Assembly (NCBI GenBank): GCA_001873625.1
Contig: MNZN01000003.1
Coordinates: forward strand, 1-64,000
Source of the DNA: Candidatus Saccharibacteria bacterium CG2_30_41_52
Lineage (GTDB): Bacteria; Patescibacteriota; Saccharimonadia; Saccharimonadales; Saccharimonadaceae
DNA length: 64,000 bases
Direction of reading: 5' to 3'
The notes under the pieces were generated by a model. The model searched no databases and was not told the origin of the DNA. It saw nothing but the letters and a program-made list of their open reading frames with translations. The translations under genes were made by a program, and so were the position numbers. This document shows, piece by piece, positions 1-64,000 of this stretch. The number at the start of each line of letters is the position of its first letter. The stretch's first letter is position 1.

Positions 1-113
1 GCTTGAATGCCGCTATATATAACCATCGTTAGGACGGTCAAAACACTAATGACAATAATAACCACCAATAGTTCGATGATTGTGAAACCATGATTTGATT
101 GTCTATTATTCAT
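1..113 (-). CDS. Type IV prepilin-like protein, partial (N-terminus only, truncated by window edge)
   Basis: Reverse complement reads MNNRQSNHGFTIIELLVVIIVISVLTVLTMVIYSGIQ..., a class III/type IV prepilin N-methylation motif (GFTIIELLVV). Confidence 0.85.
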   Translation of the reverse strand, partial: MNNRQSNHGFTIIELLVVIIVISVLTVLTMVIYSGIQ

Positions 114-196
114 GCAATTCTAACGCACCCTTTTGTAGGATATTTTAGCACGAGCACAATACTATAAACAACTTGACTATATATCAAAATATATCA

Positions 197-2047
197 TCAG
201 TATCTTATTGCAAAGTTTTCAACGATTGAGGGCTGGATGTTGTTGTGAGCCGATGAAGCGTTGGAAGATGCAATTGCCTGATTAGTGGCGGTAGCATTAT
301 TTATAGTAATTCCTGTTGCCGAAGAACCCGTAGACTGACCTGCTGTTGCCAAACCATAAAAACTACCAGAGGGGGTACTAAAGTTTCCACCCGCAGCAGT
401 ATGTCTGTGGCTAGGGTCGCTTATGCCGTGACTATGTGCGTCCTGTGCATGATTATGGCCTTTTTCGCCACTTTCCGCACCAGTCAAAGTATGAGATTTT
501 TCGCCATATTTTTCACCCAAAGTATCAAATTCAGTATCAGTCGAATTCTTATTTACAGCAACCCGACCGCGAGAATCTGGTAAATTGAATGTCGTTGAAC
601 CATCACCTGCGCCATATGTCGTACCAATAGCAGTGAATAAATCGGCATATGTCGTACGCGAAATTGCTGAGCCATCTTCTAGTAAATACCCGGATGGAGC
701 AGTTGACCAATAACCAGATATTGATGTTGCGATTGGATTTGCATCACCAACACAGAAATAGCTAGCCGATCCAGAGCCACTCCAGCTACTCGATGCATTA
801 TCGTTGTAACATTGAGCTTGCACTTGTAAGTCATAGGTTTCTCCGCCTGTTGAAGTCGAAAAATCAATCGAAGTTCCGCCTATTGCAACCCAGTCCGAAT
901 CATAACCTGATGGCGTAATAATAAAACGATATTGATACCTAGCCGTCGTACCCGACGCACAAGATGCAGCGCCCCACGAATAAGTTGTCACATACCCAGC
1001 GGTCGTTGACGCCGAGACGATAGGATTTGACGGAGTTGTAATTGGACTAATATAATTTCCCTCTGGACCTGTTGCGATCGGGCTTAGCTCATTATTACCT
1101 ACGTAACAACGTGCTTGCGCCTGATAACTGTATTTAACACCTTCGCCACCAGTTGCAACTTGAGTTGCGGTAGTATCGATCGACCACGTCGTATAACCAG
1201 ACCAAGCGCCATTATCAATTCGATTATTTATTTCATATTGAACTGTTCCGACAGTACAAGAAACAGGAATTATCGTAGCATCAATATTACCGCCATTTTG
1301 AGCAACAGTTATATTTGGGGCTGACGGTGCAAATAAATGCGTGTACGTATTTTCTATACCTACAGCTGCATCACCATAAACAGCAGTTACGCTAATATAA
1401 CAACGTGCCTGTGCCTGATATCCATATTTAACGCCTTCACTAACAGCCTGAGAGGCCGTTATTACCTCTGACCAATCCGTAAATCCAGTCCAAGCTCCAT
1501 CATTCGTACGACTATTGATACCGTATTGAACCGTCCCAACAGCACAAGTTACCGGTGCTATTGTGGCAACAATATTACTTCCGTCCAGTGCAACCGTTAT
1601 ATTTGGAGCGTCAGGCACAGATGGAGTTGCTGCAGATGCGGCATCATATGAAGGTGGCAATTCATAACATAACCCCAACCTTGATTCAACTTGATATGCA
1701 TTATATATTGAATTTTTAGTACCTTTTGGATTATAAACCCGAATACAGAATTCTTTGCCACTGATGACTACGTCGATAATATTTCCAGTTTTAGGAGAAA
1801 AGTTTAATTCACTATCCGGACCATTACCAGAATAATAAGCTTTTGCAATCGAGTTGTGTGAAAGTTTGTACAAAAGTTCACTAGAGTTCATGCTCTCAGC
1901 ATCGGCCGATATGCTAGCGTCAATGAGTTTTGTTTGTACGCCTGTATATAAAATAAAAGTTAATGAAGCTAAGACTGCAATAACTATAGTAACTACCAGC
2001 AACTCCGTAATAGTAAAACCACGGACACCAAGTCGATTTATCTTCAT
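197..2047 (-). CDS. Prepilin-like protein with tandem Fn3-like repeats and C-terminal phage tail-collar-like domain
   Basis: N-term GVRGFTITELLVVTIVIAVLASLTFILYTGVQ; two ~100-aa repeats (APNITVA..G.NI.ATI.PV.C.VGTVQY.INNR...GAW); C-term GYWSTAPSGYLLEDGSAISRTTYADLFTAIGTTYGAGDGSTTFNLPDSRGRV resembles Tail_Collar, followed by a His-rich stretch. Confidence 0.85.
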   Translation of the reverse strand: MKINRLGVRGFTITELLVVTIVIAVLASLTFILYTGVQTKLIDASISADAESMNSSELLYKLSHNSIAKAYYSGNGPDSELNFSPKTGNIIDVVISGKEFCIRVYNPKGTKNSIYNAYQVESRLGLCYELPPSYDAASAATPSVPDAPNITVALDGSNIVATIAPVTCAVGTVQYGINSRTNDGAWTGFTDWSEVITASQAVSEGVKYGYQAQARCYISVTAVYGDAAVGIENTYTHLFAPSAPNITVAQNGGNIDATIIPVSCTVGTVQYEINNRIDNGAWSGYTTWSIDTTATQVATGGEGVKYSYQAQARCYVGNNELSPIATGPEGNYISPITTPSNPIVSASTTAGYVTTYSWGAASCASGTTARYQYRFIITPSGYDSDWVAIGGTSIDFSTSTGGETYDLQVQAQCYNDNASSSWSGSGSASYFCVGDANPIATSISGYWSTAPSGYLLEDGSAISRTTYADLFTAIGTTYGAGDGSTTFNLPDSRGRVAVNKNSTDTEFDTLGEKYGEKSHTLTGAESGEKGHNHAQDAHSHGISDPSHRHTAAGGNFSTPSGSFYGLATAGQSTGSSATGITINNATATNQAIASSNASSAHNNIQPSIVENFAIRY

Positions 2048-2089
2048 TATTTTTTAAGTGTGTCCTTTTGAATTATTTTAGCACAAGCA

Positions 2090-2869
2090 TTACCTGGCAA
2101 CAATGCGAGTCAATCGAACCCAATCGTCCAAACTCAACGTCTCGGCACGATTGTCAGGGCTAATGCCAGCTCGACCTAAAATCTCTTCAACTTCTGGTTT
2201 TGATAGTTTCAATCCGCCAGACAAACTACTACGAAGTTTTTTGCGTTTTGCCGAAAAACCGGCTTTAACGATACGGAAAAAGTCTGCTTCATTTACATCA
2301 GTCAAAAACGGAGTTTGACGAGTTTTCAAAATAACAACTTGGCTATCAACTTTTGGCGGCGGCGTGAACAAAACGGCTGGAACTTTGTCGCCCAATGTAA
2401 CTTCGGCAAATAATTGTGCGCTGACTGCCAAAATGCTCATTTGGCCTGGTTTTGCTGCCAAACGCTCGGCAACTTCTTTTTGAACCAGCAAAACTGCAAT
2501 CGATGGCTTATTTACATCGGTCATCAATGTCTGCACAATTTTACTTGTAATGTAATAGGGGACATTGGCAACAACTTTGTAACCCACGGGCATTGTTGAT
2601 AAATCAAATTTCAATATATCCCCTGTTATAACTTTTAGATTTTTACCAGGGAATTGCGATGGTAGTTTGCGTGCTAGTTCGCTGTCAAATTCAACAGCCA
2701 CTACCCTGTCTGCACGACGTAAAATCTCACTGGTTAATGTACCTAGACCAGGACCAATTTCTAATACTGTGTCGTTTGAATTAAGTTCAGCACAGTCAAC
2801 AATGTGCGCTAGCGTGTCTCGATCGCGAAGCCAATGTTGCCCAAGTGATTTATCGTTTTGCAACGCCAT
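2090..2869 (-). CDS. rsmA: 16S rRNA (adenine-N6,N6)-dimethyltransferase RsmA/KsgA
   Basis: LGQHWLRD..., VLEIGPGLGTLT, VVANVPYYITSKI motifs. Confidence 0.95.
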   Translation of the reverse strand: MALQNDKSLGQHWLRDRDTLAHIVDCAELNSNDTVLEIGPGLGTLTSEILRRADRVVAVEFDSELARKLPSQFPGKNLKVITGDILKFDLSTMPVGYKVVANVPYYITSKIVQTLMTDVNKPSIAVLLVQKEVAERLAAKPGQMSILAVSAQLFAEVTLGDKVPAVLFTPPPKVDSQVVILKTRQTPFLTDVNEADFFRIVKAGFSAKRKKLRSSLSGGLKLSKPEVEEILGRAGISPDNRAETLSLDDWVRLTRIVAR

Positions 2870-2871
2870 TA

Positions 2872-4146
2872 TCAGTGGCTCGCCAAAACGTTATATGCAT
2901 ATTGCACACGTTGGCCTTCCATACAAATACCGCAACGTTCAAATTGATTCTGGAAAATATATGTAGCTTGGTCTACTGAGTTTGTAGACTTGATAGCATC
3001 ACGAACGCCCGCATAACCACCGTTTAACTCGCTCATCAAAAAGCTTAGTTGGGTATAGATATTATTTGGGTTTGGCATACTGTATAGTTTTGCTCTTCGT
3101 CCATCAGTCCACTGAGCCAAACCATCACCGGTTGTATTAAAATGATGTTCTTGCATCAAATTTCCCATAATACCAGCCGTTTGATTTCGAGTAAAACCGT
3201 TGGCAATCAAGAAATTCCATGTAATTGTTTCATTTTCGCCTGGAGTTGTATAATCTCCTTTTGCACCAATAACCTGAACTTGTTTTACAGGTTGTTTAGT
3301 CGTAATGCTGACGATTTCGGTTCGCTTTACCTCTGCACCGTCTTGAATTGTTACTTCATATGACACACTGCGTGAACCTTTTACGCCGACTGTCTTAACT
3401 AACAAATAACCAACTTCTCTATCGGCATCTTTGATTTTTTCAACTTCAAATTCGATTGGTTCATCAACTGTGATTGTCTGCTTGCCTTCACGCCATACTC
3501 GAACAGCCAGCCCTTCGGTAATTTTCGTATCTAGTCCTAATGATACGCGATCGCTAGCGGCTAATTTGATACCCTTTTCTGCCAACATGCCGGCAATCGT
3601 TCTGGATTGAGTACGAACAATAGCAGTTTTGCCGTACAAAGTGAATGCAAATGGCGTCGCACGTGTAACAGTTAGTTGTAGCCCGGCTCCATCGGCAATA
3701 ATATCAGTCGTTCGCTCTAATACAGTTGTGTCTTCATCATATAATTTAATGCCAACACTACTGGTAATTTGTTGAGCTGTTTGATATGGCGTAATAGCCT
3801 TAGACCTAGTGTTGCCATCAACAATAATGACCGGTCTGGCACGATAAATATTTATTTGATAGTCAGTTGCAACAAGTTTATCTGTAACAGCCGGTTCAAC
3901 GGCATCTTTACTGTCAATTACAATACCAGCATCTTTTAGCGCATCACCTATATTAGCGGATTGGGTCAAAATAACCTTTTCAGTTCCACGATCGTGAATA
4001 GTAATTAGTCGTCCACTCTTTGGAGTGTTATTGTTGGCGGCACTCGTCACCCCTGAAATAGCAATAACAGCCATGACTATCAAAAACAGCACAGACAAAA
4101 CTAGCGCGCCAAATGGCGTGGCTGATTTACGTATTAAACTATTCAT
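2872..4146 (-). CDS. Secreted/anchored YabE/RpfB-like protein: DUF348 repeats, G5 domain, C-terminal phage-type lysozyme-like domain
   Basis: N-terminal TM; GRLITIHDRGTEKVILTQSANIGDALKDAGI (DUF348-like); G5-like EVTIQDGAEVKRTEIVSITTKQPVKQVQVIG; C-term NFLIANGFTRNQTAGIMGNLMQEHHFNTTGDGLAQWTDGRR. Confidence 0.8.
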   Translation of the reverse strand: MNSLIRKSATPFGALVLSVLFLIVMAVIAISGVTSAANNNTPKSGRLITIHDRGTEKVILTQSANIGDALKDAGIVIDSKDAVEPAVTDKLVATDYQINIYRARPVIIVDGNTRSKAITPYQTAQQITSSVGIKLYDEDTTVLERTTDIIADGAGLQLTVTRATPFAFTLYGKTAIVRTQSRTIAGMLAEKGIKLAASDRVSLGLDTKITEGLAVRVWREGKQTITVDEPIEFEVEKIKDADREVGYLLVKTVGVKGSRSVSYEVTIQDGAEVKRTEIVSITTKQPVKQVQVIGAKGDYTTPGENETITWNFLIANGFTRNQTAGIMGNLMQEHHFNTTGDGLAQWTDGRRAKLYSMPNPNNIYTQLSFLMSELNGGYAGVRDAIKSTNSVDQATYIFQNQFERCGICMEGQRVQYAYNVLASH

Positions 4147-4232
4147 TTGTTCGTGTGACTCGCATTATACCCCACAAAATGATTGATATAATTATAGCAA
4201 ATAATAGTTACGTTAGCTAATGTAATTAGCTA

Positions 4233-6338
4233 TTAAATTTTCTTTAGACGAGCATATTCGGCATTAAGTTTTTTAGTAGTACCGTTATCAAACTTTATCG
4301 TTATCGCCAAACCATCAACCTCAACTATTTCGCCATTCCCAAATGTCGCTGATTGCACATGTTCGCCGATTATAAATAGTTCATCACTATAAAATTCCTG
4401 TTCGGGGACAATTCGTGGTTCAGCTGGCGATGATAATGCAACTTGATCACCAATATCAGCAATAAATCGCGACATTGGATTATAACTACGTTGCCCAAAT
4501 TGCATACGATTTTGTGCATAGGTCAGATGGAGTTCTTCGCGGGCTCTGGTCATACCCACATATGCCAAACGTCGCTCTTCTTCTAGTTCAGCCAATCCAG
4601 CTTCGTAAACTCTGGCATGCGGCAAAATCCCCTCTTCCATGCCTACAATAAATACTACAGGAAATTCCAAACCTTTTGCAGCATGCAATGTCATAAGTGT
4701 AACTTTTTGACCGTCAATACTGTTATCAGCACTAGACATTAACGCAACTTCTTCTAGAAAATCAGGTAATGATGCAAAAGTTTGCGCATCAGACAACAAT
4801 GACCCAATATTTTCTTCACGGTCCTCTACCTGAGGTGTGCCGTCTTTGATGTAATCCATATACCCAGTTAACGACAATATCTTTTCAATTAGTTCAATCG
4901 GACTGTATGTATCAATCATTGATTGCACAATTCGCAATTTTTCGCCCAGTGTCAACAAAGCACTTTTTGCTCTAGCAGTAATTGTGCTGGTTTGATTGAC
5001 GTTAGCCAAAGCCGTAATTATATCCATATCGTTTTCAGATTGCCAAATTAAGAATTTCTCTAAACTCATAGCACCAACGCCACGAACTGGAACATTGACG
5101 ATACGACTAAAACTCATGCGGTCTTGAGGCTGATAAATTAGTCGCAAATATGCAATTATATCTTTGATTTCTTTGCGATCATAAAACCTAACGCCGCCAA
5201 CAATTTGGTAAGGAATATGTAATTGCAAAAATGACCGTTCCAAAGTGTAACTTTGAGCATTCGTACGATACAAAACTGCAAAATCACCAAATTTTCTAGC
5301 ACCCATGGCTACATGTGACGCAACGCGTTCTGCAACTAACCTAGCCTCTTCGGACTCATCAAACAATTCGTGAACTTGCACAGGCGCACCTGGACCTGCC
5401 GCCGTCCATAGTTTTTTGTCGGTACGATGAATGTTTTTTGTGATTACACTACTGGCAGCATCCAAAATGTTGCCTGTACTGCGATAGTTCTGTTCAAGTT
5501 TGATGACTTTCGTACCCTTAAAATCACGTTCGAAATTCAATATATTCGTAAAATCTGCGCCCCTCCACGAATAAATCGATTGCCAGTCGTCGCCAACTAC
5601 ACATATATTACGACTGTCATTAACTAATAATTTAATAATGTTATATTGAGCCGCGTTTGTGTCCTGATACTCGTCAATTAGAATATGTTTGAATTTAGTT
5701 TGCCATTTTGTGCGGACTGCAGGCACATCGCGCAGCAACCGTACTGCCTCTAATAACAAGTCGTCAAAATCAAGCGCGCCAGCATTTTTGCGAAGTAATT
5801 CGTATTTTTTGTAAATCTTGGCAATGTTTTTTTGATAAGGAAATTGAGCGGTTGATTCGTACTCATCAGGCCCAACCATCTCATTTTTTGCACTAGATAT
5901 TAAACCGCTGACTGTCTTGGCTTTTATCTCATTATCGCCAATTTGCAATTGTTTCATGGCTTGTTTAATCAGACCTTGCCTATCGTCCTCGTCATAAATA
6001 ACAAAATTACGCGGCAAACCGATAGCCTCGCCTTCTATTCGCAGTAAACGGACGCAAATTCCGTGAAAAGTTCCCATCCACGGCATAAAACCACGGTTTT
6101 CACTATTTTGTCCCAACAATAATCCTAACCGTTCCCGCATTTCGCGAGCAGCTTTATTAGTGAATGTCACAGCCAAAATATTATCAGGCCAAATCGATTC
6201 ATGTGCAATCAAATACGCGATTCGGTGAGTTAGCGTTTTTGTTTTGCCACTTCCGGCACCAGCCAAAATAAGTAGCGGCCCAGACGTTGTCTGCACCGCT
6301 TCACTTTGCGCCGGGTTTAGCCCATCAAGTAAATCCAT
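4233..6338 (-). CDS. ATP-dependent DNA helicase, UvrD/PcrA family
   Basis: LNPAQSEAVQTTSGPLLILAGAGSGKTKTLTHRIAYLI, DEYQDTNAAQY, VGDDWQSIYSWRGAD, TLMTLHAAKGLEFPVVFIVGMEEGILPH. Confidence 0.95.
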   Translation of the reverse strand: MDLLDGLNPAQSEAVQTTSGPLLILAGAGSGKTKTLTHRIAYLIAHESIWPDNILAVTFTNKAAREMRERLGLLLGQNSENRGFMPWMGTFHGICVRLLRIEGEAIGLPRNFVIYDEDDRQGLIKQAMKQLQIGDNEIKAKTVSGLISSAKNEMVGPDEYESTAQFPYQKNIAKIYKKYELLRKNAGALDFDDLLLEAVRLLRDVPAVRTKWQTKFKHILIDEYQDTNAAQYNIIKLLVNDSRNICVVGDDWQSIYSWRGADFTNILNFERDFKGTKVIKLEQNYRSTGNILDAASSVITKNIHRTDKKLWTAAGPGAPVQVHELFDESEEARLVAERVASHVAMGARKFGDFAVLYRTNAQSYTLERSFLQLHIPYQIVGGVRFYDRKEIKDIIAYLRLIYQPQDRMSFSRIVNVPVRGVGAMSLEKFLIWQSENDMDIITALANVNQTSTITARAKSALLTLGEKLRIVQSMIDTYSPIELIEKILSLTGYMDYIKDGTPQVEDREENIGSLLSDAQTFASLPDFLEEVALMSSADNSIDGQKVTLMTLHAAKGLEFPVVFIVGMEEGILPHARVYEAGLAELEEERRLAYVGMTRAREELHLTYAQNRMQFGQRSYNPMSRFIADIGDQVALSSPAEPRIVPEQEFYSDELFIIGEHVQSATFGNGEIVEVDGLAITIKFDNGTTKKLNAEYARLKKI

Positions 6339-6366
6339 TACTATCTATTATAGACTAAAAAACAGA

Positions 6367-7482
6367 TTATAGGCTAGGTAATACAAAGAAATACACAACG
6401 GCGCCAGCACCGGCACCAACAACTAGCAAAATAACTATCCAAAGTACCCATAGCCAACTCGATTTTTTATTAGATGGAGTCACCAAAGCTTTGTGATAAG
6501 CATCGGTATCATAAATCGCACCAGTGGTTTGATCGCCAGAACTTGGTTGTTCGGTATATTGTTGAGAAATTGAATTTGAAGTAGTTGATTGATTATCCGC
6601 CACTGTTATAGTAGGCGCAACTGGAGCAGCAACAACAGGTTCAGCTACTAGAACAGATGCTGCTTCGACAGGTCCTGCGGCAGGCGTAGCAACAGCTTCG
6701 ACTGCGGCCAGCTGTTCAACTGATTCGCCTGATTCAATAGACAACAAATCTTCTGAAAGTTCAGCTGGGAATGGTGTGGCTGGAACAACCGTTGCAATAC
6801 CTTCGGTTGATAACGAAGAACTGTCTAGCGTTGGCAAATCAGCAGTTGGTTCGGGTTGTACGGTAGCTGCCGTCGAACCATCTGAGAATGCACCCAATGG
6901 GCGTTTTTCAACTTTAGTACCAGATATGAATGGCGAGTCAAGCGATTCGCTGACTGATTGATTCATCGTATTTGTAATTTCATTATTAATCTGATCAATA
7001 TCAGCATCTTCATTATCTTCAACAACTGGTTCGACTGTTAATTTTTCTGGGTTTTCATTCAAATCGAGACCCTTAAAATCAATTGGATCTGGCCAATCGT
7101 TCTTTTGAGCTATAGCTGGTGTTTCAACTGGCTCGGGCGCAGGCTCAACGGGCGCTGAAACAATCGGAGCCACAGGTGCGATTGTCGCACCTTCCCTAGA
7201 AACACGTTCAGGGGCAGCAACAGCAACTCTAGTACTCGATGATGGCGGAACAACATCCATGAAACGTCCGGTGCTGCGCCTAGCAACCATTGGAGATGCA
7301 ATTGAAGGTGTTACAACAACAGCGGCAGGCTGCGATGTAGTTGAAGCTGTAATTAAATCTTCGGGAGAACCAGGTTCAAGTTCTAATGTTTTTTCTGGCA
7401 AATCATTATTAGTTGCAACAGGAGCACTCGTAATTAATGAGTTCACTGCTCGGTCTAGTTCATCAAAATCAAGATCTCTCAT
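6367..7482 (-). CDS. Hypothetical Pro/Ala/Val-rich protein with C-terminal TM helix (tail-anchored topology)
   Basis: Low-complexity acidic/Pro-rich region then SSWLWVLWIVILLVVGAGAGAVVYFFVLPSL at C-terminus. Confidence 0.7.
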   Translation of the reverse strand: MRDLDFDELDRAVNSLITSAPVATNNDLPEKTLELEPGSPEDLITASTTSQPAAVVVTPSIASPMVARRSTGRFMDVVPPSSSTRVAVAAPERVSREGATIAPVAPIVSAPVEPAPEPVETPAIAQKNDWPDPIDFKGLDLNENPEKLTVEPVVEDNEDADIDQINNEITNTMNQSVSESLDSPFISGTKVEKRPLGAFSDGSTAATVQPEPTADLPTLDSSSLSTEGIATVVPATPFPAELSEDLLSIESGESVEQLAAVEAVATPAAGPVEAASVLVAEPVVAAPVAPTITVADNQSTTSNSISQQYTEQPSSGDQTTGAIYDTDAYHKALVTPSNKKSSWLWVLWIVILLVVGAGAGAVVYFFVLPSL

Positions 7483-7497
7483 ATATTTATTCCACCC

Positions 7498-8283
7498 CTA
7501 CTCTTTTTTAGTTTCCGCTGAACTTTTATGTGCTTTTTCTATTATTTCATTAAATGCACGTGCGTCCAAACTTGATCCACCGATTAACAAACCGTCGATA
7601 CCCGGAATCGCAAAATACGCTGCTGCACTATCAGGAGTCACACTACCACCATAAAGAATCTGAATTGATTCGGCTGCTGCCGCCCCATACAAATGCTCAA
7701 TTTGTCGGCGAATCATGCCGACAACCTTAGTTACATCGTCAGGATTAGCATTCTGTCCATCACCAATCGCCCAAACTGGTTCATAAGCAATAATTACCTG
7801 GTCTAGTTCTTCGCTAGTAATGTTAGATAGACCACCAATCAATTGATCATGTAGCACATCATGGGTTTCATTATTTGCTCGTTCCCAAGCAGTTTCACCA
7901 ATACATAAAATTGGGCGAATATGATTGCGGATTGCTGCTGCGACCTTGTTGCGGACCTCTTTGTCGGTTTCATTAAAAATATGTCGGCGCTCTGAATGAC
8001 CGACTAGACCAAATTGGACAATACCACGTAATTGAGTAGCCGACACTTCACCAGTGAAAAACCCATGATCGCGCCAATAAAAGTTTTGAGCCGCTAGTTT
8101 AAACTGTCGTAAATTAACCTGCAGGCTAAGTGATTGTAGTGTTAAGACGGTTGGGGCCAAGACGACTTCGACATCTCGATGTACCTTGACCAATTTCGAC
8201 AATTGATACAAATACAAACTAGCCTCATGAACATCGAGGTTCATCTTCCAGTTACCCACTATTATCTTTTTGTCGTGCGCCAT
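7498..8283 (-). CDS. tpiA: Triosephosphate isomerase
   Basis: IIVGNWKMNL, GHSERRHIFNETD, AYEPVWAIG, ILYGGSVTPDSAAAYF. Confidence 0.97.
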   Translation of the reverse strand: MAHDKKIIVGNWKMNLDVHEASLYLYQLSKLVKVHRDVEVVLAPTVLTLQSLSLQVNLRQFKLAAQNFYWRDHGFFTGEVSATQLRGIVQFGLVGHSERRHIFNETDKEVRNKVAAAIRNHIRPILCIGETAWERANNETHDVLHDQLIGGLSNITSEELDQVIIAYEPVWAIGDGQNANPDDVTKVVGMIRRQIEHLYGAAAAESIQILYGGSVTPDSAAAYFAIPGIDGLLIGGSSLDARAFNEIIEKAHKSSAETKKE

Positions 8284-8446
8284 CTTTGAAACCTATTATA
8301 TATCACTTATGTTTATTGTTTTTAGTTTACTCTAATTACAACAGAACGTCTAGTGATGTATGTCAGACTACGCGAACCTTGATTGTGTCGCTTGAGCCGA
8401 CTACGCCATGATACCTGCCGCTAACAATAACAACGGTTAAAAAAAT

Positions 8447-8492
8447 ACCAAAGAAAAAACCCCAGCACAAGGCTGAGGCTGTTTCTTTGGTG
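8447..8492 (-). terminator. Terminator-like palindrome of tRNA-Glu, anchored on tRNA CCA
   Basis: accaaagaaaaaaccccagcacaaggctgaggctgtttctttggt; palindrome begins with the tRNA CCA and ends in TGG. Confidence 0.75.
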
Positions 8493-8562
8493 ATCTCACC
8501 GGGAATTGAACCCGGATTGCCAGGATGAAAACCTGGTGTCCTAACCGTTAGACGATGAGACC
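8488..8562 (-). tRNA. tRNA-Glu (anticodon TTC), CCA encoded
   Basis: GGTCTCATCGTCTAACGGTTAGGACACCAGGTTTTCATCCTGGCAATCCGGGTTCAATTCCCGGTGAGATCACCA. Confidence 0.95.
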
Positions 8563-8622
8563 GTATATTGTTGTGATGTACTCTTGCATAGATTCATAGC
8601 CTGTTGTTACTGCAGGACAGCC

Positions 8623-8751
8623 TTGGTGCCCTGCCACCCGTCGATTCCTTTGGAATCGCGGTCGGCCCTGACTCAGTCGGTGACGTTCGTCATCCGGCTT
8701 CCGTCCTTGCGAACTGCAGACTTGCAGTTCTCACCGTTAAACGATGAAACC
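8623..8751 (-). repeat. tRNA-associated structured element (copy E): partial tRNA-Glu 5' copy plus conserved core
   Basis: GGTTTCATCGTTTAACGG (cf. tRNA-Glu GGTCTCATCGTCTAACGG) followed by TGAGAACTGCAAGTCTGCAGTTCGCAAGGACGGAAGCCGGATGACGAACGTCACCGACTGAG, shared with copies at 34.8 and 42.9 kb. Confidence 0.8.
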
Positions 8752-8929
8752 TTGGCGTGAATTACCAAACGATTGTAACAAAAAAGACCGGTTTTGACTA
8801 GTGGTTATATCTGAGGTTGTTTTGTATTATAAATTGTAGGTGATAATTGACATATAGTCTAATTTATTATAAATTATTTACATCAGTAAAACGCTGTGAA
8901 GCGAACGAGTGGGAGAGGAATTATATTAT

Positions 8930-9817
8930 ATGACCGAACTACTACAAAAAGATACCGAAACTAACGTTGAAAATAAAAACTCTTACAAAAAATACCTAAT
9001 TGGCGCCCTAGCTGTCGCTACAGCTTTGGTTGTTTACTATGAAGGTTTCAGATCAAAACAAAACAATGAATCACCTGTTTTACCAGAACCAAAATGCGCT
9101 TCTACCTGGGAAATGACAGGAATTGACCATAAAAATGGCGATTGGATTGCAGGTGGCATTGAAATTGATAAAACTGGCGAAAAAACAAACACTCGTGATG
9201 TTTTAACTAATTGGTTTGACCAAATCGATAATGACAATGCAACTTTGGATTACTTTGCCGAATCTATTCACAAAGCCGCTGACAAAAAAATCGTAAATAT
9301 CGACAAAAAACAACTAATAACCAGTGATGGTTGCGCTACTGATTTGGCGACAAACGAAGCCAGCTATATCATGGATAAACTTAAAGACGCTGACATCAGA
9401 TACGGGTTAGCACCTGTCTCTGGACGCAATAGCTACGTCAATACCAAAGGTGAGATTATAATTTCTACTGTTACAGACAAACGAGATGCCATAATTATTG
9501 ATTTCCATAATGGCAATTTATTGTACATATTGGGCGTATGTGGCAACGTCGTCACTGCTCAGGATGTCATTATCATAAAAGAAACCAGAAAAGATACAAC
9601 AAAACACGAAACCCACAAAGATAAAAAACATAATTTAACAGAGAAAAGCAGTAATCCAAGCGACTATAGACAACCCGGTGATGGACCTGAAAAAGACTCT
9701 GGCACTGGCACTAAACCCAAAGCAACTGTATCTACTCCAGCTGAATCAACCCCGCCCAAGGTAGAAACCAAGGCTAACACTTCTGGCGAAACGAATAATG
9801 GTTCAGTTACAGATTAG
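8930..9817 (+). CDS. Hypothetical membrane-anchored protein; Cys-containing extracytoplasmic domain and SSNPxDY...NNGxVTD tail (paralog of 10694..12070)
   Basis: RBS ggagagg before ATG 8930; TM YLIGALAVATALVVYYEGF; C-tail SSNPSDYRQPGDGPEKDSGTGTKPK...NNGSVTD. Confidence 0.75.
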   Translation: MTELLQKDTETNVENKNSYKKYLIGALAVATALVVYYEGFRSKQNNESPVLPEPKCASTWEMTGIDHKNGDWIAGGIEIDKTGEKTNTRDVLTNWFDQIDNDNATLDYFAESIHKAADKKIVNIDKKQLITSDGCATDLATNEASYIMDKLKDADIRYGLAPVSGRNSYVNTKGEIIISTVTDKRDAIIIDFHNGNLLYILGVCGNVVTAQDVIIIKETRKDTTKHETHKDKKHNLTEKSSNPSDYRQPGDGPEKDSGTGTKPKATVSTPAESTPPKVETKANTSGETNNGSVTD

Positions 9818-9866
9818 TTAATTGCCCCTCACTACTTGTAAAACACCCCGTTACATTGTCCTAAGC

Positions 9867-9895
9867 ATTGACATTTTGGCTATTTTGTGATACTA
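9867..9895 (+). promoter_or_regulatory. Consensus sigma70-type promoter (TTGACA-17-TACTAT)
   Basis: TTGACA at 9867-9872, TACTAT at 9890-9895, spacing 17; precedes a ~300-nt structured leader. Confidence 0.75.
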
Positions 9896-10202
9896 TTACC
9901 ACATCAGTTGTCTTAGGTGTGAGGACCCGAGGTGACGGAGGTAGTTTAACAAGTCAGATCATTACAGTGCATGTCTATATGACACGTATCTGTTGTTTAA
10001 TAATTGATATATAGAAGGTTTCTGAGTACAATTTCCAATCTTTCACTAGATTGGCGGAGGCATCGTTATAAGAACTCTTAATCGAGTGTCGCTATAACAG
10101 CCCTGATAAGTTAAAGTGAACGGTCAAAGTTTATAAATTAAATAATTTACATCTTCCTTTTGAACTGGGTATTTATACCTAGGGCAAAAAAGATAAGAGA
10201 CT

Positions 10203-10382
10203 ATGACTAAAATAAAAAGTAAGGGTGGCCCTGTTGGTAACTTTCTCATTGATTTTTTCAAGAAGAACAAGCCAACGCGCAACAAGAAACAATCGAAGTC
10301 TAAATCATACAAATCCAATACGGATCAGTGTGATAAACTTCGCAAATGCTGCTATATAAATCGTATGAAGCGTATAGCGTAA
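10203..10382 (+). CDS. Small basic hypothetical protein (59 aa, below ORF-track cutoff)
   Basis: MTKIKSKGGPVGNFLIDFFKKNKPTRNKKQSKSKSYKSNTDQCDKLRKCCYINRMKRIA; co-oriented with flanking accessory genes. Confidence 0.45.
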   Translation: MTKIKSKGGPVGNFLIDFFKKNKPTRNKKQSKSKSYKSNTDQCDKLRKCCYINRMKRIA

Positions 10383-10417
10383 TCCCTTGCCCACTTTCAT
10401 TTTTAACGAACAAATTA

Positions 10418-10642
10418 ATGTTCGGAGTGAAATTGGCTAATAAATACAAAAAGTTTATGACTGAAAAAAATTTTGAGCGTATGTTTTTTATCGTTATAAT
10501 AATCATTTATGCAATTATCGGCTATTTTGCTTACCAAAGGGTAATCAAACCTACCGCTAAAGCTGCATTACAATTTTTTAACGCATCAAATGCCACGCAA
10601 CAAATAGAGTCAATTAAACCACAAACGTATAATTCACGTTAA
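10418..10642 (+). CDS. Small single-TM hypothetical protein
   Basis: MFGVKLANKYKKFMTEKNFERMFFIVIIIIYAIIGYFAYQRVIKPTAKAALQFF... Confidence 0.5.
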   Translation: MFGVKLANKYKKFMTEKNFERMFFIVIIIIYAIIGYFAYQRVIKPTAKAALQFFNASNATQQIESIKPQTYNSR

Positions 10643-10693
10643 CTAATTAGTTAATTCATCCTGGTTTACCAGTATGTCATTAACCGAAAATGT

Positions 10694-12070
10694 ATGAAAA
10701 AGCTCAAAAAGCTTCTTAGGGCGTCCAAGAGGGCCCCGAAGAAAGCTAAGGTTACCTATACCAAATGGGTTGCCGCGTTCAAGAAATACTTTCAAGAACG
10801 CAAAAAAGATAACTTTTATAGAAAACAACTAGCGGCTGGTTTACTAGCCCTAGGTGCTTCAAAAAAAGTTCAAGATGCCACGCCTGAAGATAACGTTAAA
10901 GGAGGTCTTTACCTTTTTGAGACTTATCGTGACGGCTACGAAGATAGCGTCAAGCATTCTAGACCAGCAGCCCTTAAGATGGCTCTGTACAAGACTGCTG
11001 TTGCTATCGGCAACGAAGATCAGTATGACAGAGCCTTAAAAGTAGCTTTGACGCGCATCCCAGAACCAAAATCCCCAACTTCCGAACCCGTTAAACCGGT
11101 TTGGAAATGGATAATTTTTGGAATCTGCGTGTTAGCAGCTTTGGGACTTGTTGCATTATTTTCTTCATCGAAAAAAGTGACAATAACAAACGATACCCCT
11201 CCCGAAACTGTTCCCGATAACTCAGTTTGTCAAACCTGGATGATGGAAGCAGCGCCTTTTGAAACTAAAGACAACAAACTTTATGTTGAAGGTCTAAAGG
11301 TTGTTCAAGAAGCGAAACTCGGTAAAAGTTCTGAGAATAATGAAAAAGCCCTCGAGGCTTTACAGATGTATCGAAACAAGAAGATTTATCTTCTTGATAT
11401 CGCTCAGTCTGAATTATCACCAGAAGCTTGGGCTAAAGTTGACCAAAATGCAATCTCGGATACCGATAGTTGCGCTAATGAGGCAACTAACAAATTGTAC
11501 CAAGACGTAATTTTCGAAGTGATGCATTCAGATGTATCAATCGAAAATTTGCCGTCTCCAAGTACATGGTATAACTCGGGATTGTCCAAAGGTAAGATTG
11601 TTGTTGACGGACAAAAAGGTATCACTGGTAACGTGAAGGCTATTGTTGTAAGGCATCGTGACGGAAGAGTCACGGCTTATTTAGCAAGATGTGGTAATCC
11701 GGTCCATAAGGATCAGAAAGGCCACGACAAAGGTGACACCGATGAACATCATCATCACCCAACGCCTCCACCGCCACCACCTAACTCCAAGTCGAGTAAT
11801 CCTAATGATTACCAGCGACCAGGAACGGATAATACCAGAGATTCAGGACGCGGCACCAAGCCAAGAGTGTCCGAAACTCGTCCAGCTGATGCGAATCCAC
11901 CAGTTGTCCCAACTGCTAAGGTCGGAGGTGGAGGTGTCGTTGACACTCCTACTAACCGTCCCGGAAGCGAAACTGGCGTAACGGCCCCAGCGGCCAAACC
12001 AGCCCCAACTACACCACCAGCACCGAAACCAAACGAGGGTGGCACCAATAATGGTGTAGTTACTGATTAA
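10694..12070 (+). CDS. Hypothetical protein: basic N-terminal domain, TM, Cys-containing extracytoplasmic domain, Pro-rich SSNPxDY...NNGxVTD tail
   Basis: TM WIIFGICVLAALGLVALFSSS; C-tail SSNPNDYQRPGTDNTRDSGRGTKPR...GGTNNGVVTD matches 8930..9817. Confidence 0.75.
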   Translation: MKKLKKLLRASKRAPKKAKVTYTKWVAAFKKYFQERKKDNFYRKQLAAGLLALGASKKVQDATPEDNVKGGLYLFETYRDGYEDSVKHSRPAALKMALYKTAVAIGNEDQYDRALKVALTRIPEPKSPTSEPVKPVWKWIIFGICVLAALGLVALFSSSKKVTITNDTPPETVPDNSVCQTWMMEAAPFETKDNKLYVEGLKVVQEAKLGKSSENNEKALEALQMYRNKKIYLLDIAQSELSPEAWAKVDQNAISDTDSCANEATNKLYQDVIFEVMHSDVSIENLPSPSTWYNSGLSKGKIVVDGQKGITGNVKAIVVRHRDGRVTAYLARCGNPVHKDQKGHDKGDTDEHHHHPTPPPPPPNSKSSNPNDYQRPGTDNTRDSGRGTKPRVSETRPADANPPVVPTAKVGGGGVVDTPTNRPGSETGVTAPAAKPAPTTPPAPKPNEGGTNNGVVTD

Positions 12071-12099
12071 GTATTAAGGATAGTTAATCATTAATATGG

Positions 12100-12135
12100 A
12101 TAGTGTGCGCAGCCCGATTTGGACTGCGCACACGT
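12100..12135 (+). terminator. Strong hairpin (possible terminator or processing site)
   Basis: agtgtgcgcag...ctgcgcacac inverted repeat; no clear T-tract. Confidence 0.45.
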
Positions 12136-12398
12136 CCGAAAGGTAAATTATTAAACTGACTATATATGTCCCTGGAATTTATTCCTGCTTGATTTGTTGT
12201 AAAACGAATCGCAGTAGAGTAAATTCCTGAGCCTCAGGCTCGACATGCACTTGTTGTAATGATCTGATTTCGCCAATGGCGCCCTATCGAATGATGGGGG
12301 TTAATAGTTAACAACTAGCACCAAGCCAATTCATTTGTTTTTTAGTACCCTATTTATTAATTTGACCTGCAATAAGCACGGTCAAGAAAAGGAGAATT

Positions 12399-13598
12399 AT
12401 GAAAAAATTAACCGCGATACTTTCGATGGTCGCAGCTGCAATCATCATCCCCGCAGCTTTGTTTGCTTGGGGCCCAAGTCGCCCAACTTACACGATCGCA
12501 AACCCTGCTGATCATGTAACTTTCAACTCAATAATCGATAACCCATCTCACGGTGATGAACGAAATTTCGTTCAAGTACGTGAAGCAACCGCAAGTAATA
12601 CTGCATATGCCGATTCAATCAGCCTTATATCTGGTCATGAATACGTCGTGTATGTTTACTACCACAACAATGCTGCAACTAACCTAAACGCCAGTGGCGT
12701 CGGTGTTGCACATGGTGCATACGTCCAAGCTCAAATCCCAGCTGTTGTCGTTAAAGGCAGCACTGATGTCAAAGCCGTTGGTTACGTAGGTGCCATTAAC
12801 GCAAACCCAGGCGTAGTTTGGGATGATATTAGCTTCAGTAACACTACTGGTGGCGATATTGCCCTACGTTTCGTACCTGGTTCTGCAACAATCCACAACT
12901 TTGGTGCAACTAATGGTCAAGCTTTGTCAGACAACATCATTACTACCGGTGCAAACCTTGGTTTTGATAGTTTGAACGGTGACCTACCTGGTTGCGAACA
13001 CTTTGCCGGTTATGTAACCTTCCGCGTGAAGGCCGACCAACCAAACTTTACAATTTCTAAAGAAGTTCGTATTGCTGGTTCAACAACCTGGTCAAAGAGT
13101 GTCGTTGCTAAAGCTGGTGACAATCTTGAATACCGTATTCAATACATCAACAGTGGTACAACTGACCAAAACAACGTTGTCATCAAAGACGTTTTACCTG
13201 CAAACATTAGTTACACTGCTGGTTCAACAACCATCAAAAATGCAAGCAATCCAACTGGAAAAACAATTAGCGATAACCTTACCCTTGGTGGTATCAACAT
13301 TGGTAATTACACAGCCGGATCAAACGCATTCGTCAAGTTTAATGCTAAAGTTGCCGGTGTTAATGCCCTAATCTGTGGCACAAACACTTTGACAAACACA
13401 GCCGAAGCACAAACTAACAATGGTTCTAAATCCGATTCAGCAATCGTAACTGTTACAAAACAGTGTCAAAACGTTCCTGAACTTCCTCACACTGGTGCTA
13501 GTGAAAACATTTTGGCCTTTTTGGGTCTTGGTGCAATGACAACTGCTGCAGGTTATTACCTAGCAAGCCGTCGTGTAACTTCCCTAAACCGCCGATAA
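12399..13598 (+). CDS. Cell-surface protein, DUF11-like isopeptide domain, LPxTG-type C-terminal sorting signal
   Basis: Signal peptide; VKAGDNLEYRIQYINSGTTDQNNVVIKDVLPANISYTAGS (DUF11-like); C-term ELPHTGASENILAFLGLGAMTTAAGYYLASRR. Confidence 0.85.
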   Translation: MKKLTAILSMVAAAIIIPAALFAWGPSRPTYTIANPADHVTFNSIIDNPSHGDERNFVQVREATASNTAYADSISLISGHEYVVYVYYHNNAATNLNASGVGVAHGAYVQAQIPAVVVKGSTDVKAVGYVGAINANPGVVWDDISFSNTTGGDIALRFVPGSATIHNFGATNGQALSDNIITTGANLGFDSLNGDLPGCEHFAGYVTFRVKADQPNFTISKEVRIAGSTTWSKSVVAKAGDNLEYRIQYINSGTTDQNNVVIKDVLPANISYTAGSTTIKNASNPTGKTISDNLTLGGINIGNYTAGSNAFVKFNAKVAGVNALICGTNTLTNTAEAQTNNGSKSDSAIVTVTKQCQNVPELPHTGASENILAFLGLGAMTTAAGYYLASRRVTSLNRR

Positions 13599-13645
13599 TT
13601 CGAGTCTGACCGCTCAAAACCTCTGAAGCGATTCAGGCCCATAAC

Positions 13646-13680
13646 CACCCCCGCTGTAAAGCTGGGGTGGTTTTTGTTAT
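13646..13680 (+). terminator. Rho-independent terminator
   Basis: ccacccccgctgtaaagctggggtggtttttgtt. Confidence 0.85.
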
Positions 13681-13692
13681 AATTAAAATATC

Positions 13693-13920
13693 ATGGCAAA
13701 GCAAAAGAAAAAACGAAACAAAATCTACCAAGGTCCAGAGGCTGCAATGACTCGTCCGGTTATTACGCGTATTTCTGCTGTTAATCGTTCAAAACTATCT
13801 CAATGGTGGTTTGATCGTAAAACTGTCATTCGACCTATATTAATAACTACAGGAATTGTATTATTCATTATCTTAATGATTTACGAAATTATCAAAATCA
13901 GCACTAGCGGATCATTATAG
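13693..13920 (+). CDS. Small basic membrane protein, hypothetical
   Basis: Basic N-term plus TM PILITTGIVLFIILMIYEII. Confidence 0.6.
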   Translation: MAKQKKKRNKIYQGPEAAMTRPVITRISAVNRSKLSQWWFDRKTVIRPILITTGIVLFIILMIYEIIKISTSGSL

Positions 13921-15285
13921 CTATTTAATTGGCAAACTAAATCCGAACGTACTACCCTTGCCTTCAATCGAATCAAAAATGATTTTACCGCCATGCGCAT
14001 CAATAACAGTTTTAGACAGATATAGACCGACTCCTGTGCCGTCCGGCCTTTGTTTACGTGCGTTGCTAGCACGATAGAATTTACTGAATAATTGCTCTTG
14101 TTCGTTTGATGGAACTCCAATTCCAGTATCCTTGACAATGAAAACAACATTATCGCCCATAACCGACAAATTGATATTAATATCTGAATCCTCGTGCGAA
14201 TAATAAAGTGCGTTATCGGCAAAGTTCATAATTACCTGACGAATTTTACTTTCATCAATGTCAATCATTGGGAAGTTTTTTGGTTTTTTGTACACAAATT
14301 TCAAATTACGCGATTTTGCACTAGGATCCAGGCCTTCAATTTCTTGCTCAACTACTTTCGATAAGTCGGTTGGATGTCTATCGATAATAAATTTGCCATT
14401 TTGGATTCTGGAAACATTCAAAAAATCTTCAATTAAATGAACCATGCGTTCACTACTAGCAAATGCCTCATCCAAAAATTGACGCTGTGTTGCTGTTATT
14501 TCGCCAGCATCACCCTCTAAAACCATGCTAATATAGCCCTTAACACTGGTTAAAGGTGTACGCAGTTGATGGCTTGCCATGCCGACAAATTCATCTTTAG
14601 CTTTATCTAATTGCAATAATCTAACATTACTTGACCTCAATTCTTTAGTAGCATTTTCAATTCGCTGCTGTAATGTTGCATTAATATCTCTGACTTCTTG
14701 AATAGATAGTGTATTTTGAATAGCAATAACCAATTCGTCAGCAATTGTACTAAGAACCTTGATATCACGCATTGTATAGTGCGACGATAATCGTCTACCC
14801 AAACACAAATAGCCCATCACGCCAGACTGCAAAAGTGGTAATATCAACTCAACCCTATGACTCACCATTAATCGACGAGCTGGGCTTTCTTTGTCTAGTA
14901 GCGACGCGACAATGACTCCATGTTTTTTATTATTAATGTTCTGCAGCTGTAAAGCATCTTCAATCGGCAAATGACTGTGATGCGTAGTACCAGCTGTAAT
15001 ATAATGACCTTCCGATGTATGCACAAAGAAAAAAGTTTGTTCGCTTTTCATAGTCGTTGCTATTTCAAAAGCGGCACGTTCCATTAAGCTTCGTAAACCA
15101 GTTGTAGTTGTAAGAGTACGATTTAGTCTGGCAAAAAACTCGTCGCTATCATAATTATATTGGTAAAAGACGCTGTTTATTAGACTTTCAAAGAACTTTT
15201 TGACTGGTTGAAAGAACATCAAACTGACTAAAACTCCCAACAAAAAACATCCTATAACCACCACCATAAGCATGAGCTGAATCAT
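13921..15285 (-). CDS. Membrane sensor histidine kinase with GAF-like region
   Basis: HQLRTPLTSVKGYISMVLEG (HisKA), NFADNALYYSHED, VKDTGIGVP, GTGVGLYLSKTVIDAHGGKI. Confidence 0.92.
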   Translation of the reverse strand: MIQLMLMVVVIGCFLLGVLVSLMFFQPVKKFFESLINSVFYQYNYDSDEFFARLNRTLTTTTGLRSLMERAAFEIATTMKSEQTFFFVHTSEGHYITAGTTHHSHLPIEDALQLQNINNKKHGVIVASLLDKESPARRLMVSHRVELILPLLQSGVMGYLCLGRRLSSHYTMRDIKVLSTIADELVIAIQNTLSIQEVRDINATLQQRIENATKELRSSNVRLLQLDKAKDEFVGMASHQLRTPLTSVKGYISMVLEGDAGEITATQRQFLDEAFASSERMVHLIEDFLNVSRIQNGKFIIDRHPTDLSKVVEQEIEGLDPSAKSRNLKFVYKKPKNFPMIDIDESKIRQVIMNFADNALYYSHEDSDININLSVMGDNVVFIVKDTGIGVPSNEQEQLFSKFYRASNARKQRPDGTGVGLYLSKTVIDAHGGKIIFDSIEGKGSTFGFSLPIK

Positions 15286-15360
15286 GTTACTATTCTACCC
15301 CGAATCCATCAATAAAGCATTACCAATACGTTTATTTAACGTGGTACAATAATGAGTATT

Positions 15361-15732
15361 ATGACCAAAATAGCCATTATCGAAGACGACTCTGTTATTA
15401 GCCAAATGTACCGCATGAAATTTGAAGCGGACGGATTCGATGTCCAACTAGCCAATAATGGTAAGCGTGGCGTTGGACTAGTCGAAGCTTTCCTGCCAGA
15501 CATCATATTGCTTGACCTACAGATGCCTGAAATGGATGGCGCCGAGGCACTCGAAATTATTCGCGGACACGAATGGGGAAAAAACATTCCAGTTATTATC
15601 CTAACGAACCTTGGCGAAGAAGAATCTCCAAAGCAAGTTAGATCACTTGGGATTCACAGTTACATCGTCAAAGCTAATTTGACACCACGACAAGTAGTCG
15701 GACGCGTCAAAGAAGCCTTAAACATAGCCTAG
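15361..15732 (+). CDS. Response regulator, single REC domain
   Basis: MTKIAIIEDDSVISQMYRMKFEADGF...PDIILLDLQMPEMDGAEALEIIRG...IILTNLG; divergent from histidine kinase. Confidence 0.92.
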   Translation: MTKIAIIEDDSVISQMYRMKFEADGFDVQLANNGKRGVGLVEAFLPDIILLDLQMPEMDGAEALEIIRGHEWGKNIPVIILTNLGEEESPKQVRSLGIHSYIVKANLTPRQVVGRVKEALNIA

Positions 15733-16559
15733 ATATCTTGTTGACCTTTTATGTTTGCAACTCGGCGAGCTGAGTTAATGACATTATCAAATAATGCAGT
15801 TACTGTTAATGGCCCAACTCCGCCCTTGATTGGTGTAATAGTCAAATCTTGGCGTTCGCGAACATCAGCATTCAAATCACCTACGATTTTGCCGTGTTCG
15901 GCTGCTGTGCCAGCATCAACAACAGTTGCGCCATATTTAATCATATAGTCAGTTATTAAACCAGGGATTCCGGTTGCCGTAACAATTACTTCGGCGTTTT
16001 TTAATTCACCAGCCAAATCAATTGTTTTACTATCATAAACTGATACATCAAAACCAGCACTTAACCAAAGTTTATTTAGTGGCGCACCTACTAAACGACC
16101 ATTACCAACAATCGCAATCTTTTTATCGCGTAATTCAATATTGTATCCAGCCAATAGCCAATCAATTGCCATAGCGGTTGCCGGTATAAACATTGGCTGC
16201 AATCCCAAACCATCAACATCTTTTTCAGGCGCAACCACATTAACTGCTGCTGCGGTTTGCGACTGATCGGCTAAAGGCAACTGAATAATAATTCCATGAA
16301 CATTGTCATCACGATTTAGTGTTTCAATTTGACTAATCAATTCAGAATCAGAAGGATTATAAACATCAACTTCAACAGTTATATCTTGACCATATATTTT
16401 TTTAAGACGAATATATGTATCAATTACTGGGTTATTGCCGGTATATACAATCGCTAACCGTGGAATAACACGCCACGATAAACGAAGCGCGCGTACCTGT
16501 TTTAATTGGCGCTCCTTGATATATCCAGCTAATTCTAAACCGTCCAGAATCTTCATCAC
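15729..16559 (-). CDS. folD: Methylenetetrahydrofolate dehydrogenase/cyclohydrolase
   Basis: GIIIQLPLADQ, KDVDGLG, IVGNGRLVGAPLNKLWLSAGFDVSVYDSKT, GGVGPLTVTALFDN. Confidence 0.9.
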   Translation of the reverse strand: MMKILDGLELAGYIKERQLKQVRALRLSWRVIPRLAIVYTGNNPVIDTYIRLKKIYGQDITVEVDVYNPSDSELISQIETLNRDDNVHGIIIQLPLADQSQTAAAVNVVAPEKDVDGLGLQPMFIPATAMAIDWLLAGYNIELRDKKIAIVGNGRLVGAPLNKLWLSAGFDVSVYDSKTIDLAGELKNAEVIVTATGIPGLITDYMIKYGATVVDAGTAAEHGKIVGDLNADVRERQDLTITPIKGGVGPLTVTALFDNVINSARRVANIKGQQDI

Positions 16560-16662
16560 TATATCTTAACAAATTATCAGCCCAAATGTTAGCATAAGTG
16601 TTGTACAAACACCAGTCACTGCGTTACAATTAACCATAAGTATATATATTTAACTAGGTGGG

Positions 16663-19047
16663 ATGTGGAAAATGGATTTCGACAAATACAGGCGGGTCAC
16701 TAACTATTTAACTGCTGCACAAATTTTTTTGCAGGACAATTTTTTACTAGAAAGACCATTGACTGCTGATGATGTAAAGCCACGACTGCTGGGTCACTGG
16801 GGTTCTGGTCCGGGTGTTAACTTTGCTTATTCTCATTTAAATAAACTGGTTAAAAAATATGGCCAAGAAATGATGTTTGTTCTAGGCCCGGGACATGCCT
16901 TCCCGGCGCTGCAAGCTAATCTTTTTTTGGAGGGCAGTTTAGGTGAATTTTACCCTGCTGCTACCCATACCTATGAAGGCATTGAATACATCTGCAAAAA
17001 CTTTAGCTGGCCATACGGCTTCCCTAGCCATTCTAATCCAGGCACTCCAGGTGTAATTTTGGAAGGTGGCGAATTAGGTTATTCGTTGTCAACTTCATAC
17101 GGCGCAGCCTTAGATAATCCAAACATGATTGTTGCTTGTTTGGTCGGTGATGGCGAAAATGAAACTGGCCCATCATGTGCCGCATGGCACATCAATAAAA
17201 TTATTGATCCTCGGACTAATGGTACCGTGTTACCTATTTTGCACTTGAACGGATATAAAATTTCAGCACCAACAGTCTATGGACGCATGAGCGATGAAGA
17301 ATTGATTGCCTTATTTACAGGCTATGGTTATGAACCGCGAATCGTCAGCGGCGATAACCTAGACGAACAAATGGAATCAACATTGGAATGGGCTCACCAA
17401 TTAATTTGGAGTATCAAACAATCGCCCGAACCAATTGTCGCACCTAGAATGCCAATGATTGTTATGCGCACCATCAAGGGATGGTCTGGCGTCAAAGTCC
17501 TAGACGGCAAAAAAATTGAAGGCAACTGTTTATCTCACCAAGTCGTTTTGTCCGAAGCTAAGACCGATCCAAAACAATTAAAAATGTTGGAAGAATGGTT
17601 GCGATCATACAAAATCGAAGAATTATTTAACCGCGAGACTGGATTCGGCGATTTCGTCAAAAATGTTGTTCCAGAACCTCACCAAAGAATGGGTATGTCA
17701 CCTCACGCACGTGGCGGAGACGCAGTATATAAACCATTGAATTTGCCAGAAGTTGAAAAGTTCGCAAGCGACGTAACAAATCCTGGAGAAACACTTTCCA
17801 GCAGTATGATCCAAACTGGAAAATACTTAGCAGATGTATTCAGATTGAACGCCGAAAACCGCAACTTCCGAATGATGTCTCCTGATGAAACTTATTCAAA
17901 CAAACTAGATGCTATTCTTAGTGCAACATCACGCGGCTGGGTATGGCCACACGAAGACTGGGATATGGACATGTCACCAGATGGACGTGTCATGGAAATG
18001 CTTAGCGAACACAACCTTCAAGGCTTAGCTCAAGGTTATACAATAACTGGACGACATTCAGTATTTGCCAGTTACGAGGCATTTATCCAAGTCGTTTCAA
18101 GTATGGTAGACCAATACGCCAAATTCCTCAAACACGGTGCAGATTTTAAGTGGCGCGGCACATTTCCATCACTAAATTATATTTTGACAAGTTCGGCTTG
18201 GCGACAAGACCATAACGGTTTTAGCCACCAAAACCCTGGGTTTATTGATGACGTTCTGCGTCGTCATGGTAATTTTGTTGACGTTTACTTTCCTGCTGAT
18301 ACCAACAGTACGCTGATTGTTATGGAAAAAATGCTATCATCAACTAAACAAATTAACGTCGTAGCTGCTGGTAAAACAGCCGAGCCACAATGGTTGACCG
18401 TTGAACAGGCTCGAAAACAAGTCGAAACCGGAATTATGGTTTGGGACTTTGCAAGTGATGAAAATCCAGACGTAGTATTAGTTGGTATTGGTGATTATCC
18501 AACCAAGGAAATCATGGCTGCAATTGACCTAGCTAAACGCGAATGGCCAGATGTGCGCATCCGCTGTATTAACGTTAGTTCACTTACCGCACGTGGTTTC
18601 GGTCAAGGCCGCAACCACATCAGCAAAGATCAATTTAACGAGTTCTTTACGACCAATAAACCGGTTATCTGTAACTTCCACGGATACCCCGAAACAATAA
18701 AATCTGCTTTGTTCAATTACAATGTCGACGCTTCAAGGTTTGATGTTCGCGGCTATATCGAAAGTGGCAGTACAACTACTCCATTTGACATGCACGCTCG
18801 CAATAAAACCAGCCGTTATCAAATCATTATGGCAATCTTTGAACGAATGGCAGAAATGGGTCGCATATCGACCGATGAAGCTCACGCAATCGTCAACAAA
18901 TACCAGCAAAAACTTTTTGACAATATTGATTACATCAAAGAATTTGGTATTGACACACCTGAAATTGATAACTGGGCATGGAAAGCTGAAGTTGATAATA
19001 CGCAGCACATATCAACTGATACATCAGGCGACTACGGTAAAATCTAG
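16663..19047 (+). CDS. xfp: Xylulose-5-phosphate/fructose-6-phosphate phosphoketolase
   Basis: YRRVTNYLTAAQIFLQDN, GPGHAFPALQANLFLEGSL, GDGENETGPSCAAWH, GRHSVFASYEAF. Confidence 0.95.
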   Translation: MWKMDFDKYRRVTNYLTAAQIFLQDNFLLERPLTADDVKPRLLGHWGSGPGVNFAYSHLNKLVKKYGQEMMFVLGPGHAFPALQANLFLEGSLGEFYPAATHTYEGIEYICKNFSWPYGFPSHSNPGTPGVILEGGELGYSLSTSYGAALDNPNMIVACLVGDGENETGPSCAAWHINKIIDPRTNGTVLPILHLNGYKISAPTVYGRMSDEELIALFTGYGYEPRIVSGDNLDEQMESTLEWAHQLIWSIKQSPEPIVAPRMPMIVMRTIKGWSGVKVLDGKKIEGNCLSHQVVLSEAKTDPKQLKMLEEWLRSYKIEELFNRETGFGDFVKNVVPEPHQRMGMSPHARGGDAVYKPLNLPEVEKFASDVTNPGETLSSSMIQTGKYLADVFRLNAENRNFRMMSPDETYSNKLDAILSATSRGWVWPHEDWDMDMSPDGRVMEMLSEHNLQGLAQGYTITGRHSVFASYEAFIQVVSSMVDQYAKFLKHGADFKWRGTFPSLNYILTSSAWRQDHNGFSHQNPGFIDDVLRRHGNFVDVYFPADTNSTLIVMEKMLSSTKQINVVAAGKTAEPQWLTVEQARKQVETGIMVWDFASDENPDVVLVGIGDYPTKEIMAAIDLAKREWPDVRIRCINVSSLTARGFGQGRNHISKDQFNEFFTTNKPVICNFHGYPETIKSALFNYNVDASRFDVRGYIESGSTTTPFDMHARNKTSRYQIIMAIFERMAEMGRISTDEAHAIVNKYQQKLFDNIDYIKEFGIDTPEIDNWAWKAEVDNTQHISTDTSGDYGKI

Positions 19048-19105
19048 AAGAGAAAATTTAAAAATACGAGCTCTAATCGGCTCGTATTTTTTATTACCAG
19101 CAAAT

Positions 19106-19873
19106 CTATGCTAATAATTCTTGGATGACAATTTTTAGTTGTTGGTGACGCTTTTGTTCACGTGCCTTGTGCTCAATTGCAAAATCATCACTTAATGCCG
19201 TATGCTGTTCGATTAAATTATCAGCAACATACATACATGCCGCCGATGGAACGTTAAAATGTTTCGAGACCGCAAAGACAGTTGAAGATTCCATTTCTAC
19301 CGCATAATAACCTTGGGCTGACCAATTTCTAACATCATCTTCGGTTTCGCCCAGCATCGCCTGGCAAGTAACCAAAGGTCCACACCAAACATCAACCTGT
19401 TCGCGAGCTAATCGATTTTTTAATGAATCGCTGAGTTGTTCGTCAGCATATTGAATTGGGCTTTCGCGATTATATAACCGGACTGAACTTTCTTCGGCAA
19501 AGCTACTAATAGGAATAACAAAATCACCTGTTTGTATACCTTGTTTTAATCCACCACATGATCCAACTAGAATATTCTTTTTACTACCAAATAGACATGC
19601 AAAATGTAAATACTCACTTATCCAAGCACCACCATAGCCAATCATAAACCAAAGTTTCTTATCACCAATTCGTAGTTCGCGTGCAAATCGTAAAAATGGA
19701 TTAGCCAAATAATTCAGTTCGAATTTTATACCCATTTCCTCCAAAAATTCCTGCAATTCGACAATCATACGTTCTTCATACAAAGTACCATAACAAAGTA
19801 CGCCATCAACGCGATAATCATCGGGCAGGCTCATGTGTTTTTTATATTGTTCAGCAGTAAAACTTTTGTACAC
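19106..19873 (-). CDS. Nucleoside phosphorylase (PNP/UDP family)
   Basis: NILVGSCGGLKQGIQTGDFVIP..., YYAVEMESSTVFAVSKHFNVPSAACMYVADN. Confidence 0.85.
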   Translation of the reverse strand: MYKSFTAEQYKKHMSLPDDYRVDGVLCYGTLYEERMIVELQEFLEEMGIKFELNYLANPFLRFARELRIGDKKLWFMIGYGGAWISEYLHFACLFGSKKNILVGSCGGLKQGIQTGDFVIPISSFAEESSVRLYNRESPIQYADEQLSDSLKNRLAREQVDVWCGPLVTCQAMLGETEDDVRNWSAQGYYAVEMESSTVFAVSKHFNVPSAACMYVADNLIEQHTALSDDFAIEHKAREQKRHQQLKIVIQELLA

Positions 19874-19876
19874 TGA

Positions 19877-21451
19877 CTAAATCTCATCTTTTTTCTCGTT
19901 GATAAATTCTGCCCATTGTCTAATTAGACGAAGAACGGTTTTAAGTGGCAATTCAATAATTGTGTCCAGTGCCAAGGCTACGATATTAACCTTTTTGTAC
20001 TTTTCCGAAACCCATTGTCCCAACAAGATGAAAGGCATGTATAGAAAATCACGTAGTGTCATGATCAAACCTGATTTTGCAGTGACCAATTCTAATTCGC
20101 GTACAAATCCTGACAACCTAAAGCCCAAGAAGCTTGCCGTTGCAAAGAATATAAAGAATATAGCGCCCTGAACGATATTGAATTGCAATCTCATCAGTAT
20201 GTTTGTGACTAAACCGAACACCAGCAAGAACATAACAATAAATGCAACCTTGAATCCAACCGGATATTTGGTCTTTTTAGATGTTGGGTATAAGTTAATC
20301 TGGCTTTGATCTCCATACAACATATTATCTGCATACAATTTGATAGCCTTGGTATTAGCAGTGCCCGGCAGTTTAAGTCCAAATCGCAAAACGGCCATAT
20401 AAACAACTGGTGCTAACAAATTTATAATCAAAGGTGTACACAAAATATATCCGATAGTCACCATATCATATGGAACTTCCACACCAACGCCGATAAGACT
20501 CTTGGTTATTATAAGAAAAATGATACTTTTAATTAGACCACTGTTTAGCTTTTTGTTAGCTTCTTTATATTCTTTTTGAATCTGATCTGAAAATGCAGTA
20601 TGGAAACGGTCACTATTAGTCAGCAGATCACTTAGATCATCGTTTTCCTCGACCATATTTTTTAGAATTCTAAGTGGCGCACCAAATTTATTGATATGTC
20701 GGGTAAGCTTTTCAGTCAGTTCTGATTCAAAGATTGAATCGATATTTTGGTGGAAACTTAGATATTCAATAATATTTACATCTGAAATATTATAAAGTCG
20801 CTGCATGTCAAAACGAACGCTGGCAATATCAGATTTTAGTAATGATTTATATACAGCTACATACAAACTGGCCTCGTAATTTGCTGTTTCGGACTTATCT
20901 GCAATAAATAAATTTTTTTTAAGTATAGATTGGTAGTGCTGATACGCAAAACGAATATAAATTGACTGAATTGTGTCATCAATAATCAGTTTTTCGCTTT
21001 CAACTGATAACAAATCTAATGTCCATTTTTGGGCCAAACTAGCTTTGATGCCAGAATCTTTTAGACGCCAATAATTTCCATAATGCTTTTGAACAATATT
21101 GCCAAGTTTTTCAATAATTTCTACGGGCTGAGTATCGTTTTCAATATAACCGGCCTGAATTAATTCAATAATTAATTCTTCGGCAATTGGCTTGCTAATA
21201 ACAGTGTTATTTTGGAACGACAGATTACGAACAAAAAAACGACGAATCGCATTTTGAATCAACAAATGTTCTTGCAAGTATTCAGCAGCGTTTCGAAGTT
21301 GTTCATATGCCGACGATACTTCTCGCCCTACACCGGCAACGTTAATACGCTGAACAGCAATGTCTTTTTCTTTGGCTTGCGCTGCCCTAGCTGCTGCTAT
21401 TTGAATGCTTAATTGGTGGCCATTTGCGCCCAATTGCTTGTGTGTAGTCAT
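19877..21451 (-). CDS. Multi-pass membrane protein, hypothetical
   Basis: Several hydrophobic segments in C-terminal half (SIIFLIITKSLIGVGVEVP, VAFIVMFLLVFGLVTNILM). Confidence 0.65.
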   Translation of the reverse strand: MTTHKQLGANGHQLSIQIAAARAAQAKEKDIAVQRINVAGVGREVSSAYEQLRNAAEYLQEHLLIQNAIRRFFVRNLSFQNNTVISKPIAEELIIELIQAGYIENDTQPVEIIEKLGNIVQKHYGNYWRLKDSGIKASLAQKWTLDLLSVESEKLIIDDTIQSIYIRFAYQHYQSILKKNLFIADKSETANYEASLYVAVYKSLLKSDIASVRFDMQRLYNISDVNIIEYLSFHQNIDSIFESELTEKLTRHINKFGAPLRILKNMVEENDDLSDLLTNSDRFHTAFSDQIQKEYKEANKKLNSGLIKSIIFLIITKSLIGVGVEVPYDMVTIGYILCTPLIINLLAPVVYMAVLRFGLKLPGTANTKAIKLYADNMLYGDQSQINLYPTSKKTKYPVGFKVAFIVMFLLVFGLVTNILMRLQFNIVQGAIFFIFFATASFLGFRLSGFVRELELVTAKSGLIMTLRDFLYMPFILLGQWVSEKYKKVNIVALALDTIIELPLKTVLRLIRQWAEFINEKKDEI

Positions 21452-21540
21452 AAACGAGTCGTTATATTCCTAATTAATCTATAGATTATTTATTATCTGC
21501 CTGCAACTAATAATATCATCTTTTGAACAACCTGACGTTA

Positions 21541-22509
21541 TCAATTAACAATAGTAATGATCGCCGTGTCAGAGGCTGATATTTTTACTTTTCCGCCAAT
21601 TGGCAAAGTTAGCATTGGTAATGTGTGTCCAAAATCAACTCCAGAAACAACTGGTATGCCACCTAGTCGTTTTGATGCGACAATATTGACAATATCATTT
21701 TCAGAAACCTTACCGTTCGGTTGAAATCGTCCAATAATTACACCTTGCAAATTTTTGCGAACATTTGGCAATTGCAATAACGATTCAAATCGCCTTGAAA
21801 ATTCGCGGGCTGTATATACACCGGCTTCGTCATCATCTTCGATTGCTAAAATAAATTTCGATTTAAAACTCGGTTGATATTCAGTGCCTTGCAACAAGTA
21901 AAACGATCCCAGATTACCACCAATTAGTATTCCTTCGGCTACGCCTGGTTGCAAAACTTGCCACTTTTTAGTTTTGTGACCTTTTTTATCACTCCAGATT
22001 TGCCAAGATTTGCTTTTAACTAAATCAATATTCGATTCTTGGATTAATATACTAGCCAAACTATCTAACGTATACTTCCATTCCGCCATAGCACCAATAA
22101 TATGATAGGTTGGACCAAGATAGCCTATATTGCCGGTCTTGGCATATACAGCATTAACCAGAACTGTTATATCTGAAAAACCAATCATAGGTTTTGGATT
22201 ACTGCTAACTAATCTCCAGTCAATTAACGGCAACGTTTCATTAACCAACCAACCGCCTTGCATAGCCAATATCGCTTTGACGTTTTTATCACGATACGCA
22301 TCATTAATATCATTGGCACGATTAATTGCACTGGCAGTTCCAAAATTTAATACGTTTTTAATCGATTTTCCAAAAGTAATTTTATAGCCTAGCGATTTAA
22401 GCCGTTTTTGAGCACGATCATACTGACGTTTTGAATTAACGCGCATGCTTTGAGACGGAGCAACAACTCTGATCTCGTCGCCTGGTTTTAGCGGACTATA
22501 TGATTTCAT
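21541..22509 (-). CDS. LD-carboxypeptidase-like, peptidase family S66
   Basis: LKPGDEIRVVAPSQSM, AILAMQGGW, MIGFSDITVLVNAVYAKTGNIGYLGP, IGGNLGSFYLLQGTEYQP. Confidence 0.88.
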   Translation of the reverse strand: MKSYSPLKPGDEIRVVAPSQSMRVNSKRQYDRAQKRLKSLGYKITFGKSIKNVLNFGTASAINRANDINDAYRDKNVKAILAMQGGWLVNETLPLIDWRLVSSNPKPMIGFSDITVLVNAVYAKTGNIGYLGPTYHIIGAMAEWKYTLDSLASILIQESNIDLVKSKSWQIWSDKKGHKTKKWQVLQPGVAEGILIGGNLGSFYLLQGTEYQPSFKSKFILAIEDDDEAGVYTAREFSRRFESLLQLPNVRKNLQGVIIGRFQPNGKVSENDIVNIVASKRLGGIPVVSGVDFGHTLPMLTLPIGGKVKISASDTAIITIVN

Positions 22510-22532
22510 ATATCTATAATAACAGATGACTA

Positions 22533-23345
22533 CTAGATGTCAGATTCAAGGATTTGTTTAGCAACTACGCTTGCAAATCTGGCACCTAATAAATGATTCA
22601 CCGCCAGCAGCTTAGTTACCGTAACGTGATTGAACTTTGCCAGTTTATCGATACTTTCAGGAACCAAAAACTCATCCATTGCGCCATAGATAATATGGAT
22701 TGATATTGGTGCGTTTTTAATATCGTTATAGGCATCTTGAATTATTATCGTATTTTGTAACGATAATTTAAAACTATTCCAATTATTTTCGTTTACATCA
22801 ATACCATCTTCGATACGTAATAACTTGCGCATAAATTGCGAGTTATTAATTGTGAAATCTTTGTTTTGCAAGATAAATTCATAGGCTTTTAAATACAAAT
22901 CTTTACGTTTTTGAGCAATGATGTTCGATTCAGGATCGTTTGGATACAGTGGCGAACTAAGCAAATATGCCCGATCGATTTCGCTCGGAAAGAGGTTACA
23001 ATAATGAGCCGCGATAATTGAGCCCATTGAATGCCCGACTATTTTATATTTACCTTTTATCCGCAATTTTTTGATAGTTTTACGAACATACATCGTGTGA
23101 TCATCAACTGTATATTTACAATCTGTCGGTTTTATCGACTTTCCAAAACCTAATAAATCTATGGCGATAATTCGATGAGTATTCGTATTTAATTCTTTAA
23201 TCAAAGGAACCCAAGTTTTTGATGTCGCCGCAATACCATGCAACAAAATAATCGTCGGCTTGCGCCTATCGCCCGAGTCAAAAGCCACATGAAGAGGCTG
23301 TATTGGTTTCAGGCTATTGATTAGGTATTTTAGAAACTTGAACAT
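22533..23345 (-). CDS. Alpha/beta hydrolase
   Basis: TIILLHGIAATSKTWVPLIKEL, AIDLLGFGKS, IVGHSMGSIIAAHYC. Confidence 0.88.
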   Translation of the reverse strand: MFKFLKYLINSLKPIQPLHVAFDSGDRRKPTIILLHGIAATSKTWVPLIKELNTNTHRIIAIDLLGFGKSIKPTDCKYTVDDHTMYVRKTIKKLRIKGKYKIVGHSMGSIIAAHYCNLFPSEIDRAYLLSSPLYPNDPESNIIAQKRKDLYLKAYEFILQNKDFTINNSQFMRKLLRIEDGIDVNENNWNSFKLSLQNTIIIQDAYNDIKNAPISIHIIYGAMDEFLVPESIDKLAKFNHVTVTKLLAVNHLLGARFASVVAKQILESDI

Positions 23346-23370
23346 ATGCAGTTAGTATAGCAAAGAAGAG

Positions 23371-23477
23371 AGGGCCAGGAGGGAATTAGTCACCTGTAAT
23401 TTTCTTTGAAAATTCATTCGACCCCGCCTCAGACAACTTAATGGTTGTCGAGGTTTCAATTCCCTGCTGGATACATT
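23371..23477 (-). repeat. tRNA-associated structured element (copy L, downstream of tRNA-Lys)
   Basis: CCAGCAGGGAATTGAAACCTCGACAACC (antisense of tRNA-Lys 3' half) - GTTGTC - TGAGGCGGGGTCGAATGAATTTTCAAAGAAAATTACAGGTGAC - TAATTCCCTCCTGGCCC (sense tRNA-Lys 3' end). Confidence 0.85.
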
Positions 23478-23522
23478 CCAAATAAAAATGACTATCCTGA
23501 CGGATGGTCATTTTTATTTGGA
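23477..23522 (-). terminator. Terminator-like palindrome anchored on tRNA-Lys CCA
   Basis: tccaaataaaaatgactatcctgacggatggtcatttttatttgga. Confidence 0.8.
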
Positions 23523-23595
23523 GGGCCAGGAGGGAATTGAACCCTCGACAACCTACTTAAGAGGCAGGTGCTCTAACCAGCTGAGCTACTGGCCC
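23519..23595 (-). tRNA. tRNA-Lys (anticodon CTT), CCA encoded
   Basis: GGGCCAGTAGCTCAGCTGGTTAGAGCACCTGCCTCTTAAGTAGGTTGTCGAGGGTTCAATTCCCTCCTGGCCCTCCA; discriminator appears to be T. Confidence 0.92.
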
Positions 23596-23697
23596 ACAAA
23601 TCTGCAAAGAGTTTTCTCTTTTACAAAAACTAATTGTACACTATTACCCCTGTTGATACAAGTTTATAAATTTCACAACGGTACTAGTGTCAAACCC

Positions 23698-23726
23698 TTT
23701 TTTGCAAGGCTTAACCTTGCAAAAAA
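23698..23726. terminator. Bidirectional terminator-like hairpin
   Basis: ttttttgcaaggcttaaccttgcaaaaaa. Confidence 0.6.
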
Positions 23727-23798
23727 TATCCAGATGATAACACCTTAGTTGTTCATATTAGTCGATACGATAAAAACGGCTGTCAATTAGTTTTAGAC

Positions 23799-23838
23799 AA
23801 AATAAAAAACCCATCGATGATGAGTTGTTTATTTTGGT
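23799..23838 (-). terminator. Terminator-like palindrome of tRNA-Arg(TCG)
   Basis: caaaataaaaaacccatcgatgatgagttgtttattttggt. Confidence 0.7.
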
Positions 23839-23911
23839 ACACCCGGCAGGACTCGAACCTACGACCCCCTGGTTCGAAGCCAGGTACTCTATCCAACTGA
23901 GCTACGGGTGC
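23835..23911 (-). tRNA. tRNA-Arg (anticodon TCG), CCA encoded
   Basis: GCACCCGTAGCTCAGTTGGATAGAGTACCTGGCTTCGAACCAGGGGGTCGTAGGTTCGAGTCCTGCCGGGTGTACCA. Confidence 0.95.
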
Positions 23912-24041
23912 ATATCAGGGGTAATTATACCATGAGTGGCTATTGGAAGGTAGCTATTGGAATATGGCAAACGCATCCTGTTCGAGTCAATAGCTAATAG
24001 TCAAATTCCAAATGCCAAAAATGGGCTATAATAATTACCAT

Positions 24042-25061
24042 ATGGATATTCACACAAACATTCCGCTCAAAAACTACACAACCATGAAACTTGGTGGCCC
24101 TGCAAGGTTTATGACAGAGGTGCGCACATCAGAGGAAGTGGCCGAGGTTTACCGAAATGCCAAAACTCAAAAATTACCTATATTTGTAATTGGCGGCGGC
24201 AGTAATGTCATTGCGAAGGACGAAGGTTTTAGCGGCATTATCGTTCGCATGCGCATTCCTGGATTTGAAATTGTTGCTGATGATATTAACTCTACGACCA
24301 TAAAAGTTGGTGCTGGCGAAGAATGGGATTCAGTCGTCAAACGTGCTGTGGATATGCGACTGAGCGGAATCGAAGCAATGTCTGCGATTCCAGGCACAGC
24401 GGGTGCAACTCCGATTCAAAACGTTGGTGCATACGGCCAAGAAATTGCCGATACTCTGCAATCGGTCGAAGCCTATGATAGTCGTGAAGACAGATTAGTT
24501 ACATTAACAAATGACGATTGCCGTTTTGCCTATCGTCACAGCATTTTCCGCGACGAATCCATTGGACGATATGTCATTACTTCGATAACGCTAAAATTAT
24601 CAAAAAACCTACCGACCCCACCATTTTACGACGCGCTGCAAAAATATCTTGATGAAAATAATATCCAAATTTTTACCCAAGAGATAATCAGAAACGCTGT
24701 AATCGCTATTCGCAGTACTAAACTGCCCGACCCACAAATATCACCAAATACTGGATCGTTTTTCAAAAATACAATTGTCGAAAACTGGCAATTGGATGCT
24801 TTGCGCGCAATTAATCCCGACATTCCACTTTTTGAAATGGGAGATGGTCGTTATAAAGTCCCCGCTGGCTGGCTAATCGAACAAACTGGATTAAAAGGTC
24901 AACTTTTACACGGTATGCGCGTATATGACAAAAACGCACTCGTATTAATTAACGAATCTGCAACCTCATACAACGACCTGCTGGCTGCACGTGATGAAAT
25001 AATAGGCCAAGTCCGTGACAAGTTCCGAATTCAAATCGAACAAGAGCCTCTGACAATTTAG
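24042..25061 (+). CDS. murB: UDP-N-acetylenolpyruvoylglucosamine reductase
   Basis: NIPLKNYTTMKLGGPARF, VIGGGSNVIAKDEGF, AIPGTAGATPIQNVGAYGQEI, SPNTGSFFKN; TATAAT 9 nt upstream of ATG 24042. Confidence 0.95.
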   Translation: MDIHTNIPLKNYTTMKLGGPARFMTEVRTSEEVAEVYRNAKTQKLPIFVIGGGSNVIAKDEGFSGIIVRMRIPGFEIVADDINSTTIKVGAGEEWDSVVKRAVDMRLSGIEAMSAIPGTAGATPIQNVGAYGQEIADTLQSVEAYDSREDRLVTLTNDDCRFAYRHSIFRDESIGRYVITSITLKLSKNLPTPPFYDALQKYLDENNIQIFTQEIIRNAVIAIRSTKLPDPQISPNTGSFFKNTIVENWQLDALRAINPDIPLFEMGDGRYKVPAGWLIEQTGLKGQLLHGMRVYDKNALVLINESATSYNDLLAARDEIIGQVRDKFRIQIEQEPLTI

Positions 25062-25181
25062 TAACTAACGGACCGCTTGCGATTAGGCCCCAAAACGTTT
25101 ATGATTATAGATATGAATCCCGTTACAAAACAGAGGGTAGTTAATATAGATAGACGTTCGCGTAGTTTTTTTTGTAACGGG

Positions 25182-26390
25182 ATGAAGCGTCGTGGGTTTA
25201 CTATCGTAGAATTACTTATTGTTATTACTATTATGGGAACTTTACTTACCCTTGGCGTCGCCAGTTTGCGCGCATCACAAATTAGCGCACGCGATAGCGA
25301 ACGCAAAACTGACATTGAAACAATCGCCACTCAACTTGAGAATTATTATATTACCGGGTCTGATTACAGTATGAGTGTCGGCCGATACCCATCTACAACA
25401 TTGACATCTAGTGGAGCATCCAGCCAAACTATACAAGTATTGGCTGTTGGTGGTGGTGGTGGTGGCAATGGTGGTGTCAGTGGTGTAAATTATGGCAATG
25501 GAGGCGGAGGCGGAACGGTTGTTTATAACTCAACATACACAGCTACTACAGGCATAAAGGCAGTGACTATTGGAAACGGTGGCGCTGGCGTTATAGCTGG
25601 TACAGCTGGAACTGGCGGCAGTACTGTATTTGATAGCATAACAGCAACAGGTGGAACTGGAACAATAAACACATCCCGAACCGGTGGTGCAAATGCAAGC
25701 TATTCAGGTGGTACGGCCAGTTCCGGCGTTGACTCGGGCGGAGGTGCAGGTGGTGGCACAAATGGCTCAACATCAACTGCCGGTAACGGATATCTAAGTA
25801 GTATTAGTGGCACTCCAACGTATTACGCTGGTGGTGGTGGTGGCATAGCAAGCTCTTTTGGGTTACCAGGTGGATCTGGTGGTGGTGGAGCTGGTAGTAC
25901 TTCTATCGGAATTAGCGGCACGCCAAATACAGGTGGCGGAGGAGGTGGTGCAAATGCCAGTAACAATGGAGGTAGCGGAGGTTCGGGGATAGTAATTATC
26001 GCTTACCCTACCGGTTTCGTTTCCGCAACGGGAGGTACAATTACAACTTCTGGTGCTAATACCGTACATACATTTACGAGTAGTGGGACTTTTACAGTTA
26101 ATGGGTTTTCAACATTCAATATGCAACGCGTTTTGCGTGATATTGACGTAAAATCTATTACTGCTCCAAATGTAACCGATGCGGCATTAACGTTCATATC
26201 TGCCACAAATAATACCCAGACAATATCTGGCGTGCTCCCACTACCCACCATTGATCAATACGTTTATCAACCACTAATGAAAGATGGATCACTTTGCACA
26301 CTTGAATCTCAAGAATGCACCAAATTTAATCTATACTATAGACTTGAGTCAGATAATACAGTAAACATAGTAACAAGTAGGAATCAATGA
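25182..26390 (+). CDS. Prepilin-like protein with internal glycine-rich domain insertion
   Basis: MKRRGFTIVELLIVITIMGTLLTLGVASLRASQISARDSERKTDIETIATQLENYY, then ~230 aa Gly-rich segment, then pilin-like C-term. Confidence 0.85.
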   Translation: MKRRGFTIVELLIVITIMGTLLTLGVASLRASQISARDSERKTDIETIATQLENYYITGSDYSMSVGRYPSTTLTSSGASSQTIQVLAVGGGGGGNGGVSGVNYGNGGGGGTVVYNSTYTATTGIKAVTIGNGGAGVIAGTAGTGGSTVFDSITATGGTGTINTSRTGGANASYSGGTASSGVDSGGGAGGGTNGSTSTAGNGYLSSISGTPTYYAGGGGGIASSFGLPGGSGGGGAGSTSIGISGTPNTGGGGGGANASNNGGSGGSGIVIIAYPTGFVSATGGTITTSGANTVHTFTSSGTFTVNGFSTFNMQRVLRDIDVKSITAPNVTDAALTFISATNNTQTISGVLPLPTIDQYVYQPLMKDGSLCTLESQECTKFNLYYRLESDNTVNIVTSRNQ

Positions 26391-26770
26391 AAAATATGAA
26401 AAAACAATCAGGATTTACAGCAGTCGAATTATTAATCACACTGTTTATTGCAGCGGCATTTTTGATGTCAGGCTATCAGCTTTATAGCCTAATTATGAAA
26501 GACGGTGGTGAAGTTCGTGCAACGGCCAAAGCCAGCAACGTTGTATACGATTATTTGCAACGCTACAAGGCTTCTGCAACTAATCCTTGTACGTCATCGT
26601 CACCACTCAGCAATCAGGTAATCACTGTCGACACACTCGCCAGTGTAACTGTATCTGTTGATATTACTTGCCCATTCAGTTCAACTATGACAGTGACAAA
26701 AGTCCAAGTTACTTTGAAATATGGCAACCCTCAACAAACAGTAATTAATTCGACCTATGTCAAACCATAA
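26387..26770 (+). CDS. Prepilin-like protein
   Basis: KKQSGFTAVELLITLFIAAAFLMSGYQLYSLI. Confidence 0.85.
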   Translation: MKNMKKQSGFTAVELLITLFIAAAFLMSGYQLYSLIMKDGGEVRATAKASNVVYDYLQRYKASATNPCTSSSPLSNQVITVDTLASVTVSVDITCPFSSTMTVTKVQVTLKYGNPQQTVINSTYVKP

Positions 26771-28559
26771 TAAAAATGTAAATTTGAAAAGCGGATTTTC
26801 GCTAGTCGAGATGTTGATTGTTGCACCAATTGTAATTTTGATGATTGGCATTTTCGTTAGCGCAATCGTCAGTATGACTGGTGACGTGTTGTCAACCAGA
26901 GGTTCTAATGCGCTTGCTTATAACGTTCAAGATGCGCTAGACCGTATTGCGGCAGATATTAAATTAAGTGGCGGATTATTGGCAACAAATAATATCCCCT
27001 TGTCGGCGCCTCAAGGATATAATAACGACACTACGGCATTCCATAATTCCAGCGCCACAACTGGAACAATGCTAATTTTGAATAGTTATGCAACGACTAA
27101 CAACCCATTAAATACAACTCAAAGCTTATTATATATGTCTGGGCAACCAAATGCCTGTAATAGTCCACAAGTCAACCAGAACCCGCCCGTCATGTTAAAT
27201 ACTGTTTATTTTGTCAAAAATAACACATTATGGCGTCGCGTTATTGTACCTTCAAATTATGCAACGGTTGGTTGTAGTGGTGGTTCTATTGGCGCTCCAT
27301 GGCAGCAACCAAGCTGCTACCCTGGTATATCAGGGGCTATTTGTAAAACTCAAGACCAACGTTTAGTTGATGGCATAGCCGCTAACGGTTTCACTGTCAA
27401 TTATTACTCGACAACTAATTCAGTAGTACCGAATTCAATTGCCAGCGATAGCACTAAATCAGATACTATCAGATTCGCCGCCTTGCAAACAACCAGTAAT
27501 GTAAGCGTCACAATCAGCGCCGCTGGCACCATAGCTGGTCGAGACGTTAGTCAATCTGGTACTGTTCGTGAAATTAGTCCGAATAATAATACGACCGTTA
27601 CGGGCGATGTAACCTGGTCCTCGTTTAGCATGCAAAATAACTGGGTAAATTATGGTTATGAATACAATACCCAAGGCTACAGACGCACCAAAGACGGTGT
27701 AGTTATGTTAAAAGGCTTAATTAAAAGATCGGGTACAATAACATCAGGTGAAATCATAGCGACATTACCAGTCGGATACAGACCATCAGAAACACTATTG
27801 TTCCAAACTCAAACAAATCCTAACGTCGGATCGCGTGTCGACATCAAAGCTAATGGCGATATTGCTGTTCTTAGCCCAAGTGACCCAGGCTGGCTATCAC
27901 TTGAAAATATTAATTTCCTGGCGTCCGATACTCCATATATATTTACAAACCTAGCAATGGCTAACAGTTGGGTGGCATATGGGCCGCCGTTTTCATCAGC
28001 AGCTTATGCAATTGATGCCGATGGTCGCGTACACACTAAGGGGTTAGTTAAAAGCGGTGTTGTAACTGATAGCACAGTAATTGCCACATTACCCGACGGT
28101 GCTTACCCATCAGAATATCATCACGTTCCCGAGCATAATACTGGTGGATCTGGGTTTATCGGTATATATACTAATGGCATCCAAGCAAAAGGCGGCGGTA
28201 ATGGCTATTTATCGCTTCAATCAATATTTTATCCAGCAAGCTTCACTAATTGGACGAATATGTCACTCCAAAATAGCTGGGTTTACTACGGAACGCCATA
28301 CTCATACCCAAGTTACACCAAGTCCTCAGACGGCATAGTCACCCTTCATGGTCTTATTAAGTCAGGCACAATGACATCAGGTCTTGTAATAGCAAATCTT
28401 CCCGTTGGTTATAGGCCCGCTCGGACAGTCCTATCCAGTTGCGTAAGTGTAGGTGCAGCTTCCAGAGTAGACATCAGTGCCGCTGGGGACATCATTTATA
28501 GGAGTGGCAGTAATGGTTGGTACTCGTTGGATGAAATATCATTTTACGCCGACAATTAA
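26757..28559 (+). CDS. Prepilin-like protein with three ~100-aa C-terminal repeats resembling tail-fibre/lectin modules
   Basis: LKSGFSLVEMLIVAPIVILMIGIFVSAIV; repeats (S/A)MQN(N/S)WV.YG..Y....Y..(T/A).DG.V...GLIKSG...S..VIA.LP.GYRP. Confidence 0.85.
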   Translation: MSNHNKNVNLKSGFSLVEMLIVAPIVILMIGIFVSAIVSMTGDVLSTRGSNALAYNVQDALDRIAADIKLSGGLLATNNIPLSAPQGYNNDTTAFHNSSATTGTMLILNSYATTNNPLNTTQSLLYMSGQPNACNSPQVNQNPPVMLNTVYFVKNNTLWRRVIVPSNYATVGCSGGSIGAPWQQPSCYPGISGAICKTQDQRLVDGIAANGFTVNYYSTTNSVVPNSIASDSTKSDTIRFAALQTTSNVSVTISAAGTIAGRDVSQSGTVREISPNNNTTVTGDVTWSSFSMQNNWVNYGYEYNTQGYRRTKDGVVMLKGLIKRSGTITSGEIIATLPVGYRPSETLLFQTQTNPNVGSRVDIKANGDIAVLSPSDPGWLSLENINFLASDTPYIFTNLAMANSWVAYGPPFSSAAYAIDADGRVHTKGLVKSGVVTDSTVIATLPDGAYPSEYHHVPEHNTGGSGFIGIYTNGIQAKGGGNGYLSLQSIFYPASFTNWTNMSLQNSWVYYGTPYSYPSYTKSSDGIVTLHGLIKSGTMTSGLVIANLPVGYRPARTVLSSCVSVGAASRVDISAAGDIIYRSGSNGWYSLDEISFYADN

Positions 28560-28624
28560 ACCTATTGTGCTACATATGGTCGATGTAGTATATTATAACC
28601 ATAACCAATAATTAGGGGGCATAC

Positions 28625-29098
28625 ATGATTTTAGACAATATCAATCGTAAAAAAGAACGCGGTTTTACAATCGTCGAGCTTTTGGTCGTTATCGTTGTTA
28701 TCGGTATTTTGGCAGCTATCACAATAGTTTCTTATACTGGTATTACAGCAAAAGCTAATACAACCAAATCACTAAGCAATGCACAATCAGCACAACAAGT
28801 TGCTGAAATCTACAACGCTGATTTGGGATACTACCCAGCAACATTCGGAATTTTCAGTACATACACTGGAACTTCTAAATTACCTGCAGGTATCACAATT
28901 ATTGCCGATGCAGCAACTACAACGATTACAGCAGTTAACGGTCTAACGACTGTCGCTTACTCTTGTTTGACAAGCTGTACTTCTCCGGTAACAGGTGGAC
29001 GTATTACTTACTGGGACTTCACAGGAACTCCAGGTGTTAAATACGTATACGTAGGTGCAATGACATCTTCAAGCACACCAGCTTACCCAGCTAGCTAG
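28625..29098 (+). CDS. Type IV pilin (paralog 1)
   Basis: KKERGFTIVELLVVIVVIGILAAITIVSYTGITAKANT. Confidence 0.93.
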   Translation: MILDNINRKKERGFTIVELLVVIVVIGILAAITIVSYTGITAKANTTKSLSNAQSAQQVAEIYNADLGYYPATFGIFSTYTGTSKLPAGITIIADAATTTITAVNGLTTVAYSCLTSCTSPVTGGRITYWDFTGTPGVKYVYVGAMTSSSTPAYPAS

Positions 29099-29245
29099 AC
29101 TATATATCTAATAGCTTTTAAATACCCGCAGTAATGCGGGTATTTAATTTGTGGAAAAATATATTTATTGTGCTTGTGTTTATAAAATATGTAAATTATA
29201 ATGTTATCAGTTCACTATATAAATAATTAGGGAGGCAAAATAGAA

Positions 29246-29725
29246 ATGACACATTTCACTAACGTAATTAAAAAAGAACGCGGTTTTACAATCGTCGAAC
29301 TTTTAGTCGTTATCGTTGTTATCGGTATTTTGGCAGCTATCACAATAGTTTCTTATACTGGTATTACAGCAAAAGCTAATACAACAAAGGCTCTAAGTAA
29401 CGCACAATCAGCTCAAACCGTGATTGAAATCATGGCTGCTGATAATAGTGGATCATACCCTGTAACTGCTGCTTCAATTGCTGCATACAGCGGCACGACC
29501 AGACTACCAGCAGGTATCTCAATCGTAGCTGGCGGAACAGCAATTGACTCAACAAACGGACTAACAACAGTATCATATTCATGTTTGTCTACTGTTGCTG
29601 CAACAGCTCCATGTCTAACTACTGGTGGTAGGATTAAATACTACAACTTTAGTACACCTGGAACAGTATATGTCTACGTTGGTGCAGCCACATCTGGCAG
29701 CAACTTCTATGAACCTTTGACATAG
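29246..29725 (+). CDS. Type IV pilin (paralog 2)
   Basis: KKERGFTIVELLVVIVVIGILAAITIVSYTGITAKANT; adjacent tandem duplicate of 28625..29098. Confidence 0.93.
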   Translation: MTHFTNVIKKERGFTIVELLVVIVVIGILAAITIVSYTGITAKANTTKALSNAQSAQTVIEIMAADNSGSYPVTAASIAAYSGTTRLPAGISIVAGGTAIDSTNGLTTVSYSCLSTVAATAPCLTTGGRIKYYNFSTPGTVYVYVGAATSGSNFYEPLT

Positions 29726-29744
29726 TATAAAAAATATAGATTTT

Positions 29745-29778
29745 AATACCCGCTATAAAAAGCGGGTATTTTTATTGA
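29745..29778 (+). terminator. Rho-independent terminator
   Basis: aatacccgctataaaaagcgggtatttttatt. Confidence 0.8.
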
Positions 29779-29787
29779 TCGTCTTAA

Positions 29788-31071
29788 TTATTTATCACTA
29801 GGTAATGGGAAAGATTTTGCCAGTTTGACAACTTGCTTGCGAAGTTTAGCTAATTCAGCTGGTTTTTCGCGATTATCAATTGCCTGTTTCATCCAACTGG
29901 CAATTTGAACCATATGTTCTTGTTTAAGCCCACGGGTCGTAACTGCCGGTGTCCCCAACCTGATACCACTTGGCCTAAATGGAGGCAATGTATCATCAGG
30001 AATCGCATTGGCGTTCAATGTCAGGCCAATAGAATCCAAAGCTACTTCTGCAGTCTTGCCATCAATACCAAAACTCTTATATACATCAGCCAGCATCATG
30101 TGATTGCTTGTGCCACCTGTAACCAAATAAAAGCCATGCTTTTTAAGCTCATCAGCTAGCACTGATGCGTTATCTACTATTTGCTGTGCATATACCTTGA
30201 AATCTGGCTGCAAAGCCTCATAAAATGCCACAGCTTTAGCTGCAATAGAATGCATATGAGGACCACCTTGCATACCCGGAAAGATAGCTCTATCGATTAA
30301 GGTTGGAATATTTGCAATCGTCTTTTCAGGCGCCTTAAGTGGTGTGCTGACAATACCTTTCGTCAATATCATTCCACCCCTTGGCCCACGAAGTGTTTTA
30401 TGTGTAGTCGTCGTTATGACATGAAAACCATAATCAAATGGATTCTTGGCAACGCCCGCAACAATCAGACCAGCGATATGCGCCATGTCCGCCATCAAAA
30501 GCGCACCGACTTCATTACCAATCGCAGCAAATTTCGCATAATCCAGCTCGCGCGGATATGCACTAAATCCTGCAAGAATAATTTTAGGTTTATGTTTAAT
30601 TGCTAGTTCGCGCAATTCTTCATAATCAATTTCGCCAGTTGTTGTGTCTTTCATTTTGTAACGCACAAAATTATACAACTTGGCACTACGCGTTACTGGT
30701 GCGCCATGCGTCAAGTGCCCTCCATGGCCCAAATCCATCGCAATGACCGTATCACCGGGTTCTAGCCAAGCACTGTACACAGCCTCGTTAGCTGGTGCTC
30801 CAGAGTGCGGTTGAACATTGGCATGATCTGCACCAAATAATTGTTTTGCACGATCAATCGCTAATTGTTCGACCTTATCAGTATATTCTTGGCCGCCATA
30901 GTATCGTTTACCTGGATAACCTTCAGCATATTTATTAGTTAAAACACTACCGAGCGCCGTCAATACGTCACGACTGACGTAATTTTCGCTTGGAATTAAT
31001 TCAAGACCTTCACGTTGCCTGACCTCTTCACCGGCAATATAATCGGCAATCAATTTGTCTTTCATTAACAT
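29788..31071 (-). CDS. glyA: Serine hydroxymethyltransferase
   Basis: EGLELIPSENYVSRDVLTALGSVLTNKYAEGYPGKRYYGG, THKTLRGPRGGMI. Confidence 0.97.
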   Translation of the reverse strand: MLMKDKLIADYIAGEEVRQREGLELIPSENYVSRDVLTALGSVLTNKYAEGYPGKRYYGGQEYTDKVEQLAIDRAKQLFGADHANVQPHSGAPANEAVYSAWLEPGDTVIAMDLGHGGHLTHGAPVTRSAKLYNFVRYKMKDTTTGEIDYEELRELAIKHKPKIILAGFSAYPRELDYAKFAAIGNEVGALLMADMAHIAGLIVAGVAKNPFDYGFHVITTTTHKTLRGPRGGMILTKGIVSTPLKAPEKTIANIPTLIDRAIFPGMQGGPHMHSIAAKAVAFYEALQPDFKVYAQQIVDNASVLADELKKHGFYLVTGGTSNHMMLADVYKSFGIDGKTAEVALDSIGLTLNANAIPDDTLPPFRPSGIRLGTPAVTTRGLKQEHMVQIASWMKQAIDNREKPAELAKLRKQVVKLAKSFPLPSDK

Positions 31072-31162
31072 AACCTCCTAAACCTATTAATATGATTATA
31101 TCATCTACTATATACCAACATCTCATTGACTTGTATATCATGACTGATATATTATTAATGAT

Positions 31163-32692
31163 ATGACAAATGATGATTATAAAGTTAAAATCGGAACCCT
31201 AATTCAAGATACCAGACAGTCACGCGGACTAACTCAGGCTCAACTGGCAAAAGCCTTAAACACTAGTCAGAGTGCAATTAATCGCATCGAAAAAGGCGGC
31301 CAAAATATCAGCCTTGAGATGTTGGCACGCATTAGTGACGTTTTGTCAAGTGAACTTGTGACCCTAAATAAATCAGGCAAAATAAACTTTCGTATCAATG
31401 GTGGCAAGAAATTATCAGGCGAAATTGAAGTCAAAACCAGTAAGAATGCTGCAGTTGGCCTGCTTTGCGCCAGTCTTCTTAACCACGGGACAACAACCCT
31501 ACGACGCGTCGCCCATATCGAGGAAGTAAATCGCATCATCGAAGTATTACAAAGTATCGGCGTAAAAGTTCGTTGGCTAAACGACAAAAATGACCTTGAA
31601 ATTACTCCACCAGCACGCCTAAAACTAGATAATATGGATATTGAGGCGGCCAAGAAAACTCGATCGGTCATTATGCTACTTGGCCCACTACTCCACCAAT
31701 ATAAAGATTTCAAACTACCATTTGCTGGTGGCTGCAATCTTGGCACACGAACCGTTGAACCACATATGACAGGTCTGGCGCCTTTTGGATTGAATGTTGA
31801 GGCGACTGGTGAGTATTATCACGCAACTGTTACTAAAAAATCTATTACGCACACTATTTTATTGACTGAACGTGGCGATACAACAACCGAAAATGTAATC
31901 ATGGCGGCTGCTTTGTATGATGGACAGATCACCATCCGAAACGCCAGTCCTAATTATATGGTTCAAGATTTGTGCTTTTTCTTGCAAAAGCTAGGCGTCA
32001 AAATTGAAGGCATCGGTACAACTATATTAAAAATTCACGGTATACGTAGCATCAACAAAAATGTCGAGTATTACCCGAGTGAAGACCCAATCGAAGCCAT
32101 GAGTTTGATTGCCGCTGGTATCGTCACTGATTCCGAAATAACCATCAAACGTGCACCAATCGAGTTTATTGAAATTGAACTAGCCATCCTTGATGGTATG
32201 GGTCTGAAATGTGAAGTCGGTGACGAATATCCAGCTAGAAACGGCGAAACACGTCTAGTAGACGTCAGAACATTACATTCAAAACTGCATGCACCCAAGG
32301 ATAAATTACACAGCATGCCATTCCCTGGCGTCAACATGGACAATTTGCCATTTTTGGGCCTGATTGCAACCGTAGCAGAAGGCCGAACAATGGTGCATGA
32401 CTGGTCATATGAAAATCGCGCAATTTACTTTACAGAACTAAGCAAATTAAACGCCAAAATTGAATTAGTTGACCCACACCGAGTTTACATAACCGGACCA
32501 ACCAAATGGAAACCAGCTGATATAATTACCCCGCCAGCTTTGCGCCCATCTGTTGTTATATTACTAGCAATGTTGGCAGCTCCTGGACAATCAATTTTGC
32601 GCGATGTCTATTCAATCAACCGCGGTTACGAAGATTTTGCAAATCGACTAAATACGCTCGGTGCAAATATTGAAACCCTGCGAGAAATTTAG
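31163..32692 (+). CDS. UDP-N-acetylglucosamine 1-carboxyvinyltransferase (MurA-like) with N-terminal XRE-family HTH domain
   Basis: N-term TRQSRGLTQAQLAKALNTSQSAINRIEKGGQNISLEMLARISDVL (HTH_XRE); then FRINGGKKLSGEIEVKTSKNAAVGLLCASLL..., FAGGCNLGTRTVEPHMTGL. Confidence 0.9.
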   Translation: MTNDDYKVKIGTLIQDTRQSRGLTQAQLAKALNTSQSAINRIEKGGQNISLEMLARISDVLSSELVTLNKSGKINFRINGGKKLSGEIEVKTSKNAAVGLLCASLLNHGTTTLRRVAHIEEVNRIIEVLQSIGVKVRWLNDKNDLEITPPARLKLDNMDIEAAKKTRSVIMLLGPLLHQYKDFKLPFAGGCNLGTRTVEPHMTGLAPFGLNVEATGEYYHATVTKKSITHTILLTERGDTTTENVIMAAALYDGQITIRNASPNYMVQDLCFFLQKLGVKIEGIGTTILKIHGIRSINKNVEYYPSEDPIEAMSLIAAGIVTDSEITIKRAPIEFIEIELAILDGMGLKCEVGDEYPARNGETRLVDVRTLHSKLHAPKDKLHSMPFPGVNMDNLPFLGLIATVAEGRTMVHDWSYENRAIYFTELSKLNAKIELVDPHRVYITGPTKWKPADIITPPALRPSVVILLAMLAAPGQSILRDVYSINRGYEDFANRLNTLGANIETLREI

Positions 32693-33072
32693 GCGTACGG
32701 ATTAAAAGTCCGAGATTGCGGTTCGCTAAAACGTCTGGGTCCAGCAATTTTACCAGGTTGTTGCAATGCACCTCTTTGACGAATACTTGAACGATTTAAA
32801 TCTTTGTTAATGACTGCTTTGGCTCGTAATTCTCCATATTTTCCACCAATAGTGGACCTTTGATAATTATCAATAATTCGACGATTGCGATCAATTAATT
32901 GGCGTTGCTCAAAGGATATGCTAGTGGTAGATCCAATTTGATCGCCGTGTGCTACAACAGCATAGCCGTGGCTATGGAATGGTTTTCCATCATCATCAGG
33001 TTTTACTATGTGGTTATTCATGTCCATATTTATTTTGCCTTGTTTATTTATATTATACGATAAAGTCAGCAA
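32689..33072 (-). CDS. Hypothetical protein
   Basis: 127-aa ORF between convergent neighbours; no recognised domain. Confidence 0.4.
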   Translation of the reverse strand: MLTLSYNINKQGKINMDMNNHIVKPDDDGKPFHSHGYAVVAHGDQIGSTTSISFEQRQLIDRNRRIIDNYQRSTIGGKYGELRAKAVINKDLNRSSIRQRGALQQPGKIAGPRRFSEPQSRTFNPYA

Positions 33073-33082
33073 AAGAGCTAAC

Positions 33083-33222
33083 GTAAATAACAGAGATCGG
33101 TCACGTTCCGCAACCCCGCAAGTCAGTCAAATAAATATAATTCATTTGTAACATTGCCTTGCGCAGTGTAGACTTGCGCTGCTCATCCGCTACCTCGCAG
33201 GTTCAATCTCATCAAACATCCC
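33083..33222 (-). repeat. tRNA-associated structured element (copy H, downstream of tRNA-His)
   Basis: Antisense-like TGAGATTGAACCTGC; GGTAGCGGA - TGAGCAGCGCAAGTCTACACTGCGCAAGG...CTTGCGGGGTTGCGGAACGTGAC - CGATCTCTGTTATT (degenerate tRNA-His 3' end). Confidence 0.75.
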
Positions 33223-33264
33223 AAATAAATAGACGACCCGTTCACAGGTCGTCTATTTATTTGG
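33221..33264 (-). terminator. Terminator-like palindrome anchored on tRNA-His CCA
   Basis: ccaaataaatagacgacccgttcacaggtcgtctatttatttgg. Confidence 0.85.
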
Positions 33265-33339
33265 GGCGAATGACGGGGATCGAACCCGTTACCTTCGGAG
33301 CCACAACCCGACGCTCTAACCAGGTGAGCTACATTCGCC
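33262..33339 (-). tRNA. tRNA-His (anticodon GTG) with encoded G-1 and C73, CCA encoded
   Basis: GGCGAATGTAGCTCACCTGGTTAGAGCGTCGGGTTGTGGCTCCGAAGGTAACGGGTTCGATCCCCGTCATTCGCCCCA. Confidence 0.95.
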
Positions 33340-33427
33340 ATATCAATGATTGGACTAAGATATTGTAACAGATATAAAGAGATATGAAAATACATTAAGC
33401 TTCGCCTTTGTATGACCTTCTGCATCA

Positions 33428-33459
33428 ACCAGGGTCTGTCCAGGGACGGACCCTGGTTG
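33428..33459. other. Strong palindrome upstream of tRNA-Gly
   Basis: aaccagggtctgtccagggacggaccctggtt. Confidence 0.6.
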
Positions 33460-33502
33460 GTTCTTCCATAGACTTATGGCCTCTGGTATAATATAAAAAC
33501 GC

Positions 33503-33577
33503 GCGGGCGTCGTATAAAGGCTAATATGTCTGCCTTCCAAGCAAACGATGAGAGTTCGATTCTCTCCGCCCGCACCA
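33503..33577 (+). tRNA. tRNA-Gly (anticodon TCC), CCA encoded
   Basis: GCGGGCGTCGTATAAAGGCTAATATGTCTGCCTTCCAAGCAAACGATGAGAGTTCGATTCTCTCCGCCCGCACCA; TATAAT just upstream. Confidence 0.92.
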
Positions 33578-33616
33578 AAACAAAATCCGTATCATTAGAT
33601 ACGGTTTTTATTTTGG
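33575..33616 (+). terminator. Terminator-like palindrome anchored on tRNA-Gly CCA
   Basis: ccaaaacaaaatccgtatcattagatacggtttttattttgg. Confidence 0.85.
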
Positions 33617-33770
33617 TACGCGTCGAAAATCGAACTTTCATCGTAGCGATTCGCTGAACAGCGAAGAACGGATGAGAGTTCGTGAAGCGACGGGCAATAA
33701 AAATCAGCTTGCTTATTTTTGTAACCGAGCGGAAATAAGGAGGATTTATCCGACTGCTTTCTCTCCGCTC
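33614..33770 (+). repeat. tRNA-associated element (copy G, divergent core, downstream of tRNA-Gly)
   Basis: TCGAAAATCGAACTTTCATCGT (antisense tRNA-Gly 3' half) ... CGGATGAGAGTTCG - [75-nt insert] - TTTCTCTCCGC (sense tRNA-Gly 3' half split in T-loop). Confidence 0.75.
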
Positions 33771-33775
33771 TTTCT

Positions 33776-34192
33776 CTATTCTGCAGCTTCGGCTTTTTCT
33801 GACTCTTCCTTGGTCACATGTACCGTTCCGTGTGGGTGCTGTGGTGGTGCATAAATCGAATAAACCTTCAATGGAACATCCCCATTGCTAATCAGATTGT
33901 GCCAAGTGCCGGCCGGCACAACGATTGCATCACCGTCACCAACCTGCCAAACTCGTAATTCATTCTTGCTTGGCCCCATACTAACGGTTGCTTGGCCTTG
34001 TTCAATTCGTAAAAATTGGTCATGTGTTGGATGAGCTTCCAGTCCAATATCGTGTCCTGGTTCAATCGACATCAACGTGATTTGAAGATTACTGCCTGTC
34101 CATAAAGTAGTTCGATAATTCGTATTTTCAATCGTTGCAGCCTCAATTCCAGTAACAAGTGGACTTGGACCGTTATCTATAATTTCTGTCAT
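33776..34192 (-). CDS. Cupin-domain protein
   Basis: LMSIEPGHDIGLEAHPTHDQFLRIEQGQATV...GDAIVVPAGTWHNLISNGDVPLKVYSIYAPPQHPHGTVH. Confidence 0.88.
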   Translation of the reverse strand: MTEIIDNGPSPLVTGIEAATIENTNYRTTLWTGSNLQITLMSIEPGHDIGLEAHPTHDQFLRIEQGQATVSMGPSKNELRVWQVGDGDAIVVPAGTWHNLISNGDVPLKVYSIYAPPQHPHGTVHVTKEESEKAEAAE

Positions 34193-34269
34193 TTTTTAAT
34201 TCCCCCTCACCCTTAATTATACCATTTATCAACATCTTAAAACTTAAATTTGCTATAATAGCCTAGATT

Positions 34270-34286
34270 GGTACGCCCTGGTAGCT
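34270..34286 (+). repeat. Exact 17-nt duplicate of the tRNA-Arg(TCT) 5' region
   Basis: ggtacgccctggtagct here and at 34601..34617. Confidence 0.9.
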
Positions 34287-34352
34287 TCCTGTCATTCGAC
34301 AGGACCATGTCGGATGACATGGCAGTGGAAATCAAGTATAGTTTTCAGTGAG

Positions 34353-34643
34353 ATGTATTACGTATATTTCTTAAGAATGAATAATAGTCAGATATATACT
34401 GGTTCAACCAAAGATCTCAAATCACGAATGAGATTACACGAATGCGGAAACGTAACAACCACCAGTAAATATCTGCCCGTTATACTGATAGGATATGAAT
34501 CATATATTCTAAAATCAGATGCACAGCGCAGAGAAAGATATCTTAAAACTACCGAAGGTAAGCGATTATTTAGGCAACAGTTTAGGGATATCCTGAACAC
34601 GGTACGCCCTGGTAGCTCAGTGGATAGAGCAGAGGACTTCTAA
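34353..34643 (+). CDS. GIY-YIG endonuclease family protein (UPF0213-like) running into tRNA-Arg
   Basis: MYYVYFLRMNNSQIYTGSTKDLKSRMRLHECGNVTTTSKYLPVILIGYESY...RRERYLKTTEGKRLFRQQF; stop codon lies in tRNA-Arg anticodon loop. Confidence 0.85.
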   Translation: MYYVYFLRMNNSQIYTGSTKDLKSRMRLHECGNVTTTSKYLPVILIGYESYILKSDAQRRERYLKTTEGKRLFRQQFRDILNTVRPGSSVDRAEDF

Positions 34644-34681
34644 GCCTAAGGTCGTTGGTTCAATTCCAACCCAGGGTACCA
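34606..34681 (+). tRNA. tRNA-Arg (anticodon TCT), CCA encoded
   Basis: GCCCTGGTAGCTCAGTGGATAGAGCAGAGGACTTCTAAGCCTAAGGTCGTTGGTTCAATTCCAACCCAGGGTACCA; anticodon stem has outer and inner mismatches. Confidence 0.88.
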
Positions 34682-34722
34682 AAATAAAATAACTAACCCG
34701 CAGGGCTAGTTATTTTATTTTG
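34679..34722 (+). terminator. Terminator-like palindrome anchored on tRNA-Arg(TCT) CCA
   Basis: ccaaaataaaataactaacccgcagggctagttattttattttg. Confidence 0.85.
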
Positions 34723-34894
34723 ACACCCAGGGATTGGATCGACCAACGACTTTTTGTGAAACAAAAAATGTCGTTGGTGAGCAGTGCAAGTCTGCACTGC
34801 GCAAGGCCGGAGCCTGGATTGCGAACGCGACCAAGCGAGGCGGGGTAGATGTATTTTCTGGAAGAAAATAACCGTGACCAATTCCAACCCAGTG
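34721..34894 (+). repeat. tRNA-associated structured element (copy R, downstream of tRNA-Arg(TCT))
   Basis: CACCCAGGGATTGGATCGACCAACGAC (antisense) ... GTCGTTGG - TGAGCAGTGCAAGTC...ACCGTGAC - CAATTCCAACCCAG (sense tRNA-Arg 3' end). Confidence 0.9.
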
Positions 34895-34975
34895 CAAACA
34901 ACACTAGACATTCATCTGCTATAATCAGAACCATAATATAAGCATCATAAGATTCTTTAAAAAGGAAAATATACG

Positions 34976-35926
34976 ATGAAAAACGAAGTAGAACCCAAGA
35001 TTAATACTCCAGGAATTATAGTCTTACAATGGCTCACATACGCCTTTTGGGGATTAACCATCTTTGCAGCGTCTCTATTGTCAGCCAGTGTTATTGCCTA
35101 TTTCATGAACCCAACCAATAATAATGATTTTAGCGCCTATGCAACAGCTGCGGTATTAGTTTTATTGCCAATATCAGTAATCTGCGACATCTTTTATTCA
35201 AAACAAGAGCCCGAACACAAAACTGGAGCCGCATCAATTATTATGATTATTTACGCTGTTTTATTTGCATTATTCGGCATCGGCGCATTAATCGCAATCG
35301 TATTTTCATTAGTACAACTAATGATTAGCAGTTCTGACATTACTAACACTCAAATCGCCTTATATAGCGAAATGATAGTTGTAGTTTTGTATGCAGTAAC
35401 GTTTTTGCGTACATTATTGCCAGCAAAACTAGTAAAATTCCGCCGACTCTACATTGTTTTCATGATTATCATCGCCGGTATAATATCGACACTTAGTTTC
35501 ATTGGACCAGTTACAAATGCACAATTGACTCGTGATGACCGACTTATCGACAATAACCTAAACTACATACAATCAGGTATCGATACTTATATTCATACCC
35601 AGAACAAACTACCTGAAAACCTGAGCGTCATTAGCGTGACTGGCGATGCTAAAAAAATCGTTGACAACAAATTAGTAAAATATACTCCGAATAGCAAAAC
35701 TCCTCTTGTTACGCAAGGAACTTTTAATCCCAGTACATCAACTACGACCTATTACTATGAATTATGTGTCAATTACAAATCAGCAGCCAGTGATAGCGAA
35801 TCAACCTATACCCCAGTTCAAACTGACAGCCGTGACGGTTACAACAGCTACATAATAACTTTTAATCACCCAGCTGGTGATTATTGCTACAAAGTTAGTA
35901 CATCCACCGACTTCTTATCTAAGTAA
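34976..35926 (+). CDS. Multi-pass membrane protein, hypothetical
   Basis: Several TM segments; extracytoplasmic DDRLIDNNLNYIQSGIDTYIHTQNKLPENLS. Confidence 0.7.
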   Translation: MKNEVEPKINTPGIIVLQWLTYAFWGLTIFAASLLSASVIAYFMNPTNNNDFSAYATAAVLVLLPISVICDIFYSKQEPEHKTGAASIIMIIYAVLFALFGIGALIAIVFSLVQLMISSSDITNTQIALYSEMIVVVLYAVTFLRTLLPAKLVKFRRLYIVFMIIIAGIISTLSFIGPVTNAQLTRDDRLIDNNLNYIQSGIDTYIHTQNKLPENLSVISVTGDAKKIVDNKLVKYTPNSKTPLVTQGTFNPSTSTTTYYYELCVNYKSAASDSESTYTPVQTDSRDGYNSYIITFNHPAGDYCYKVSTSTDFLSK

Positions 35927-35929
35927 TTT

Positions 35930-38359
35930 TTAACCTTCAATGATTCTTTGAGCGTCGGCTTGCGTTTCAAGTATTTGCTTGACTTGGTCTAAACTAATTT
36001 CAATAACATTTCCTGCTTCAACGTTACCTGACAACATCTGTTTAGCAACTGTGTTTTCAACTGCTCGCTGAACAACTCGTCGCATCGGTCGAGCGCCCAA
36101 CCTAGGGTCATATCCGGCCTCAACCAAGTATTTTTTTGCATTATCGGCAACATTAACAGTCACCTTTTGTAGCGCCAGCGTTTTATTCACCCCATCTAAT
36201 ATCAAATCAACAACCTGCAACAGCTCGGCTTTATCGAGAGGTCTAAACATAACGATTTCGTCAAAGCGATTCAAAAATTCTGGTCGGAATTGATTACTGC
36301 TAATTAACTCGTTTACAAATTGCTCTTCAAAACGTTCAATATTATGACCTCGATCAATATATTCCCTTATTCTATCGGCACCGGCATTACTGGTGGCAAT
36401 AATAATTGCATCCCTAAAACTTACCTCTCGATTTTTAACATCGCGCAAGATACCTTCATCTAACAACTGCAGTAATGTTGACAATACATTAGGATGAGCT
36501 TTCTCAATCTCGTCTAGTAGTATTACACTAAACGGCTGTTTCATAGTTCTGGCGGTCAAGCTATTGGCGTTATCAACACCATCAGCAATCAAACGCGCCA
36601 CATCGTCGCTACTAGTATATTCATTCATGTCTAATCGAATCATACGATTTTCACCACCAAAATATACTTCGGCCAGCGCTTTGGCAAGTTCGGTTTTGCC
36701 TACGCCCGTTGGGCCCAAAAACAAGAACGTACCAATTGGACGATTCTGATTACAAACACCAGCCCTAGCCCTTCTGAGGGCATCACTAACAACACTTACA
36801 GCTCGAACCTGGTTGACCATTCGTTTGTGAATCAATTCTTCTAAATGAAGTAATTTATCGCGTTCTTCATCGCCAGACGCAATACTAATTTTTATATCCA
36901 TAGTTTTTTCAATAGCTTGCTGAACAGATCTGGCTGTTACTAGTCCATTTTCATGGTAGTGTGCGGCTGATTCCAACAACTGCAAAGCTTTTCCCGGCAT
37001 AGCTAAATCGTAAACATATCTGTCACCCAATCGATATGTTTCGACCAATGCCTGATACATATACGTCACATGATTTTGAAATTCCAACATAATTGATAAA
37101 TCCTGCATGACATCAATCGTTTCGTCACGAGATGCTGGGGCAACTGTAATTCTGTTCAGACTATTTATAAGTTTTGGATCGCGTTTATTAATCTGCAAAT
37201 ATCGTTGTTCATCCATAGTCAATATAATGCGCAAATGTCCAGCTTCGATGACTGGCATCAGCACATTAGTTACATCAACCGACCCAACACTATCCTCAAA
37301 AAACAACTGTGCATTATCTAAACAGATAATAATATTTTTTGCATTATAAGCCTCGTTCAATATGCTTGGGATAAGTTTTTCTAATTCTCCTCTGCCTGGT
37401 GCCGCAGCAATCAATGACGATGCATCCAAAATAAATACCTGTCTAAATTTAAGGCTTTCGGGGATGTTTTCAGATCCGTCTAGTAATTTTGATGCTAAAG
37501 CATGGACAATCTGAGTCTTGCCGACGCCATCTGGACCAACCAAGACCGCATTCTGACGCCCATCATTACCAAATATATCGACTAACTGACGCAATGAGTT
37601 ATCGTGAGCCACCAACTTATGCGACTGAGTATCATACAATCTCACCTGCCGGCTAATATTCTGACCAAAACGATTCAAAAGTGGAGTCCATCCAAACGAC
37701 CAATCACGAGCAAACCCACCAGTAAAACGTATCGTTTTAGATTTATCGATTAATTCACGCAAGTGATTATACCAATGAATTCCTTGTATCAAATCGTCTA
37801 CGCCCAATTGCAAATGGCTAAGAAGCGTTTGTGTATTTGGCGAACATCTGACAAGAGACACCAACAAAACTGCTGCTGACATATTCTTACTCTTTGTCTG
37901 TTCACGTAAAGCCCATGCATCTTGCCAAACAGCTTGCATATCACCTTTGTTATCTGAGGTTAATTCTTGCAAAAACTTTGAACTAATCCCAAATCTAGCC
38001 GCAAAAAATTGACCACCGGCTACTTGACCGATAATCGTCGCTACATCACGAGGTGATGATTCTTTGTGTAGTCGTCCCAATATGTCAGCCGACAGTGCAT
38101 CATCGATTGTTTTTGGATTCTTAGCAATGGCCATGTGATGTAATTCACCGTTGTACCATTCGGCCGCCATAGCTGGAATCGCCGAAAAACCAATCAAAAC
38201 CCAACCAATTTCGGACTCAACAAACACCAATCCGATACCTGTTATCGCCATTAGTATCGTCGAGATTGACAAAACAATAACCGAAGAAGGTCTAAATCTA
38301 ACACTAATTCGCGCTTTTTCGCTGCGATAACTTCGGTAATTGAATTTCAAATCATTCAT
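35930..38359 (-). CDS. Membrane-anchored double-AAA+ Clp-like ATPase
   Basis: N-terminal hydrophobic segments; AAA1 LVGPDGVGKTQIV; AAA2 FLFLGPTGVGKTELAKALAEVYFG, VILLDEIEKAHPNVLSTLLQLLDEGILRD. Confidence 0.88.
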   Translation of the reverse strand: MNDLKFNYRSYRSEKARISVRFRPSSVIVLSISTILMAITGIGLVFVESEIGWVLIGFSAIPAMAAEWYNGELHHMAIAKNPKTIDDALSADILGRLHKESSPRDVATIIGQVAGGQFFAARFGISSKFLQELTSDNKGDMQAVWQDAWALREQTKSKNMSAAVLLVSLVRCSPNTQTLLSHLQLGVDDLIQGIHWYNHLRELIDKSKTIRFTGGFARDWSFGWTPLLNRFGQNISRQVRLYDTQSHKLVAHDNSLRQLVDIFGNDGRQNAVLVGPDGVGKTQIVHALASKLLDGSENIPESLKFRQVFILDASSLIAAAPGRGELEKLIPSILNEAYNAKNIIICLDNAQLFFEDSVGSVDVTNVLMPVIEAGHLRIILTMDEQRYLQINKRDPKLINSLNRITVAPASRDETIDVMQDLSIMLEFQNHVTYMYQALVETYRLGDRYVYDLAMPGKALQLLESAAHYHENGLVTARSVQQAIEKTMDIKISIASGDEERDKLLHLEELIHKRMVNQVRAVSVVSDALRRARAGVCNQNRPIGTFLFLGPTGVGKTELAKALAEVYFGGENRMIRLDMNEYTSSDDVARLIADGVDNANSLTARTMKQPFSVILLDEIEKAHPNVLSTLLQLLDEGILRDVKNREVSFRDAIIIATSNAGADRIREYIDRGHNIERFEEQFVNELISSNQFRPEFLNRFDEIVMFRPLDKAELLQVVDLILDGVNKTLALQKVTVNVADNAKKYLVEAGYDPRLGARPMRRVVQRAVENTVAKQMLSGNVEAGNVIEISLDQVKQILETQADAQRIIEG

Positions 38360-38733
38360 TTAGGGACCCATCCAATCACCCACATGATGAGTCCAATCGC
38401 AGGCAACATCGGTACTATCAACCAAGATAATAAAATTACAATTCCAAAAATCGTCTGTATCGACATTATAATCAATCCAGATATAATCACAGAGGAACGG
38501 ATAATTGCTCCAATAATACGCGATAACGTCCTATCAAAAAATGCCCTCAAGCGAATACCAATCGGTCCATCAACATTGCCGGCTGAAATCTGTTTATATG
38601 GAGAAAAAAGTGTATTCAATAGCAAACCGACTGAAAAGAAATCAGCTGATGCTTTCAAACGATTCAAAACTAACTGTATACGGCTAAATAATCCGTTGCC
38701 GTACCACCAAGACAATATACCCACCAAAAACAT
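38356..38733 (-). CDS. Small membrane protein, hypothetical, coupled to Clp-like gene
   Basis: Hydrophobic; stop overlaps start of 35930..38359. Confidence 0.65.
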   Translation of the reverse strand: MFLVGILSWWYGNGLFSRIQLVLNRLKASADFFSVGLLLNTLFSPYKQISAGNVDGPIGIRLRAFFDRTLSRIIGAIIRSSVIISGLIIMSIQTIFGIVILLSWLIVPMLPAIGLIMWVIGWVPK

Positions 38734-38885
38734 GTTTTTATTATAGCATTAGCAAGACGAGTAAAGTGCAAAAATATATCCTCTTACGTTATATTAATGC
38801 TGACACATTAATGTAACATCTCCTCGTTCGGAAAAACTTGTAAACAAGTTTTATCACTCACTCCGTCGATGCTATAATAGACCAT

Positions 38886-40157
38886 ATGCAAAAACCTCTT
38901 GTTACGATTATAGGTAAAGCAGTCCGAAAAGTTGCCAAATTGCGAGGCGGCGGATCAGCTTTGCCGGGACTAGTCGTTGAACATATCGACCCTAATTTCA
39001 TAAAAACTACTTTAGCTAGCCTACCAATGGGTGTAGTCGTGATTAGCGGCACCAACGGCAAGACTACAACCACTAAAATGGTAGTGGAGCTATTAGAAAG
39101 CCAAGGATTAAAGGTATTCACCAACCGCACCGGCAGTAATTTTACTCGTGGCGTTGCCGCGGCGCTACTAGGTGATATTGATATGCACGGACGTCTGCAC
39201 GCAGATATAGCCGTACTAGAACTGGACGAGGCTCATGCTGTGCGTTTTGTCGAAAAAGTACCACCTAGATTTAGCCTGATTCTAAACGTTATGCGCGACC
39301 AATTAGACAGATTTGGCGAGATCGACCATACTGCTGCCCTACTGAGTCAGATAGCAACCGCAACGACTAATACGGTCGTACTAAATCGTGAAGATAGTCT
39401 AATTGCAAACATCGCCAAATCACTCGATAAACAAAAGGTTCGATTCTTTGGACTAGACGACAGTCTATTGTCGATATTTCCTAGCGACGATAACCTGCAT
39501 TCGCACACTTCAAAACAAAGTTCCGGTATTGATGCTGACGTTATTTTGTCTAATTTCGTAAATGATTTTGCGGTATTTAAAATTAACGGCACCGACGTCA
39601 GCACTAATTTAAAGTTAACAGGTATTTACAACGTTTTTAACGCCGCTGCCGCCTTGGCACTTGTTCGTGCGATTGTTGGCGATAAATTAGATCAGTCAAA
39701 ACTAATTAAAACTTTGTCTTCAATCACACCAGCATTCGGACGCGGTGAAATACTTACCTACAAAGGACAGCCGATTGAACTAGTGCTTGTCAAAAACCCA
39801 TCCGGATTCCGTTTAGGGTTAGAGTCTTTTGACCCAGCCGAATACTTAACAATGATCGCTATCAATGACAATTATGCCGATGGCCGCGACATGTCATGGC
39901 TGTGGGATGTTGATTTTACTAGTCTTCGCGCAGCTGGTATTGATTATGTATCTGGCATTCGCGCATATGATATGGCTTTACGATTACAATATGACGATGT
40001 TCCATTCAAAGTCGCCGAAACCAACCTGAAAAAGGCACTTAAACAGTTTATTGCCGATAATCCAAATTGTTCAAAACGAATTTACTGTACATATACCGCA
40101 ATGCTAGAAATACGCCGATGCCTTGCAAAACTAACCCACGTCGAGGCTGTGAAATAA
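38886..40157 (+). CDS. murT: Mur ligase family protein, MurT-like lipid II amidation subunit
   Basis: VVISGTNGKTTTTKMVVELLESQGLKVFTNRTGSNFTRG; coupled to GatD-like gene; TATAAT 7 nt upstream of ATG. Confidence 0.88.
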   Translation: MQKPLVTIIGKAVRKVAKLRGGGSALPGLVVEHIDPNFIKTTLASLPMGVVVISGTNGKTTTTKMVVELLESQGLKVFTNRTGSNFTRGVAAALLGDIDMHGRLHADIAVLELDEAHAVRFVEKVPPRFSLILNVMRDQLDRFGEIDHTAALLSQIATATTNTVVLNREDSLIANIAKSLDKQKVRFFGLDDSLLSIFPSDDNLHSHTSKQSSGIDADVILSNFVNDFAVFKINGTDVSTNLKLTGIYNVFNAAAALALVRAIVGDKLDQSKLIKTLSSITPAFGRGEILTYKGQPIELVLVKNPSGFRLGLESFDPAEYLTMIAINDNYADGRDMSWLWDVDFTSLRAAGIDYVSGIRAYDMALRLQYDDVPFKVAETNLKKALKQFIADNPNCSKRIYCTYTAMLEIRRCLAKLTHVEAVK

Positions 40158-40879
40158 TGAACGATAAAACTATAAAAGTATTACACCTATACGCACGCGA
40201 TATGAATATTTACGGCGATCGCGGCAACGTACTGACATTATTGCGACGCATTCAATGGCACGGATATATGCCTCAATTATTAGAATATAATCCTGGCGAC
40301 AAATTCCCTACTGATGTCGATATTATCGTCGGTGGCGGTGGCCAAGATAGCGGACAGAGCAAAATTCAAGATGATTTAATTGCAATCGGACCAGATCTAC
40401 GTAAACTCGCTGACGACGGCACGCCAATGTTAGTTATCTGCGGGCTTTATCAGCTTTTTGGAAAGTTTTTCAAAACATCCAGCGGTGAAGTAATTACAGG
40501 TATCGGACTACTCGACGTCGAGACTTTCGGCAAATCAGAACGATTGATTGGAAATATCATTACTCATAGCGAGCAATTCGGAGACATTGTAGGTTACGAG
40601 AATCACAGTGGCCAAACGTATTTAGGGCACCAAGTTGAATCGCTTGGACGCGTCAGATTAGGTGCCGGAAACAATGTCGAAGATGTCAGTGAAGGTGCTA
40701 GATATAAAAACGTCATTGGAAGTTACCTGCACGGATCCTTATTGCCTAAAAACCCATCAATTGCAGACTACTTGATTCAACAAGCAGCCGTTAATAAATA
40801 CGGTCGGTTTGAAGGAAATACATTTGACGATCGCATTTCTGATCTTGCCCGCAAGGCCGCAATGAAACGACCCAGATAG
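40157..40879 (+). CDS. gatD: GatD-like glutamine amidotransferase
   Basis: MNDKTIKVLHLYARDMNIYGDRGNVLTLLRRIQWHG, MLVICGLYQLFGKFF, GYENHSGQTYLG, IGSYLHGSLLPKNP. Confidence 0.9.
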   Translation: MNDKTIKVLHLYARDMNIYGDRGNVLTLLRRIQWHGYMPQLLEYNPGDKFPTDVDIIVGGGGQDSGQSKIQDDLIAIGPDLRKLADDGTPMLVICGLYQLFGKFFKTSSGEVITGIGLLDVETFGKSERLIGNIITHSEQFGDIVGYENHSGQTYLGHQVESLGRVRLGAGNNVEDVSEGARYKNVIGSYLHGSLLPKNPSIADYLIQQAAVNKYGRFEGNTFDDRISDLARKAAMKRPR

Positions 40880-40890
40880 TATAAATACCG

Positions 40891-42465
40891 TTAATTCTGA
40901 ACGCTATATTGTATAGCTTTATAAGCCGGCTTGCCGTTAATAGAATCATTCACAGCGACTTCTTGGATTGGTTTCCAATTTGGGTATGGAGTCTTGAAAT
41001 CAGCGCCCCGTGGCAACCCCACATACCAAACAATTTGATTCTCAGACGTAAACACATTAATATCTTTGATTTTATGATAATCATTATACTTCAACATATC
41101 GAGCGATCCGTACAGATATTGCGTATTGGCATCAATAAAATAAACTGAATGTTTATCGGTTGAATAAAACACTGCTTCATAATATAGCCACGGTGAATCA
41201 GCAATTATCGGCTGATTTTCGCCAGATTTAGCAACTATCGCTTCAAAGATTTGTCTAGTATTATTAGATGCGTTCGAAGTTTTGCTGTAATTTCCCAAAT
41301 GCCATACATTAGACACGCCAACCATCATCATACCTGCGACAATAGCAATCACAACGATAGATAGTTTTGATTTAATAAGCTTCATACTAAACGCCAAAGT
41401 TACGCCGAGAAATAACGATATAGCTAGCGCTGATGGAACTAAATATCTATCAACAAACGATGATCGAAGCGGCGGCATAGATGCAAAGAATAGTATTAAA
41501 ACTGGAACAAAAGCTACAGTCATTATTAACCGGTAAGCTTGACGCTCGGTTTCATTTTGATTTTTATAAACTCGAATTGCCAATACTATTACTGCGATAA
41601 ATACCACCAAAAATACAGTCGCTAACCAACCGGTTATATTGCCAGAATCCTGATAGTAAACAACATTAGACATAAAATTAACCAGCGTATCAGGCGTTAC
41701 GGATGGTATCCAAAAACCAAAAGCCTGAACGGTAAACATCTGCTTTGCGAAAAATGGTAACCACGGAATGAATAGTCCAATCGCGATAACATGCGCCATA
41801 ATCCATTGTTTAGAAAATAATGTTTTAATAAACTTGCCTTTTTTAGCAATTCGCCTGACTGCGTCAGCTCGCCAAACCCAATGAGCAATCCAAACAATCG
41901 CCGAGAAATAATGCGCCCACATTCCCAATCCAACTAATACGCCATAAATAATCCATGGCATTTTTTTCTTGGTGTTAATTGCGTACGTCAATACATATGT
42001 TGCAGCCAGTGCAATTGCAGTCACCAACGTATACATTCGCATCTCTTGGCTGTAGCGCACAAACATTGGCGCCAAGACCATGAATATCAAACTTATTCTG
42101 GCAGCTTTTTTATTAAATAGACGGTGAGTTAATAAATATCCAAATACAATCGATACGCCACCGAACAGAACGCTCATAGATCGAAGTGCTAGTTCGGTAT
42201 TGCCAAAACAAATGCTCCATAATTTCAATAACCAATAATAAAGTGGTGGATGCACATCGGCTGCGGTATATATAGCAATATCCCAGAAATTAAATCGGAT
42301 TAGATACGCACCAAAAGCTTCATCAAACCAAATCGATGACTTTGTAATAGTCCATAATGTAATTATTAAAAATACAGCTAAGCCAGCTGCGATAAATAAC
42401 CAATCAGTTGTCTTTAGTTTATTTGCTGACCTGTTCAGTCCAAAAATTCGTCGAAAAATAGTCAT
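40891..42465 (-). CDS. Membrane glycosyltransferase (GT39/ArnT-like)
   Basis: SIWFDEAFGAYLIRFNFWDIAIYTAADVHPPLYYWLLKLW and multiple TM segments. Confidence 0.8.
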   Translation of the reverse strand: MTIFRRIFGLNRSANKLKTTDWLFIAAGLAVFLIITLWTITKSSIWFDEAFGAYLIRFNFWDIAIYTAADVHPPLYYWLLKLWSICFGNTELALRSMSVLFGGVSIVFGYLLTHRLFNKKAARISLIFMVLAPMFVRYSQEMRMYTLVTAIALAATYVLTYAINTKKKMPWIIYGVLVGLGMWAHYFSAIVWIAHWVWRADAVRRIAKKGKFIKTLFSKQWIMAHVIAIGLFIPWLPFFAKQMFTVQAFGFWIPSVTPDTLVNFMSNVVYYQDSGNITGWLATVFLVVFIAVIVLAIRVYKNQNETERQAYRLIMTVAFVPVLILFFASMPPLRSSFVDRYLVPSALAISLFLGVTLAFSMKLIKSKLSIVVIAIVAGMMMVGVSNVWHLGNYSKTSNASNNTRQIFEAIVAKSGENQPIIADSPWLYYEAVFYSTDKHSVYFIDANTQYLYGSLDMLKYNDYHKIKDINVFTSENQIVWYVGLPRGADFKTPYPNWKPIQEVAVNDSINGKPAYKAIQYSVQN

Positions 42466-42698
42466 CAGTTCTATTTTAGCCTTTTACGACGTAACTGACA
42501 AATAACTTTTCGCTACTTAACACTAGAAATCGTATCTGAATTGAGTTATAATCCTTATTGTTCTGTGATTTTTGTGATTGCAGCTCCACGAATTTTTAAA
42601 CCAAGCTTTAGCTGTTTGAAAATTCGAAAGGAGGAGTCGCCAACAAAGTGAAGTTATCGAATTCATTCGATAACAAACTAAAAAGCGAACTCTGACGC

Positions 42699-42774
42699 CG
42701 GGGTGTGGCGCAGTTGATAGCGCGCTCGGTTTGGGACCGAGAGGCCGAAGGTTTGAGTCCTTTCACCCCGACCA
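42699..42774 (+). tRNA. tRNA-Pro (anticodon TGG), CCA encoded
   Basis: CGGGGTGTGGCGCAGTTGATAGCGCGCTCGGTTTGGGACCGAGAGGCCGAAGGTTTGAGTCCTTTCACCCCGACCA. Confidence 0.95.
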
Positions 42775-42814
42775 AATAAAAAAGACCATCCGCAGGATAG
42801 TCTTTTTTATTTGG
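42772..42814 (+). terminator. Terminator-like palindrome anchored on tRNA-Pro CCA
   Basis: ccaaataaaaaagaccatccgcaggatagtcttttttatttgg. Confidence 0.85.
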
Positions 42815-43017
42815 TAGGCGCTGACGGACCCAACCTTCGCCATGGTCGAAGGTGAGAACCGCCACGTCGGCGGTTCGCAAGGCCGGAAGCCGGATGACGA
42901 ACGTCACCGACTGAGGCGGGGTCGCGAAAAATTAGGAACTAATTTTATCGTGACTGAGTCCTTTATCTATAAGATTAAAAAAACGAACAAAGTGAGACGA
43001 TGCCCTTTCACCCCAAC
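42812..43017 (+). repeat. tRNA-associated structured element (copy P, downstream of tRNA-Pro)
   Basis: TGGTAGGCGCTGACGGACCCAACCTTCGCC (antisense tRNA-Pro 3' half) - GGTCGAAGG - TGAGAACCGCCACGTCGGCGGTTCGCAAGGCCGGAAGCCGGATGACGAACGTCACCGACTGAGGCGGGGTC...ATCGTGAC - TGAGTCCTTT...CCCTTTCACCCC. Confidence 0.88.
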
Positions 43018-43024
43018 AATTAAG

Positions 43025-43054
43025 AAAAGGTCAGTATAAACTGACCTTTTCTTT
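43025..43054 (+). terminator. Rho-independent terminator after element P
   Basis: aaaaggtcagtataaactgaccttttctttt. Confidence 0.8.
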
Positions 43055-43073
43055 TATTATATTATTTTTGTAT

Positions 43074-43490
43074 TTATCGGTTCATCCGACCGTGTTGTCC
43101 GCCACCATTACCGGTGCCAGTACCGTCACAATCAGCTTGTCGTTCTGTCATATCTTTCAAACGACTAGCGATTTCTTCTTGGCTAAATCCCCTAGCTTCC
43201 CATCGTTCTTGGGCAGCTGTTTGCATTGCAGCGTGTAACTGATCGGCACTAACGCCTTTTTCTTCAGCGACTTGTAACAACGTCTTACTTTCAAGTTCAG
43301 TAGTTAATTGATCACTGGTTATGCCTAAAACTTCCGCTTTAGATGCCATAGACTGTTGATAACCATATCCACCACCATTACCGTTAATATTGCCGTTGCC
43401 ACTTTGTGCCTGAGCCATATTTGGGACCAGCATTAATCCTGCTGCAGCTAAGGTAAATACCCCACTTCCTAATACTAATATTTTGTTCAT
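43074..43490 (-). CDS. Secreted hypothetical protein
   Basis: Signal peptide MNKILVLGSGVFTLAAAGLMLVPNMAQAQ; helical LGITSDQLTTELESKTLLQVAEEKGVSADQLHAAM. Confidence 0.7.
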   Translation of the reverse strand: MNKILVLGSGVFTLAAAGLMLVPNMAQAQSGNGNINGNGGGYGYQQSMASKAEVLGITSDQLTTELESKTLLQVAEEKGVSADQLHAAMQTAAQERWEARGFSQEEIASRLKDMTERQADCDGTGTGNGGGQHGRMNR

Positions 43491-43543
43491 TATATTTTGC
43501 CTCCTTCCGGCATATGTAGTACAAACGAAATAGATTATTTATT

Positions 43544-44005
43544 TCATTTATGCATATAAATCATACTGGCCGGAGTGTGTCTGTTGAAAAAACTAGGTAA
43601 AGAACTATACGATAACGCAAAGCCCAACACCATAGACGCAGCAATAATCAGCAATACTAAATGAATCAATCGCATTTTGTATAAATTACCAACCTTGCGA
43701 ATAAAGTAGATTGCAGCTATTAATGACACAGCCCCCGCTAGCAAAGCCCACCAAGGGAAGCTATCAACCATATTAGTTAGATTGCGCTTTGCACCATATG
43801 CGGGTCCCTGCGCACTCTGTATGCGCAACCACAAAACAACCAAACTCATAACAGAGGCGTTCACAAAGCTGAATAATATTATCATCAATACACCGATAGT
43901 ATTGAATATCGAAAAATACACCTTGGGATGCATTTTAGCCTGGCCTGTTTTTATCTGGGCCATTACATTCTTTTCAATGGAACTAATTCGTTTTATATTA
44001 TTCAT
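43544..44005 (-). CDS. Membrane protein overlapping sigma factor gene (candidate anti-sigma factor)
   Basis: Multiple TM segments; start overlaps stop of the sigma factor gene. Confidence 0.55.
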   Translation of the reverse strand: MNNIKRISSIEKNVMAQIKTGQAKMHPKVYFSIFNTIGVLMIILFSFVNASVMSLVVLWLRIQSAQGPAYGAKRNLTNMVDSFPWWALLAGAVSLIAAIYFIRKVGNLYKMRLIHLVLLIIAASMVLGFALSYSSLPSFFNRHTPASMIYMHK

Positions 44006-44579
44006 ATTTCACTCCATCGCTTTGACATATTTTTTTCAATTCAGCCTTCGCCCTTTTTACTCTGACTCCCACGGTAGAGGTTGGTATACGCAATATGTCG
44101 CTTATTTCATCATATTTTAAATGATCAAAGTAGTATAGAGCCAAAACCTCCTGATATTTAACACTCACCTTGCTGGTACATTTTTTGACACTATCTTTTA
44201 ATAAATTACTATCGATAGTTTTATCAGTAGAAAATTTTACAGAGATTTCGTCACCAGTCATACCATAATCACTAAAAGTCGTCGATTTTTTGTTGCGCTT
44301 AATCAAATTCATTGCTTCGTTATGAAGGATCCTGTATATCCATGACGAAAACGACTTGTCAGTATTAAAACCATTCAGGTTTATGTACGCTTTAATAAAA
44401 GTATCTTGAACTAAGTCCGAAGCGATATCATAATCTTTCACTAAAAAATTAGCGTATCGAAGTAGCTTAGCTTCATATCTTTCGACTATCAAAGCGTATT
44501 TGTCATTATCGCCACGCAGCACTAATAAAACAATTTGCGAATCCGATAAGTTATCTGATTTCATTACTACCATTACCAA
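43998..44579 (-). CDS. ECF-type RNA polymerase sigma factor
   Basis: YEAKLLRYANFLVKDYDIASDLVQDTFIKAYINLNGFNTDKSFSSWIYRILHNEAMNLIKRNKK ... VSVKYQEVLALYYFDHLKYDEISDILRIPTSTVGVRVKRAKAELKKI. Confidence 0.92.
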   Translation of the reverse strand: MVMVVMKSDNLSDSQIVLLVLRGDNDKYALIVERYEAKLLRYANFLVKDYDIASDLVQDTFIKAYINLNGFNTDKSFSSWIYRILHNEAMNLIKRNKKSTTFSDYGMTGDEISVKFSTDKTIDSNLLKDSVKKCTSKVSVKYQEVLALYYFDHLKYDEISDILRIPTSTVGVRVKRAKAELKKICQSDGVKYE

Positions 44580-44632
44580 CCATAATACAACTTGATGCTT
44601 AATATTATTTCAATTAATTCAATTCGTAACAA

Positions 44633-45442
44633 TTAAACCGACAAATCGCGATTATTAAACCAAATCGCAGCAATAATTGTCGAAATTATCGCAAATCCGC
44701 CAAATACCAAGAATATATATTCAGGGTATATATTCTTTGCTAACAACTCTGACCCACTAAAGTAATTAAAGAAGCTAACATAACTAAGATCTTTTAGACT
44801 GTCATTTAGTGACGAAATTATATTTATGACGTACATCAAAATTAGAATACCGCTTGTTGCCATACTAGCTTTACCCTTTTCAGAAAATACAACTGACGAC
44901 AAAACTGCCAATGAATAAATCGCCCATATAAACATAAACGAACCAACAGATGCCGTAACAAAATTACTAAGTATAAAATTAGCATCATGCAATATTGCAA
45001 ATGGTATCGCACCAAACAAACTAATAACACTAAAACCGGCTATTAACAGCAAGCCCGTAAAATATCGTTCCATAAAAATTCTAATTCGCTTTGCAGGTAA
45101 GGATGCTAGTGTTTCGATAGTACCTTTGTCTATCTCGTTAGCTGATATGTAATTTGCCATTGAAATCGCAAATACGATTGCCAATATTGGCCACAAAAAG
45201 CTCATATATTCAGTCGAGAGATACGATTCTAGCGTGCTAAAGGATAGAGCGCTTGGATCCATATTCATAGCCTTAAAAAACTCTGGCGGAAACGACTTAA
45301 TCATCTGATCAATTTGACCGGCTTGCTGACTAATCGATGGGAATAGCGCAATGTACATTTCAATAAACCCGACAGCCGACAATGAATAAACCAAAAATGA
45401 TATATATTTGTCGCGTAGCATCCGTTTAGCAAAAGCAAACAT
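44633..45442 (-). CDS. ABC-2 type transporter permease
   Basis: Six hydrophobic segments; coupled to ATPase gene; ISANEIDKGTIETLASLPAKRIRIFMERYFTGLL. Confidence 0.85.
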   Translation of the reverse strand: MFAFAKRMLRDKYISFLVYSLSAVGFIEMYIALFPSISQQAGQIDQMIKSFPPEFFKAMNMDPSALSFSTLESYLSTEYMSFLWPILAIVFAISMANYISANEIDKGTIETLASLPAKRIRIFMERYFTGLLLIAGFSVISLFGAIPFAILHDANFILSNFVTASVGSFMFIWAIYSLAVLSSVVFSEKGKASMATSGILILMYVINIISSLNDSLKDLSYVSFFNYFSGSELLAKNIYPEYIFLVFGGFAIISTIIAAIWFNNRDLSV

Positions 45443-46323
45443 TATTTAGCCCTTTCATAAAACTTCATAAACACATCTTCTAATGATGCGTGCGTTATTT
45501 CAAAATCAACCACATTATGTTTCGCTAGCGCTCGCAGCAACGGGTTCAAATTGCCTCCAGCTGTAATTAACAAACCGTTAGCCACTTGTTCGACAGTTTC
45601 GACACCCTCAACCTGAAAGTCAGATGGTTTAAATTTGTCGTTAAAATGAACTTCAATTTTATGCATCTTTTTATCAGCCAACTCTTTGATGCTTTCAACT
45701 GCAACTAATTTTCCTTCTTTGATAATAGCAACACGATTACACAGTCGTTCAACTTCTGGTAAATTGTGTGACGAAATAAGGATTGTCGTTCCGCGATCGC
45801 GCATCTCTAGCAATACTTTATGAATTTCGTATTGCAATAACGGGTCCAGGCCAACAGTTGGCTCGTCCATTACTAACAATTCTGGCTCATTCATTAATGC
45901 CAAAATCAATCCTAGTTTTTGTTTATTACCCGAAGAAAGATGCCTAAATTTAGCATTTGGATTAAAATCAAAGCGTTCAATTAAGCTATCAACATTGACT
46001 GATTTTCCACGAACATTTTCGAAAAACCGGATATGATCCCAACCAGTCCATTTGTCATATAACTTCACATTTCCTGGCAGATAACCGATATGTTGCTTAG
46101 CGATGTCAGAATCTTTTGACATGTCATAACCGAACACCTTAATACTGCCGCTAGTGGGCCTATTGAACCCCATCATACAACGAATAGTCGTGCTTTTGCC
46201 AGCACCGTTTGGTCCCAAAAATCCAAAAACTTCGCCTTTTTCTACGTTGAAATCAATTCCATCGACGGCATGTAATTTACCAAAATATTTCTTTAAATCT
46301 TTGACTTGGATTATGTTAGCCAT
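45442..46323 (-). CDS. ABC transporter ATP-binding protein
   Basis: GFLGPNGAGKSTTIRCMMG, LSSGNKQKLGLILALMNEPELLVMDEPTVGLDPL. Confidence 0.95.
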   Translation of the reverse strand: MANIIQVKDLKKYFGKLHAVDGIDFNVEKGEVFGFLGPNGAGKSTTIRCMMGFNRPTSGSIKVFGYDMSKDSDIAKQHIGYLPGNVKLYDKWTGWDHIRFFENVRGKSVNVDSLIERFDFNPNAKFRHLSSGNKQKLGLILALMNEPELLVMDEPTVGLDPLLQYEIHKVLLEMRDRGTTILISSHNLPEVERLCNRVAIIKEGKLVAVESIKELADKKMHKIEVHFNDKFKPSDFQVEGVETVEQVANGLLITAGGNLNPLLRALAKHNVVDFEITHASLEDVFMKFYERAK

Positions 46324-46353
46324 ATTGTTTTATTATAATCTCAATGTTTATGT

Positions 46354-46959
46354 TTATGTAGTTTTACTGGGCATGTAACGAAAGACTGCCCATGTTACCA
46401 AAATGCCCAAACTCATTCCTGAGATAGCATCCAAAACAAAATGTTGTTTTGTGAACAGTGTTGAAATTACTATCAAAATTGCCATTGATACTGTGGCCCA
46501 TGAATACTTGCTTTTTCTTATAACAAAATACGTCGCTATCGATACCGACAAGGCTGAATGTAAACTTGGAAACCCTGCATATGGCAAATCATTGTTATAA
46601 ACAAATTGTAATATGTTAGAAAAAATATCATTTGAATTTATAATCTCACGAGGCACAACAGTCTGAAATGTTAAATAAACAAAAAACGCAATTAGATTAA
46701 TGATTATGAACGAATAAGCTAGCTGATGAAAATGGCGGTTTTTATACCACGCAAAGATTAGTGTGCCATATAACCAAGGTAAAAATGCCAGATAAGGAAT
46801 TACAAAAACAGGTAGGCGCGGAATTAGATCATCAATACCAATCTTGACGATATGGTTTATAGATTGAGGAACATTCAGCGCAACATACATGTATAGAATT
46901 ACAGATGTCAGAACTAATAAGATCGTATCAATTACCAATCGACGGCGAGTTCGTTGCAT
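46354..46959 (-). CDS. PAP2-family membrane phosphatase
   Basis: DLPYAGFPSLHSALSVSIATYFVIRKS ... ISTLFTKQHFVLDAISGMSLGI. Confidence 0.85.
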   Translation of the reverse strand: MQRTRRRLVIDTILLVLTSVILYMYVALNVPQSINHIVKIGIDDLIPRLPVFVIPYLAFLPWLYGTLIFAWYKNRHFHQLAYSFIIINLIAFFVYLTFQTVVPREIINSNDIFSNILQFVYNNDLPYAGFPSLHSALSVSIATYFVIRKSKYSWATVSMAILIVISTLFTKQHFVLDAISGMSLGILVTWAVFRYMPSKTT

Positions 46960-46963
46960 TATA

Positions 46964-49464
46964 TTACCCCCTTGATTCGATTCTATTATATATCCTTTTT
47001 ACGAAGTTTTTGATTGGTATAATTCCAAATACCGATAAAGCGCCTGTCGCTATTCCCAACCAAGCTTCAGTGTATGTCAACGGGCTAAAGTGGAACAATT
47101 CACGCAAAAAAGTAATATTGAAAATCAACATTAAAGATGCCGAGGTTATACATAATATTGTCACCATCGCCATATTCTCGCGATGTAGAATATTTGCTAT
47201 CGCTTGCTTGCCTGATAGCCCTAATATTAAAAATATATTAGCTACTACCAAAATCAGGAATGTCATTCCCCTAGCTTTGTCTTCGTCCCATCCCATATCC
47301 AGAAGTATTCTATACGATGCAATAACAATCAACGCGACTAAGAAGCCCTGTGCTAAACTTTCAATCACCATTCTAGTACTAAATATTGGTGCCGATAATT
47401 TTCGTGGCGGACGCTTCATAATGTCATGGCTTTCTTTTTCATTTTCAAAAATAATCGTGCAACTTGGATCAATCGCAAATTCCAAAAAAACAATGTGAGC
47501 TGGGATTAAAACCAATGGCCATCTAAAAAGAGCGGGGAGCAACGACAATAACGCGATAGGAATGTGAACTGAAATAATATATGACATAGCTTTTTGTAGA
47601 TTGTCATATATTCGACGCCCTAGCCGTATACCATGAACAATTGATGCAAAATTATCATCCAACAGAACTATCGTTGCAGCTTCTCGAGCCACATCTGTGC
47701 CCCTAGCGCCCATTGCTATGCCAACGTGCGCAGATTTTAGGGCTGGAGCATCGTTTACGCCGTCTCCAGTCATCGCAACTACCTCGCCCGCCTTCTTTAG
47801 CGTATTTACAATAATCAGCTTGTGCGTAGGCGTTACGCGGCTAAAGACCGATATAGTCTTGACAATTTCAATTCTTTCGCGTTCAGATAATTTTTCAAAC
47901 TCAGGACCCGTAATAGAACCTTCGCGTTTTAGTTCAATCTTCTTGGCAATATTTATCGCGGTTTCTGGATAGTCACCAGTAATCATAACGACTCGAATGC
48001 CGGCTTCAAGACACATTCTGACGGCTGGCAAGGCCTCTTTTCTGACCGGATCAGCCAATCCGACTAGACCCAAGAATTCAAATTTAAAATCATGACGATC
48101 GGTTGGAATATTATTTAGAACTTTAGCTTTTGCGATAGCTATCACGCGTAGACCTTGACCCGCCAATTGTTTAACTTTGGCTTCAAGTTCTTTTTTAGTT
48201 TTTTCATCAATATGACACAAATCAAAAACCGTCTCAGGAGCACCTTTTAATGCAATCCTTTTTGCCTGATTACGACTACCCCAAATATGAACAATTGATA
48301 GGGAAGTATCCTCGAGTGGATATTCTTTGATAATTCCCTGCTTTTCATAAATTTTTTCAACATCACCAAAAACCTGTTTACCATCTAAAATAAATGCTTC
48401 TTCCATTGGATCAAATGGGTTTTGTTGAGACGCCAAAACACCATACCTAACAACTTCGCTTGCGTCAATAAAATTATCGCTATATACATTACCGTCAGCA
48501 TCAATAATAATGGCAACCTTCATCCGATTTTCGGTAAGAGTTCCTGTTTTATCGACGCATAATACAGTTGCGCTACCTAGGGTTTCAATCGCATGCGCCC
48601 TACGAGCTAGAACGTTATTTTTTGCCAAACGCCAAGCGCCTAAAGTTAAAAATATAGTCAAAACTACAGGGAATTCTTCGGGCAAGATTGCAATAGCCAA
48701 GGTCAATCCAGCCAACAATCCCTGAACCAAATCACCTCTATTAATCAAAAAAATAAAAGTAAGAATAATTGATGCGCTAATTGCCAATATTGCAACAAAT
48801 TTAACAACTTTGTTTACTTCTTTTTGTAATAAAGTTTTCTCAGTTTTTATAGAATTAAGTGATGTGCCAATATGGCCAATTTCAGTATCCTTACCAATCC
48901 CAATAACTTCAGCATAGCCGTGCCCACTAACAACCAATGTGCCCGAAAATACACCATTCGTTTGGACATCAGATACGCGAATATGTTTTTCGACCGGCTC
49001 TGATTCGCCCGTCAATAACGATTCGTCAACTTTAAAATTTTCGGCTGATATCAATATGGCATCCGCCGGCACTCGACTGCCCTCGCACAAAAACATGATG
49101 TCACCAACAACTACTTCACGTCCAGGAATAGTTATTTTTTTACCATCACGAATAACATCAGGTATAGGACTCGACAGGTTTTTCAAAGCTTCTAATGATT
49201 TCTCTGTTTTAGATTCTTGATAAAACTCAATACCAAGTATCCCAATGAACGAAGCTAACAATAAAAACGCCTCGTTGCGATCGCCCAAAATAAAATAAAT
49301 ACCAACCGTTGCCAACAATAAAAATATCATCGGCTCAGTCAATAAGCCAAAGATTAGTTTTAAAAAATTTCGTTTATCTTTATTAGGTAATTCATTAAAA
49401 CCAAATTTTTTCGCCTGGCGGAGACCTCAGTATTTGAAAGACCCTCAAGTTTACTTGTATTCAT
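46964..49464 (-). CDS. Cation-transporting P-type ATPase; N-terminus is in a different frame (apparent frameshift at 49406-49411)
   Basis: MNTSKLEGLSNTEVSARRK || FGFNELPNKDKRNFLKLIFGLLTEPMIFLLLATVG...; VLCVDKTGTLTENRMK, MTGDGVNDAPALKSAHVGIAMG. Confidence 0.88.
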
Positions 49465-49496
49465 TTAGATATCTTACCACGACAACGGTTAAGGTT

Positions 49497-50447
49497 TTAG
49501 AATCGAGGGTCGTCTCTGATTAATACATGATCACGATAAATCCTAGCGGCATATTCTGGAGAAATCGGATTAATAATCACGCCAGTCCCCAGCTCTAACC
49601 CCGCCCATGTATTTGGACGTGGTGCAATTTTAATATGCATATGATAATCTTCGTCATAAACGGCGTTTTCAATAAAATAATTATAAGCTATGCCGTATTT
49701 ATCTAGTGTTCCCAAAACAATACGCATTGCTTTACCGATTGATTCTTTTTCGCTGTGCGTAAGTTCTGAAATCAAGCGGATATGACGTTTTGGAATCAAC
49801 CAAGCTCCGTAGGGAGAATCGCTGGCATATGGCGACAAAACAAACAAATTTTCATCTTGCCAAATAACGCGTGGTCGTTCAGATTCAAGTGCAATAATGT
49901 CACAATACGGACAAGTCGTATGTTCCAAACGATATTTTCCAAAAGCTCTAGCTTCGTTTTCGATTTTAATTGGCAAAATTGGCAAAGCATAAACCTGTGA
50001 ATGGGTATGAGTAACTGACGCTCCCGCTTTACCGCCTTCATTTTTAAATATGATTACGTGTTTAATGCCGTCCATACTTTTGAGAGCCGTGTAGCGATCA
50101 ATGTATGCATTAATAACTCGTACGATATGGTCAATAGAAAAATCATTAATATCCATTCCATGTCGACGAGTTTCAATAATAACTTCGGTTTGCCCATAGG
50201 CACTGACATTGGTTGGAGTTAAGGCTGCAAATTTATTAATAACCGAAACAATTTCCCATTCACCGTTGTATCCATTATCTTGATATGTAATCGTCTCGCC
50301 GTGAAAGTTTTCAGGACAAAAATGACAGATCTTGCCTGTTTCAATAGTCGTTGCAGCTTTTACTTCAAAAGGACGCTTTGCCCTATTCGGAGCGATAATG
50401 ACATAGTCGTCTTTGAAGTAATCCTTACGTATTTCTGGTTTGCTCAT
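49497..50447 (-). CDS. galT: Galactose-1-phosphate uridylyltransferase
   Basis: RAKRPFEV, CHFCPENF, HVIIFKNEGGKAGASVTHTHSQVYALP, FLSPYASDSPYGAWLIPKRHIRLISEL. Confidence 0.88.
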   Translation of the reverse strand: MSKPEIRKDYFKDDYVIIAPNRAKRPFEVKAATTIETGKICHFCPENFHGETITYQDNGYNGEWEIVSVINKFAALTPTNVSAYGQTEVIIETRRHGMDINDFSIDHIVRVINAYIDRYTALKSMDGIKHVIIFKNEGGKAGASVTHTHSQVYALPILPIKIENEARAFGKYRLEHTTCPYCDIIALESERPRVIWQDENLFVLSPYASDSPYGAWLIPKRHIRLISELTHSEKESIGKAMRIVLGTLDKYGIAYNYFIENAVYDEDYHMHIKIAPRPNTWAGLELGTGVIINPISPEYAARIYRDHVLIRDDPRF

Positions 50448-50546
50448 TCATCTTATAATAAAGCATATGGTTATATATTAGAAGCCACCAATAAAATATC
50501 GCCCAATAGTAAACGACTTTGGGCGATAAATTTTTATTAAAATTTA

Positions 50547-52055
50547 CTATTTTGCAAATTCAATTGCACGAGTTTCACGAATTACGTTCACTTTGATTGT
50601 TCCTGGATATTGCATTGTACTTTCAATCTTAATCGCGATATCGCGAGCAAGTTTGATCGCGCTTAAATCATCAATTGCTTGTGGGCTAACAATTACACGA
50701 ACTTCACGACCAGCACTAATTGCATAGGCCTTATCAATTCCGTTAAATCCTAGTGCAATGTTTTCCAAATCACGCATACGCTCAGTGAAATTCTCGGCAC
50801 TGATATTGCGAGCTCCGGGACGAGCAGCTGATAGTGCGTCACAAACACGAACTACCAATGCTTCTGGTGTTGTAGCTTCAACATCATCATGATGAGCCTC
50901 GATTGCGTGTGCAATCTCTTCGGACATACCGTACTTACGTGCGAATTCTCCAGAAAGATGGTGGTGTTTGCCTTCCATCTTATGCGTTACGGCTTTGCCA
51001 ACGTCATGAAGAATGGTAGCGATCTTTGTGATGCGAACATCCGCTCCAATTTCTTCAGCAATAAGCCCAGCCATATGAGTCATCTCGATACTGTGCCTAA
51101 GCACGTTTTGGCCATAACTGGTACGATATTTCAGCTCACCCAGTAAACGCAACATTTCTTTTGGAATACCAACAACTCCAACTTCACGAGCAGCGTCTTC
51201 GCCAGCACGATCAACCTCTTTGTTGATTTCTATTTCAGCCTTGGCAACAACTTCCTCTATGCGACCTGGATGAATACGGCCGTCTTTCATTAATAGTTCC
51301 AAACTCATACGAGCAATCTGACGACGAATCGGATCAAACGAACTTAAAACAATCATACCTGGAGTATCATCAACCAAAATATCGACGCCAGTTGCACGTT
51401 GCAAGGCTTGAATATTGCGGCCTTCTTTGCCTATAATTCGGCCCTTCATCTCGTCATCTGTCAGTTTAATAGCAGTTACAGTTCGCTCGGCGGCGACCGC
51501 AGACGACATACGCTCCATTGCAGTCACTAAAATTGTTTGGGCGGCGTCTTCGGCGGTCTCTTTGGCGTCATTTTGCAATTTATTAATTAGACCAACCATA
51601 TCTTGTTTGATATCGCGTTCGGTCATTTGCATCAATTTTTCGGCAGCATCGGTCTTGGATAGTTTAGAAATTTTTTCAAGTTTATCCTGCTGTTTAGTAC
51701 GAATATCGCGAATCTCGCCTTTAAGACTTTCAAGATCTCGCTCTTCGGCACGTAATTTTTCAGAACGTTTATCAAGCTCGTCAATTTTGCGATCGAGCGT
51801 TGTTTCACGATCGGCCAAACGATTCTCTGTCTTTTTCCATTCGTTTCGACGTTCGTTTTCCAGTTCTAAGACTTCATCCTTAGCTTTTAGGATAATGTCA
51901 CTGGCTTTGGTTTTCGCTGCAGCAATTTCTTTTTCAGCCTTTAATTTGCCGCCTGTTTGTTGACGTTTTTCATAGACGACTGTGCCGCCAACTCCAACAA
52001 GAACCGCGATTACGGCAATAATACCTTCTAACATAGTTATTCCTTTCCTCGCCAA
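50547..52055 (-). CDS. rny: Ribonuclease Y
   Basis: N-terminal TM plus coiled coil; KH GRIIGKEGRNIQALQRATGVDILVDDTP; HD ATILHDVGKAVTHKMEGKHHHLSGEFARKY. Confidence 0.95.
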   Translation of the reverse strand: MARKGITMLEGIIAVIAVLVGVGGTVVYEKRQQTGGKLKAEKEIAAAKTKASDIILKAKDEVLELENERRNEWKKTENRLADRETTLDRKIDELDKRSEKLRAEERDLESLKGEIRDIRTKQQDKLEKISKLSKTDAAEKLMQMTERDIKQDMVGLINKLQNDAKETAEDAAQTILVTAMERMSSAVAAERTVTAIKLTDDEMKGRIIGKEGRNIQALQRATGVDILVDDTPGMIVLSSFDPIRRQIARMSLELLMKDGRIHPGRIEEVVAKAEIEINKEVDRAGEDAAREVGVVGIPKEMLRLLGELKYRTSYGQNVLRHSIEMTHMAGLIAEEIGADVRITKIATILHDVGKAVTHKMEGKHHHLSGEFARKYGMSEEIAHAIEAHHDDVEATTPEALVVRVCDALSAARPGARNISAENFTERMRDLENIALGFNGIDKAYAISAGREVRVIVSPQAIDDLSAIKLARDIAIKIESTMQYPGTIKVNVIRETRAIEFAK

Positions 52056-52247
52056 GACCTCTCTGAGAATTTATACAGAGTATAAGAAATGCTTGTAGTA
52101 AAAGTTCAGTCAGCCTGTGCGTTGGTTTCAAAAATTATTCAGAGTCCTTAAAAATGGACTATATATATAGTAGCCTTTTTTATGTCAAGTCCGCAAGCTA
52201 ATTATAAATATTGTAATAAATACTCTTATTATTTTCTGCCTTCCCTC

Positions 52248-52467
52248 GTCCCAATAAACAATCGCCACTTAACTTACGTGTTAATAATAAACTAATTTGT
52301 TCTTGGCTGTCTGCGGAACGATCCTAAAGGAATCGCCTTCACGCCATTATATCTTTTGCAGGATTAAATCCTGCAAAAGATATAATGGGTTCAGGTAGTC
52401 CTCGACAATCCAGGACCAAATTAGTTTATTGTTACGGTAAGTTAACAGCCGATTTTATTATTGGGAC
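52248..52467. repeat. ~220-bp imperfect inverted repeat
   Basis: GTCCCAATAAACAATCG...AACTTACGTGTTAATAATAAACTAATTTGTTCTTGG pairs with CCAGGACCAAATTAGTTTATTGTTACGGTAAGTT...CGATTTTATTATTGGGAC; inner ccattatatcttttgcaggattaaatcctgcaaaagatataatgg. Confidence 0.85.
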
Positions 52468-52526
52468 TTGGTAAGGCTAGCTACTTACATTATCGCTAGC
52501 CAGCCTACATTCCAACGAATAAAAAA

Positions 52527-52655
52527 GGGCTTTTGAGTTGCCGCAAAAATGAAATCAACTAGACCATGCTATCCGAGTATGTTTGAGTGGTAACGAGTTA
52601 CGCAGGATACATAGTTTAGTTGATTTTATTTTTAGCGCGCGACGAGAGTCGGCCC
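52527..52655. repeat. Second large imperfect inverted repeat (~129 bp)
   Basis: gggcttttgagttgccgcaaaaatgaaatcaactagaccatgctatcc ... ggatacatagtttagttgattttatttttagcgcgcgacgagagtcggccc. Confidence 0.75.
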
Positions 52656-52700
52656 TTGTTTATTTGGTGGGATGGATGGTGGTATTGATAACAATATTTT

Positions 52701-53087
52701 TTATTTTTTTGAAACCGTAATATGAGCTTCACTACCATAGAACGGTAGGACTATTCTTTCATTTACGCCAGCGTTCAATTTTGACATTACTTCGTCTTGC
52801 CAGTCGTCATTACGCCCACCAACAATCGGAATATTTTGAGCATCAGCTATCGTATTCATAACCGTCAAACCAATCCGTAAACCAGTAAAACTTCCTGGAC
52901 CTTCAAAAACACCAATCGCCGATATATCAGACCAGGTCTTGTTGTTTTCGCCAAGTATTTTGTTCAAATATCCAAGCAACCCCTTGGCTAATGTTCTATC
53001 CGCCTGCCATTGATTTTCTTGGCGCCAACCACCGTCGAACAAACTGATTTTACAAACTGGCGTACTGGTGTCTAAAAATACAATCAT
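52701..53087 (-). CDS. tsaB: TsaB-like t6A biosynthesis protein (short)
   Basis: MIVFLDTSTPVCKISLFDG...WSDISAIGVFEGPGSFTGLRIGLTVMNTIADAQNIPIVG. Confidence 0.8.
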   Translation of the reverse strand: MIVFLDTSTPVCKISLFDGGWRQENQWQADRTLAKGLLGYLNKILGENNKTWSDISAIGVFEGPGSFTGLRIGLTVMNTIADAQNIPIVGGRNDDWQDEVMSKLNAGVNERIVLPFYGSEAHITVSKK

Positions 53088-53542
53088 TCTGTTATTTTTT
53101 CCATAAGTTTTTGACTAATTTCACCACTTGATTTTATATCAAGTTTTCGTGAATATTCTGAGATGGCAGATATATTAATAGTTAATCTATCGATTGGCAG
53201 AATACCAGCAACCGCTCCGCCCCATTCTATAACTGTAACAATATTTTTATCATCGATTACTTCTTGCAATTCATTCGCCATAATACCAGCGTCATTTAGT
53301 CGATAAAAATCATAATGTGAAAGTATAATACCATCCCTACCGTTATATACACGGTTGATCGTGAAACTAGGGCTTTGGACGTTTTCGTCTATCCCTAAAC
53401 CAACAGCAATACCTTTGACGAGTGTTGTTTTTCCTGCACCAACATCACCAATTAATTCGATGATTTCGCCGCCACAAAGCAAAGTTCCAATAGCCTTGCC
53501 TAGGTCCTTCATTTTGTCCTTGTTTTTTACATCTATAAACAT
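53084..53542 (-). CDS. tsaE: t6A biosynthesis ATPase TsaE
   Basis: LCGGEIIELIGDVGAGKTTLVKGIAVGLGIDENVQSPSFTINRVYNGRDGIILSHYDFYRL. Confidence 0.9.
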   Translation of the reverse strand: MFIDVKNKDKMKDLGKAIGTLLCGGEIIELIGDVGAGKTTLVKGIAVGLGIDENVQSPSFTINRVYNGRDGIILSHYDFYRLNDAGIMANELQEVIDDKNIVTVIEWGGAVAGILPIDRLTINISAISEYSRKLDIKSSGEISQKLMEKITE

Positions 53543-53603
53543 ATAAAAATATTATATCATCTAGCACTTTTTTACTCTGTAGATTACAATAGGCACAAGC
53601 AGT

Positions 53604-55385
53604 ATGCGTATAACCGATGCCACAATGGAAAAGTTGCTTGTTCGCAGTGGTGTAATCACTGCCGAGCAAATTGACGCCCTGAAAGATGAGGCGGTTCGTT
53701 CAAAGCACTCCATGCAAGATATGGCAATGTCAAACGAACTAATCGATGACAAAACATTAGCCAGAGCTTTTGCCGATTATGCACAAATACCCTACATTGA
53801 ATTAAATCCACACGACCTAAATCTCGATATTCTTAATAAAATTCCTGATCGTATCGCCCGACAATACAACGCAGTATTATTCAAGGTTGACCCAGATGGT
53901 TTATGCCATTTGGCAATGGACGACCCTGATGATGTTCAGGCTATTAGCTTTATCGAGAAAGAAATTGGCACAAATACTAAAATCTACGTCGCAACTCATG
54001 AAAACATTTTGGCAGCCCTAGAAGCTTATCGTGGCGACGTCAGCAACGAGTTAAACGAAGTTATTGATATTCAACGAGCTGATAATAACGAAAACGACTC
54101 GATTACTAGCGAAGAAGTTGCTGAAGATTCGCCTATCGCAAAAACAATCAACCTGCTGTTGGAATACGCCATTCGTTCACACGCCAGCGATATTCACATT
54201 GAACCTCGCGAAGGTTTTGTTCAAATTAGATACCGAATCGACGGAATATTAAAAGAAGTAAACCGTTTACCTCGCAACGTTCTAAACGCACTAACCAGCC
54301 GTGTCAAAATTTTGTCCAATCTAAAAATTGATGAACGACGTGTCCCTCAAGATGGAAGATTCAAGATCAAAGTAGGCGGCAAACAATATGCTCTTCGTGT
54401 CAGCACATTGCCTGTAGCAGACGGTGAAAAAACCGTCATGCGTATTTTGGATGAATCTAACCAAGCCGTATCCCTAGAATCACTTGGATATTGGGGCAAA
54501 TCTTTAGCCACTATCAACGAATCATTAACCGAAGCAAATGGTATGATTTTGATAACAGGTCCTACTGGTAGCGGTAAGTCAACTAGCTTATTTAGTATCC
54601 TAACTATTCTTAACAACCCAGACGTTAACATTTCAACCGTCGAAGACCCAGTTGAGTATAAAATCGTTGGCGTCAACCAAACCCAGACTAACTCCAAAGC
54701 CGGAATGACCTTTGCCAATGGGCTTCGCGCACTTCTCCGTCAAGACCCAGACATTATTATGATCGGTGAGATCCGCGATAGTGAAACAGCCGATTTGGGC
54801 GTTCAAGCTGCCCTAACTGGACACTTGGTGTTTAGTACCCTTCACACCAATGACGCCGCAACTTGTTTGCCACGTCTGCTCGACATGGGCATTGAGCCAT
54901 TCCTTATCGCCAGTATCGTTCGTGCTGTAGTCGGTCAGCGACTTGTCCGTAAAGTTCGTCACGAATCCAGAATAAGCTATAAACCAACTGCCGAAGAACA
55001 AGAAATGATAGTCAAAATGTTTAACCTAAAACCAGGTCAAGACTTTAGCTATATCCATAATCTAGAAAAAGCAGCAGCAGCCGAAGGTTTAGGTGGTGAT
55101 ACTCCACTTTCAACCGACGAACATGGGATTAATGTCTTGTATCACAATAACCCAGATGACAATGCCGATGGTTCTATGGCTGGCTACAGAGGACGAATGG
55201 GTATTTATGAAGTTCTTAATAATTCAGTTCCTATGCAGCAGCTGATTGTATCGAATGCAACCAGTAACCAACTTCGAGAACAAGCGATTGCCGAGGGCAT
55301 GGTTACAATGCAAACTGATGGTTTAATTAAAGTTCTTCGTGGCGAAACAACCCTCGAAGAAGTCATTAGGGTAACTAAAGAATAA
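53604..55385 (+). CDS. pilB: Type IV pilus assembly ATPase PilB/GspE
   Basis: ASDIHIEPREGFVQIRYRIDGIL, LITGPTGSGKSTSLFSILTIL, LRQDPDIIMIGEIRDSETADLGVQAALTGHLVFSTLHTNDA. Confidence 0.95.
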   Translation: MRITDATMEKLLVRSGVITAEQIDALKDEAVRSKHSMQDMAMSNELIDDKTLARAFADYAQIPYIELNPHDLNLDILNKIPDRIARQYNAVLFKVDPDGLCHLAMDDPDDVQAISFIEKEIGTNTKIYVATHENILAALEAYRGDVSNELNEVIDIQRADNNENDSITSEEVAEDSPIAKTINLLLEYAIRSHASDIHIEPREGFVQIRYRIDGILKEVNRLPRNVLNALTSRVKILSNLKIDERRVPQDGRFKIKVGGKQYALRVSTLPVADGEKTVMRILDESNQAVSLESLGYWGKSLATINESLTEANGMILITGPTGSGKSTSLFSILTILNNPDVNISTVEDPVEYKIVGVNQTQTNSKAGMTFANGLRALLRQDPDIIMIGEIRDSETADLGVQAALTGHLVFSTLHTNDAATCLPRLLDMGIEPFLIASIVRAVVGQRLVRKVRHESRISYKPTAEEQEMIVKMFNLKPGQDFSYIHNLEKAAAAEGLGGDTPLSTDEHGINVLYHNNPDDNADGSMAGYRGRMGIYEVLNNSVPMQQLIVSNATSNQLREQAIAEGMVTMQTDGLIKVLRGETTLEEVIRVTKE

Positions 55386-55386
55386 T

Positions 55387-56616
55387 ATGCCATCATTTGC
55401 ATATATCGCTATCGATCTCAAAGGTAACTCTTTAAGCGGCGTCACCGAGCAGCCTGACCGCGCTACGGCTATTAGCGCCATAACCAAACAAAATCTTCGC
55501 CCAGTTAGTGTCCAAGAAACCAAAGAAAAGATGACTAGCAGCAAAATGGGAAATATGCTAGGTGCTGGTAAAATCAAACCAGATCAGTTAGTTATGTTTA
55601 CTCGTCAATTAAGCGCCATGGTTGGTGCTGGCGTGCCACTGCTTCGCGCTCTTACAGCCCTATCTGATCACGTTGCCGAAAGTCCACTTTTGAAAAAAAT
55701 ATTAGTCGGTGTTATTCATGACGTTGAATCAGGCGCTACTCTTGGTGATGCTTTGGCGAAATATCCAAATACATTTAATGACGTCTACGTAAACATGGTT
55801 CGTGCCGGTGAAGCTGCCGGAATCTTGGATGATATTTTGAAGCGTTTGGCTTTGCAACAAGAAAAGAGCACAACCATGCGCAAAAAAATTAAAAGTTCAA
55901 TGGCATACCCATTAGTTCTGTTATTTATTACGGCAGCAGCATTCTTTGGATTAATGCTTTTCGTTGTGCCTCAGATTGGTAAAATCTTAACAGATTTGGG
56001 TGGAGCTGATGCAAAATTACCAGGAATCACGATGGCCATGTTGGCAGTAAGTAGTTTTATTACATCATATTGGTACATCATATTCTTGGTACTTGGTGGT
56101 GGCGTATATGGATTCTTGCGCTACATCAAATCGCCAAAAGGCCGATATCAATTCCATTACATCATTTTAAAAACTCCACTTATTAAAACAATTGTCATGA
56201 AAGTTGCCGTTGGACACTTTACTCGTACCTTCTCGGCATTGATTGAGGCCGGTGTTGCCGTTTTGGAAGCGTTGAACGTCACTTCACGCGCTGTTGGTAA
56301 TGCCATATTTGAAGAAGCCCTAATCGAAGCTGAGGCTCAAGTAAAAATCGGAAAAACTCTTTCATCAGTAATTGCGGCTAACCCTCTTTTTCCTCCGATT
56401 GTGTCCCAAATGTTATTGGTTGGTGAAGAAACCGGCCAAACTGACACCGTCCTTGTCAAAGTTGCAGACTTTTACGAAGAAGAAGTTGACCGATCAATCG
56501 AAGGTCTTAGCGCTGTTATTGAACCTATCATGATTGTAATCATGGGTAGCATGGTCGGATTAATTGCAGCCAGTGTTATGTTACCAATCGCCGGACTAGC
56601 TCAAACTATAAAATAG
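55387..56616 (+). CDS. pilC: Type IV pilus inner-membrane platform protein PilC/GspF
   Basis: LVMFTRQLSAMVGAGVPLLRAL, VYVNMVRAGEAAGILDDILKRLALQQEKS, MLLVGEETGQTDTVL. Confidence 0.95.
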   Translation: MPSFAYIAIDLKGNSLSGVTEQPDRATAISAITKQNLRPVSVQETKEKMTSSKMGNMLGAGKIKPDQLVMFTRQLSAMVGAGVPLLRALTALSDHVAESPLLKKILVGVIHDVESGATLGDALAKYPNTFNDVYVNMVRAGEAAGILDDILKRLALQQEKSTTMRKKIKSSMAYPLVLLFITAAAFFGLMLFVVPQIGKILTDLGGADAKLPGITMAMLAVSSFITSYWYIIFLVLGGGVYGFLRYIKSPKGRYQFHYIILKTPLIKTIVMKVAVGHFTRTFSALIEAGVAVLEALNVTSRAVGNAIFEEALIEAEAQVKIGKTLSSVIAANPLFPPIVSQMLLVGEETGQTDTVLVKVADFYEEEVDRSIEGLSAVIEPIMIVIMGSMVGLIAASVMLPIAGLAQTIK

Positions 56617-56676
56617 TTATTCTTATAGCAATATGCTCATGCTATAATAATAACCAGAATTCACTAGTGGGCATCA

Positions 56677-57732
56677 ATGGAAAAACTATTTTTTAAAGAT
56701 AAACAAGTCATCGGTCTTGATATCAGCAACACTGGTATCAAAATTATGGCCATCGATATCAAACGATGGTTAGTACTTGGTTACGGATCAATTGATTTAG
56801 AGCCCGCTAAGGTCAAAGAATCACTTGAAGGAACCAGCACTTATTTGGCTGACAACGTCCAAGTTCTCATCAAGGAAAAACTAGTTGGAACATTGCCGAG
56901 CAACCACGTAGTTATCAGCGTACCTACAACTCGTACTTATTCACGAACATTCAATCTTCCAACAGATGTCGAAAAGAAATTAAAGGACGCAGTCGAACTA
57001 GAAGTCGACCAATATATTCCAGTACCAGCTTCAACTCTATATATAGATTACGAGATTATTGAGCGAACCAAAAAACAAATCACCGTGCTAATGAGCGCCG
57101 TCCCCCGAACAATCGTCGACAAATGCGTATCCGCCGCCGAAAGCGCCGGATTAAATGTAGTCTTAGTTGAACCGGGTATGAATGCTGTCGCTCGCCTAAT
57201 CACAAGTTCCGAAGAAGGTAAATTACCAAGCGTCATCGTTGATATTGGCCCAGCAACAACAGATATAGCCGTCCTAGACAGTGGTGCAGTTCGCGTTACT
57301 GGCGGACTAGCAATTGGCGGTAACACATTTACTCTTGATATAGCTAAACGACTAGAAGTTCCTTTGGAAAATGCTCACCAACTTAAAGTTCTAAACGGAC
57401 TTAATGCCGGACCTCGTCAAGAAAAAATCCGCGGTGCCGTCGAACCAAGTCTAGCCCAGATTATTACCGAAACACGCAAAGTTATGCGCTATTATAATGA
57501 ACGTATCAGCGACGATCGCAAACTTGAACAGCTGTTGGTTGTCGGGATCGGCAGCAATATGCCTGGCATTGGTGAATATTTCACAAACGAACTTGTTATG
57601 CCGGCTCGCGTTGCCAACCCTTGGCAGAAATTAGATTTCGGTAAATTGCCAGAACCAGCCAAACAATTCCGTTCCAGATATATAACCGCTGCTGGACTTG
57701 CAAGTATAACGACAGGAAATATTTGGAAATGA
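56677..57732 (+). CDS. pilM: Type IV pilus assembly protein PilM
   Basis: VIGLDISNTGIKIMAIDI..., PSVIVDIGPATTDIAVLDSGAVRVTGGLAIGGNTFT. Confidence 0.93.
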   Translation: MEKLFFKDKQVIGLDISNTGIKIMAIDIKRWLVLGYGSIDLEPAKVKESLEGTSTYLADNVQVLIKEKLVGTLPSNHVVISVPTTRTYSRTFNLPTDVEKKLKDAVELEVDQYIPVPASTLYIDYEIIERTKKQITVLMSAVPRTIVDKCVSAAESAGLNVVLVEPGMNAVARLITSSEEGKLPSVIVDIGPATTDIAVLDSGAVRVTGGLAIGGNTFTLDIAKRLEVPLENAHQLKVLNGLNAGPRQEKIRGAVEPSLAQIITETRKVMRYYNERISDDRKLEQLLVVGIGSNMPGIGEYFTNELVMPARVANPWQKLDFGKLPEPAKQFRSRYITAAGLASITTGNIWK

Positions 57733-58286
57733 TAAATTTACTACCCGCAGAAACCAAGATTCAACTTCGCGCAGCGCATACGAATGTTCTGCTGTTTAAA
57801 TATTTACTAGTGCTAGGCACGGGCGTCACGTTTTTGGGATTAGCTTTCGGAGCGTCTTATATATTCTTGACCAATAACAAAGCTGCTATTGAAAAGCTAG
57901 AAAACAACAGCCAATCGACAGTGTCGCTATATTCAGTTGCTCAAAAACAGCTTAATTCTATTCTATCGAGTGTCGCAACCGCTAAAAGCATCATGGACCA
58001 ACAAATATCATACAGCGACATCGTAACTGGTATCGCTGCGGCGCTACCTGCAGGAATAATTATCGACAAACTTGTCGTCGACAATAGCACGATCGGTAAA
58101 CCGATGACACTCTTGGCCAGGGCTAAGACGGCCGAAAGCGTACCGCTAATGAAAGATAATTTTACACAATCTACCCTATTTTCCAACTATAATCTTATGT
58201 CAGTCACAAATAACCCTACGGATTCATCCGGATTTCCAGTTCAAATCAGTGTAAGTATAACTGTGAACAAAGGTATGTCACTATGA
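57723..58286 (+). CDS. PilN-like pilus assembly protein
   Basis: MINLLPAETKIQLRAAHTNVLLFKYLLVLGTGVTFLGLAFG; position after pilM. Confidence 0.8.
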   Translation: MEMINLLPAETKIQLRAAHTNVLLFKYLLVLGTGVTFLGLAFGASYIFLTNNKAAIEKLENNSQSTVSLYSVAQKQLNSILSSVATAKSIMDQQISYSDIVTGIAAALPAGIIIDKLVVDNSTIGKPMTLLARAKTAESVPLMKDNFTQSTLFSNYNLMSVTNNPTDSSGFPVQISVSITVNKGMSL

Positions 58287-58867
58287 GAAAACAACGTAAA
58301 CCAAAAACAGGCCTACAGGCAACATCTTTGCGCAAAGCTATGATTACCCTAGTCGTCATCCTAATTATTTTAGCTTCTGTTGGTTTTTATTTCGGACAAG
58401 ATTGGCTCACAAAATACGCGGCCGAAGTAGACCAAACTACTTCTGGATCATCCGCAAGCAGCAGCAGTTCTCAAGCTCTAAGTCAATTACACGAAGAAAT
58501 AACCAACAACCAGCCGATTGGAGCTAAAGCCAGCGCCTTGGTTGCATCCAGCCAAAATTACCAGAATAAAATAATTAGCGACCTTAATAAATATGCATCG
58601 TCTACAGGGATATCGATTGCTGGATATAATTTGACTCAACCAACCATAACAGGCGATGATGCTGGAGCAACAATCAGTGGCGTAAAATCAAAATTCGTCA
58701 CAATAACACTCAACAATCCGATTCCTATACGAAGCCTACTGCAGTTTTTTAAAGCAATCGAAAGCAACCTACCAAAAATGCAAATCACCGGTATCAGCAT
58801 TTCATCATCTAGCACCAAAGATAACGTGACCGTCGATCCATTAACAATAGAGGTCTACACAAAATAA
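58283..58867 (+). CDS. PilO-like pilus assembly protein
   Basis: Single N-terminal TM, position after pilN-like gene, IPIRSLLQFFKAIESNLPKMQITGISIS. Confidence 0.7.
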   Translation: MRKQRKPKTGLQATSLRKAMITLVVILIILASVGFYFGQDWLTKYAAEVDQTTSGSSASSSSSQALSQLHEEITNNQPIGAKASALVASSQNYQNKIISDLNKYASSTGISIAGYNLTQPTITGDDAGATISGVKSKFVTITLNNPIPIRSLLQFFKAIESNLPKMQITGISISSSSTKDNVTVDPLTIEVYTK

Positions 58868-58871
58868 TATT

Positions 58872-59156
58872 ATGAAGAATTTTTCTTTCGCACACCTATT
58901 AGCCCCAGTCGTATCAACGCTAAAAAAATTGAGTTTAGTTATATTTATAATTGTTATTGCCGGCGGATTAGTCTATGCAATAATGACAATCAGCAGTATA
59001 TTGACCCAACCGCCCAGTGATAGTTCGAAAAAATCTACTAACAGCGCCTCAATTGATCAGGCAACAGTAAATCGTCTCAACAGATACAAAACAAGCGACG
59101 TTAATTCGACCAATCAATCATTGCCATCAGGCAGGATTAACCCTTTCTCTGAATAG
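58872..59156 (+). CDS. Small membrane protein at end of pilus operon, hypothetical
   Basis: TM LSLVIFIIVIAGGLVYAIMTI; ends in SGRINPFSE. Confidence 0.6.
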   Translation: MKNFSFAHLLAPVVSTLKKLSLVIFIIVIAGGLVYAIMTISSILTQPPSDSSKKSTNSASIDQATVNRLNRYKTSDVNSTNQSLPSGRINPFSE

Positions 59157-59191
59157 TTGGCGGTACGGCCAAAAACGCTTATACTAATAGT

Positions 59192-59764
59192 ATGTTATTA
59201 CCTGGATCAAGATTAATCGGAACTCCTATTATGGGCCTCCAGACAGGCACTCAATTAGCAGTTACAAAATCCCCCGTTATCGATCCAAGTAATTTAAAAA
59301 TTATTGCCTATGAAGTAGATGGGCCACTACTTGCCGAGAGGCCTTCTTTTATACGTATAGCCGACGTACGCGAGCTTGGTGATGTGGGTATGATAATTGA
59401 TAGCAACGATGAGTTTATTGGCCTAGACGACGTCATAGCTATTAAAAAGATACATGATTTAGGTTTTCTACTGATTGGTTTAAACGTTATAGACGAAACT
59501 AAACGTAAATTAGGAAAAGTCGATGGCTACAGCGTCGACACCGATAGCTTTATCGTTCAACAGCTAAAAGTAAAACGCGGTATTATCAAGAGTATGTCCG
59601 ACACCGAACTGCTAATCCACCGTTCACAAATTGTTGAAATAAACGACCAGACAATAATCGTCCGAACAGCTGCTAAAAAATTATTACCAATAACCAAATC
59701 GAATCAAATGACATATTTGAACCCATTCAGGTCTAACACCCCCCAAATAAACAAAGATTTGTAA
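59192..59764 (+). CDS. PRC-barrel domain protein
   Basis: GTQLAVTKSPVIDPSNLKIIAYEVDGPLL..., LGKVDGYSVDTDSFIVQQLKVKR. Confidence 0.7.
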   Translation: MLLPGSRLIGTPIMGLQTGTQLAVTKSPVIDPSNLKIIAYEVDGPLLAERPSFIRIADVRELGDVGMIIDSNDEFIGLDDVIAIKKIHDLGFLLIGLNVIDETKRKLGKVDGYSVDTDSFIVQQLKVKRGIIKSMSDTELLIHRSQIVEINDQTIIVRTAAKKLLPITKSNQMTYLNPFRSNTPQINKDL

Positions 59765-59773
59765 AAAATCAAT

Positions 59774-60418
59774 CTATTCTTCGATCGAGTTATTATTAAG
59801 GGCTTTTTTAATTTCGTCATAGCCGAACCCTAGCCGCGCCAAATACATCATCAATTTTTGATCATCTGGATATCGATTACGTTTCTTTGCGATGATTTTT
59901 TGTATTTCATCATCATTATTGCGACCAGATTCAGACAAAGCTTGTTCGATAATATCTATGCTGACACCTTTGGTGCGTAGTTCGGACACTAATTTTCTAT
60001 GGCTAGCGCCTTTGGATAATGACCGATTTTCAGCCCAAAACCGAGCAAACTTTATATCATCAACGTAGCCTTTTTCTACTAAACGCTCTAGTACGCGCGT
60101 AGCAATTTCTGGCGCAACACCGGGTTTAACATCACCAGTCTTTAGTTTAGTTGGACAAGTCTTGCGATATAAATAATCCTTAACTTCACGCTCACTATGT
60201 GGTCTCATTAAACTATATTCAAGTGCTCGCCCATATAATTTACCAAATTGACTTTCAGTCTCGAATAACAATAGTTGAGACTCGTCATAATCACGACCTA
60301 CTTTTAGACCTATTTCTCCAACTTGAAACACATCCAAACTAAACCTATATTTTCCATCAACCAAAACATTCACACGATTTTTATCGCGTGCCTGAATGTT
60401 TATAGCTGTTATCTTCAT
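59774..60418 (-). CDS. recX: Regulatory protein RecX
   Basis: ALEYSLMRPHSEREVKDYLYRK, VLERLVEKGYVDDIKFARFWAENR, adjacent to recA. Confidence 0.9.
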   Translation of the reverse strand: MKITAINIQARDKNRVNVLVDGKYRFSLDVFQVGEIGLKVGRDYDESQLLLFETESQFGKLYGRALEYSLMRPHSEREVKDYLYRKTCPTKLKTGDVKPGVAPEIATRVLERLVEKGYVDDIKFARFWAENRSLSKGASHRKLVSELRTKGVSIDIIEQALSESGRNNDDEIQKIIAKKRNRYPDDQKLMMYLARLGFGYDEIKKALNNNSIEE

Positions 60419-60433
60419 AGGTAAAATTACCTA

Positions 60434-61477
60434 CTAGATTGCGGATTCTGCAGCTACTTTTGCACGAACCTTTTTCTCAATCTCAACCAATATTTTTGGG
60501 TTTTCTTTTAGGTATTCTTTGCTAGCTTCGCGGCCTTGGCCGATTTTAGCATCGGCATAGTCAAACCATGCACCTGATTTTCCAACAATATTATGTAGTA
60601 CTGCTAAGTCCAAAACGTCACCGGTCTTACTAATACCTTCGTTATACATAATGTCGAATTCTGCAATCCTAAACGGTGGAGCAATCTTGTTTTTAACAAT
60701 TTTTACTTTTGTTCTATTGCCAATAATCTCTTCACCAGCTTTGATTTGACCAGTTCGACGAATATCAATTCGGATAGATGCATAAAACTTCAGAGCGTTA
60801 CCGCCAGTTGTGGTTTCTGGATTACCAAACATCACACCAATCTTCATACGAATCTGGTTAATAAAGATAACAGTAGTCTTGCTCTTGCTTATAATTCCAG
60901 TAAGTTTACGGAGTGCCTGGCTCATTAATCGAGCTTGGAGTCCCATGTGACTATCGCCCATATCCCCATCAATTTCAGCTTGTGGGACTAAGGCCGCGAC
61001 TGAGTCAATAACGACAATATCAACTGCATTAGAACGTACTAACGTTTCAGCAATATCAAGTGCCTGTTCGCCATTATCCGGTTGAGAAACTAATAGATTG
61101 TCAGTATCAACACCTAATTTTCGGGCATATGCAGGATCAAGCGCATGTTCAGCATCAATAAATGCTGCTGTACCACCATTACGTTGAATCTCGGCAATTG
61201 CATGAAGAGCTAGTGTAGTCTTACCAGACGATTCTGGTCCAAAAATCTCGATAATTCGGCCTTTAGGGTATCCGCCACCCAGTGCCAAATCTAGTGATAA
61301 CGCACCACTACTAACCAGTTCAACATCAACGGTTTTAGTATCACCAAGTCGACGAATAGCACCGTCCCCAAATTGCTTATTAATCTGTTCTTGCGCCAAT
61401 CCAAGGGCTTTTAGTTTGCCTTCAGTAGCTGTAGGTTTTTCACCCATTTCTGCCCGTTCTGCCTTTTTTGCTGCCAT
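60434..61477 (-). CDS. recA: Recombinase RecA
   Basis: [86 protein letters not shown]. Confidence 0.98.
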
Positions 61478-61532
61478 ATACTCCCTCTTTCCTATTTACT
61501 TTAATTATACTTTATTTGCTATAATATATCTA

Positions 61533-61928
61533 ATGAACAAGAACCCGCATGGATTTACAGTTATCGAAATAATGTTTGTTGCCATATTAATTGGCATATC
61601 CAGTGTTATATTTTTCATCCAAAAACATAACATCGAAATGGTTGCTAGTGACGCCCAAGCAAAAACGTCAATCAATTCTATGTATTACGGACTAGAAGAA
61701 GTTTTTTATACTGCAAATAAATATTATCCTCAAACAATCAGCAGCGATAACCTAAAGTCAGTTGACCCGGTCTTATTCGACGATCCAAACGGAGTCAAAA
61801 TAAATACAGCTGACAGTTTGTACAGTTACAAACCAACCAACTGCGTTAATAACAAATGCAAAAGCTACACACTTGAGGCTACTCTTCAAAATGAAGACGC
61901 CTACATTAAAACTAACCGCAACAACTAG
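61533..61928 (+). CDS. Prepilin-like protein
   Basis: MNKNPHGFTVIEIMFVAILIGISSVIFFIQ; TATAAT 7 nt upstream of ATG 61533. Confidence 0.85.
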   Translation: MNKNPHGFTVIEIMFVAILIGISSVIFFIQKHNIEMVASDAQAKTSINSMYYGLEEVFYTANKYYPQTISSDNLKSVDPVLFDDPNGVKINTADSLYSYKPTNCVNNKCKSYTLEATLQNEDAYIKTNRNN

Positions 61929-62668
61929 ACTATTGCGCGACCGTTTTTGAACGATTCAACTGCATTTTTCAGTGTCGCAATAACTTCTTTGGGATTAGCG
62001 ACAAATTTAAATCGATATACCGTTCCTTCGCCTTCTGTACTCAGGCGAATCATGCCAAAGTTAAACATATGCTCGATTATACCTCTTTGCGAATAGCTTA
62101 CATCTTCAATATCAATCAGACTGACCATTTTCTCTTTTTTAGAGAAAACTCCTGTCTGAATTACTTGAATAATACTCTCATTAGTCAAAAATAATTTATT
62201 ATTCGTATAAACGCTATATGCAGTATAAGTACCTAACATAACAAAGCCTGAAAATACCAAAACTGGCAAAAGTATTATTGATGAATCAACAGTGCCTGCG
62301 GGTAGATCTAATGATTGAAGAATAAAATCAAAGTTGAATAGCATTGTGAACGCCAACGAAATCAAGAATACACCCATAACAATTGGCAATAAAAGTCCAA
62401 CCGGGTGGCGACTGACGACACTAATAATGTATTCTCCACTGTTTAAATCACACTCAGGCCAGGTTTTTTTAGATTCTTCGTGTTTTAATTCGGTTTCTTC
62501 ACTAATAATTTGCTTCTCTGGTTCAGACGGCCTTATTAAATGAACACCTTGAGTTGTGGTGCCTGATGGAACTTGTTCTACAGATGGATGCGCGTATAAA
62601 GGACGCCCATCTACATCGTATGCAACTGGTTTATTGCAATCTGGTTGCGATGATGATTTTATACTCAT
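61925..62668 (-). CDS. PH-domain membrane protein (YdbT-like)
   Basis: TNESIIQVIQTGVFSKKEKMVSLIDIEDVSYSQRGIIEHMFNFGMIRLSTEGEGTVYRFKFVANPKEV; two TMs. Confidence 0.8.
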   Translation of the reverse strand: MSIKSSSQPDCNKPVAYDVDGRPLYAHPSVEQVPSGTTTQGVHLIRPSEPEKQIISEETELKHEESKKTWPECDLNSGEYIISVVSRHPVGLLLPIVMGVFLISLAFTMLFNFDFILQSLDLPAGTVDSSIILLPVLVFSGFVMLGTYTAYSVYTNNKLFLTNESIIQVIQTGVFSKKEKMVSLIDIEDVSYSQRGIIEHMFNFGMIRLSTEGEGTVYRFKFVANPKEVIATLKNAVESFKNGRAIV

Positions 62669-62675
62669 GAGTATA

Positions 62676-63710
62676 TTATACCAATTTTTGTTGATTTTCA
62701 GCTTCGACTTTAAATCGGCCAACATGTTTGAATGCTTTTGTAGTTACGCGTCGTCCGCGAGGCGTTCTTTCGATAAAACCAATCTGCAGTAAATATGGTT
62801 CATAAAAATCTTCAATCGTTGTAGCTTCATCGCCCGTTAACGCCGCAATCGTATTAAGTCCGACTGGGTTATCGCCATAATTATCAATAATGCTCGTAAT
62901 TAAGTTTCTATCACCTGGATCAAGCCCTAATGTATCAATTTCCAGTAAAACTAAGGCCGCTTCGGCAGTAGGGATATCAATAATACCATCACCGTTAACA
63001 TCGGCGTAATCACGCACTCTTTTAAGTAATCGATTAGCAATACGTGGGGTTAATCGAGCTCGTGTTGACAGTAATTGCGCCGCACCAGGCTGTATTTTGC
63101 TGCCTAATATATTAGCGGCTCGAATAATAATATTTGTTATTTCGTCCGGCTTATAAAATTCTAATCGGTGAATCAATCCAAAACGATCACGAAGCGGAGC
63201 CGACAAAGCACCAGTTCTGGTAGTTGCACCAATTACCGTAAACTTTGGCAAATCCAAACGAACACTACGCGCTGCCGGACCTTTACCGATCATAATATCC
63301 AATTTGAAATCTTCCATTGCGCTATACAAAACTTCTTCAACAGTGCGACCTAGACGATGAATCTCATCAATGAATAATATATCGCCATCAGTCAAATTAG
63401 TTAATATACTAGCCAAATCCCCCGCGCGTTCAATCGCTGGACCGCTAGTGACGCGAATATTCGTACCCATTTCATTAGCTATAACCGTTGCCATTGTAGT
63501 TTTACCTAGCCCTGGAGGACCATATAGTAAAACGTGATCAATAGGTTCGCCACGTTTTTTTGACGCCTCGATTGCTAATTTCAGATTGTTTTTTAATCGA
63601 TCTTGTCCAATATATTCGTCAAAAGATTTTGGACGCAATGTAACTTCAATTCGCTTTTCGTCCGCGTCGTCATCATGAATACTGGCGTCGATTATTCGTT
63701 CAATCGCCAT
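62676..63710 (-). CDS. ruvB: Holliday junction DNA helicase RuvB
   Basis: [58 protein letters not shown]. Confidence 0.98.
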
Positions 63711-64000
63711 TAGCTTTTACTCCTAAGCGACATCGTAACACGTTCAGCCGTTGAAAGTTCAGTCGAAATACCTTCTAATGCTTTTGTTGCATCATTGAGA
63801 TTATAGCCAAGCGCCATCAAAGCTTCTAATGCTTCGTCGCCGCTATGTATAACACTAGAAGTTCCTAATCCTTTTACATTGGTTCGAATCGCATGACCAA
63901 CCTTGTCCGACAAATCAACCACTACGCGCTCGGCCGTCTTTTTACCTACGCCACTGGCGCGCGTTATAAATACAGCATCACTGTTAGCGATAGCATTACG
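63710..64000 (-). CDS. ruvA: Holliday junction helicase subunit RuvA, partial (N-terminus beyond window)
   Basis: Reverse frame reads through the window edge: [39 protein letters not shown]...[23 protein letters not shown]. Confidence 0.93.

What the first reader, a model, noticed from the sequence alone, without database searches (positions are those of the whole stretch)
23371..23522. Shortened copy of the element behind tRNA-Lys
On the minus strand, after the CCA...TGG palindrome, CCAGCAGGGAATTGAAACCTCGACAACC is nearly the exact antisense of tRNA-Lys 3' half. It is followed by GTTGTC, then TGAGGCGGGGTCGAATGAATTTTCAAAGAAAATTACAGGTGAC, then TAATTCCCTCCTGGCCC, the sense tRNA-Lys 3' end. The core lacks the 5' hairpins but keeps TGAGGCGGGGTC-hairpin-GTGAC. 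This looks like an internal deletion between the two TGAG motifs of the full core. It defines the minimal conserved module.
Basis: seen in the sequence. Interest (0 to 1): 0.78.

Follow-up and report, generated by a model that had tools for sequence, protein, structure and literature searches.

The report
Deleted copy of tRNA-invading hairpin element
Next to a lysine tRNA gene of a tiny Saccharibacteria genome lies a truncated copy of an undescribed non-coding hairpin element that repeatedly inserts into tRNA genes across the candidate phyla radiation; the short copy is a deletion relic, but the family behind it looks new and its mobilising enzyme is unknown.

Summary
Behind tRNA-Lys(CUU), minus strand 23371-23522, lie a terminator hairpin, an antisense copy of the tRNA 3' half, and a sense 3' half interrupted by 43 nt. 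Those 43 nt match the end of the full element behind tRNA-Leu(UAG) at 42/43 positions. The tRNA-Lys locus of a close relative carries the full-length element, so the window copy is an internal deletion of about 64 nt. It is a one-off relic, not the "minimal module".

The family is the interesting part. A three-hairpin core of about 101 nt (98% of pairs kept, 28 of 30 with compensatory changes) occurs about 22 times in this genome, always beside a tRNA. It also occurs across Saccharibacteria and, in a simpler two-hairpin form, in other CPR classes. It sits after a G and replaces exactly 2 nt of a tRNA, usually in a loop, almost always in sense. An intact tRNA copy and an antisense arm lie alongside. 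Nested and non-tRNA insertions lack these. Cores resemble cores at other tRNAs of the same genome, so they spread. Rfam and the libraries searched gave no match. G-U pairs are depleted relative to tRNA stems, hinting at single-stranded DNA hairpins. No enzyme was identified.

The parts
23519..23595 (-). tRNA-Lys(CTT), intact
   Evidence: ARAGORN; Rfam tRNA 70.6 bits
23478..23521 (-). AT-rich bidirectional terminator-like hairpin that includes the tRNA CCA
   Evidence: sequence; fold
23443..23470 (-). A: antisense copy of the tRNA-Lys 3' half (T-arm and part of the acceptor), 2 mismatches; one lies at the complement of G53 next to the insertion point
   Evidence: G53 pattern
23432..23437 (-). 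p: sense remnant GTTGTC of the tRNA variable loop/T-stem, pairs with A
23389..23431 (-). truncated core: TGAGGCGGGGTC + hairpin H3 + GTGAC; H1 and most of H2 deleted
   Evidence: 42/43 to the Leu-TAG copy; alignment with full-length orthologue; R1 hit 26.7 bits
23371..23388 (-). Q: displaced sense 3' end of tRNA-Lys after the core (T-loop C56 to acceptor)
34778..34878 (+). full class A core behind tRNA-Arg(TCT), same arrangement (terminator, antisense arm, interrupted T-arm)
   Evidence: R1 109 bits
42853..42954 (+). full class A core behind tRNA-Pro(TGG)
   Evidence: R1 118 bits
8633..8733 (-). full class A core in the D-loop of a partial tRNA-Glu 5' copy upstream of tRNA-Glu(TTC) (5'-type element)
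   Evidence: R1 112 bits
33100..33185 (-). class B core behind tRNA-His (different H2)
33578..33790 (+). class C (different core) element behind tRNA-Gly(TCC), with an antisense arm as well; end approximate

Best explanation
The short sequence is an internally deleted, probably inert copy of a mobile non-coding element. Shown: (1) the full element has a structured core of about 101 nt (hairpins H1, H2, H3; ends TGA..GTGAC, no terminal inverted repeats, no room for a gene). (2) In mapped tRNA insertions it lies directly after a G (usually GG), replaces exactly two nucleotides, and points in the sense direction of the tRNA. (3) Insertions into other cores or non-tRNA hairpin loops are simple. 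(4) At tRNA genes an intact copy of the gene lies next to the interrupted copy, with an antisense arm in between. (5) In the window's tRNA-Lys copy about 64 nt were lost between the (N)GAGG of the tRNA arm and the TGAGG of the core. Inferred: the core is mobilised in trans as a folded single strand (single-stranded DNA favoured over RNA) into structured RNA genes. At single-copy essential tRNA genes only events that leave or regenerate an intact gene survive, which yields tRNA - terminator - antisense - interrupted 3' half. The antisense arm pairs with both sides of the insertion point and keeps the junction nucleotide (G53) unpaired or un-targetable. Likelihoods: deletion derivative of the family about 0.95; family mobile about 0.8; single-stranded-DNA rather than RNA mobility about 0.6.
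For: Deletion: 42/43 identity and full-length orthologue. Family and structure: 99 aligned copies, 98.4% of cells paired, 28 of 30 pairs with both-side changes, none of 500 shuffles as good, slid controls 26-41% paired. Target rule: of 73 cores with both flanks mapped, 64 replace exactly 2 nt; 6 exceptions are class B copies with misplaced model ends and 3 are ambiguous. Mobility: patchy presence (20 of 28 genus genomes, 34 of 119 relatives); occupied and empty orthologous tRNA-Lys loci; a core's nearest neighbour is in the same genome 24 of 64 times (expected 5.9) but at the same tRNA only 5 of 64 (expected 2.7). Nested and non-tRNA insertions L182, L183, L172, L187, L084, L148 without antisense arm. 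Tandem modules from successive insertions L055, L060, L062, L138. DNA-level hint: G-U in 61 of 2814 core cells (2.2%) against 7.6% in tRNA stems of the same loci. Antisense arm not a passive copy: complement of G53 mismatched in 24 of 35 arms, 0-8 of 35 at the other positions 46-61.
Against: No transposase, integrase or reverse transcriptase could be tied to the element. RVT_1, IS110, TnpB C-terminal domain and RtcB are missing from G000, and Y1 transposases do not track copy number and carry their own REP ends. Gene conversion between copies could mimic within-genome similarity. The strong sense bias and the restriction to stable-RNA genes would also suit RNA-level insertion. G-U depletion could come from hairpin-templated repair rather than function. 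How the antisense arm forms is not shown.
Confidence: 0.74

Rival explanations
1. RNA-level retro-insertion: the core RNA is inserted into loops of tRNA or other structured transcripts and returned to DNA by reverse transcription; the antisense arm arises by self-priming from the terminator hairpin 3' end of the pre-tRNA.
For: Sense orientation at tRNAs, targets are stable RNAs (tRNA, a probable tmRNA, cores); direct repeats of L105 and L110 run from the T-loop through the terminator, close to a transcript 3' end; the antisense arm continues the terminator 3' strand through GG of CCA.
Against: No RVT_1 reverse transcriptase in G000, G003, G004 and most relatives; no RtcB; G-U pairs depleted; 5'-type elements have the opposite polarity.
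Confidence: 0.25
2. Host-beneficial cis RNA: arm plus core form a regulatory or processing RNA of the tRNA, and the short copy is its functional minimal module.
For: Strong covariation; the arm/core junction is systematically maintained; even the short copy folds with the closing stem, arm hairpin and H3.
Against: Absent at many tRNAs and in many close relatives; occurs at 5' or 3' sides, in D-, anticodon-, variable or T-loops; nested copies and copies without a tRNA exist; the interrupted copies decay; the short form is unique among parsed copies.
Confidence: 0.12
3. RNA-guided homing element: the antisense arm is a target-derived guide spanning the empty insertion site, and the core is the scaffold of an unknown ribonucleoprotein.
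For: The arm spans the uninterrupted site, is re-set to each tRNA (6-9 exact nt plus AA in other CPR classes), and carries a specific mismatch opposite G53, as self-protection would need.
Against: No TnpB C-terminal domain or IS110 transposase in this genome; nested and non-tRNA insertions have no arm; arms are partly diverged.
Confidence: 0.1
4. No mobility: tandem inverted duplications of tRNA genes followed by gene conversion of a resident repeat.
For: The sense-antisense-sense layout is typical of template switching at palindromes.
Against: A 2-nt replacement after G at different tRNA positions, nested insertions, and occupied against empty loci need insertion. The clear downstream antisense arms in class-A-free G010 belong to class B or C elements.
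Confidence: 0.07

Closest known systems
REP / REPIN sequences mobilised by RAYT (TnpA-REP) Y1 transposases (PMC3116915, PMC8266576)
   Same: Short, non-coding, hairpin-forming, multi-copy, spread within genomes, pairing at DNA level; Y1 genes occur in many of these genomes.
   Different: The core has three hairpins and about 101 nt, sits in tRNA genes, replaces 2 nt, and does not flank the Y1 genes of G000 (which have their own REP palindromes).
Rickettsia palindromic elements (from general knowledge)
   Same: Small structured elements inserted into genes, including RNA genes, in a reduced genome, with unknown machinery.
   Different: No sequence relation tested; RPEs are known mainly inside protein genes; no tRNA restoration with an antisense arm is known to me.
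IS200/IS605-derived MITEs (IS608, ISDra2 type)
   Same: Subterminal hairpins, insertion beside a short fixed motif, single-strand logic possible.
   Different: No autonomous partner with these ends found; exactly 2 nt are lost at insertion; duplicated target at tRNAs.
Tyrosine-integrase elements at tRNA 3' ends
   Same: T-loop to CCA region is duplicated so that the tRNA stays intact; tandem accretion.
   Different: About 100-nt unit without genes; many different tRNAs and loops; simple insertions elsewhere; antisense arm.
IS110 bridge-RNA and TnpB omega-RNA elements
   Same: Structured RNA next to target-derived sequence; 2-nt core in IS110.
   Different: The proteins are absent from this genome.

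Membership tests
REP/REPIN-RAYT | RAYT (Y1) gene flanked by the same repeats | tested here: not met
   Three Y1 loci of G000 carry no R1 core within 1.5 kb; they have their own palindromes.
REP/REPIN-RAYT | 20-40 nt single palindrome with GTAG-type foot | tested here: not met
   Three hairpins, about 101 nt, near-invariant ends TGA and GTGAC.
REP/REPIN-RAYT | Dispersal tracks a Y1 transposase | tested here: inconclusive
   G004, G009, G005, G001 have cores and no Y1 hit; G010 and G023 have Y1 and no R1 hit. Absence could be loss or assembly gaps.
DDE-type MITE | Terminal inverted repeats and short target duplication | tested here: not met
   Ends TGAG and GTGAC are not inverted repeats; simple insertions replace 2 nt.
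Retroelement with its own reverse transcriptase | RVT_1 protein in genomes that carry the element | tested here: not met
   No RVT_1 match in G000 and in most of the carriers of the genus.
IS110 / bridge RNA | DEDD transposase | tested here: not met
   2 of 28 genus genomes only, not G000.
TnpB omega-RNA element | TnpB C-terminal nuclease domain | tested here: not met
   0 of 28 genus genomes with PF07282.
Any Rfam RNA family | Match at gathering score | tested here: not met
   Only tRNAs in the window; permissive scan of the Arg-TCT element gives nothing plausible.
tRNA-integrating element with integrase | Integrase gene in the element | tested here: not met
   No gene fits the roughly 100-nt core; an enzyme acting in trans was not tested.
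Rickettsia palindromic elements | Sequence or structure homology | not tested
   No RPE model at hand.

The most novel reading that the evidence does not exclude
A CPR-wide class of protein-less mobile elements whose folded single strand, together with a target-derived antisense arm re-set at each insertion, directs insertion at G|NN in tRNA and other structured RNA genes: a guide-bearing homing element with an unknown trans-acting enzyme, protected from itself by the mismatch opposite G53.
Probability: 0.15. Interest if true: 0.9.

Novelty: new variant of a known kind. Interest (0 to 1): 0.6.

Why it matters
The short copy itself is only a relic. The family shows that in tiny parasitic CPR genomes roughly half of the tRNA genes can be invaded by the same structured element while translation is kept, through a stereotyped duplication with an antisense arm. 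That poses a testable question: which enzyme inserts a gene-less hairpin element at G|NN of tRNA genes and loses exactly two nucleotides? It also supplies a covariance model and an explanation for puzzling partial tRNA copies around CPR tRNA genes.

Tried and rejected
Rfam scan of the window and of one full element: nothing but tRNA and chance hits. Exact core pattern in viral contigs: none. Core against phages: none; against plasmids: only a 35-nt chance match in Sinorhizobium. The idea that RAYT/Y1 REPs are the element ends was rejected for G000, though one Y1 gene lies at a tRNA-Ile module in L062. Group II or retron-type reverse transcriptase, IS110, TnpB and RtcB as machinery: not supported. 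The palindrome-first idea (antisense arm exists before the core) was weakened, because the two clear arms in class-A-free G010 belong to class B or C elements. A simple LINE-like target-primed model was rejected because 5'-type and 3'-type elements have opposite polarity. A hairpin-capped break model explained the 3' form but not the 5' form. Literature searches for tRNA-inserted repeats in Saccharibacteria/CPR found nothing relevant.

Full report
Notation: P = tRNA sequence before the insertion point, NN = the two nucleotides replaced, Q = tRNA sequence after it, A = antisense arm, p = short sense copy of the end of P in front of the core, core = the structured element.

1. The observation. 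The 43 nt equal the last 43 nt of the full core behind tRNA-Leu(TAG) of the same genome at 42 positions; the best match in shuffled window sequence is 24. A covariance model (R1) made from 17 full copies also finds the short copy.

2. It is a deletion. The orthologous tRNA-Lys(CTT) locus of a close relative (G020, L122) has the full core. Its p arm reads GTTGTCCGAGGG before the core, with an extra base compared with the tRNA. The window reads GTTGTC T GAGGCGGGG, so about 64 nt were lost between (N)GAGG at the end of the tRNA arm and TGAGG inside the core. In the predicted fold of the short copy the core's GAGG takes over the pairing of the arm's GAGG. The short form is not a conserved module: no other copy of this form was seen among 105 distinct parsed cores. 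Outside Saccharibacteria the conserved form is H2 + H3 closed by a short A:Q stem, and the short copy lacks H2.

3. The family. In this genome (825 kb, 39 tRNAs) there are 17 full class A cores, 4 class B cores with another H2, and the short copy, each beside a tRNA on the same strand; 18 of 39 tRNA genes carry at least one. R1 hits 34 of 119 relatives, 20 of 28 in the genus. It also hits a few percent of genomes across the phylum, and the inspected hits of other classes with a tRNA or tRNA-like flank have the same layout. Named contigs place the Saccharibacteria form in Candidatus Saccharibacteria. Structure: 98.4% of 2814 cells are standard pairs, 28 of 30 pairs have both-side changes, none of 500 shuffles reaches any of these values, and slid structures give 26-41%. 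The alignment was fitted to the model, so the figures lean towards it.

4. Insertion rule. In 64 of 73 cores with both flanks mapped, the core stands in place of exactly two tRNA nucleotides, always after a G, mostly GG: T-loop after G53, D-loop, end of the D-stem, anticodon loop, variable loop, once the acceptor stem. Six of the other nine are class B copies whose 3' end the model misplaces; by eye they obey the rule. Only one core (L094) was seen in antisense to a tRNA; the parser itself counted only same-strand tRNAs, so this was checked by eye among the remaining hits, several of which are at contig ends. Nested cases are simple insertions: a class B core inside a class A core (GGCGGG|GT|CGCGG, L182), class A inside class B (GGGG|TC|GCGG, L183; a similar case in L172), a core in a 5' tRNA copy (L187), and cores in a hairpin loop of unknown RNA (L084, L148); a copy at a tmRNA-like 3' end is L189. 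So the core is the moving unit.

5. Around tRNA genes. Two layouts occur: tRNA - terminator - A - p - core - Q (3' type), and promoter - P - core - sense - antisense - promoter - intact tRNA (5' type). In L105, L110 and L111 the part from T-loop through terminator is repeated on both sides of the insert, nearly or fully exactly. Tandem modules show repeated insertion at one tRNA (L055, L060, L062; L138). In class-A-free G010 only 2 of 32 tRNAs show a clear downstream antisense arm, and both belong to class B or C elements, against 13 strong cases of 39 in G000. The simplest reading is that only insertions that leave an intact gene survive at single-copy tRNAs; how the arm forms is open. The arm is not merely passive. 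In 35 distinct arms the complement of G53, the base next to the insertion point, is mismatched in 24, while each other position from 46 to 61 shows 0-8. Either the target is destroyed in the arm or the junction base must stay unpaired; both imply a sequence-specific machine. This is inference.

6. Mobility. Cores most resemble cores of the same genome (24 of 64, expected 5.9), not cores at the same tRNA elsewhere (5 of 64, expected 2.7); some pairs at different tRNAs are nearly identical (G003 His and Glu). Orthologous tRNA-Lys loci are empty, full or decayed in different species. Gene conversion remains possible as a contributor. The G-U content of core helices is 2.2% against 7.6% in tRNA stems of the same loci, which favours pairing as DNA or hairpin-templated correction over a classical RNA.

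7. Machinery. Not found. Y1 transposases exist but carry other REP ends in G000 and do not track copy number. RVT_1, IS110, TnpB C-terminal domain and RtcB are absent from G000. One Y1 gene with its own REP ends sits at the GAGG| position of an old tRNA-Ile module (L062), a lead only.

8. Comparison with the known. It works most like REP/REPIN or IS200/IS605-derived miniature elements, but fails their tested defining features. No Rfam family matches, nothing was found in viral contigs or phages, and no description turned up in the paper library, which is incomplete. I therefore call it a new family of small mobile structured elements, a new variant of a known kind, with the window's tRNA-Lys copy a decayed member.

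Noticed in passing
window 33578-33790; L014, L020, L032, L047 and others: A second, unrelated-looking core (class C, TCGCGAAGTGAA..CGGAGGAG..GATA) occupies T-arms behind other tRNAs (Asp, Tyr, Gly-TCC, Ser, Leu-TAG), also with antisense arms, and nests behind class A copies.
   Followed up: partly
window 23701-23735: REP-like palindrome TTTTTTGCAAGGTTAAGCCTTGCAAAAAA between tRNA-Arg(TCG) and tRNA-Lys, resembling the palindromes that flank the Y1 transposase genes of this genome (L050).
   Followed up: no
L062 2480-3180: Y1 transposase gene with its own inverted REP ends inserted at the p arm (GAGG|) of a second tRNA-Ile module, the position where cores insert.
   Followed up: partly
L084 1390-1650, L148 400-600: Conserved hairpin loop AGAGGGGGTGGGCACC of an unknown RNA, target of core insertions in two families; no Rfam match.
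   Followed up: no
L189 200-550: tmRNA-like 3' end followed by terminator, antisense arm and a core, so tmRNA may be a target too.
   Followed up: no
L138 430-640: Tandem array of the whole unit (3' half, spacer, arm, H2+H3 core) behind tRNA-Arg in another CPR class.
   Followed up: no
L003 (G000:C4:38208-38760): tRNA-Ile flanked on both sides by partial copies of itself, each interrupted by a core (D-loop copy upstream, T-loop copy downstream).
   Followed up: yes

Follow-up and report, generated by a model that had tools for sequence, protein, structure and literature searches.

The window analysed here is a 64,000-nucleotide stretch of contig C7 from the 825-kb genome of Candidatus Saccharibacteria bacterium CG2_30_41_52 (labelled G000 in genome comparisons), in which a small GIY-YIG nuclease gene lies between the promoter of a tRNA-Arg(TCT) gene and the tRNA itself. 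The features of this locus are located on the forward strand unless stated otherwise. The original tRNA-Arg promoter, recognizable by a TATAAT -10-like box (34254–34259), now precedes a broken copy of the tRNA, and in relatives with an empty site it adjoins the tRNA. The broken copy begins with a GGTAC leader and tRNA nt 1–12 (34270–34286), and this 17-nt sequence (GGTACGCCCTGGTAGCT) recurs exactly at 34601–34617, 331 bp away, as had been claimed in an earlier note on this DNA; the chance expectation for such a repeat is ~1e-5 (arithmetic estimate, comparing 400 nt with 400 nt). Within its D-arm, the partial copy carries hairpin 1 (TCCTGTC-ATTC-GACAGGA, 34287–34304) and its inverted partner, hairpin 2 (CCATGTC-GGAT-GACATGG, 34305–34322), which correspond to the double-hairpin segment described in the same note and form the sole tandem ATNC/GNAT pair within the window. 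Past the hairpins, the copy continues in register with CAGTGGA, tRNA nt 13–19 (34323–34329, compared with 34618–34624 of the intact tRNA), and the hairpin pair therefore interrupts the D-arm of a longer 5' copy.

The nuclease ORF (34353–34643) encodes a single-domain protein of 96 aa, beginning at ATG 34353 with MYYVYFLRMNNSQIYTGSTKDLKSRM... and matching Pfam PF01541 (E 1.3e-13). It runs into tRNA-Arg(TCT), as the earlier note had claimed, so that the C-terminal residues of the protein are encoded by tRNA sequence and the TAA stop codon (34641–34643) overlaps the anticodon loop. The right border of the insertion is marked by the second copy of the GGTAC leader (34601–34605, by sequence repeat), which is followed by the intact tRNA-Arg(TCT) (34606–34681), the 38-nt 5' part of which is single-copy in the genome. 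Beyond the tRNA, inspection reveals a terminator-like inverted repeat (34682–34722) and, on the reverse strand, an antisense copy of the tRNA T-arm and 3' end (34724–34750). These are followed by a 3' partial tRNA copy (GTCGTTGGT ... CAATTCCAACCCAG, 34770–34892) whose T-loop is interrupted by a structured insert of ~100 nt; its last 14 nt (34879–34892) match tRNA nt 57–70 exactly.

The ~100-nt insert is organized as GTGAG-hairpin-CGCAAGGCCGGA...GAGGCGGGGT-hairpin-CGTGAC, and its window copy, which is contained within 34770–34892, has no Rfam match. In 3' partial copies it occupies the T-loop and in 5' ones (Gln, Gln, Glu, Ile) the D-arm region; it flanks many tRNAs of the window genome, either downstream or upstream (L160–L189). 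A tie between this element and the nuclease was considered and rejected, as the two do not co-occur and the element is found without GIY-YIG genes.

Two familiar types of insertion were considered for the window locus and rejected. For a tRNA-integrating island mobilized by a tyrosine recombinase, the repeat is present, but the 331-bp insert contains no integrase-like ORF, and no recombinase gene is present at the locus. A self-splicing or group I intron with an encoded nuclease is contradicted by the lack of an Rfam intron family in 33000–36000 and by the tRNA being intact and separate.

With respect to the protein, a significant profile match is accompanied by retention of the catalytic Y, G, R and H in most or all rows of the GIY-YIG alignment (29 rows; G17, R25 and H29 invariant, Y5 and Y15 in at least 90 %), which places it in the GIY-YIG superfamily. 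The AlphaFold model (mean pLDDT 91) adopts the GIY-YIG fold. UPF0213 proteins and Slx1 are the closest solved structures by sequence and also the top fold matches, none of which reached E 0.001. The UPF0213/YhbQ proteins (PDB 1ZG2, 1YWL), the best solved relatives, likewise consist of a single GIY-YIG domain, whereas tRNA-inserted elements are not part of their description in the sources cited. A search of NCBIfam returned no match. A phage origin of the window nuclease was rejected, since there was no PHROG match and only two weak phage matches were obtained (36–38 % identity). As a separate observation, several UPF0213/YhbQ-like genes (L117, L119, L120, L141, L147) are flanked by ~30-bp inverted repeats of a GTCATCC... 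palindrome type, and may represent a further association between GIY-YIG genes and palindromes.

The common element DNA ends near TTTAGGGATATTYTGAA without a stop of its own, which is supplied by the leader or the tRNA; 25 of 78 tRNA-linked loci have a stop that overlaps the tRNA or directly adjoins it, and in 13 of these 25 it lies at tRNA nt 8–10. The anticodon-loop stop was discarded as a conserved device, being confined to the closest copies, and the stop position varies between loci.

The block comprising tRNA-His, tRNA-Gly, a cupin gene and tRNA-Arg(TCT) is conserved in the genus. The scenario that would have spoken against insertion, namely that all relatives carry the gene at this locus with no duplication, was not encountered. 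In five congeners (G008, G026, G012, G025 and G013) the site is empty, with the -10-like box followed directly by the tRNA, and in seven others (G009, G024, G002, G021, G027, G016 and G022) it holds a short ORF-less element; the nuclease is found at the orthologous locus only in G000 and G007, while G020 carries a truncated nuclease at a tRNA-Arg(TCT) situated at the end of a contig. Nucleases 86 % (G008) and 78 % (G002) identical to that of the window are located 5' of tRNA-Lys(CTT). G000 and G007 have a tRNA-Lys promoter matching the one in G008, but in these two genomes the tRNA follows without insertion. Occupancy at Arg and Lys is consequently opposite in G000 and G008, the filled and empty sites being swapped between them. 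At the G008 tRNA-Lys locus the hairpins are present, with no clear tRNA duplication. The target thus exists as both empty and occupied alleles, as for SegB-like homing endonucleases, and insertion with regeneration of the target, as originally suggested for this locus, is well supported by the empty and filled sites and by the near-identical nuclease at tRNA-Lys where tRNA-Arg is empty.

The short ORF-less 5' elements, observed at tRNA-Arg (L193, L194, L196, L198, L202, L203, L205) and tRNA-Lys (L214, L216, L218, L222, L224), begin with a sense 5' tRNA copy, which a spacer separates from an antisense copy of the D-arm (GCTCTATCCACTGAG or GCTCTAACC). They stand between promoter and tRNA and are kept in diverged genomes.

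The arrangement extends far beyond the genus. A profile search was run on 392 genomes from the class and on 379 sampled from the phylum, nearly all of them assemblies from metagenomes; flanks were inspected and 224 ORFs were scored. Small GIY-YIG genes were matched in 256 of the 379 sampled phylum genomes. A same-strand tRNA starts at most 170 nt downstream of 78 of the 224 ORFs, a fraction that is biased upward because the HMM was seeded with tRNA-linked proteins, and an opposite-strand tRNA in a single case; upstream tRNAs are on the same strand in 34 cases and on the opposite strand in none. The strand bias and the duplications are unaffected by the seeding. The latter were assessed at the 75 loci with both flanks, a copy being defined as at least 10 nt of the own tRNA's 5' half upstream of the ORF. 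Such 5' copies are present at 50 of the 75 loci (0.55 expected from shuffles), 3' copies downstream of the tRNA at 18 (0.05 expected) and both at 12, and 19 loci have no recognizable partial copy. The 5' copies begin mostly at tRNA nt -4 to +1, and the longest broken copies (L252, L261, L266, L275, L308) run as far as the T-loop GGTTCG, beyond which lie hairpins and, after these, GATTCC or its equivalent. The targets span seventeen amino-acid isotypes, and the isotype clusters on the nuclease tree yet often switches (38 changes versus 55 in shuffled data, shuffled minimum 51).

Two variant layouts were also observed. In a mirror class (L300, L110, L253, L290, L095, L051), the GIY-YIG ORF lies just 3' of an intact tRNA and is followed, in several cases, by a 3' partial copy of that tRNA. 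At L040 (tRNA-Lys TTT, G107), an intact tRNA-Lys seems to have been inserted within an older, hairpin-filled copy of itself, with inverted-repeat borders and the GIY-YIG stop codon in the older copy.

Related ORFs were additionally noted at other structured RNA genes. Small GIY-YIG ORFs are found at the RNase P RNA gene, or within it (L016, L049, L066, L081, L143), that of L016 within a long stem (GCCCCGTACCTTTATTCGCT...AGCGAATAAAGGTGCGGGG) near the RNase P RNA 5' end. A nearly identical stem (GCCCCGCACCTTTTATTCTT...AAGAATAAAAGATGCGGGG) is present at L024 (1459–1780), where the ORF lies in a T-box-like leader of an isoleucyl-tRNA synthetase-like gene, the leader being assigned by eye with no Rfam match at gathering score. 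Other ORFs in Saccharimonadia-class genomes lie inside or next to 16S (L089) or 23S (L101, L114, L091) rRNA genes; inverted repeats flank several of them, and a group I intron match is located near L091. A further GIY-YIG clade, found away from tRNAs (L012, L013, L023, L061, L074, L079, L080, L098, L112), is closely bordered by the terminal inverted repeat TCCCGTTAGAnCC...GGnTCTAACGGGA, and one of its members, L023, belongs to the window genome.

Hairpins with stems of at least 6 are present in the 150 nt preceding the ORF at 58 of 75 tRNA-linked loci, compared with 9.2 in shuffles and 17 in a control region further upstream. Those of the window clade are arranged as inverted pairs, TC-ATNC-GA/TC-GNAT-GA, with the loops ATNC and GNAT. 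The hairpin type, although defined partly after inspection of the data, changes only 8 times on a tree of 91 nucleases, versus a shuffled minimum of 22, and the ATNC/GNAT type is confined to one nuclease clade whose targets include Arg, Lys, Ser, Tyr and Gly in several classes of the phylum. The same pairs accompany six close homologues fetched after the types had been defined (L344–L348 and L374; hairpins of L346 and L348 by sequence inspection), which adjoin other tRNAs and include Kuenenbacteria and Liptonbacteria MAGs. At L345 and L347 the broken copy carries hairpins in its D-, anticodon- and T-loops.

A pattern scan detected ATNC/GNAT pairs in 6 of 28 genus members, which are exactly those with a tRNA-linked GIY-YIG gene, and in 8 of 392 class members, all of which are among the 61 with A1-family nucleases (P ~2e-7). 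When only ORF-less pairs and the matching clade are considered within the genus, the association is 4 of 5 versus 1 of 23 (P ~1e-3, uncorrected for kinship). ORF-less pairs reside in 5' copies of tRNA-Arg(TCG) in G008, where the pair is identical to that at the Lys locus of this genome, tRNA-Ala(CGC) in G002, tRNA-Gln(CTG) in G020, tRNA-Ile in G004 and G324, tRNA-Lys(TTT) in G356 and tRNA-Gly in G169 (two pairs). Outside 5' copies, G020 has an ORF-less pair within a 3' pseudo-copy of tRNA-Arg(TCG), and G000 has one within the tRNA-Arg(GCG) leader. The idea that each genome strictly matches one hairpin type to one nuclease clade was rejected, as G004, G169, G324 and G356 do not fit it fully; no clade-matching nuclease was detected in these four pair-bearing genomes, and the hairpin–nuclease link is therefore strong, not exclusive. 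The earlier note had proposed the nuclease as a mobilizing activity for other tRNA elements, and this suggestion is supported for the hairpin-pair elements only. It gains no support for the ~100-nt T-loop and the sense/antisense 5' elements, because these are found where tRNA-linked GIY-YIG genes were not detected.

The locus and its relatives probably represent a mobile element of tRNA genes, in which a GIY-YIG gene sits between the promoter and the intact tRNA, behind a broken 5' copy with palindromic hairpins, often a tandem inverted pair, in its loops, and whose nuclease would open tRNA genes that repair then re-creates. The element moves between tRNA genes; it is inserted between promoter and tRNA, with the 5' part duplicated and the intact tRNA downstream, and its hairpins lie in tRNA loops and are of a type that follows the nuclease clade. 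Cleavage of tRNA genes by the nuclease and mobilization of the hairpins are presumed steps.

The strongest competing explanation, although unlikely, is a plain freestanding homing endonuclease that cuts tRNA-gene DNA, the hairpins being unrelated palindromic repeats or RNA structures controlling translation. Phage SegB provides a precedent (PMC13096335), hairpins upstream of the T4 seg genes regulate translation (PMC2988022), and both the occupancy polymorphism at tRNA-Arg and the isotype clustering speak for it. Nevertheless, hairpin pairs without an ORF exist in partial copies at other tRNAs, hairpin type tracks the nuclease clade and not the tRNA, and at L345 and L347 the hairpins occupy several loops of one copy, distant from ribosome-binding sites. 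It is considerably less plausible that the hairpin-filled copy is a functional leader RNA, a tRNA mimic regulating the tRNA or the nuclease, with the gene as an immobile resident regulator or processing factor. Conservation of the antisense D-arm copy (GCTCTATCCACTGAG) in ORF-less 5' elements of seven diverged congeners would suit such a role, but the leader element is absent from the orthologous locus in five congeners, a single nuclease clade occurs at unrelated tRNAs across phylum classes, and the leaders share nothing more than the hairpins and a copy of whichever tRNA follows. The coincidental placement of an ordinary GIY-YIG gene beside a partial duplication, tRNA genes being recombination hot spots and common integration sites, is highly improbable given the 78:1 strand bias, the own-tRNA copies at 50 of 75 loci and a window locus without a recombinase gene.

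If the element is indeed mobile in the manner preferred here, the nuclease may nick or cut tRNA genes in D-arm or T-loop hairpins, and hairpin DNA, with or without the gene, could become attached at the opened site. Through repair, or a template switch, that returns to the tRNA leader, a complete tRNA would then be re-created downstream, and selection would retain only cells with an intact tRNA. The tRNA promoter presumably drives gene and tRNA as one transcript, from which RNase P would restore the tRNA 5' end; splicing would therefore be unnecessary. Where the stop codon is internal to the tRNA (up to 25 of 78 loci), RNase P processing would leave a stop-less nuclease mRNA, which could limit nuclease expression.

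The closest known logics are those of SegB and REPIN/RAYT; the element belongs to neither and works like a mixture of the two. SegB, which has been studied experimentally, is larger than the nucleases of the element. The SegB enzymes of T-even phages are likewise GIY-YIG nucleases adjoining tRNA genes of many isotypes, which cut inside tRNA genes at a T-loop-like motif, RAWTSGAAC, and promote recombination-driven amplification of tRNA segments (PMC13096335, PMC2988022). This motif is complementary to GTTCSAWTY of the T-loop, the motif at which the longest broken copies terminate. However, SegB is a phage protein of phage tRNA arrays, and the element described here, which is known from sequence, resides in cellular chromosomes, encodes a single domain of 80–96 aa, is placed exactly between promoter and tRNA and includes a hairpin-filled partial copy. 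The separate DNA-binding domain that accompanies GIY-YIG in SegB-like enzymes has no counterpart in the one-domain, 96-aa window ORF.

RAYT proteins are Y1 HUH transposases, and REPs carry GTAG or CGTC tags. Features of this system are also described in PMC3733652. REPIN/RAYT systems (PMC3116915, PMC3733652) likewise comprise inverted pairs of short palindromes, with and without an enzyme gene, whose type tracks the enzyme lineage, as in the tRNA element. In the latter, by contrast, the GIY-YIG gene is the sole enzyme gene, a Y1 HUH transposase is lacking, and the insertion sites, which are tRNA loops and leaders, share no GTAG/CGTC-like tag. Inverted pairs dispersed in the genome, with copies lacking the enzyme gene, are typical of REPIN/RAYT; in the tRNA element, ORF-less pairs are present, at only 1–2 per genome and all near tRNAs.

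CPR rRNA genes have been reported to carry insertions, among them GIY-YIG insertions that do not resemble group I/II introns and were left largely unexplained (PMC11270868). Such insertions share with the tRNA elements the phylum, structured-RNA gene targets and GIY-YIG genes outside introns, whereas the 5' duplication and regenerated intact gene distinguish the tRNA class; that study covers rRNA only, and tRNA is unmentioned in its text. Among open-licence papers, no report was found of GIY-YIG tRNA insertion in CPR/Patescibacteria, or of a link between GIY-YIG and REP palindromes.

A more ambitious reading, which is possible but at present doubtful, is that of a minimal transposition system of a new class, in which single-domain GIY-YIG nucleases would recognize a clade-specific hairpin pair and insert it in cis or trans into tRNA loops, with sister families acting on rRNA, RNase P RNA and T-box-like hairpins. 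Survival of the host would be ensured because each insertion brings a regenerated working tRNA, its own promoter and RNase P replacing splicing.

Small GIY-YIG genes are common but unexplained in Patescibacteria. The proposed element offers a testable answer to the question of how a single-copy tRNA gene can house a mobile gene without an intron. Such elements may mislead tRNA and gene annotation, because their ORFs end inside tRNAs, and they suggest where the otherwise puzzling palindromes and broken tRNA copies near Patescibacteria tRNA genes may have come from. Within a bacterial radiation that ranks among the largest, these observations point to a widespread, apparently undescribed kind of parasite whose targets are essential RNA genes.

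Follow-up and report, generated by a model that had tools for sequence, protein, structure and literature searches.

The window analysed here is a 64,000-nt stretch of DNA from Candidatus Saccharibacteria bacterium CG2_30_41_52, whose 825-kb genome is referred to as G000. Downstream of its tRNA-Arg(TCT) gene lies a composite arrangement of partial tRNA copies, one of which is interrupted by a structured insert of 101 nt (34778-34878). The terms "core" and "element A" are used for this insert and its relatives. The locus comprises the following features:

34270..34286, plus strand: 5' tRNA-Arg fragment and leader (GGTACGCCCTGGTAGCT), the left edge of a separate GIY-YIG insertion (direct repeat D3)
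34353..34643, plus strand: GIY-YIG nuclease ORF with its stop codon within tRNA-Arg, a separate element (Pfam PF01541, E=1.3e-13)
34606..34681, plus strand: intact tRNA-Arg(TCT) (ARAGORN, Rfam RF00005)
34679..34722, plus strand: T1, a terminator-like palindrome from the tRNA CCA (34679) to TTTTG (inverted repeat I1, sequence)
34724..34750, minus strand: antisense of the tRNA-Arg 3' half, continuous with T1 as a fold-back repeat (repeat map, sequence)
34742-34778: hairpin CCAACGAC..GTCGTTGG (sequence, repeat map)
34751..34769, plus strand: T2, a small hairpin loop bridging the antisense arm and the second sense copy (inverted repeat I4)
34770..34777, plus strand: broken tRNA copy, left part GTCGTTGG, i.e., the T-stem 5' strand ending in GG (sequence, split alignment)
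34778..34878, plus strand: mobile core of 101 nt, TGAG...GTGAC, with three hairpins, replacing T54-T55 (covariance model, alignment, covariation)
34776-34878 (G000:C7): covariance-model match for the Arg core, 102.3 bits
34879..34892, plus strand: broken tRNA copy, right part CAATTCCAACCCAG, i.e., the T-loop remainder, the T-stem 3' strand and the start of the acceptor (direct repeat D5)

The original prediction described a palindrome from the tRNA CCA to TTTTG, an imperfect antisense segment of the tRNA 3' half and a hairpin behind it. All three are present, the palindrome at 34679-34722 by sequence and repeat map, the antisense segment at 34724-34750 and the hairpin at 34742-34778. Repeat mapping further reveals that the sense and antisense 3' halves run uninterrupted through T1, forming arms of 40 nt that are 80% complementary. 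The second sense copy was also thought to be split exactly in the T-loop. It is indeed interrupted there by 101 nt, but T54-T55 are replaced and not merely separated, so that GG/TT/CAATT of the tRNA becomes GG/insert/CAATT in the copy (slashes mark the junctions). Both downstream arms, antisense and sense, fit tRNA-Arg(TCT) best, as none of the 36 other tRNAs of the genome gives a better match to either. The upstream 5' tRNA fragment, the intervening GIY-YIG ORF and a much larger genome-wide family of copies were absent from that earlier description.

A first covariance model was built from 17 copies found by inspecting tRNA loci. Covariance-model search yields 23 core copies in G000, 22 of which adjoin tRNA genes. 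Five of the 23 lie inside the window, at tRNA-Arg, -Pro, -Glu and -His and as a remnant at tRNA-Lys; besides the Arg core, these are:

42853..42954, plus strand: long core downstream of tRNA-Pro(TGG), T-loop site (121.6 bits)
8633..8733, minus strand: long core upstream of tRNA-Glu(TTC), D-loop site in a 5'-half copy (107.2 bits)
33100..33185, minus strand: short core downstream of tRNA-His(GTG), T-loop site (40.8 bits)
23389..23502, minus strand: truncated core remnant and antisense arm downstream of tRNA-Lys(CTT) (35.0 bits)

Cores are ~86-104 nt long and fall into two size classes, a long one of ~101-104 nt and a short one of 85-90 nt, in which hairpin 3 has shrunk to GTCGC-N-GAA-N'-GTGAC. 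With the first model, element A was detected in 29 of 40 near-relative genomes. A second model detected copies in 98 of the 394 sampled genomes of the class (53 of 153 genera). In a phylum-wide sample every match fell into the same class, except for one contig-end fragment. A scan of public genomes with the core 3' end returned 43 loci, all informative titles of which name Saccharibacteria, and viral contigs contained no exact match to two core patterns. Rfam scans, at the gathering threshold and at E=10, gave only tRNA and chance miRNA matches and no family for the core, and no description of element A was found in the open-access literature, subscription literature lying outside the search. 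The finding withstood both checks that could have refuted it, as covariation is strong (see below) and Rfam assigns the core to no family.

The 173 distinct copies comprise a first set of 133 and an independent further set of 40. Within the first set, GG stands directly 5' of the core in 111 copies, the core starts with TGAG in 108 and ends with GTGAC in 118, and 113 have a tRNA on the same strand within 400 nt. By split alignment, exactly 2 nt of the neighbouring tRNA are replaced in 98 of 101 confident placements of this set. The independent set gave the same result in 27 of 27, one of them antisense-oriented at tRNA-Phe. Taken together, 125 of 128 placeable copies replace exactly 2 nt, normally after GG. 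The control for the split alignment is not clean, since T-arms are alike and 137 of 565 mismatched tRNAs also pass the score threshold; neither the 2-nt count nor the site classes depend on this threshold, both being derived from the matched tRNA.

Sense-strand sites are found in the T-loop (94), at the D-stem end or 26 hinge (17), in the anticodon arm (7) and in the D-loop (6), the favoured target being the T-loop sequence GG/TT/CRA (T54-T55). The acceptor and T stems received no insertion at all, whereas ~67 of 124 would be expected there from the positions of GG. The cores adjoin 26 different isoacceptors, nearly always beside an intact tRNA of the same kind. With two exceptions, T-loop insertions lie downstream of the intact tRNA, and those in the D and anticodon arms lie upstream of it; it is the shorter part of the tRNA that is duplicated. 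At L072, tRNA-Val(GAC) is complete apart from the core in its T-loop, and no intact copy adjoins it. Twenty-seven copies have no recognised same-strand tRNA within 400 nt; many of these border a tRNA fragment or the end of a contig. Three of the copies that lack a neighbouring tRNA (L049, L103, L118) have a common left flank, (A or G)CGGGTGACGT(T or G)CG..GGG(G), which is possibly another structured repeat that also serves as a target.

Three consecutive hairpins fill the core from end to end and are flush with its termini TGAG...GTGAC. Their joints (TGAG, CGCAAGG, GGGGTCGC and GTGAC) are fully conserved, and compensatory changes amounting to strong covariation were found in 20 of 30 pairs in the first alignment and in 22 of 30 in the second. 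In hairpins 1 and 2 (P1/P2), 1.2% of cells are G.U and 0.6% are A.C; for tRNAs of these genomes, the corresponding values in the acceptor and T stems are 8-10% and <1%. G.U is thus about sevenfold rarer in the core hairpins than in these tRNA stems. Together with hairpin loops of only two or three bases, this depletion suggests selection as DNA hairpins rather than as RNA. One G.U pair in hairpin 3 is invariant (57 of 59) and can also be read as a sign of RNA function. The twister-sister ribozyme shares the string CGCAAGGCCG with the core, which is a lead only; Rfam gave no twister-sister match even at E=10.

The core itself is mobile. Two copies are nested inside other cores and follow the same 2-nt rule (GCGGG/GT/CGCGG at L102 and CGGGG/TC/GCGG at L083), and in G379 three elements share a single tRNA-Glu copy (L250). 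For 18 of 100 cores, the nearest relative lies in the same genome (shuffled mean 7.9), and for 8 of 100 it lies in another genome at the same tRNA (shuffled mean 3.5). The Pro core of G000, for example, has as its closest relative the Arg core of G004, and near-identical cores occur at unrelated tRNAs and in other species. As nearest relatives are usually found at other tRNAs and often in other genomes, the cores move between loci and between species, and the flanks belong to the local tRNA. The copy number in G000, the nesting and the near-identity of cores across unrelated tRNAs and species all speak for the mobile element that the original prediction had offered as one of two options. Element A constitutes a new mobile-element family whose members are small and non-autonomous.

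The antisense arm is present in 69 of 74 T-loop copies and begins where T1 ends. Its departures from complementarity consist of G.U (117), A.C (71) and other combinations (209), with a bias for C-to-T and G-to-A. At positions where the tRNA and the broken copy differ, the arm agrees with the tRNA in 191 cases and with the broken copy in 25, the arm having been aligned to the tRNA, which biases this comparison towards the tRNA. The arm is missing from several copies and from the tRNA-Val insertion (L072), and in some copies, e.g., L098, a plain direct duplication takes the place of the fold-back. No uninterrupted second tRNA 3' half was found among 169 tRNA loci, implying that the duplication accompanies insertion. 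The arm looks like a decaying fold-back duplicate and not like a maintained guide or switch. It tracks the intact tRNA only through descent, decaying like neutral sequence in which G.U and A.C both accumulate. A role as a conserved RNA partner of the flanks is not supported. The "guide-like arms" of the original prediction do copy the target, as proposed, but no guiding role is supported. The other option, a switch acting on tRNA maturation, is not supported, given the neutral decay of the arm and its absence from several copies and from the tRNA-Val insertion.

Element A is probably a small, non-coding and non-autonomous mobile element of three hairpins that inserts after GG in tRNA genes and replaces two bases. 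Insertion as such would kill the target tRNA. The element may move as folded single-stranded DNA, and its targets may be loops of tRNA genes exposed as single strands, perhaps on the non-template strand, for example during heavy transcription. A nuclease or recombinase would remove two bases after GG, the cut ends would lose these bases, and the folded element would be joined in. Repair would then copy the shorter part of the tRNA and often change strands at the terminator palindrome, which would give rise to the fold-back repeat and leave one good tRNA. The cell is proposed to survive because of this repair copying. Almost every observed locus has one intact tRNA and a partial second copy that contains the element; this copy derives from the shorter tRNA side and is usually joined through a fold-back repeat at T1. 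A categorically new system, in which a folded single-stranded DNA or ribozyme-like RNA of ~90 nt swaps two tRNA-loop bases and the insertion itself regenerates the tRNA via the fold-back copy, is conceivable but rather unlikely.

A mechanism at the RNA level, in which a structured RNA reverse-splices into the loops of tRNAs and the chimera is returned to the genome by reverse transcription or RNA-templated repair, is unlikely. In such a scheme the fold-back arm would stem from self-primed copying at the terminator hairpin, and the order tRNA-T1-antisense is exactly the product expected from self-priming of a terminated pre-tRNA. The targets are almost all tRNA loops or hinges, the hairpin-3 G.U is invariant, and the copy in the T-loop of tRNA-Val(GAC) resembles an intron. 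However, the depletion of G.U relative to tRNA stems is strong, reverse splicing does not predict the loss of two target bases, and Rfam finds no ribozyme or intron. Reverse transcriptase (RVT_1) is also absent from G000 with its 23 copies and from G004 with 13 copies at 99% completeness, and was rejected as a helper, as it is missing from these copy-rich genomes. The catalytic core of group I and group II introns is likewise not recognisable, given the negative Rfam result and a length of 86-104 nt, and excision of the core would leave the tRNA two bases short.

Large serine recombinases cut with 2-nt overhangs, and the broken tRNA copies might be attR scars of elements carrying them, the core being part of the attachment site or a parasite of the recombinase. 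This origin is improbable. These recombinases occur in 14 of 16 genomes tested, often at a tRNA 3' end, and within ~2.5 kb of a core in five genomes. Ten ORFs of ~500-600 aa lie at tRNA 3' ends, nine of them overlapping the tRNA and several no more than 2.5 kb from cores, and the T-arm forms a natural inverted repeat around TT. However, cores also occupy D-loops, anticodon arms and other cores, which lack the T-arm dinucleotide. The two bases are conserved on neither side of the core, the junctions being GG/TG.. on the left and ..AC/C on the right with TT in neither, although attL and attR would carry the crossover dinucleotide at both ends. The recombinases are also found in the zero-copy genomes G014 and G023 and are absent from G353. 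As a helper for element A they were rejected: the co-location is suggestive, but both independently favour tRNA 3' ends. Like integrative elements at tRNA 3' halves, element A loci combine an intact tRNA with a displaced 3' half; unlike them, element A is ~100 nt long, has no integrase, also uses D- and anticodon arms and loses two bases. At L280-L291, serine recombinase genes converge on the 3' ends of tRNAs (Gln, Leu, Gly, Glu, Phe, Trp, Pro, Arg), usually overlapping them in antisense; these loci are tRNA-integrating serine-integrase elements of Saccharibacteria.

A cis-acting RNA switch, in which the downstream arms and the core control tRNA-Arg maturation, is highly improbable: the antisense arm is complementary to the tRNA 3' half and the core covaries, but the same core lies by 26 isoacceptors, on either side of the tRNA and in copies of the D-, anticodon- or T-arm, does not track loci and is lacking at many tRNAs of the same genome, and the antisense arm decays neutrally and is missing in some copies. 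A constant link to one gene class in one position, together with conserved pairing to it, was not observed.

Element A resembles IS200/IS605 elements and their non-autonomous relatives, REP/RAYT and palindromic MITEs, which are likewise short, non-coding and bounded by hairpins and cause no target duplication. It also shares with IS200/IS605 relatives a short target word on the 5' side and an orientation fixed relative to the target. The three end-flush, covarying hairpins and the G.U depletion would fit subterminal hairpins read as single-stranded DNA, as in IS200/IS605 elements. In contrast to these elements, which insert without gain or loss of target sequence, element A loses exactly two target bases, hits tRNA loops, has three hairpins with conserved joints and is not consistently accompanied by a Y1 transposase with matching ends. 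Single-stranded DNA (HUH) transposition does not typically remove exactly 2 nt. Y1 transposase (PF01797) is absent from G004, G005, G016 and G021, and the ends of the Y1 loci examined are unlike the core, with different palindromes (GCAAGG..CCTTGC); its inconsistent presence and the mismatched ends led to its rejection as a helper. MITEs of the DDE type have terminal inverted repeats and target-site duplications, whereas the ends TGAGAAC... and ...GTGAC are not inverted repeats and 2 nt are replaced in 125 of 128 placed copies.

Yeast mitochondrial GC clusters are selfish hairpin elements of small size that turn over rapidly, merge and pass between species (PMC4478555). Element A is similar to these, to double-hairpin elements of mitochondria and to the Rickettsia palindromic elements in being a small selfish hairpin element, but it is unrelated in sequence, specific to tRNA loops and accompanied by restored tRNA copies. 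The rRNA genes of Saccharibacteria contain short (<=250 bp) insertions without ORFs, which do not belong to group I or II and lie at the tips or bases of stem-loops (PMC11270868). These share with element A the host group, the shortness, the lack of ORFs and of group I or II identity, and the placement at stem-loops. Across 15 LSU loci in 10 genomes, no element A was found in LSU rRNA, the two matches both lying outside the LSU, and identity with these insertions was rejected on the basis of this absence from the LSU genes of the copy-rich genomes searched. The 23S rRNA genes of G004 and of the window genome (L303, L304) are ~440-620 nt longer than the bacterial model, and the G004 LSU carries an insertion of ~356 nt at model position ~275-295 that is not element A. 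Element A behaves like small hairpin selfish elements, yet departs from each testable known kind in its defining features.

No transposase, nuclease, other helper protein or autonomous parent element was identified for element A. GIY-YIG proteins were rejected as helpers, as small genes of this type are present in only some copy-bearing genomes and also in the copy-free G037. In the window (34270-34643), the GIY-YIG ORF sits between the 5' tRNA-Arg fragment and the intact tRNA-Arg. Similar ORFs precede tRNA-Trp in G004 (L133) and G030 (L128), where the intact gene lies behind a degenerate copy of this tRNA, and another precedes tRNA-Lys in G008 (L134). The ORF is likely a tRNA-directed homing gene that restores its target. 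Paired hairpins, e.g., CCATATCATCCGATATGG and CCGTGTCGAATGACGCGG, recur upstream of several tRNAs (L011, L001, L134; window 34287-34321), preceding GIY-YIG ORFs, and are possibly remnants of the GIY-YIG element.

A second hairpin type, termed element B (...GGTTCG/G(C or T)GTAGCG-hairpin-GCGGAGGAGCG...GCGATA/TCC...), was observed in the T-loop of broken tRNA copies in the window (33620-33770, after tRNA-Gly) and at L007 (Tyr), L013 (Asp), L017 (Met), L216 and L190. It has the same T1-antisense-T2 scaffold as element A and occurs in either orientation.

Element A is widespread and apparently undescribed in Saccharibacteria; its insertion signature is unusually exact, and its targets are almost exclusively tRNA loops. 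It explains antisense tRNA repeats and tRNA fragments that would otherwise confuse annotation. With its fixed ends, fixed target and 2-nt swap, it offers a concrete system in which to seek a new recombination enzyme, and it shows how, despite being attacked, most tRNAs of a small genome stay functional.
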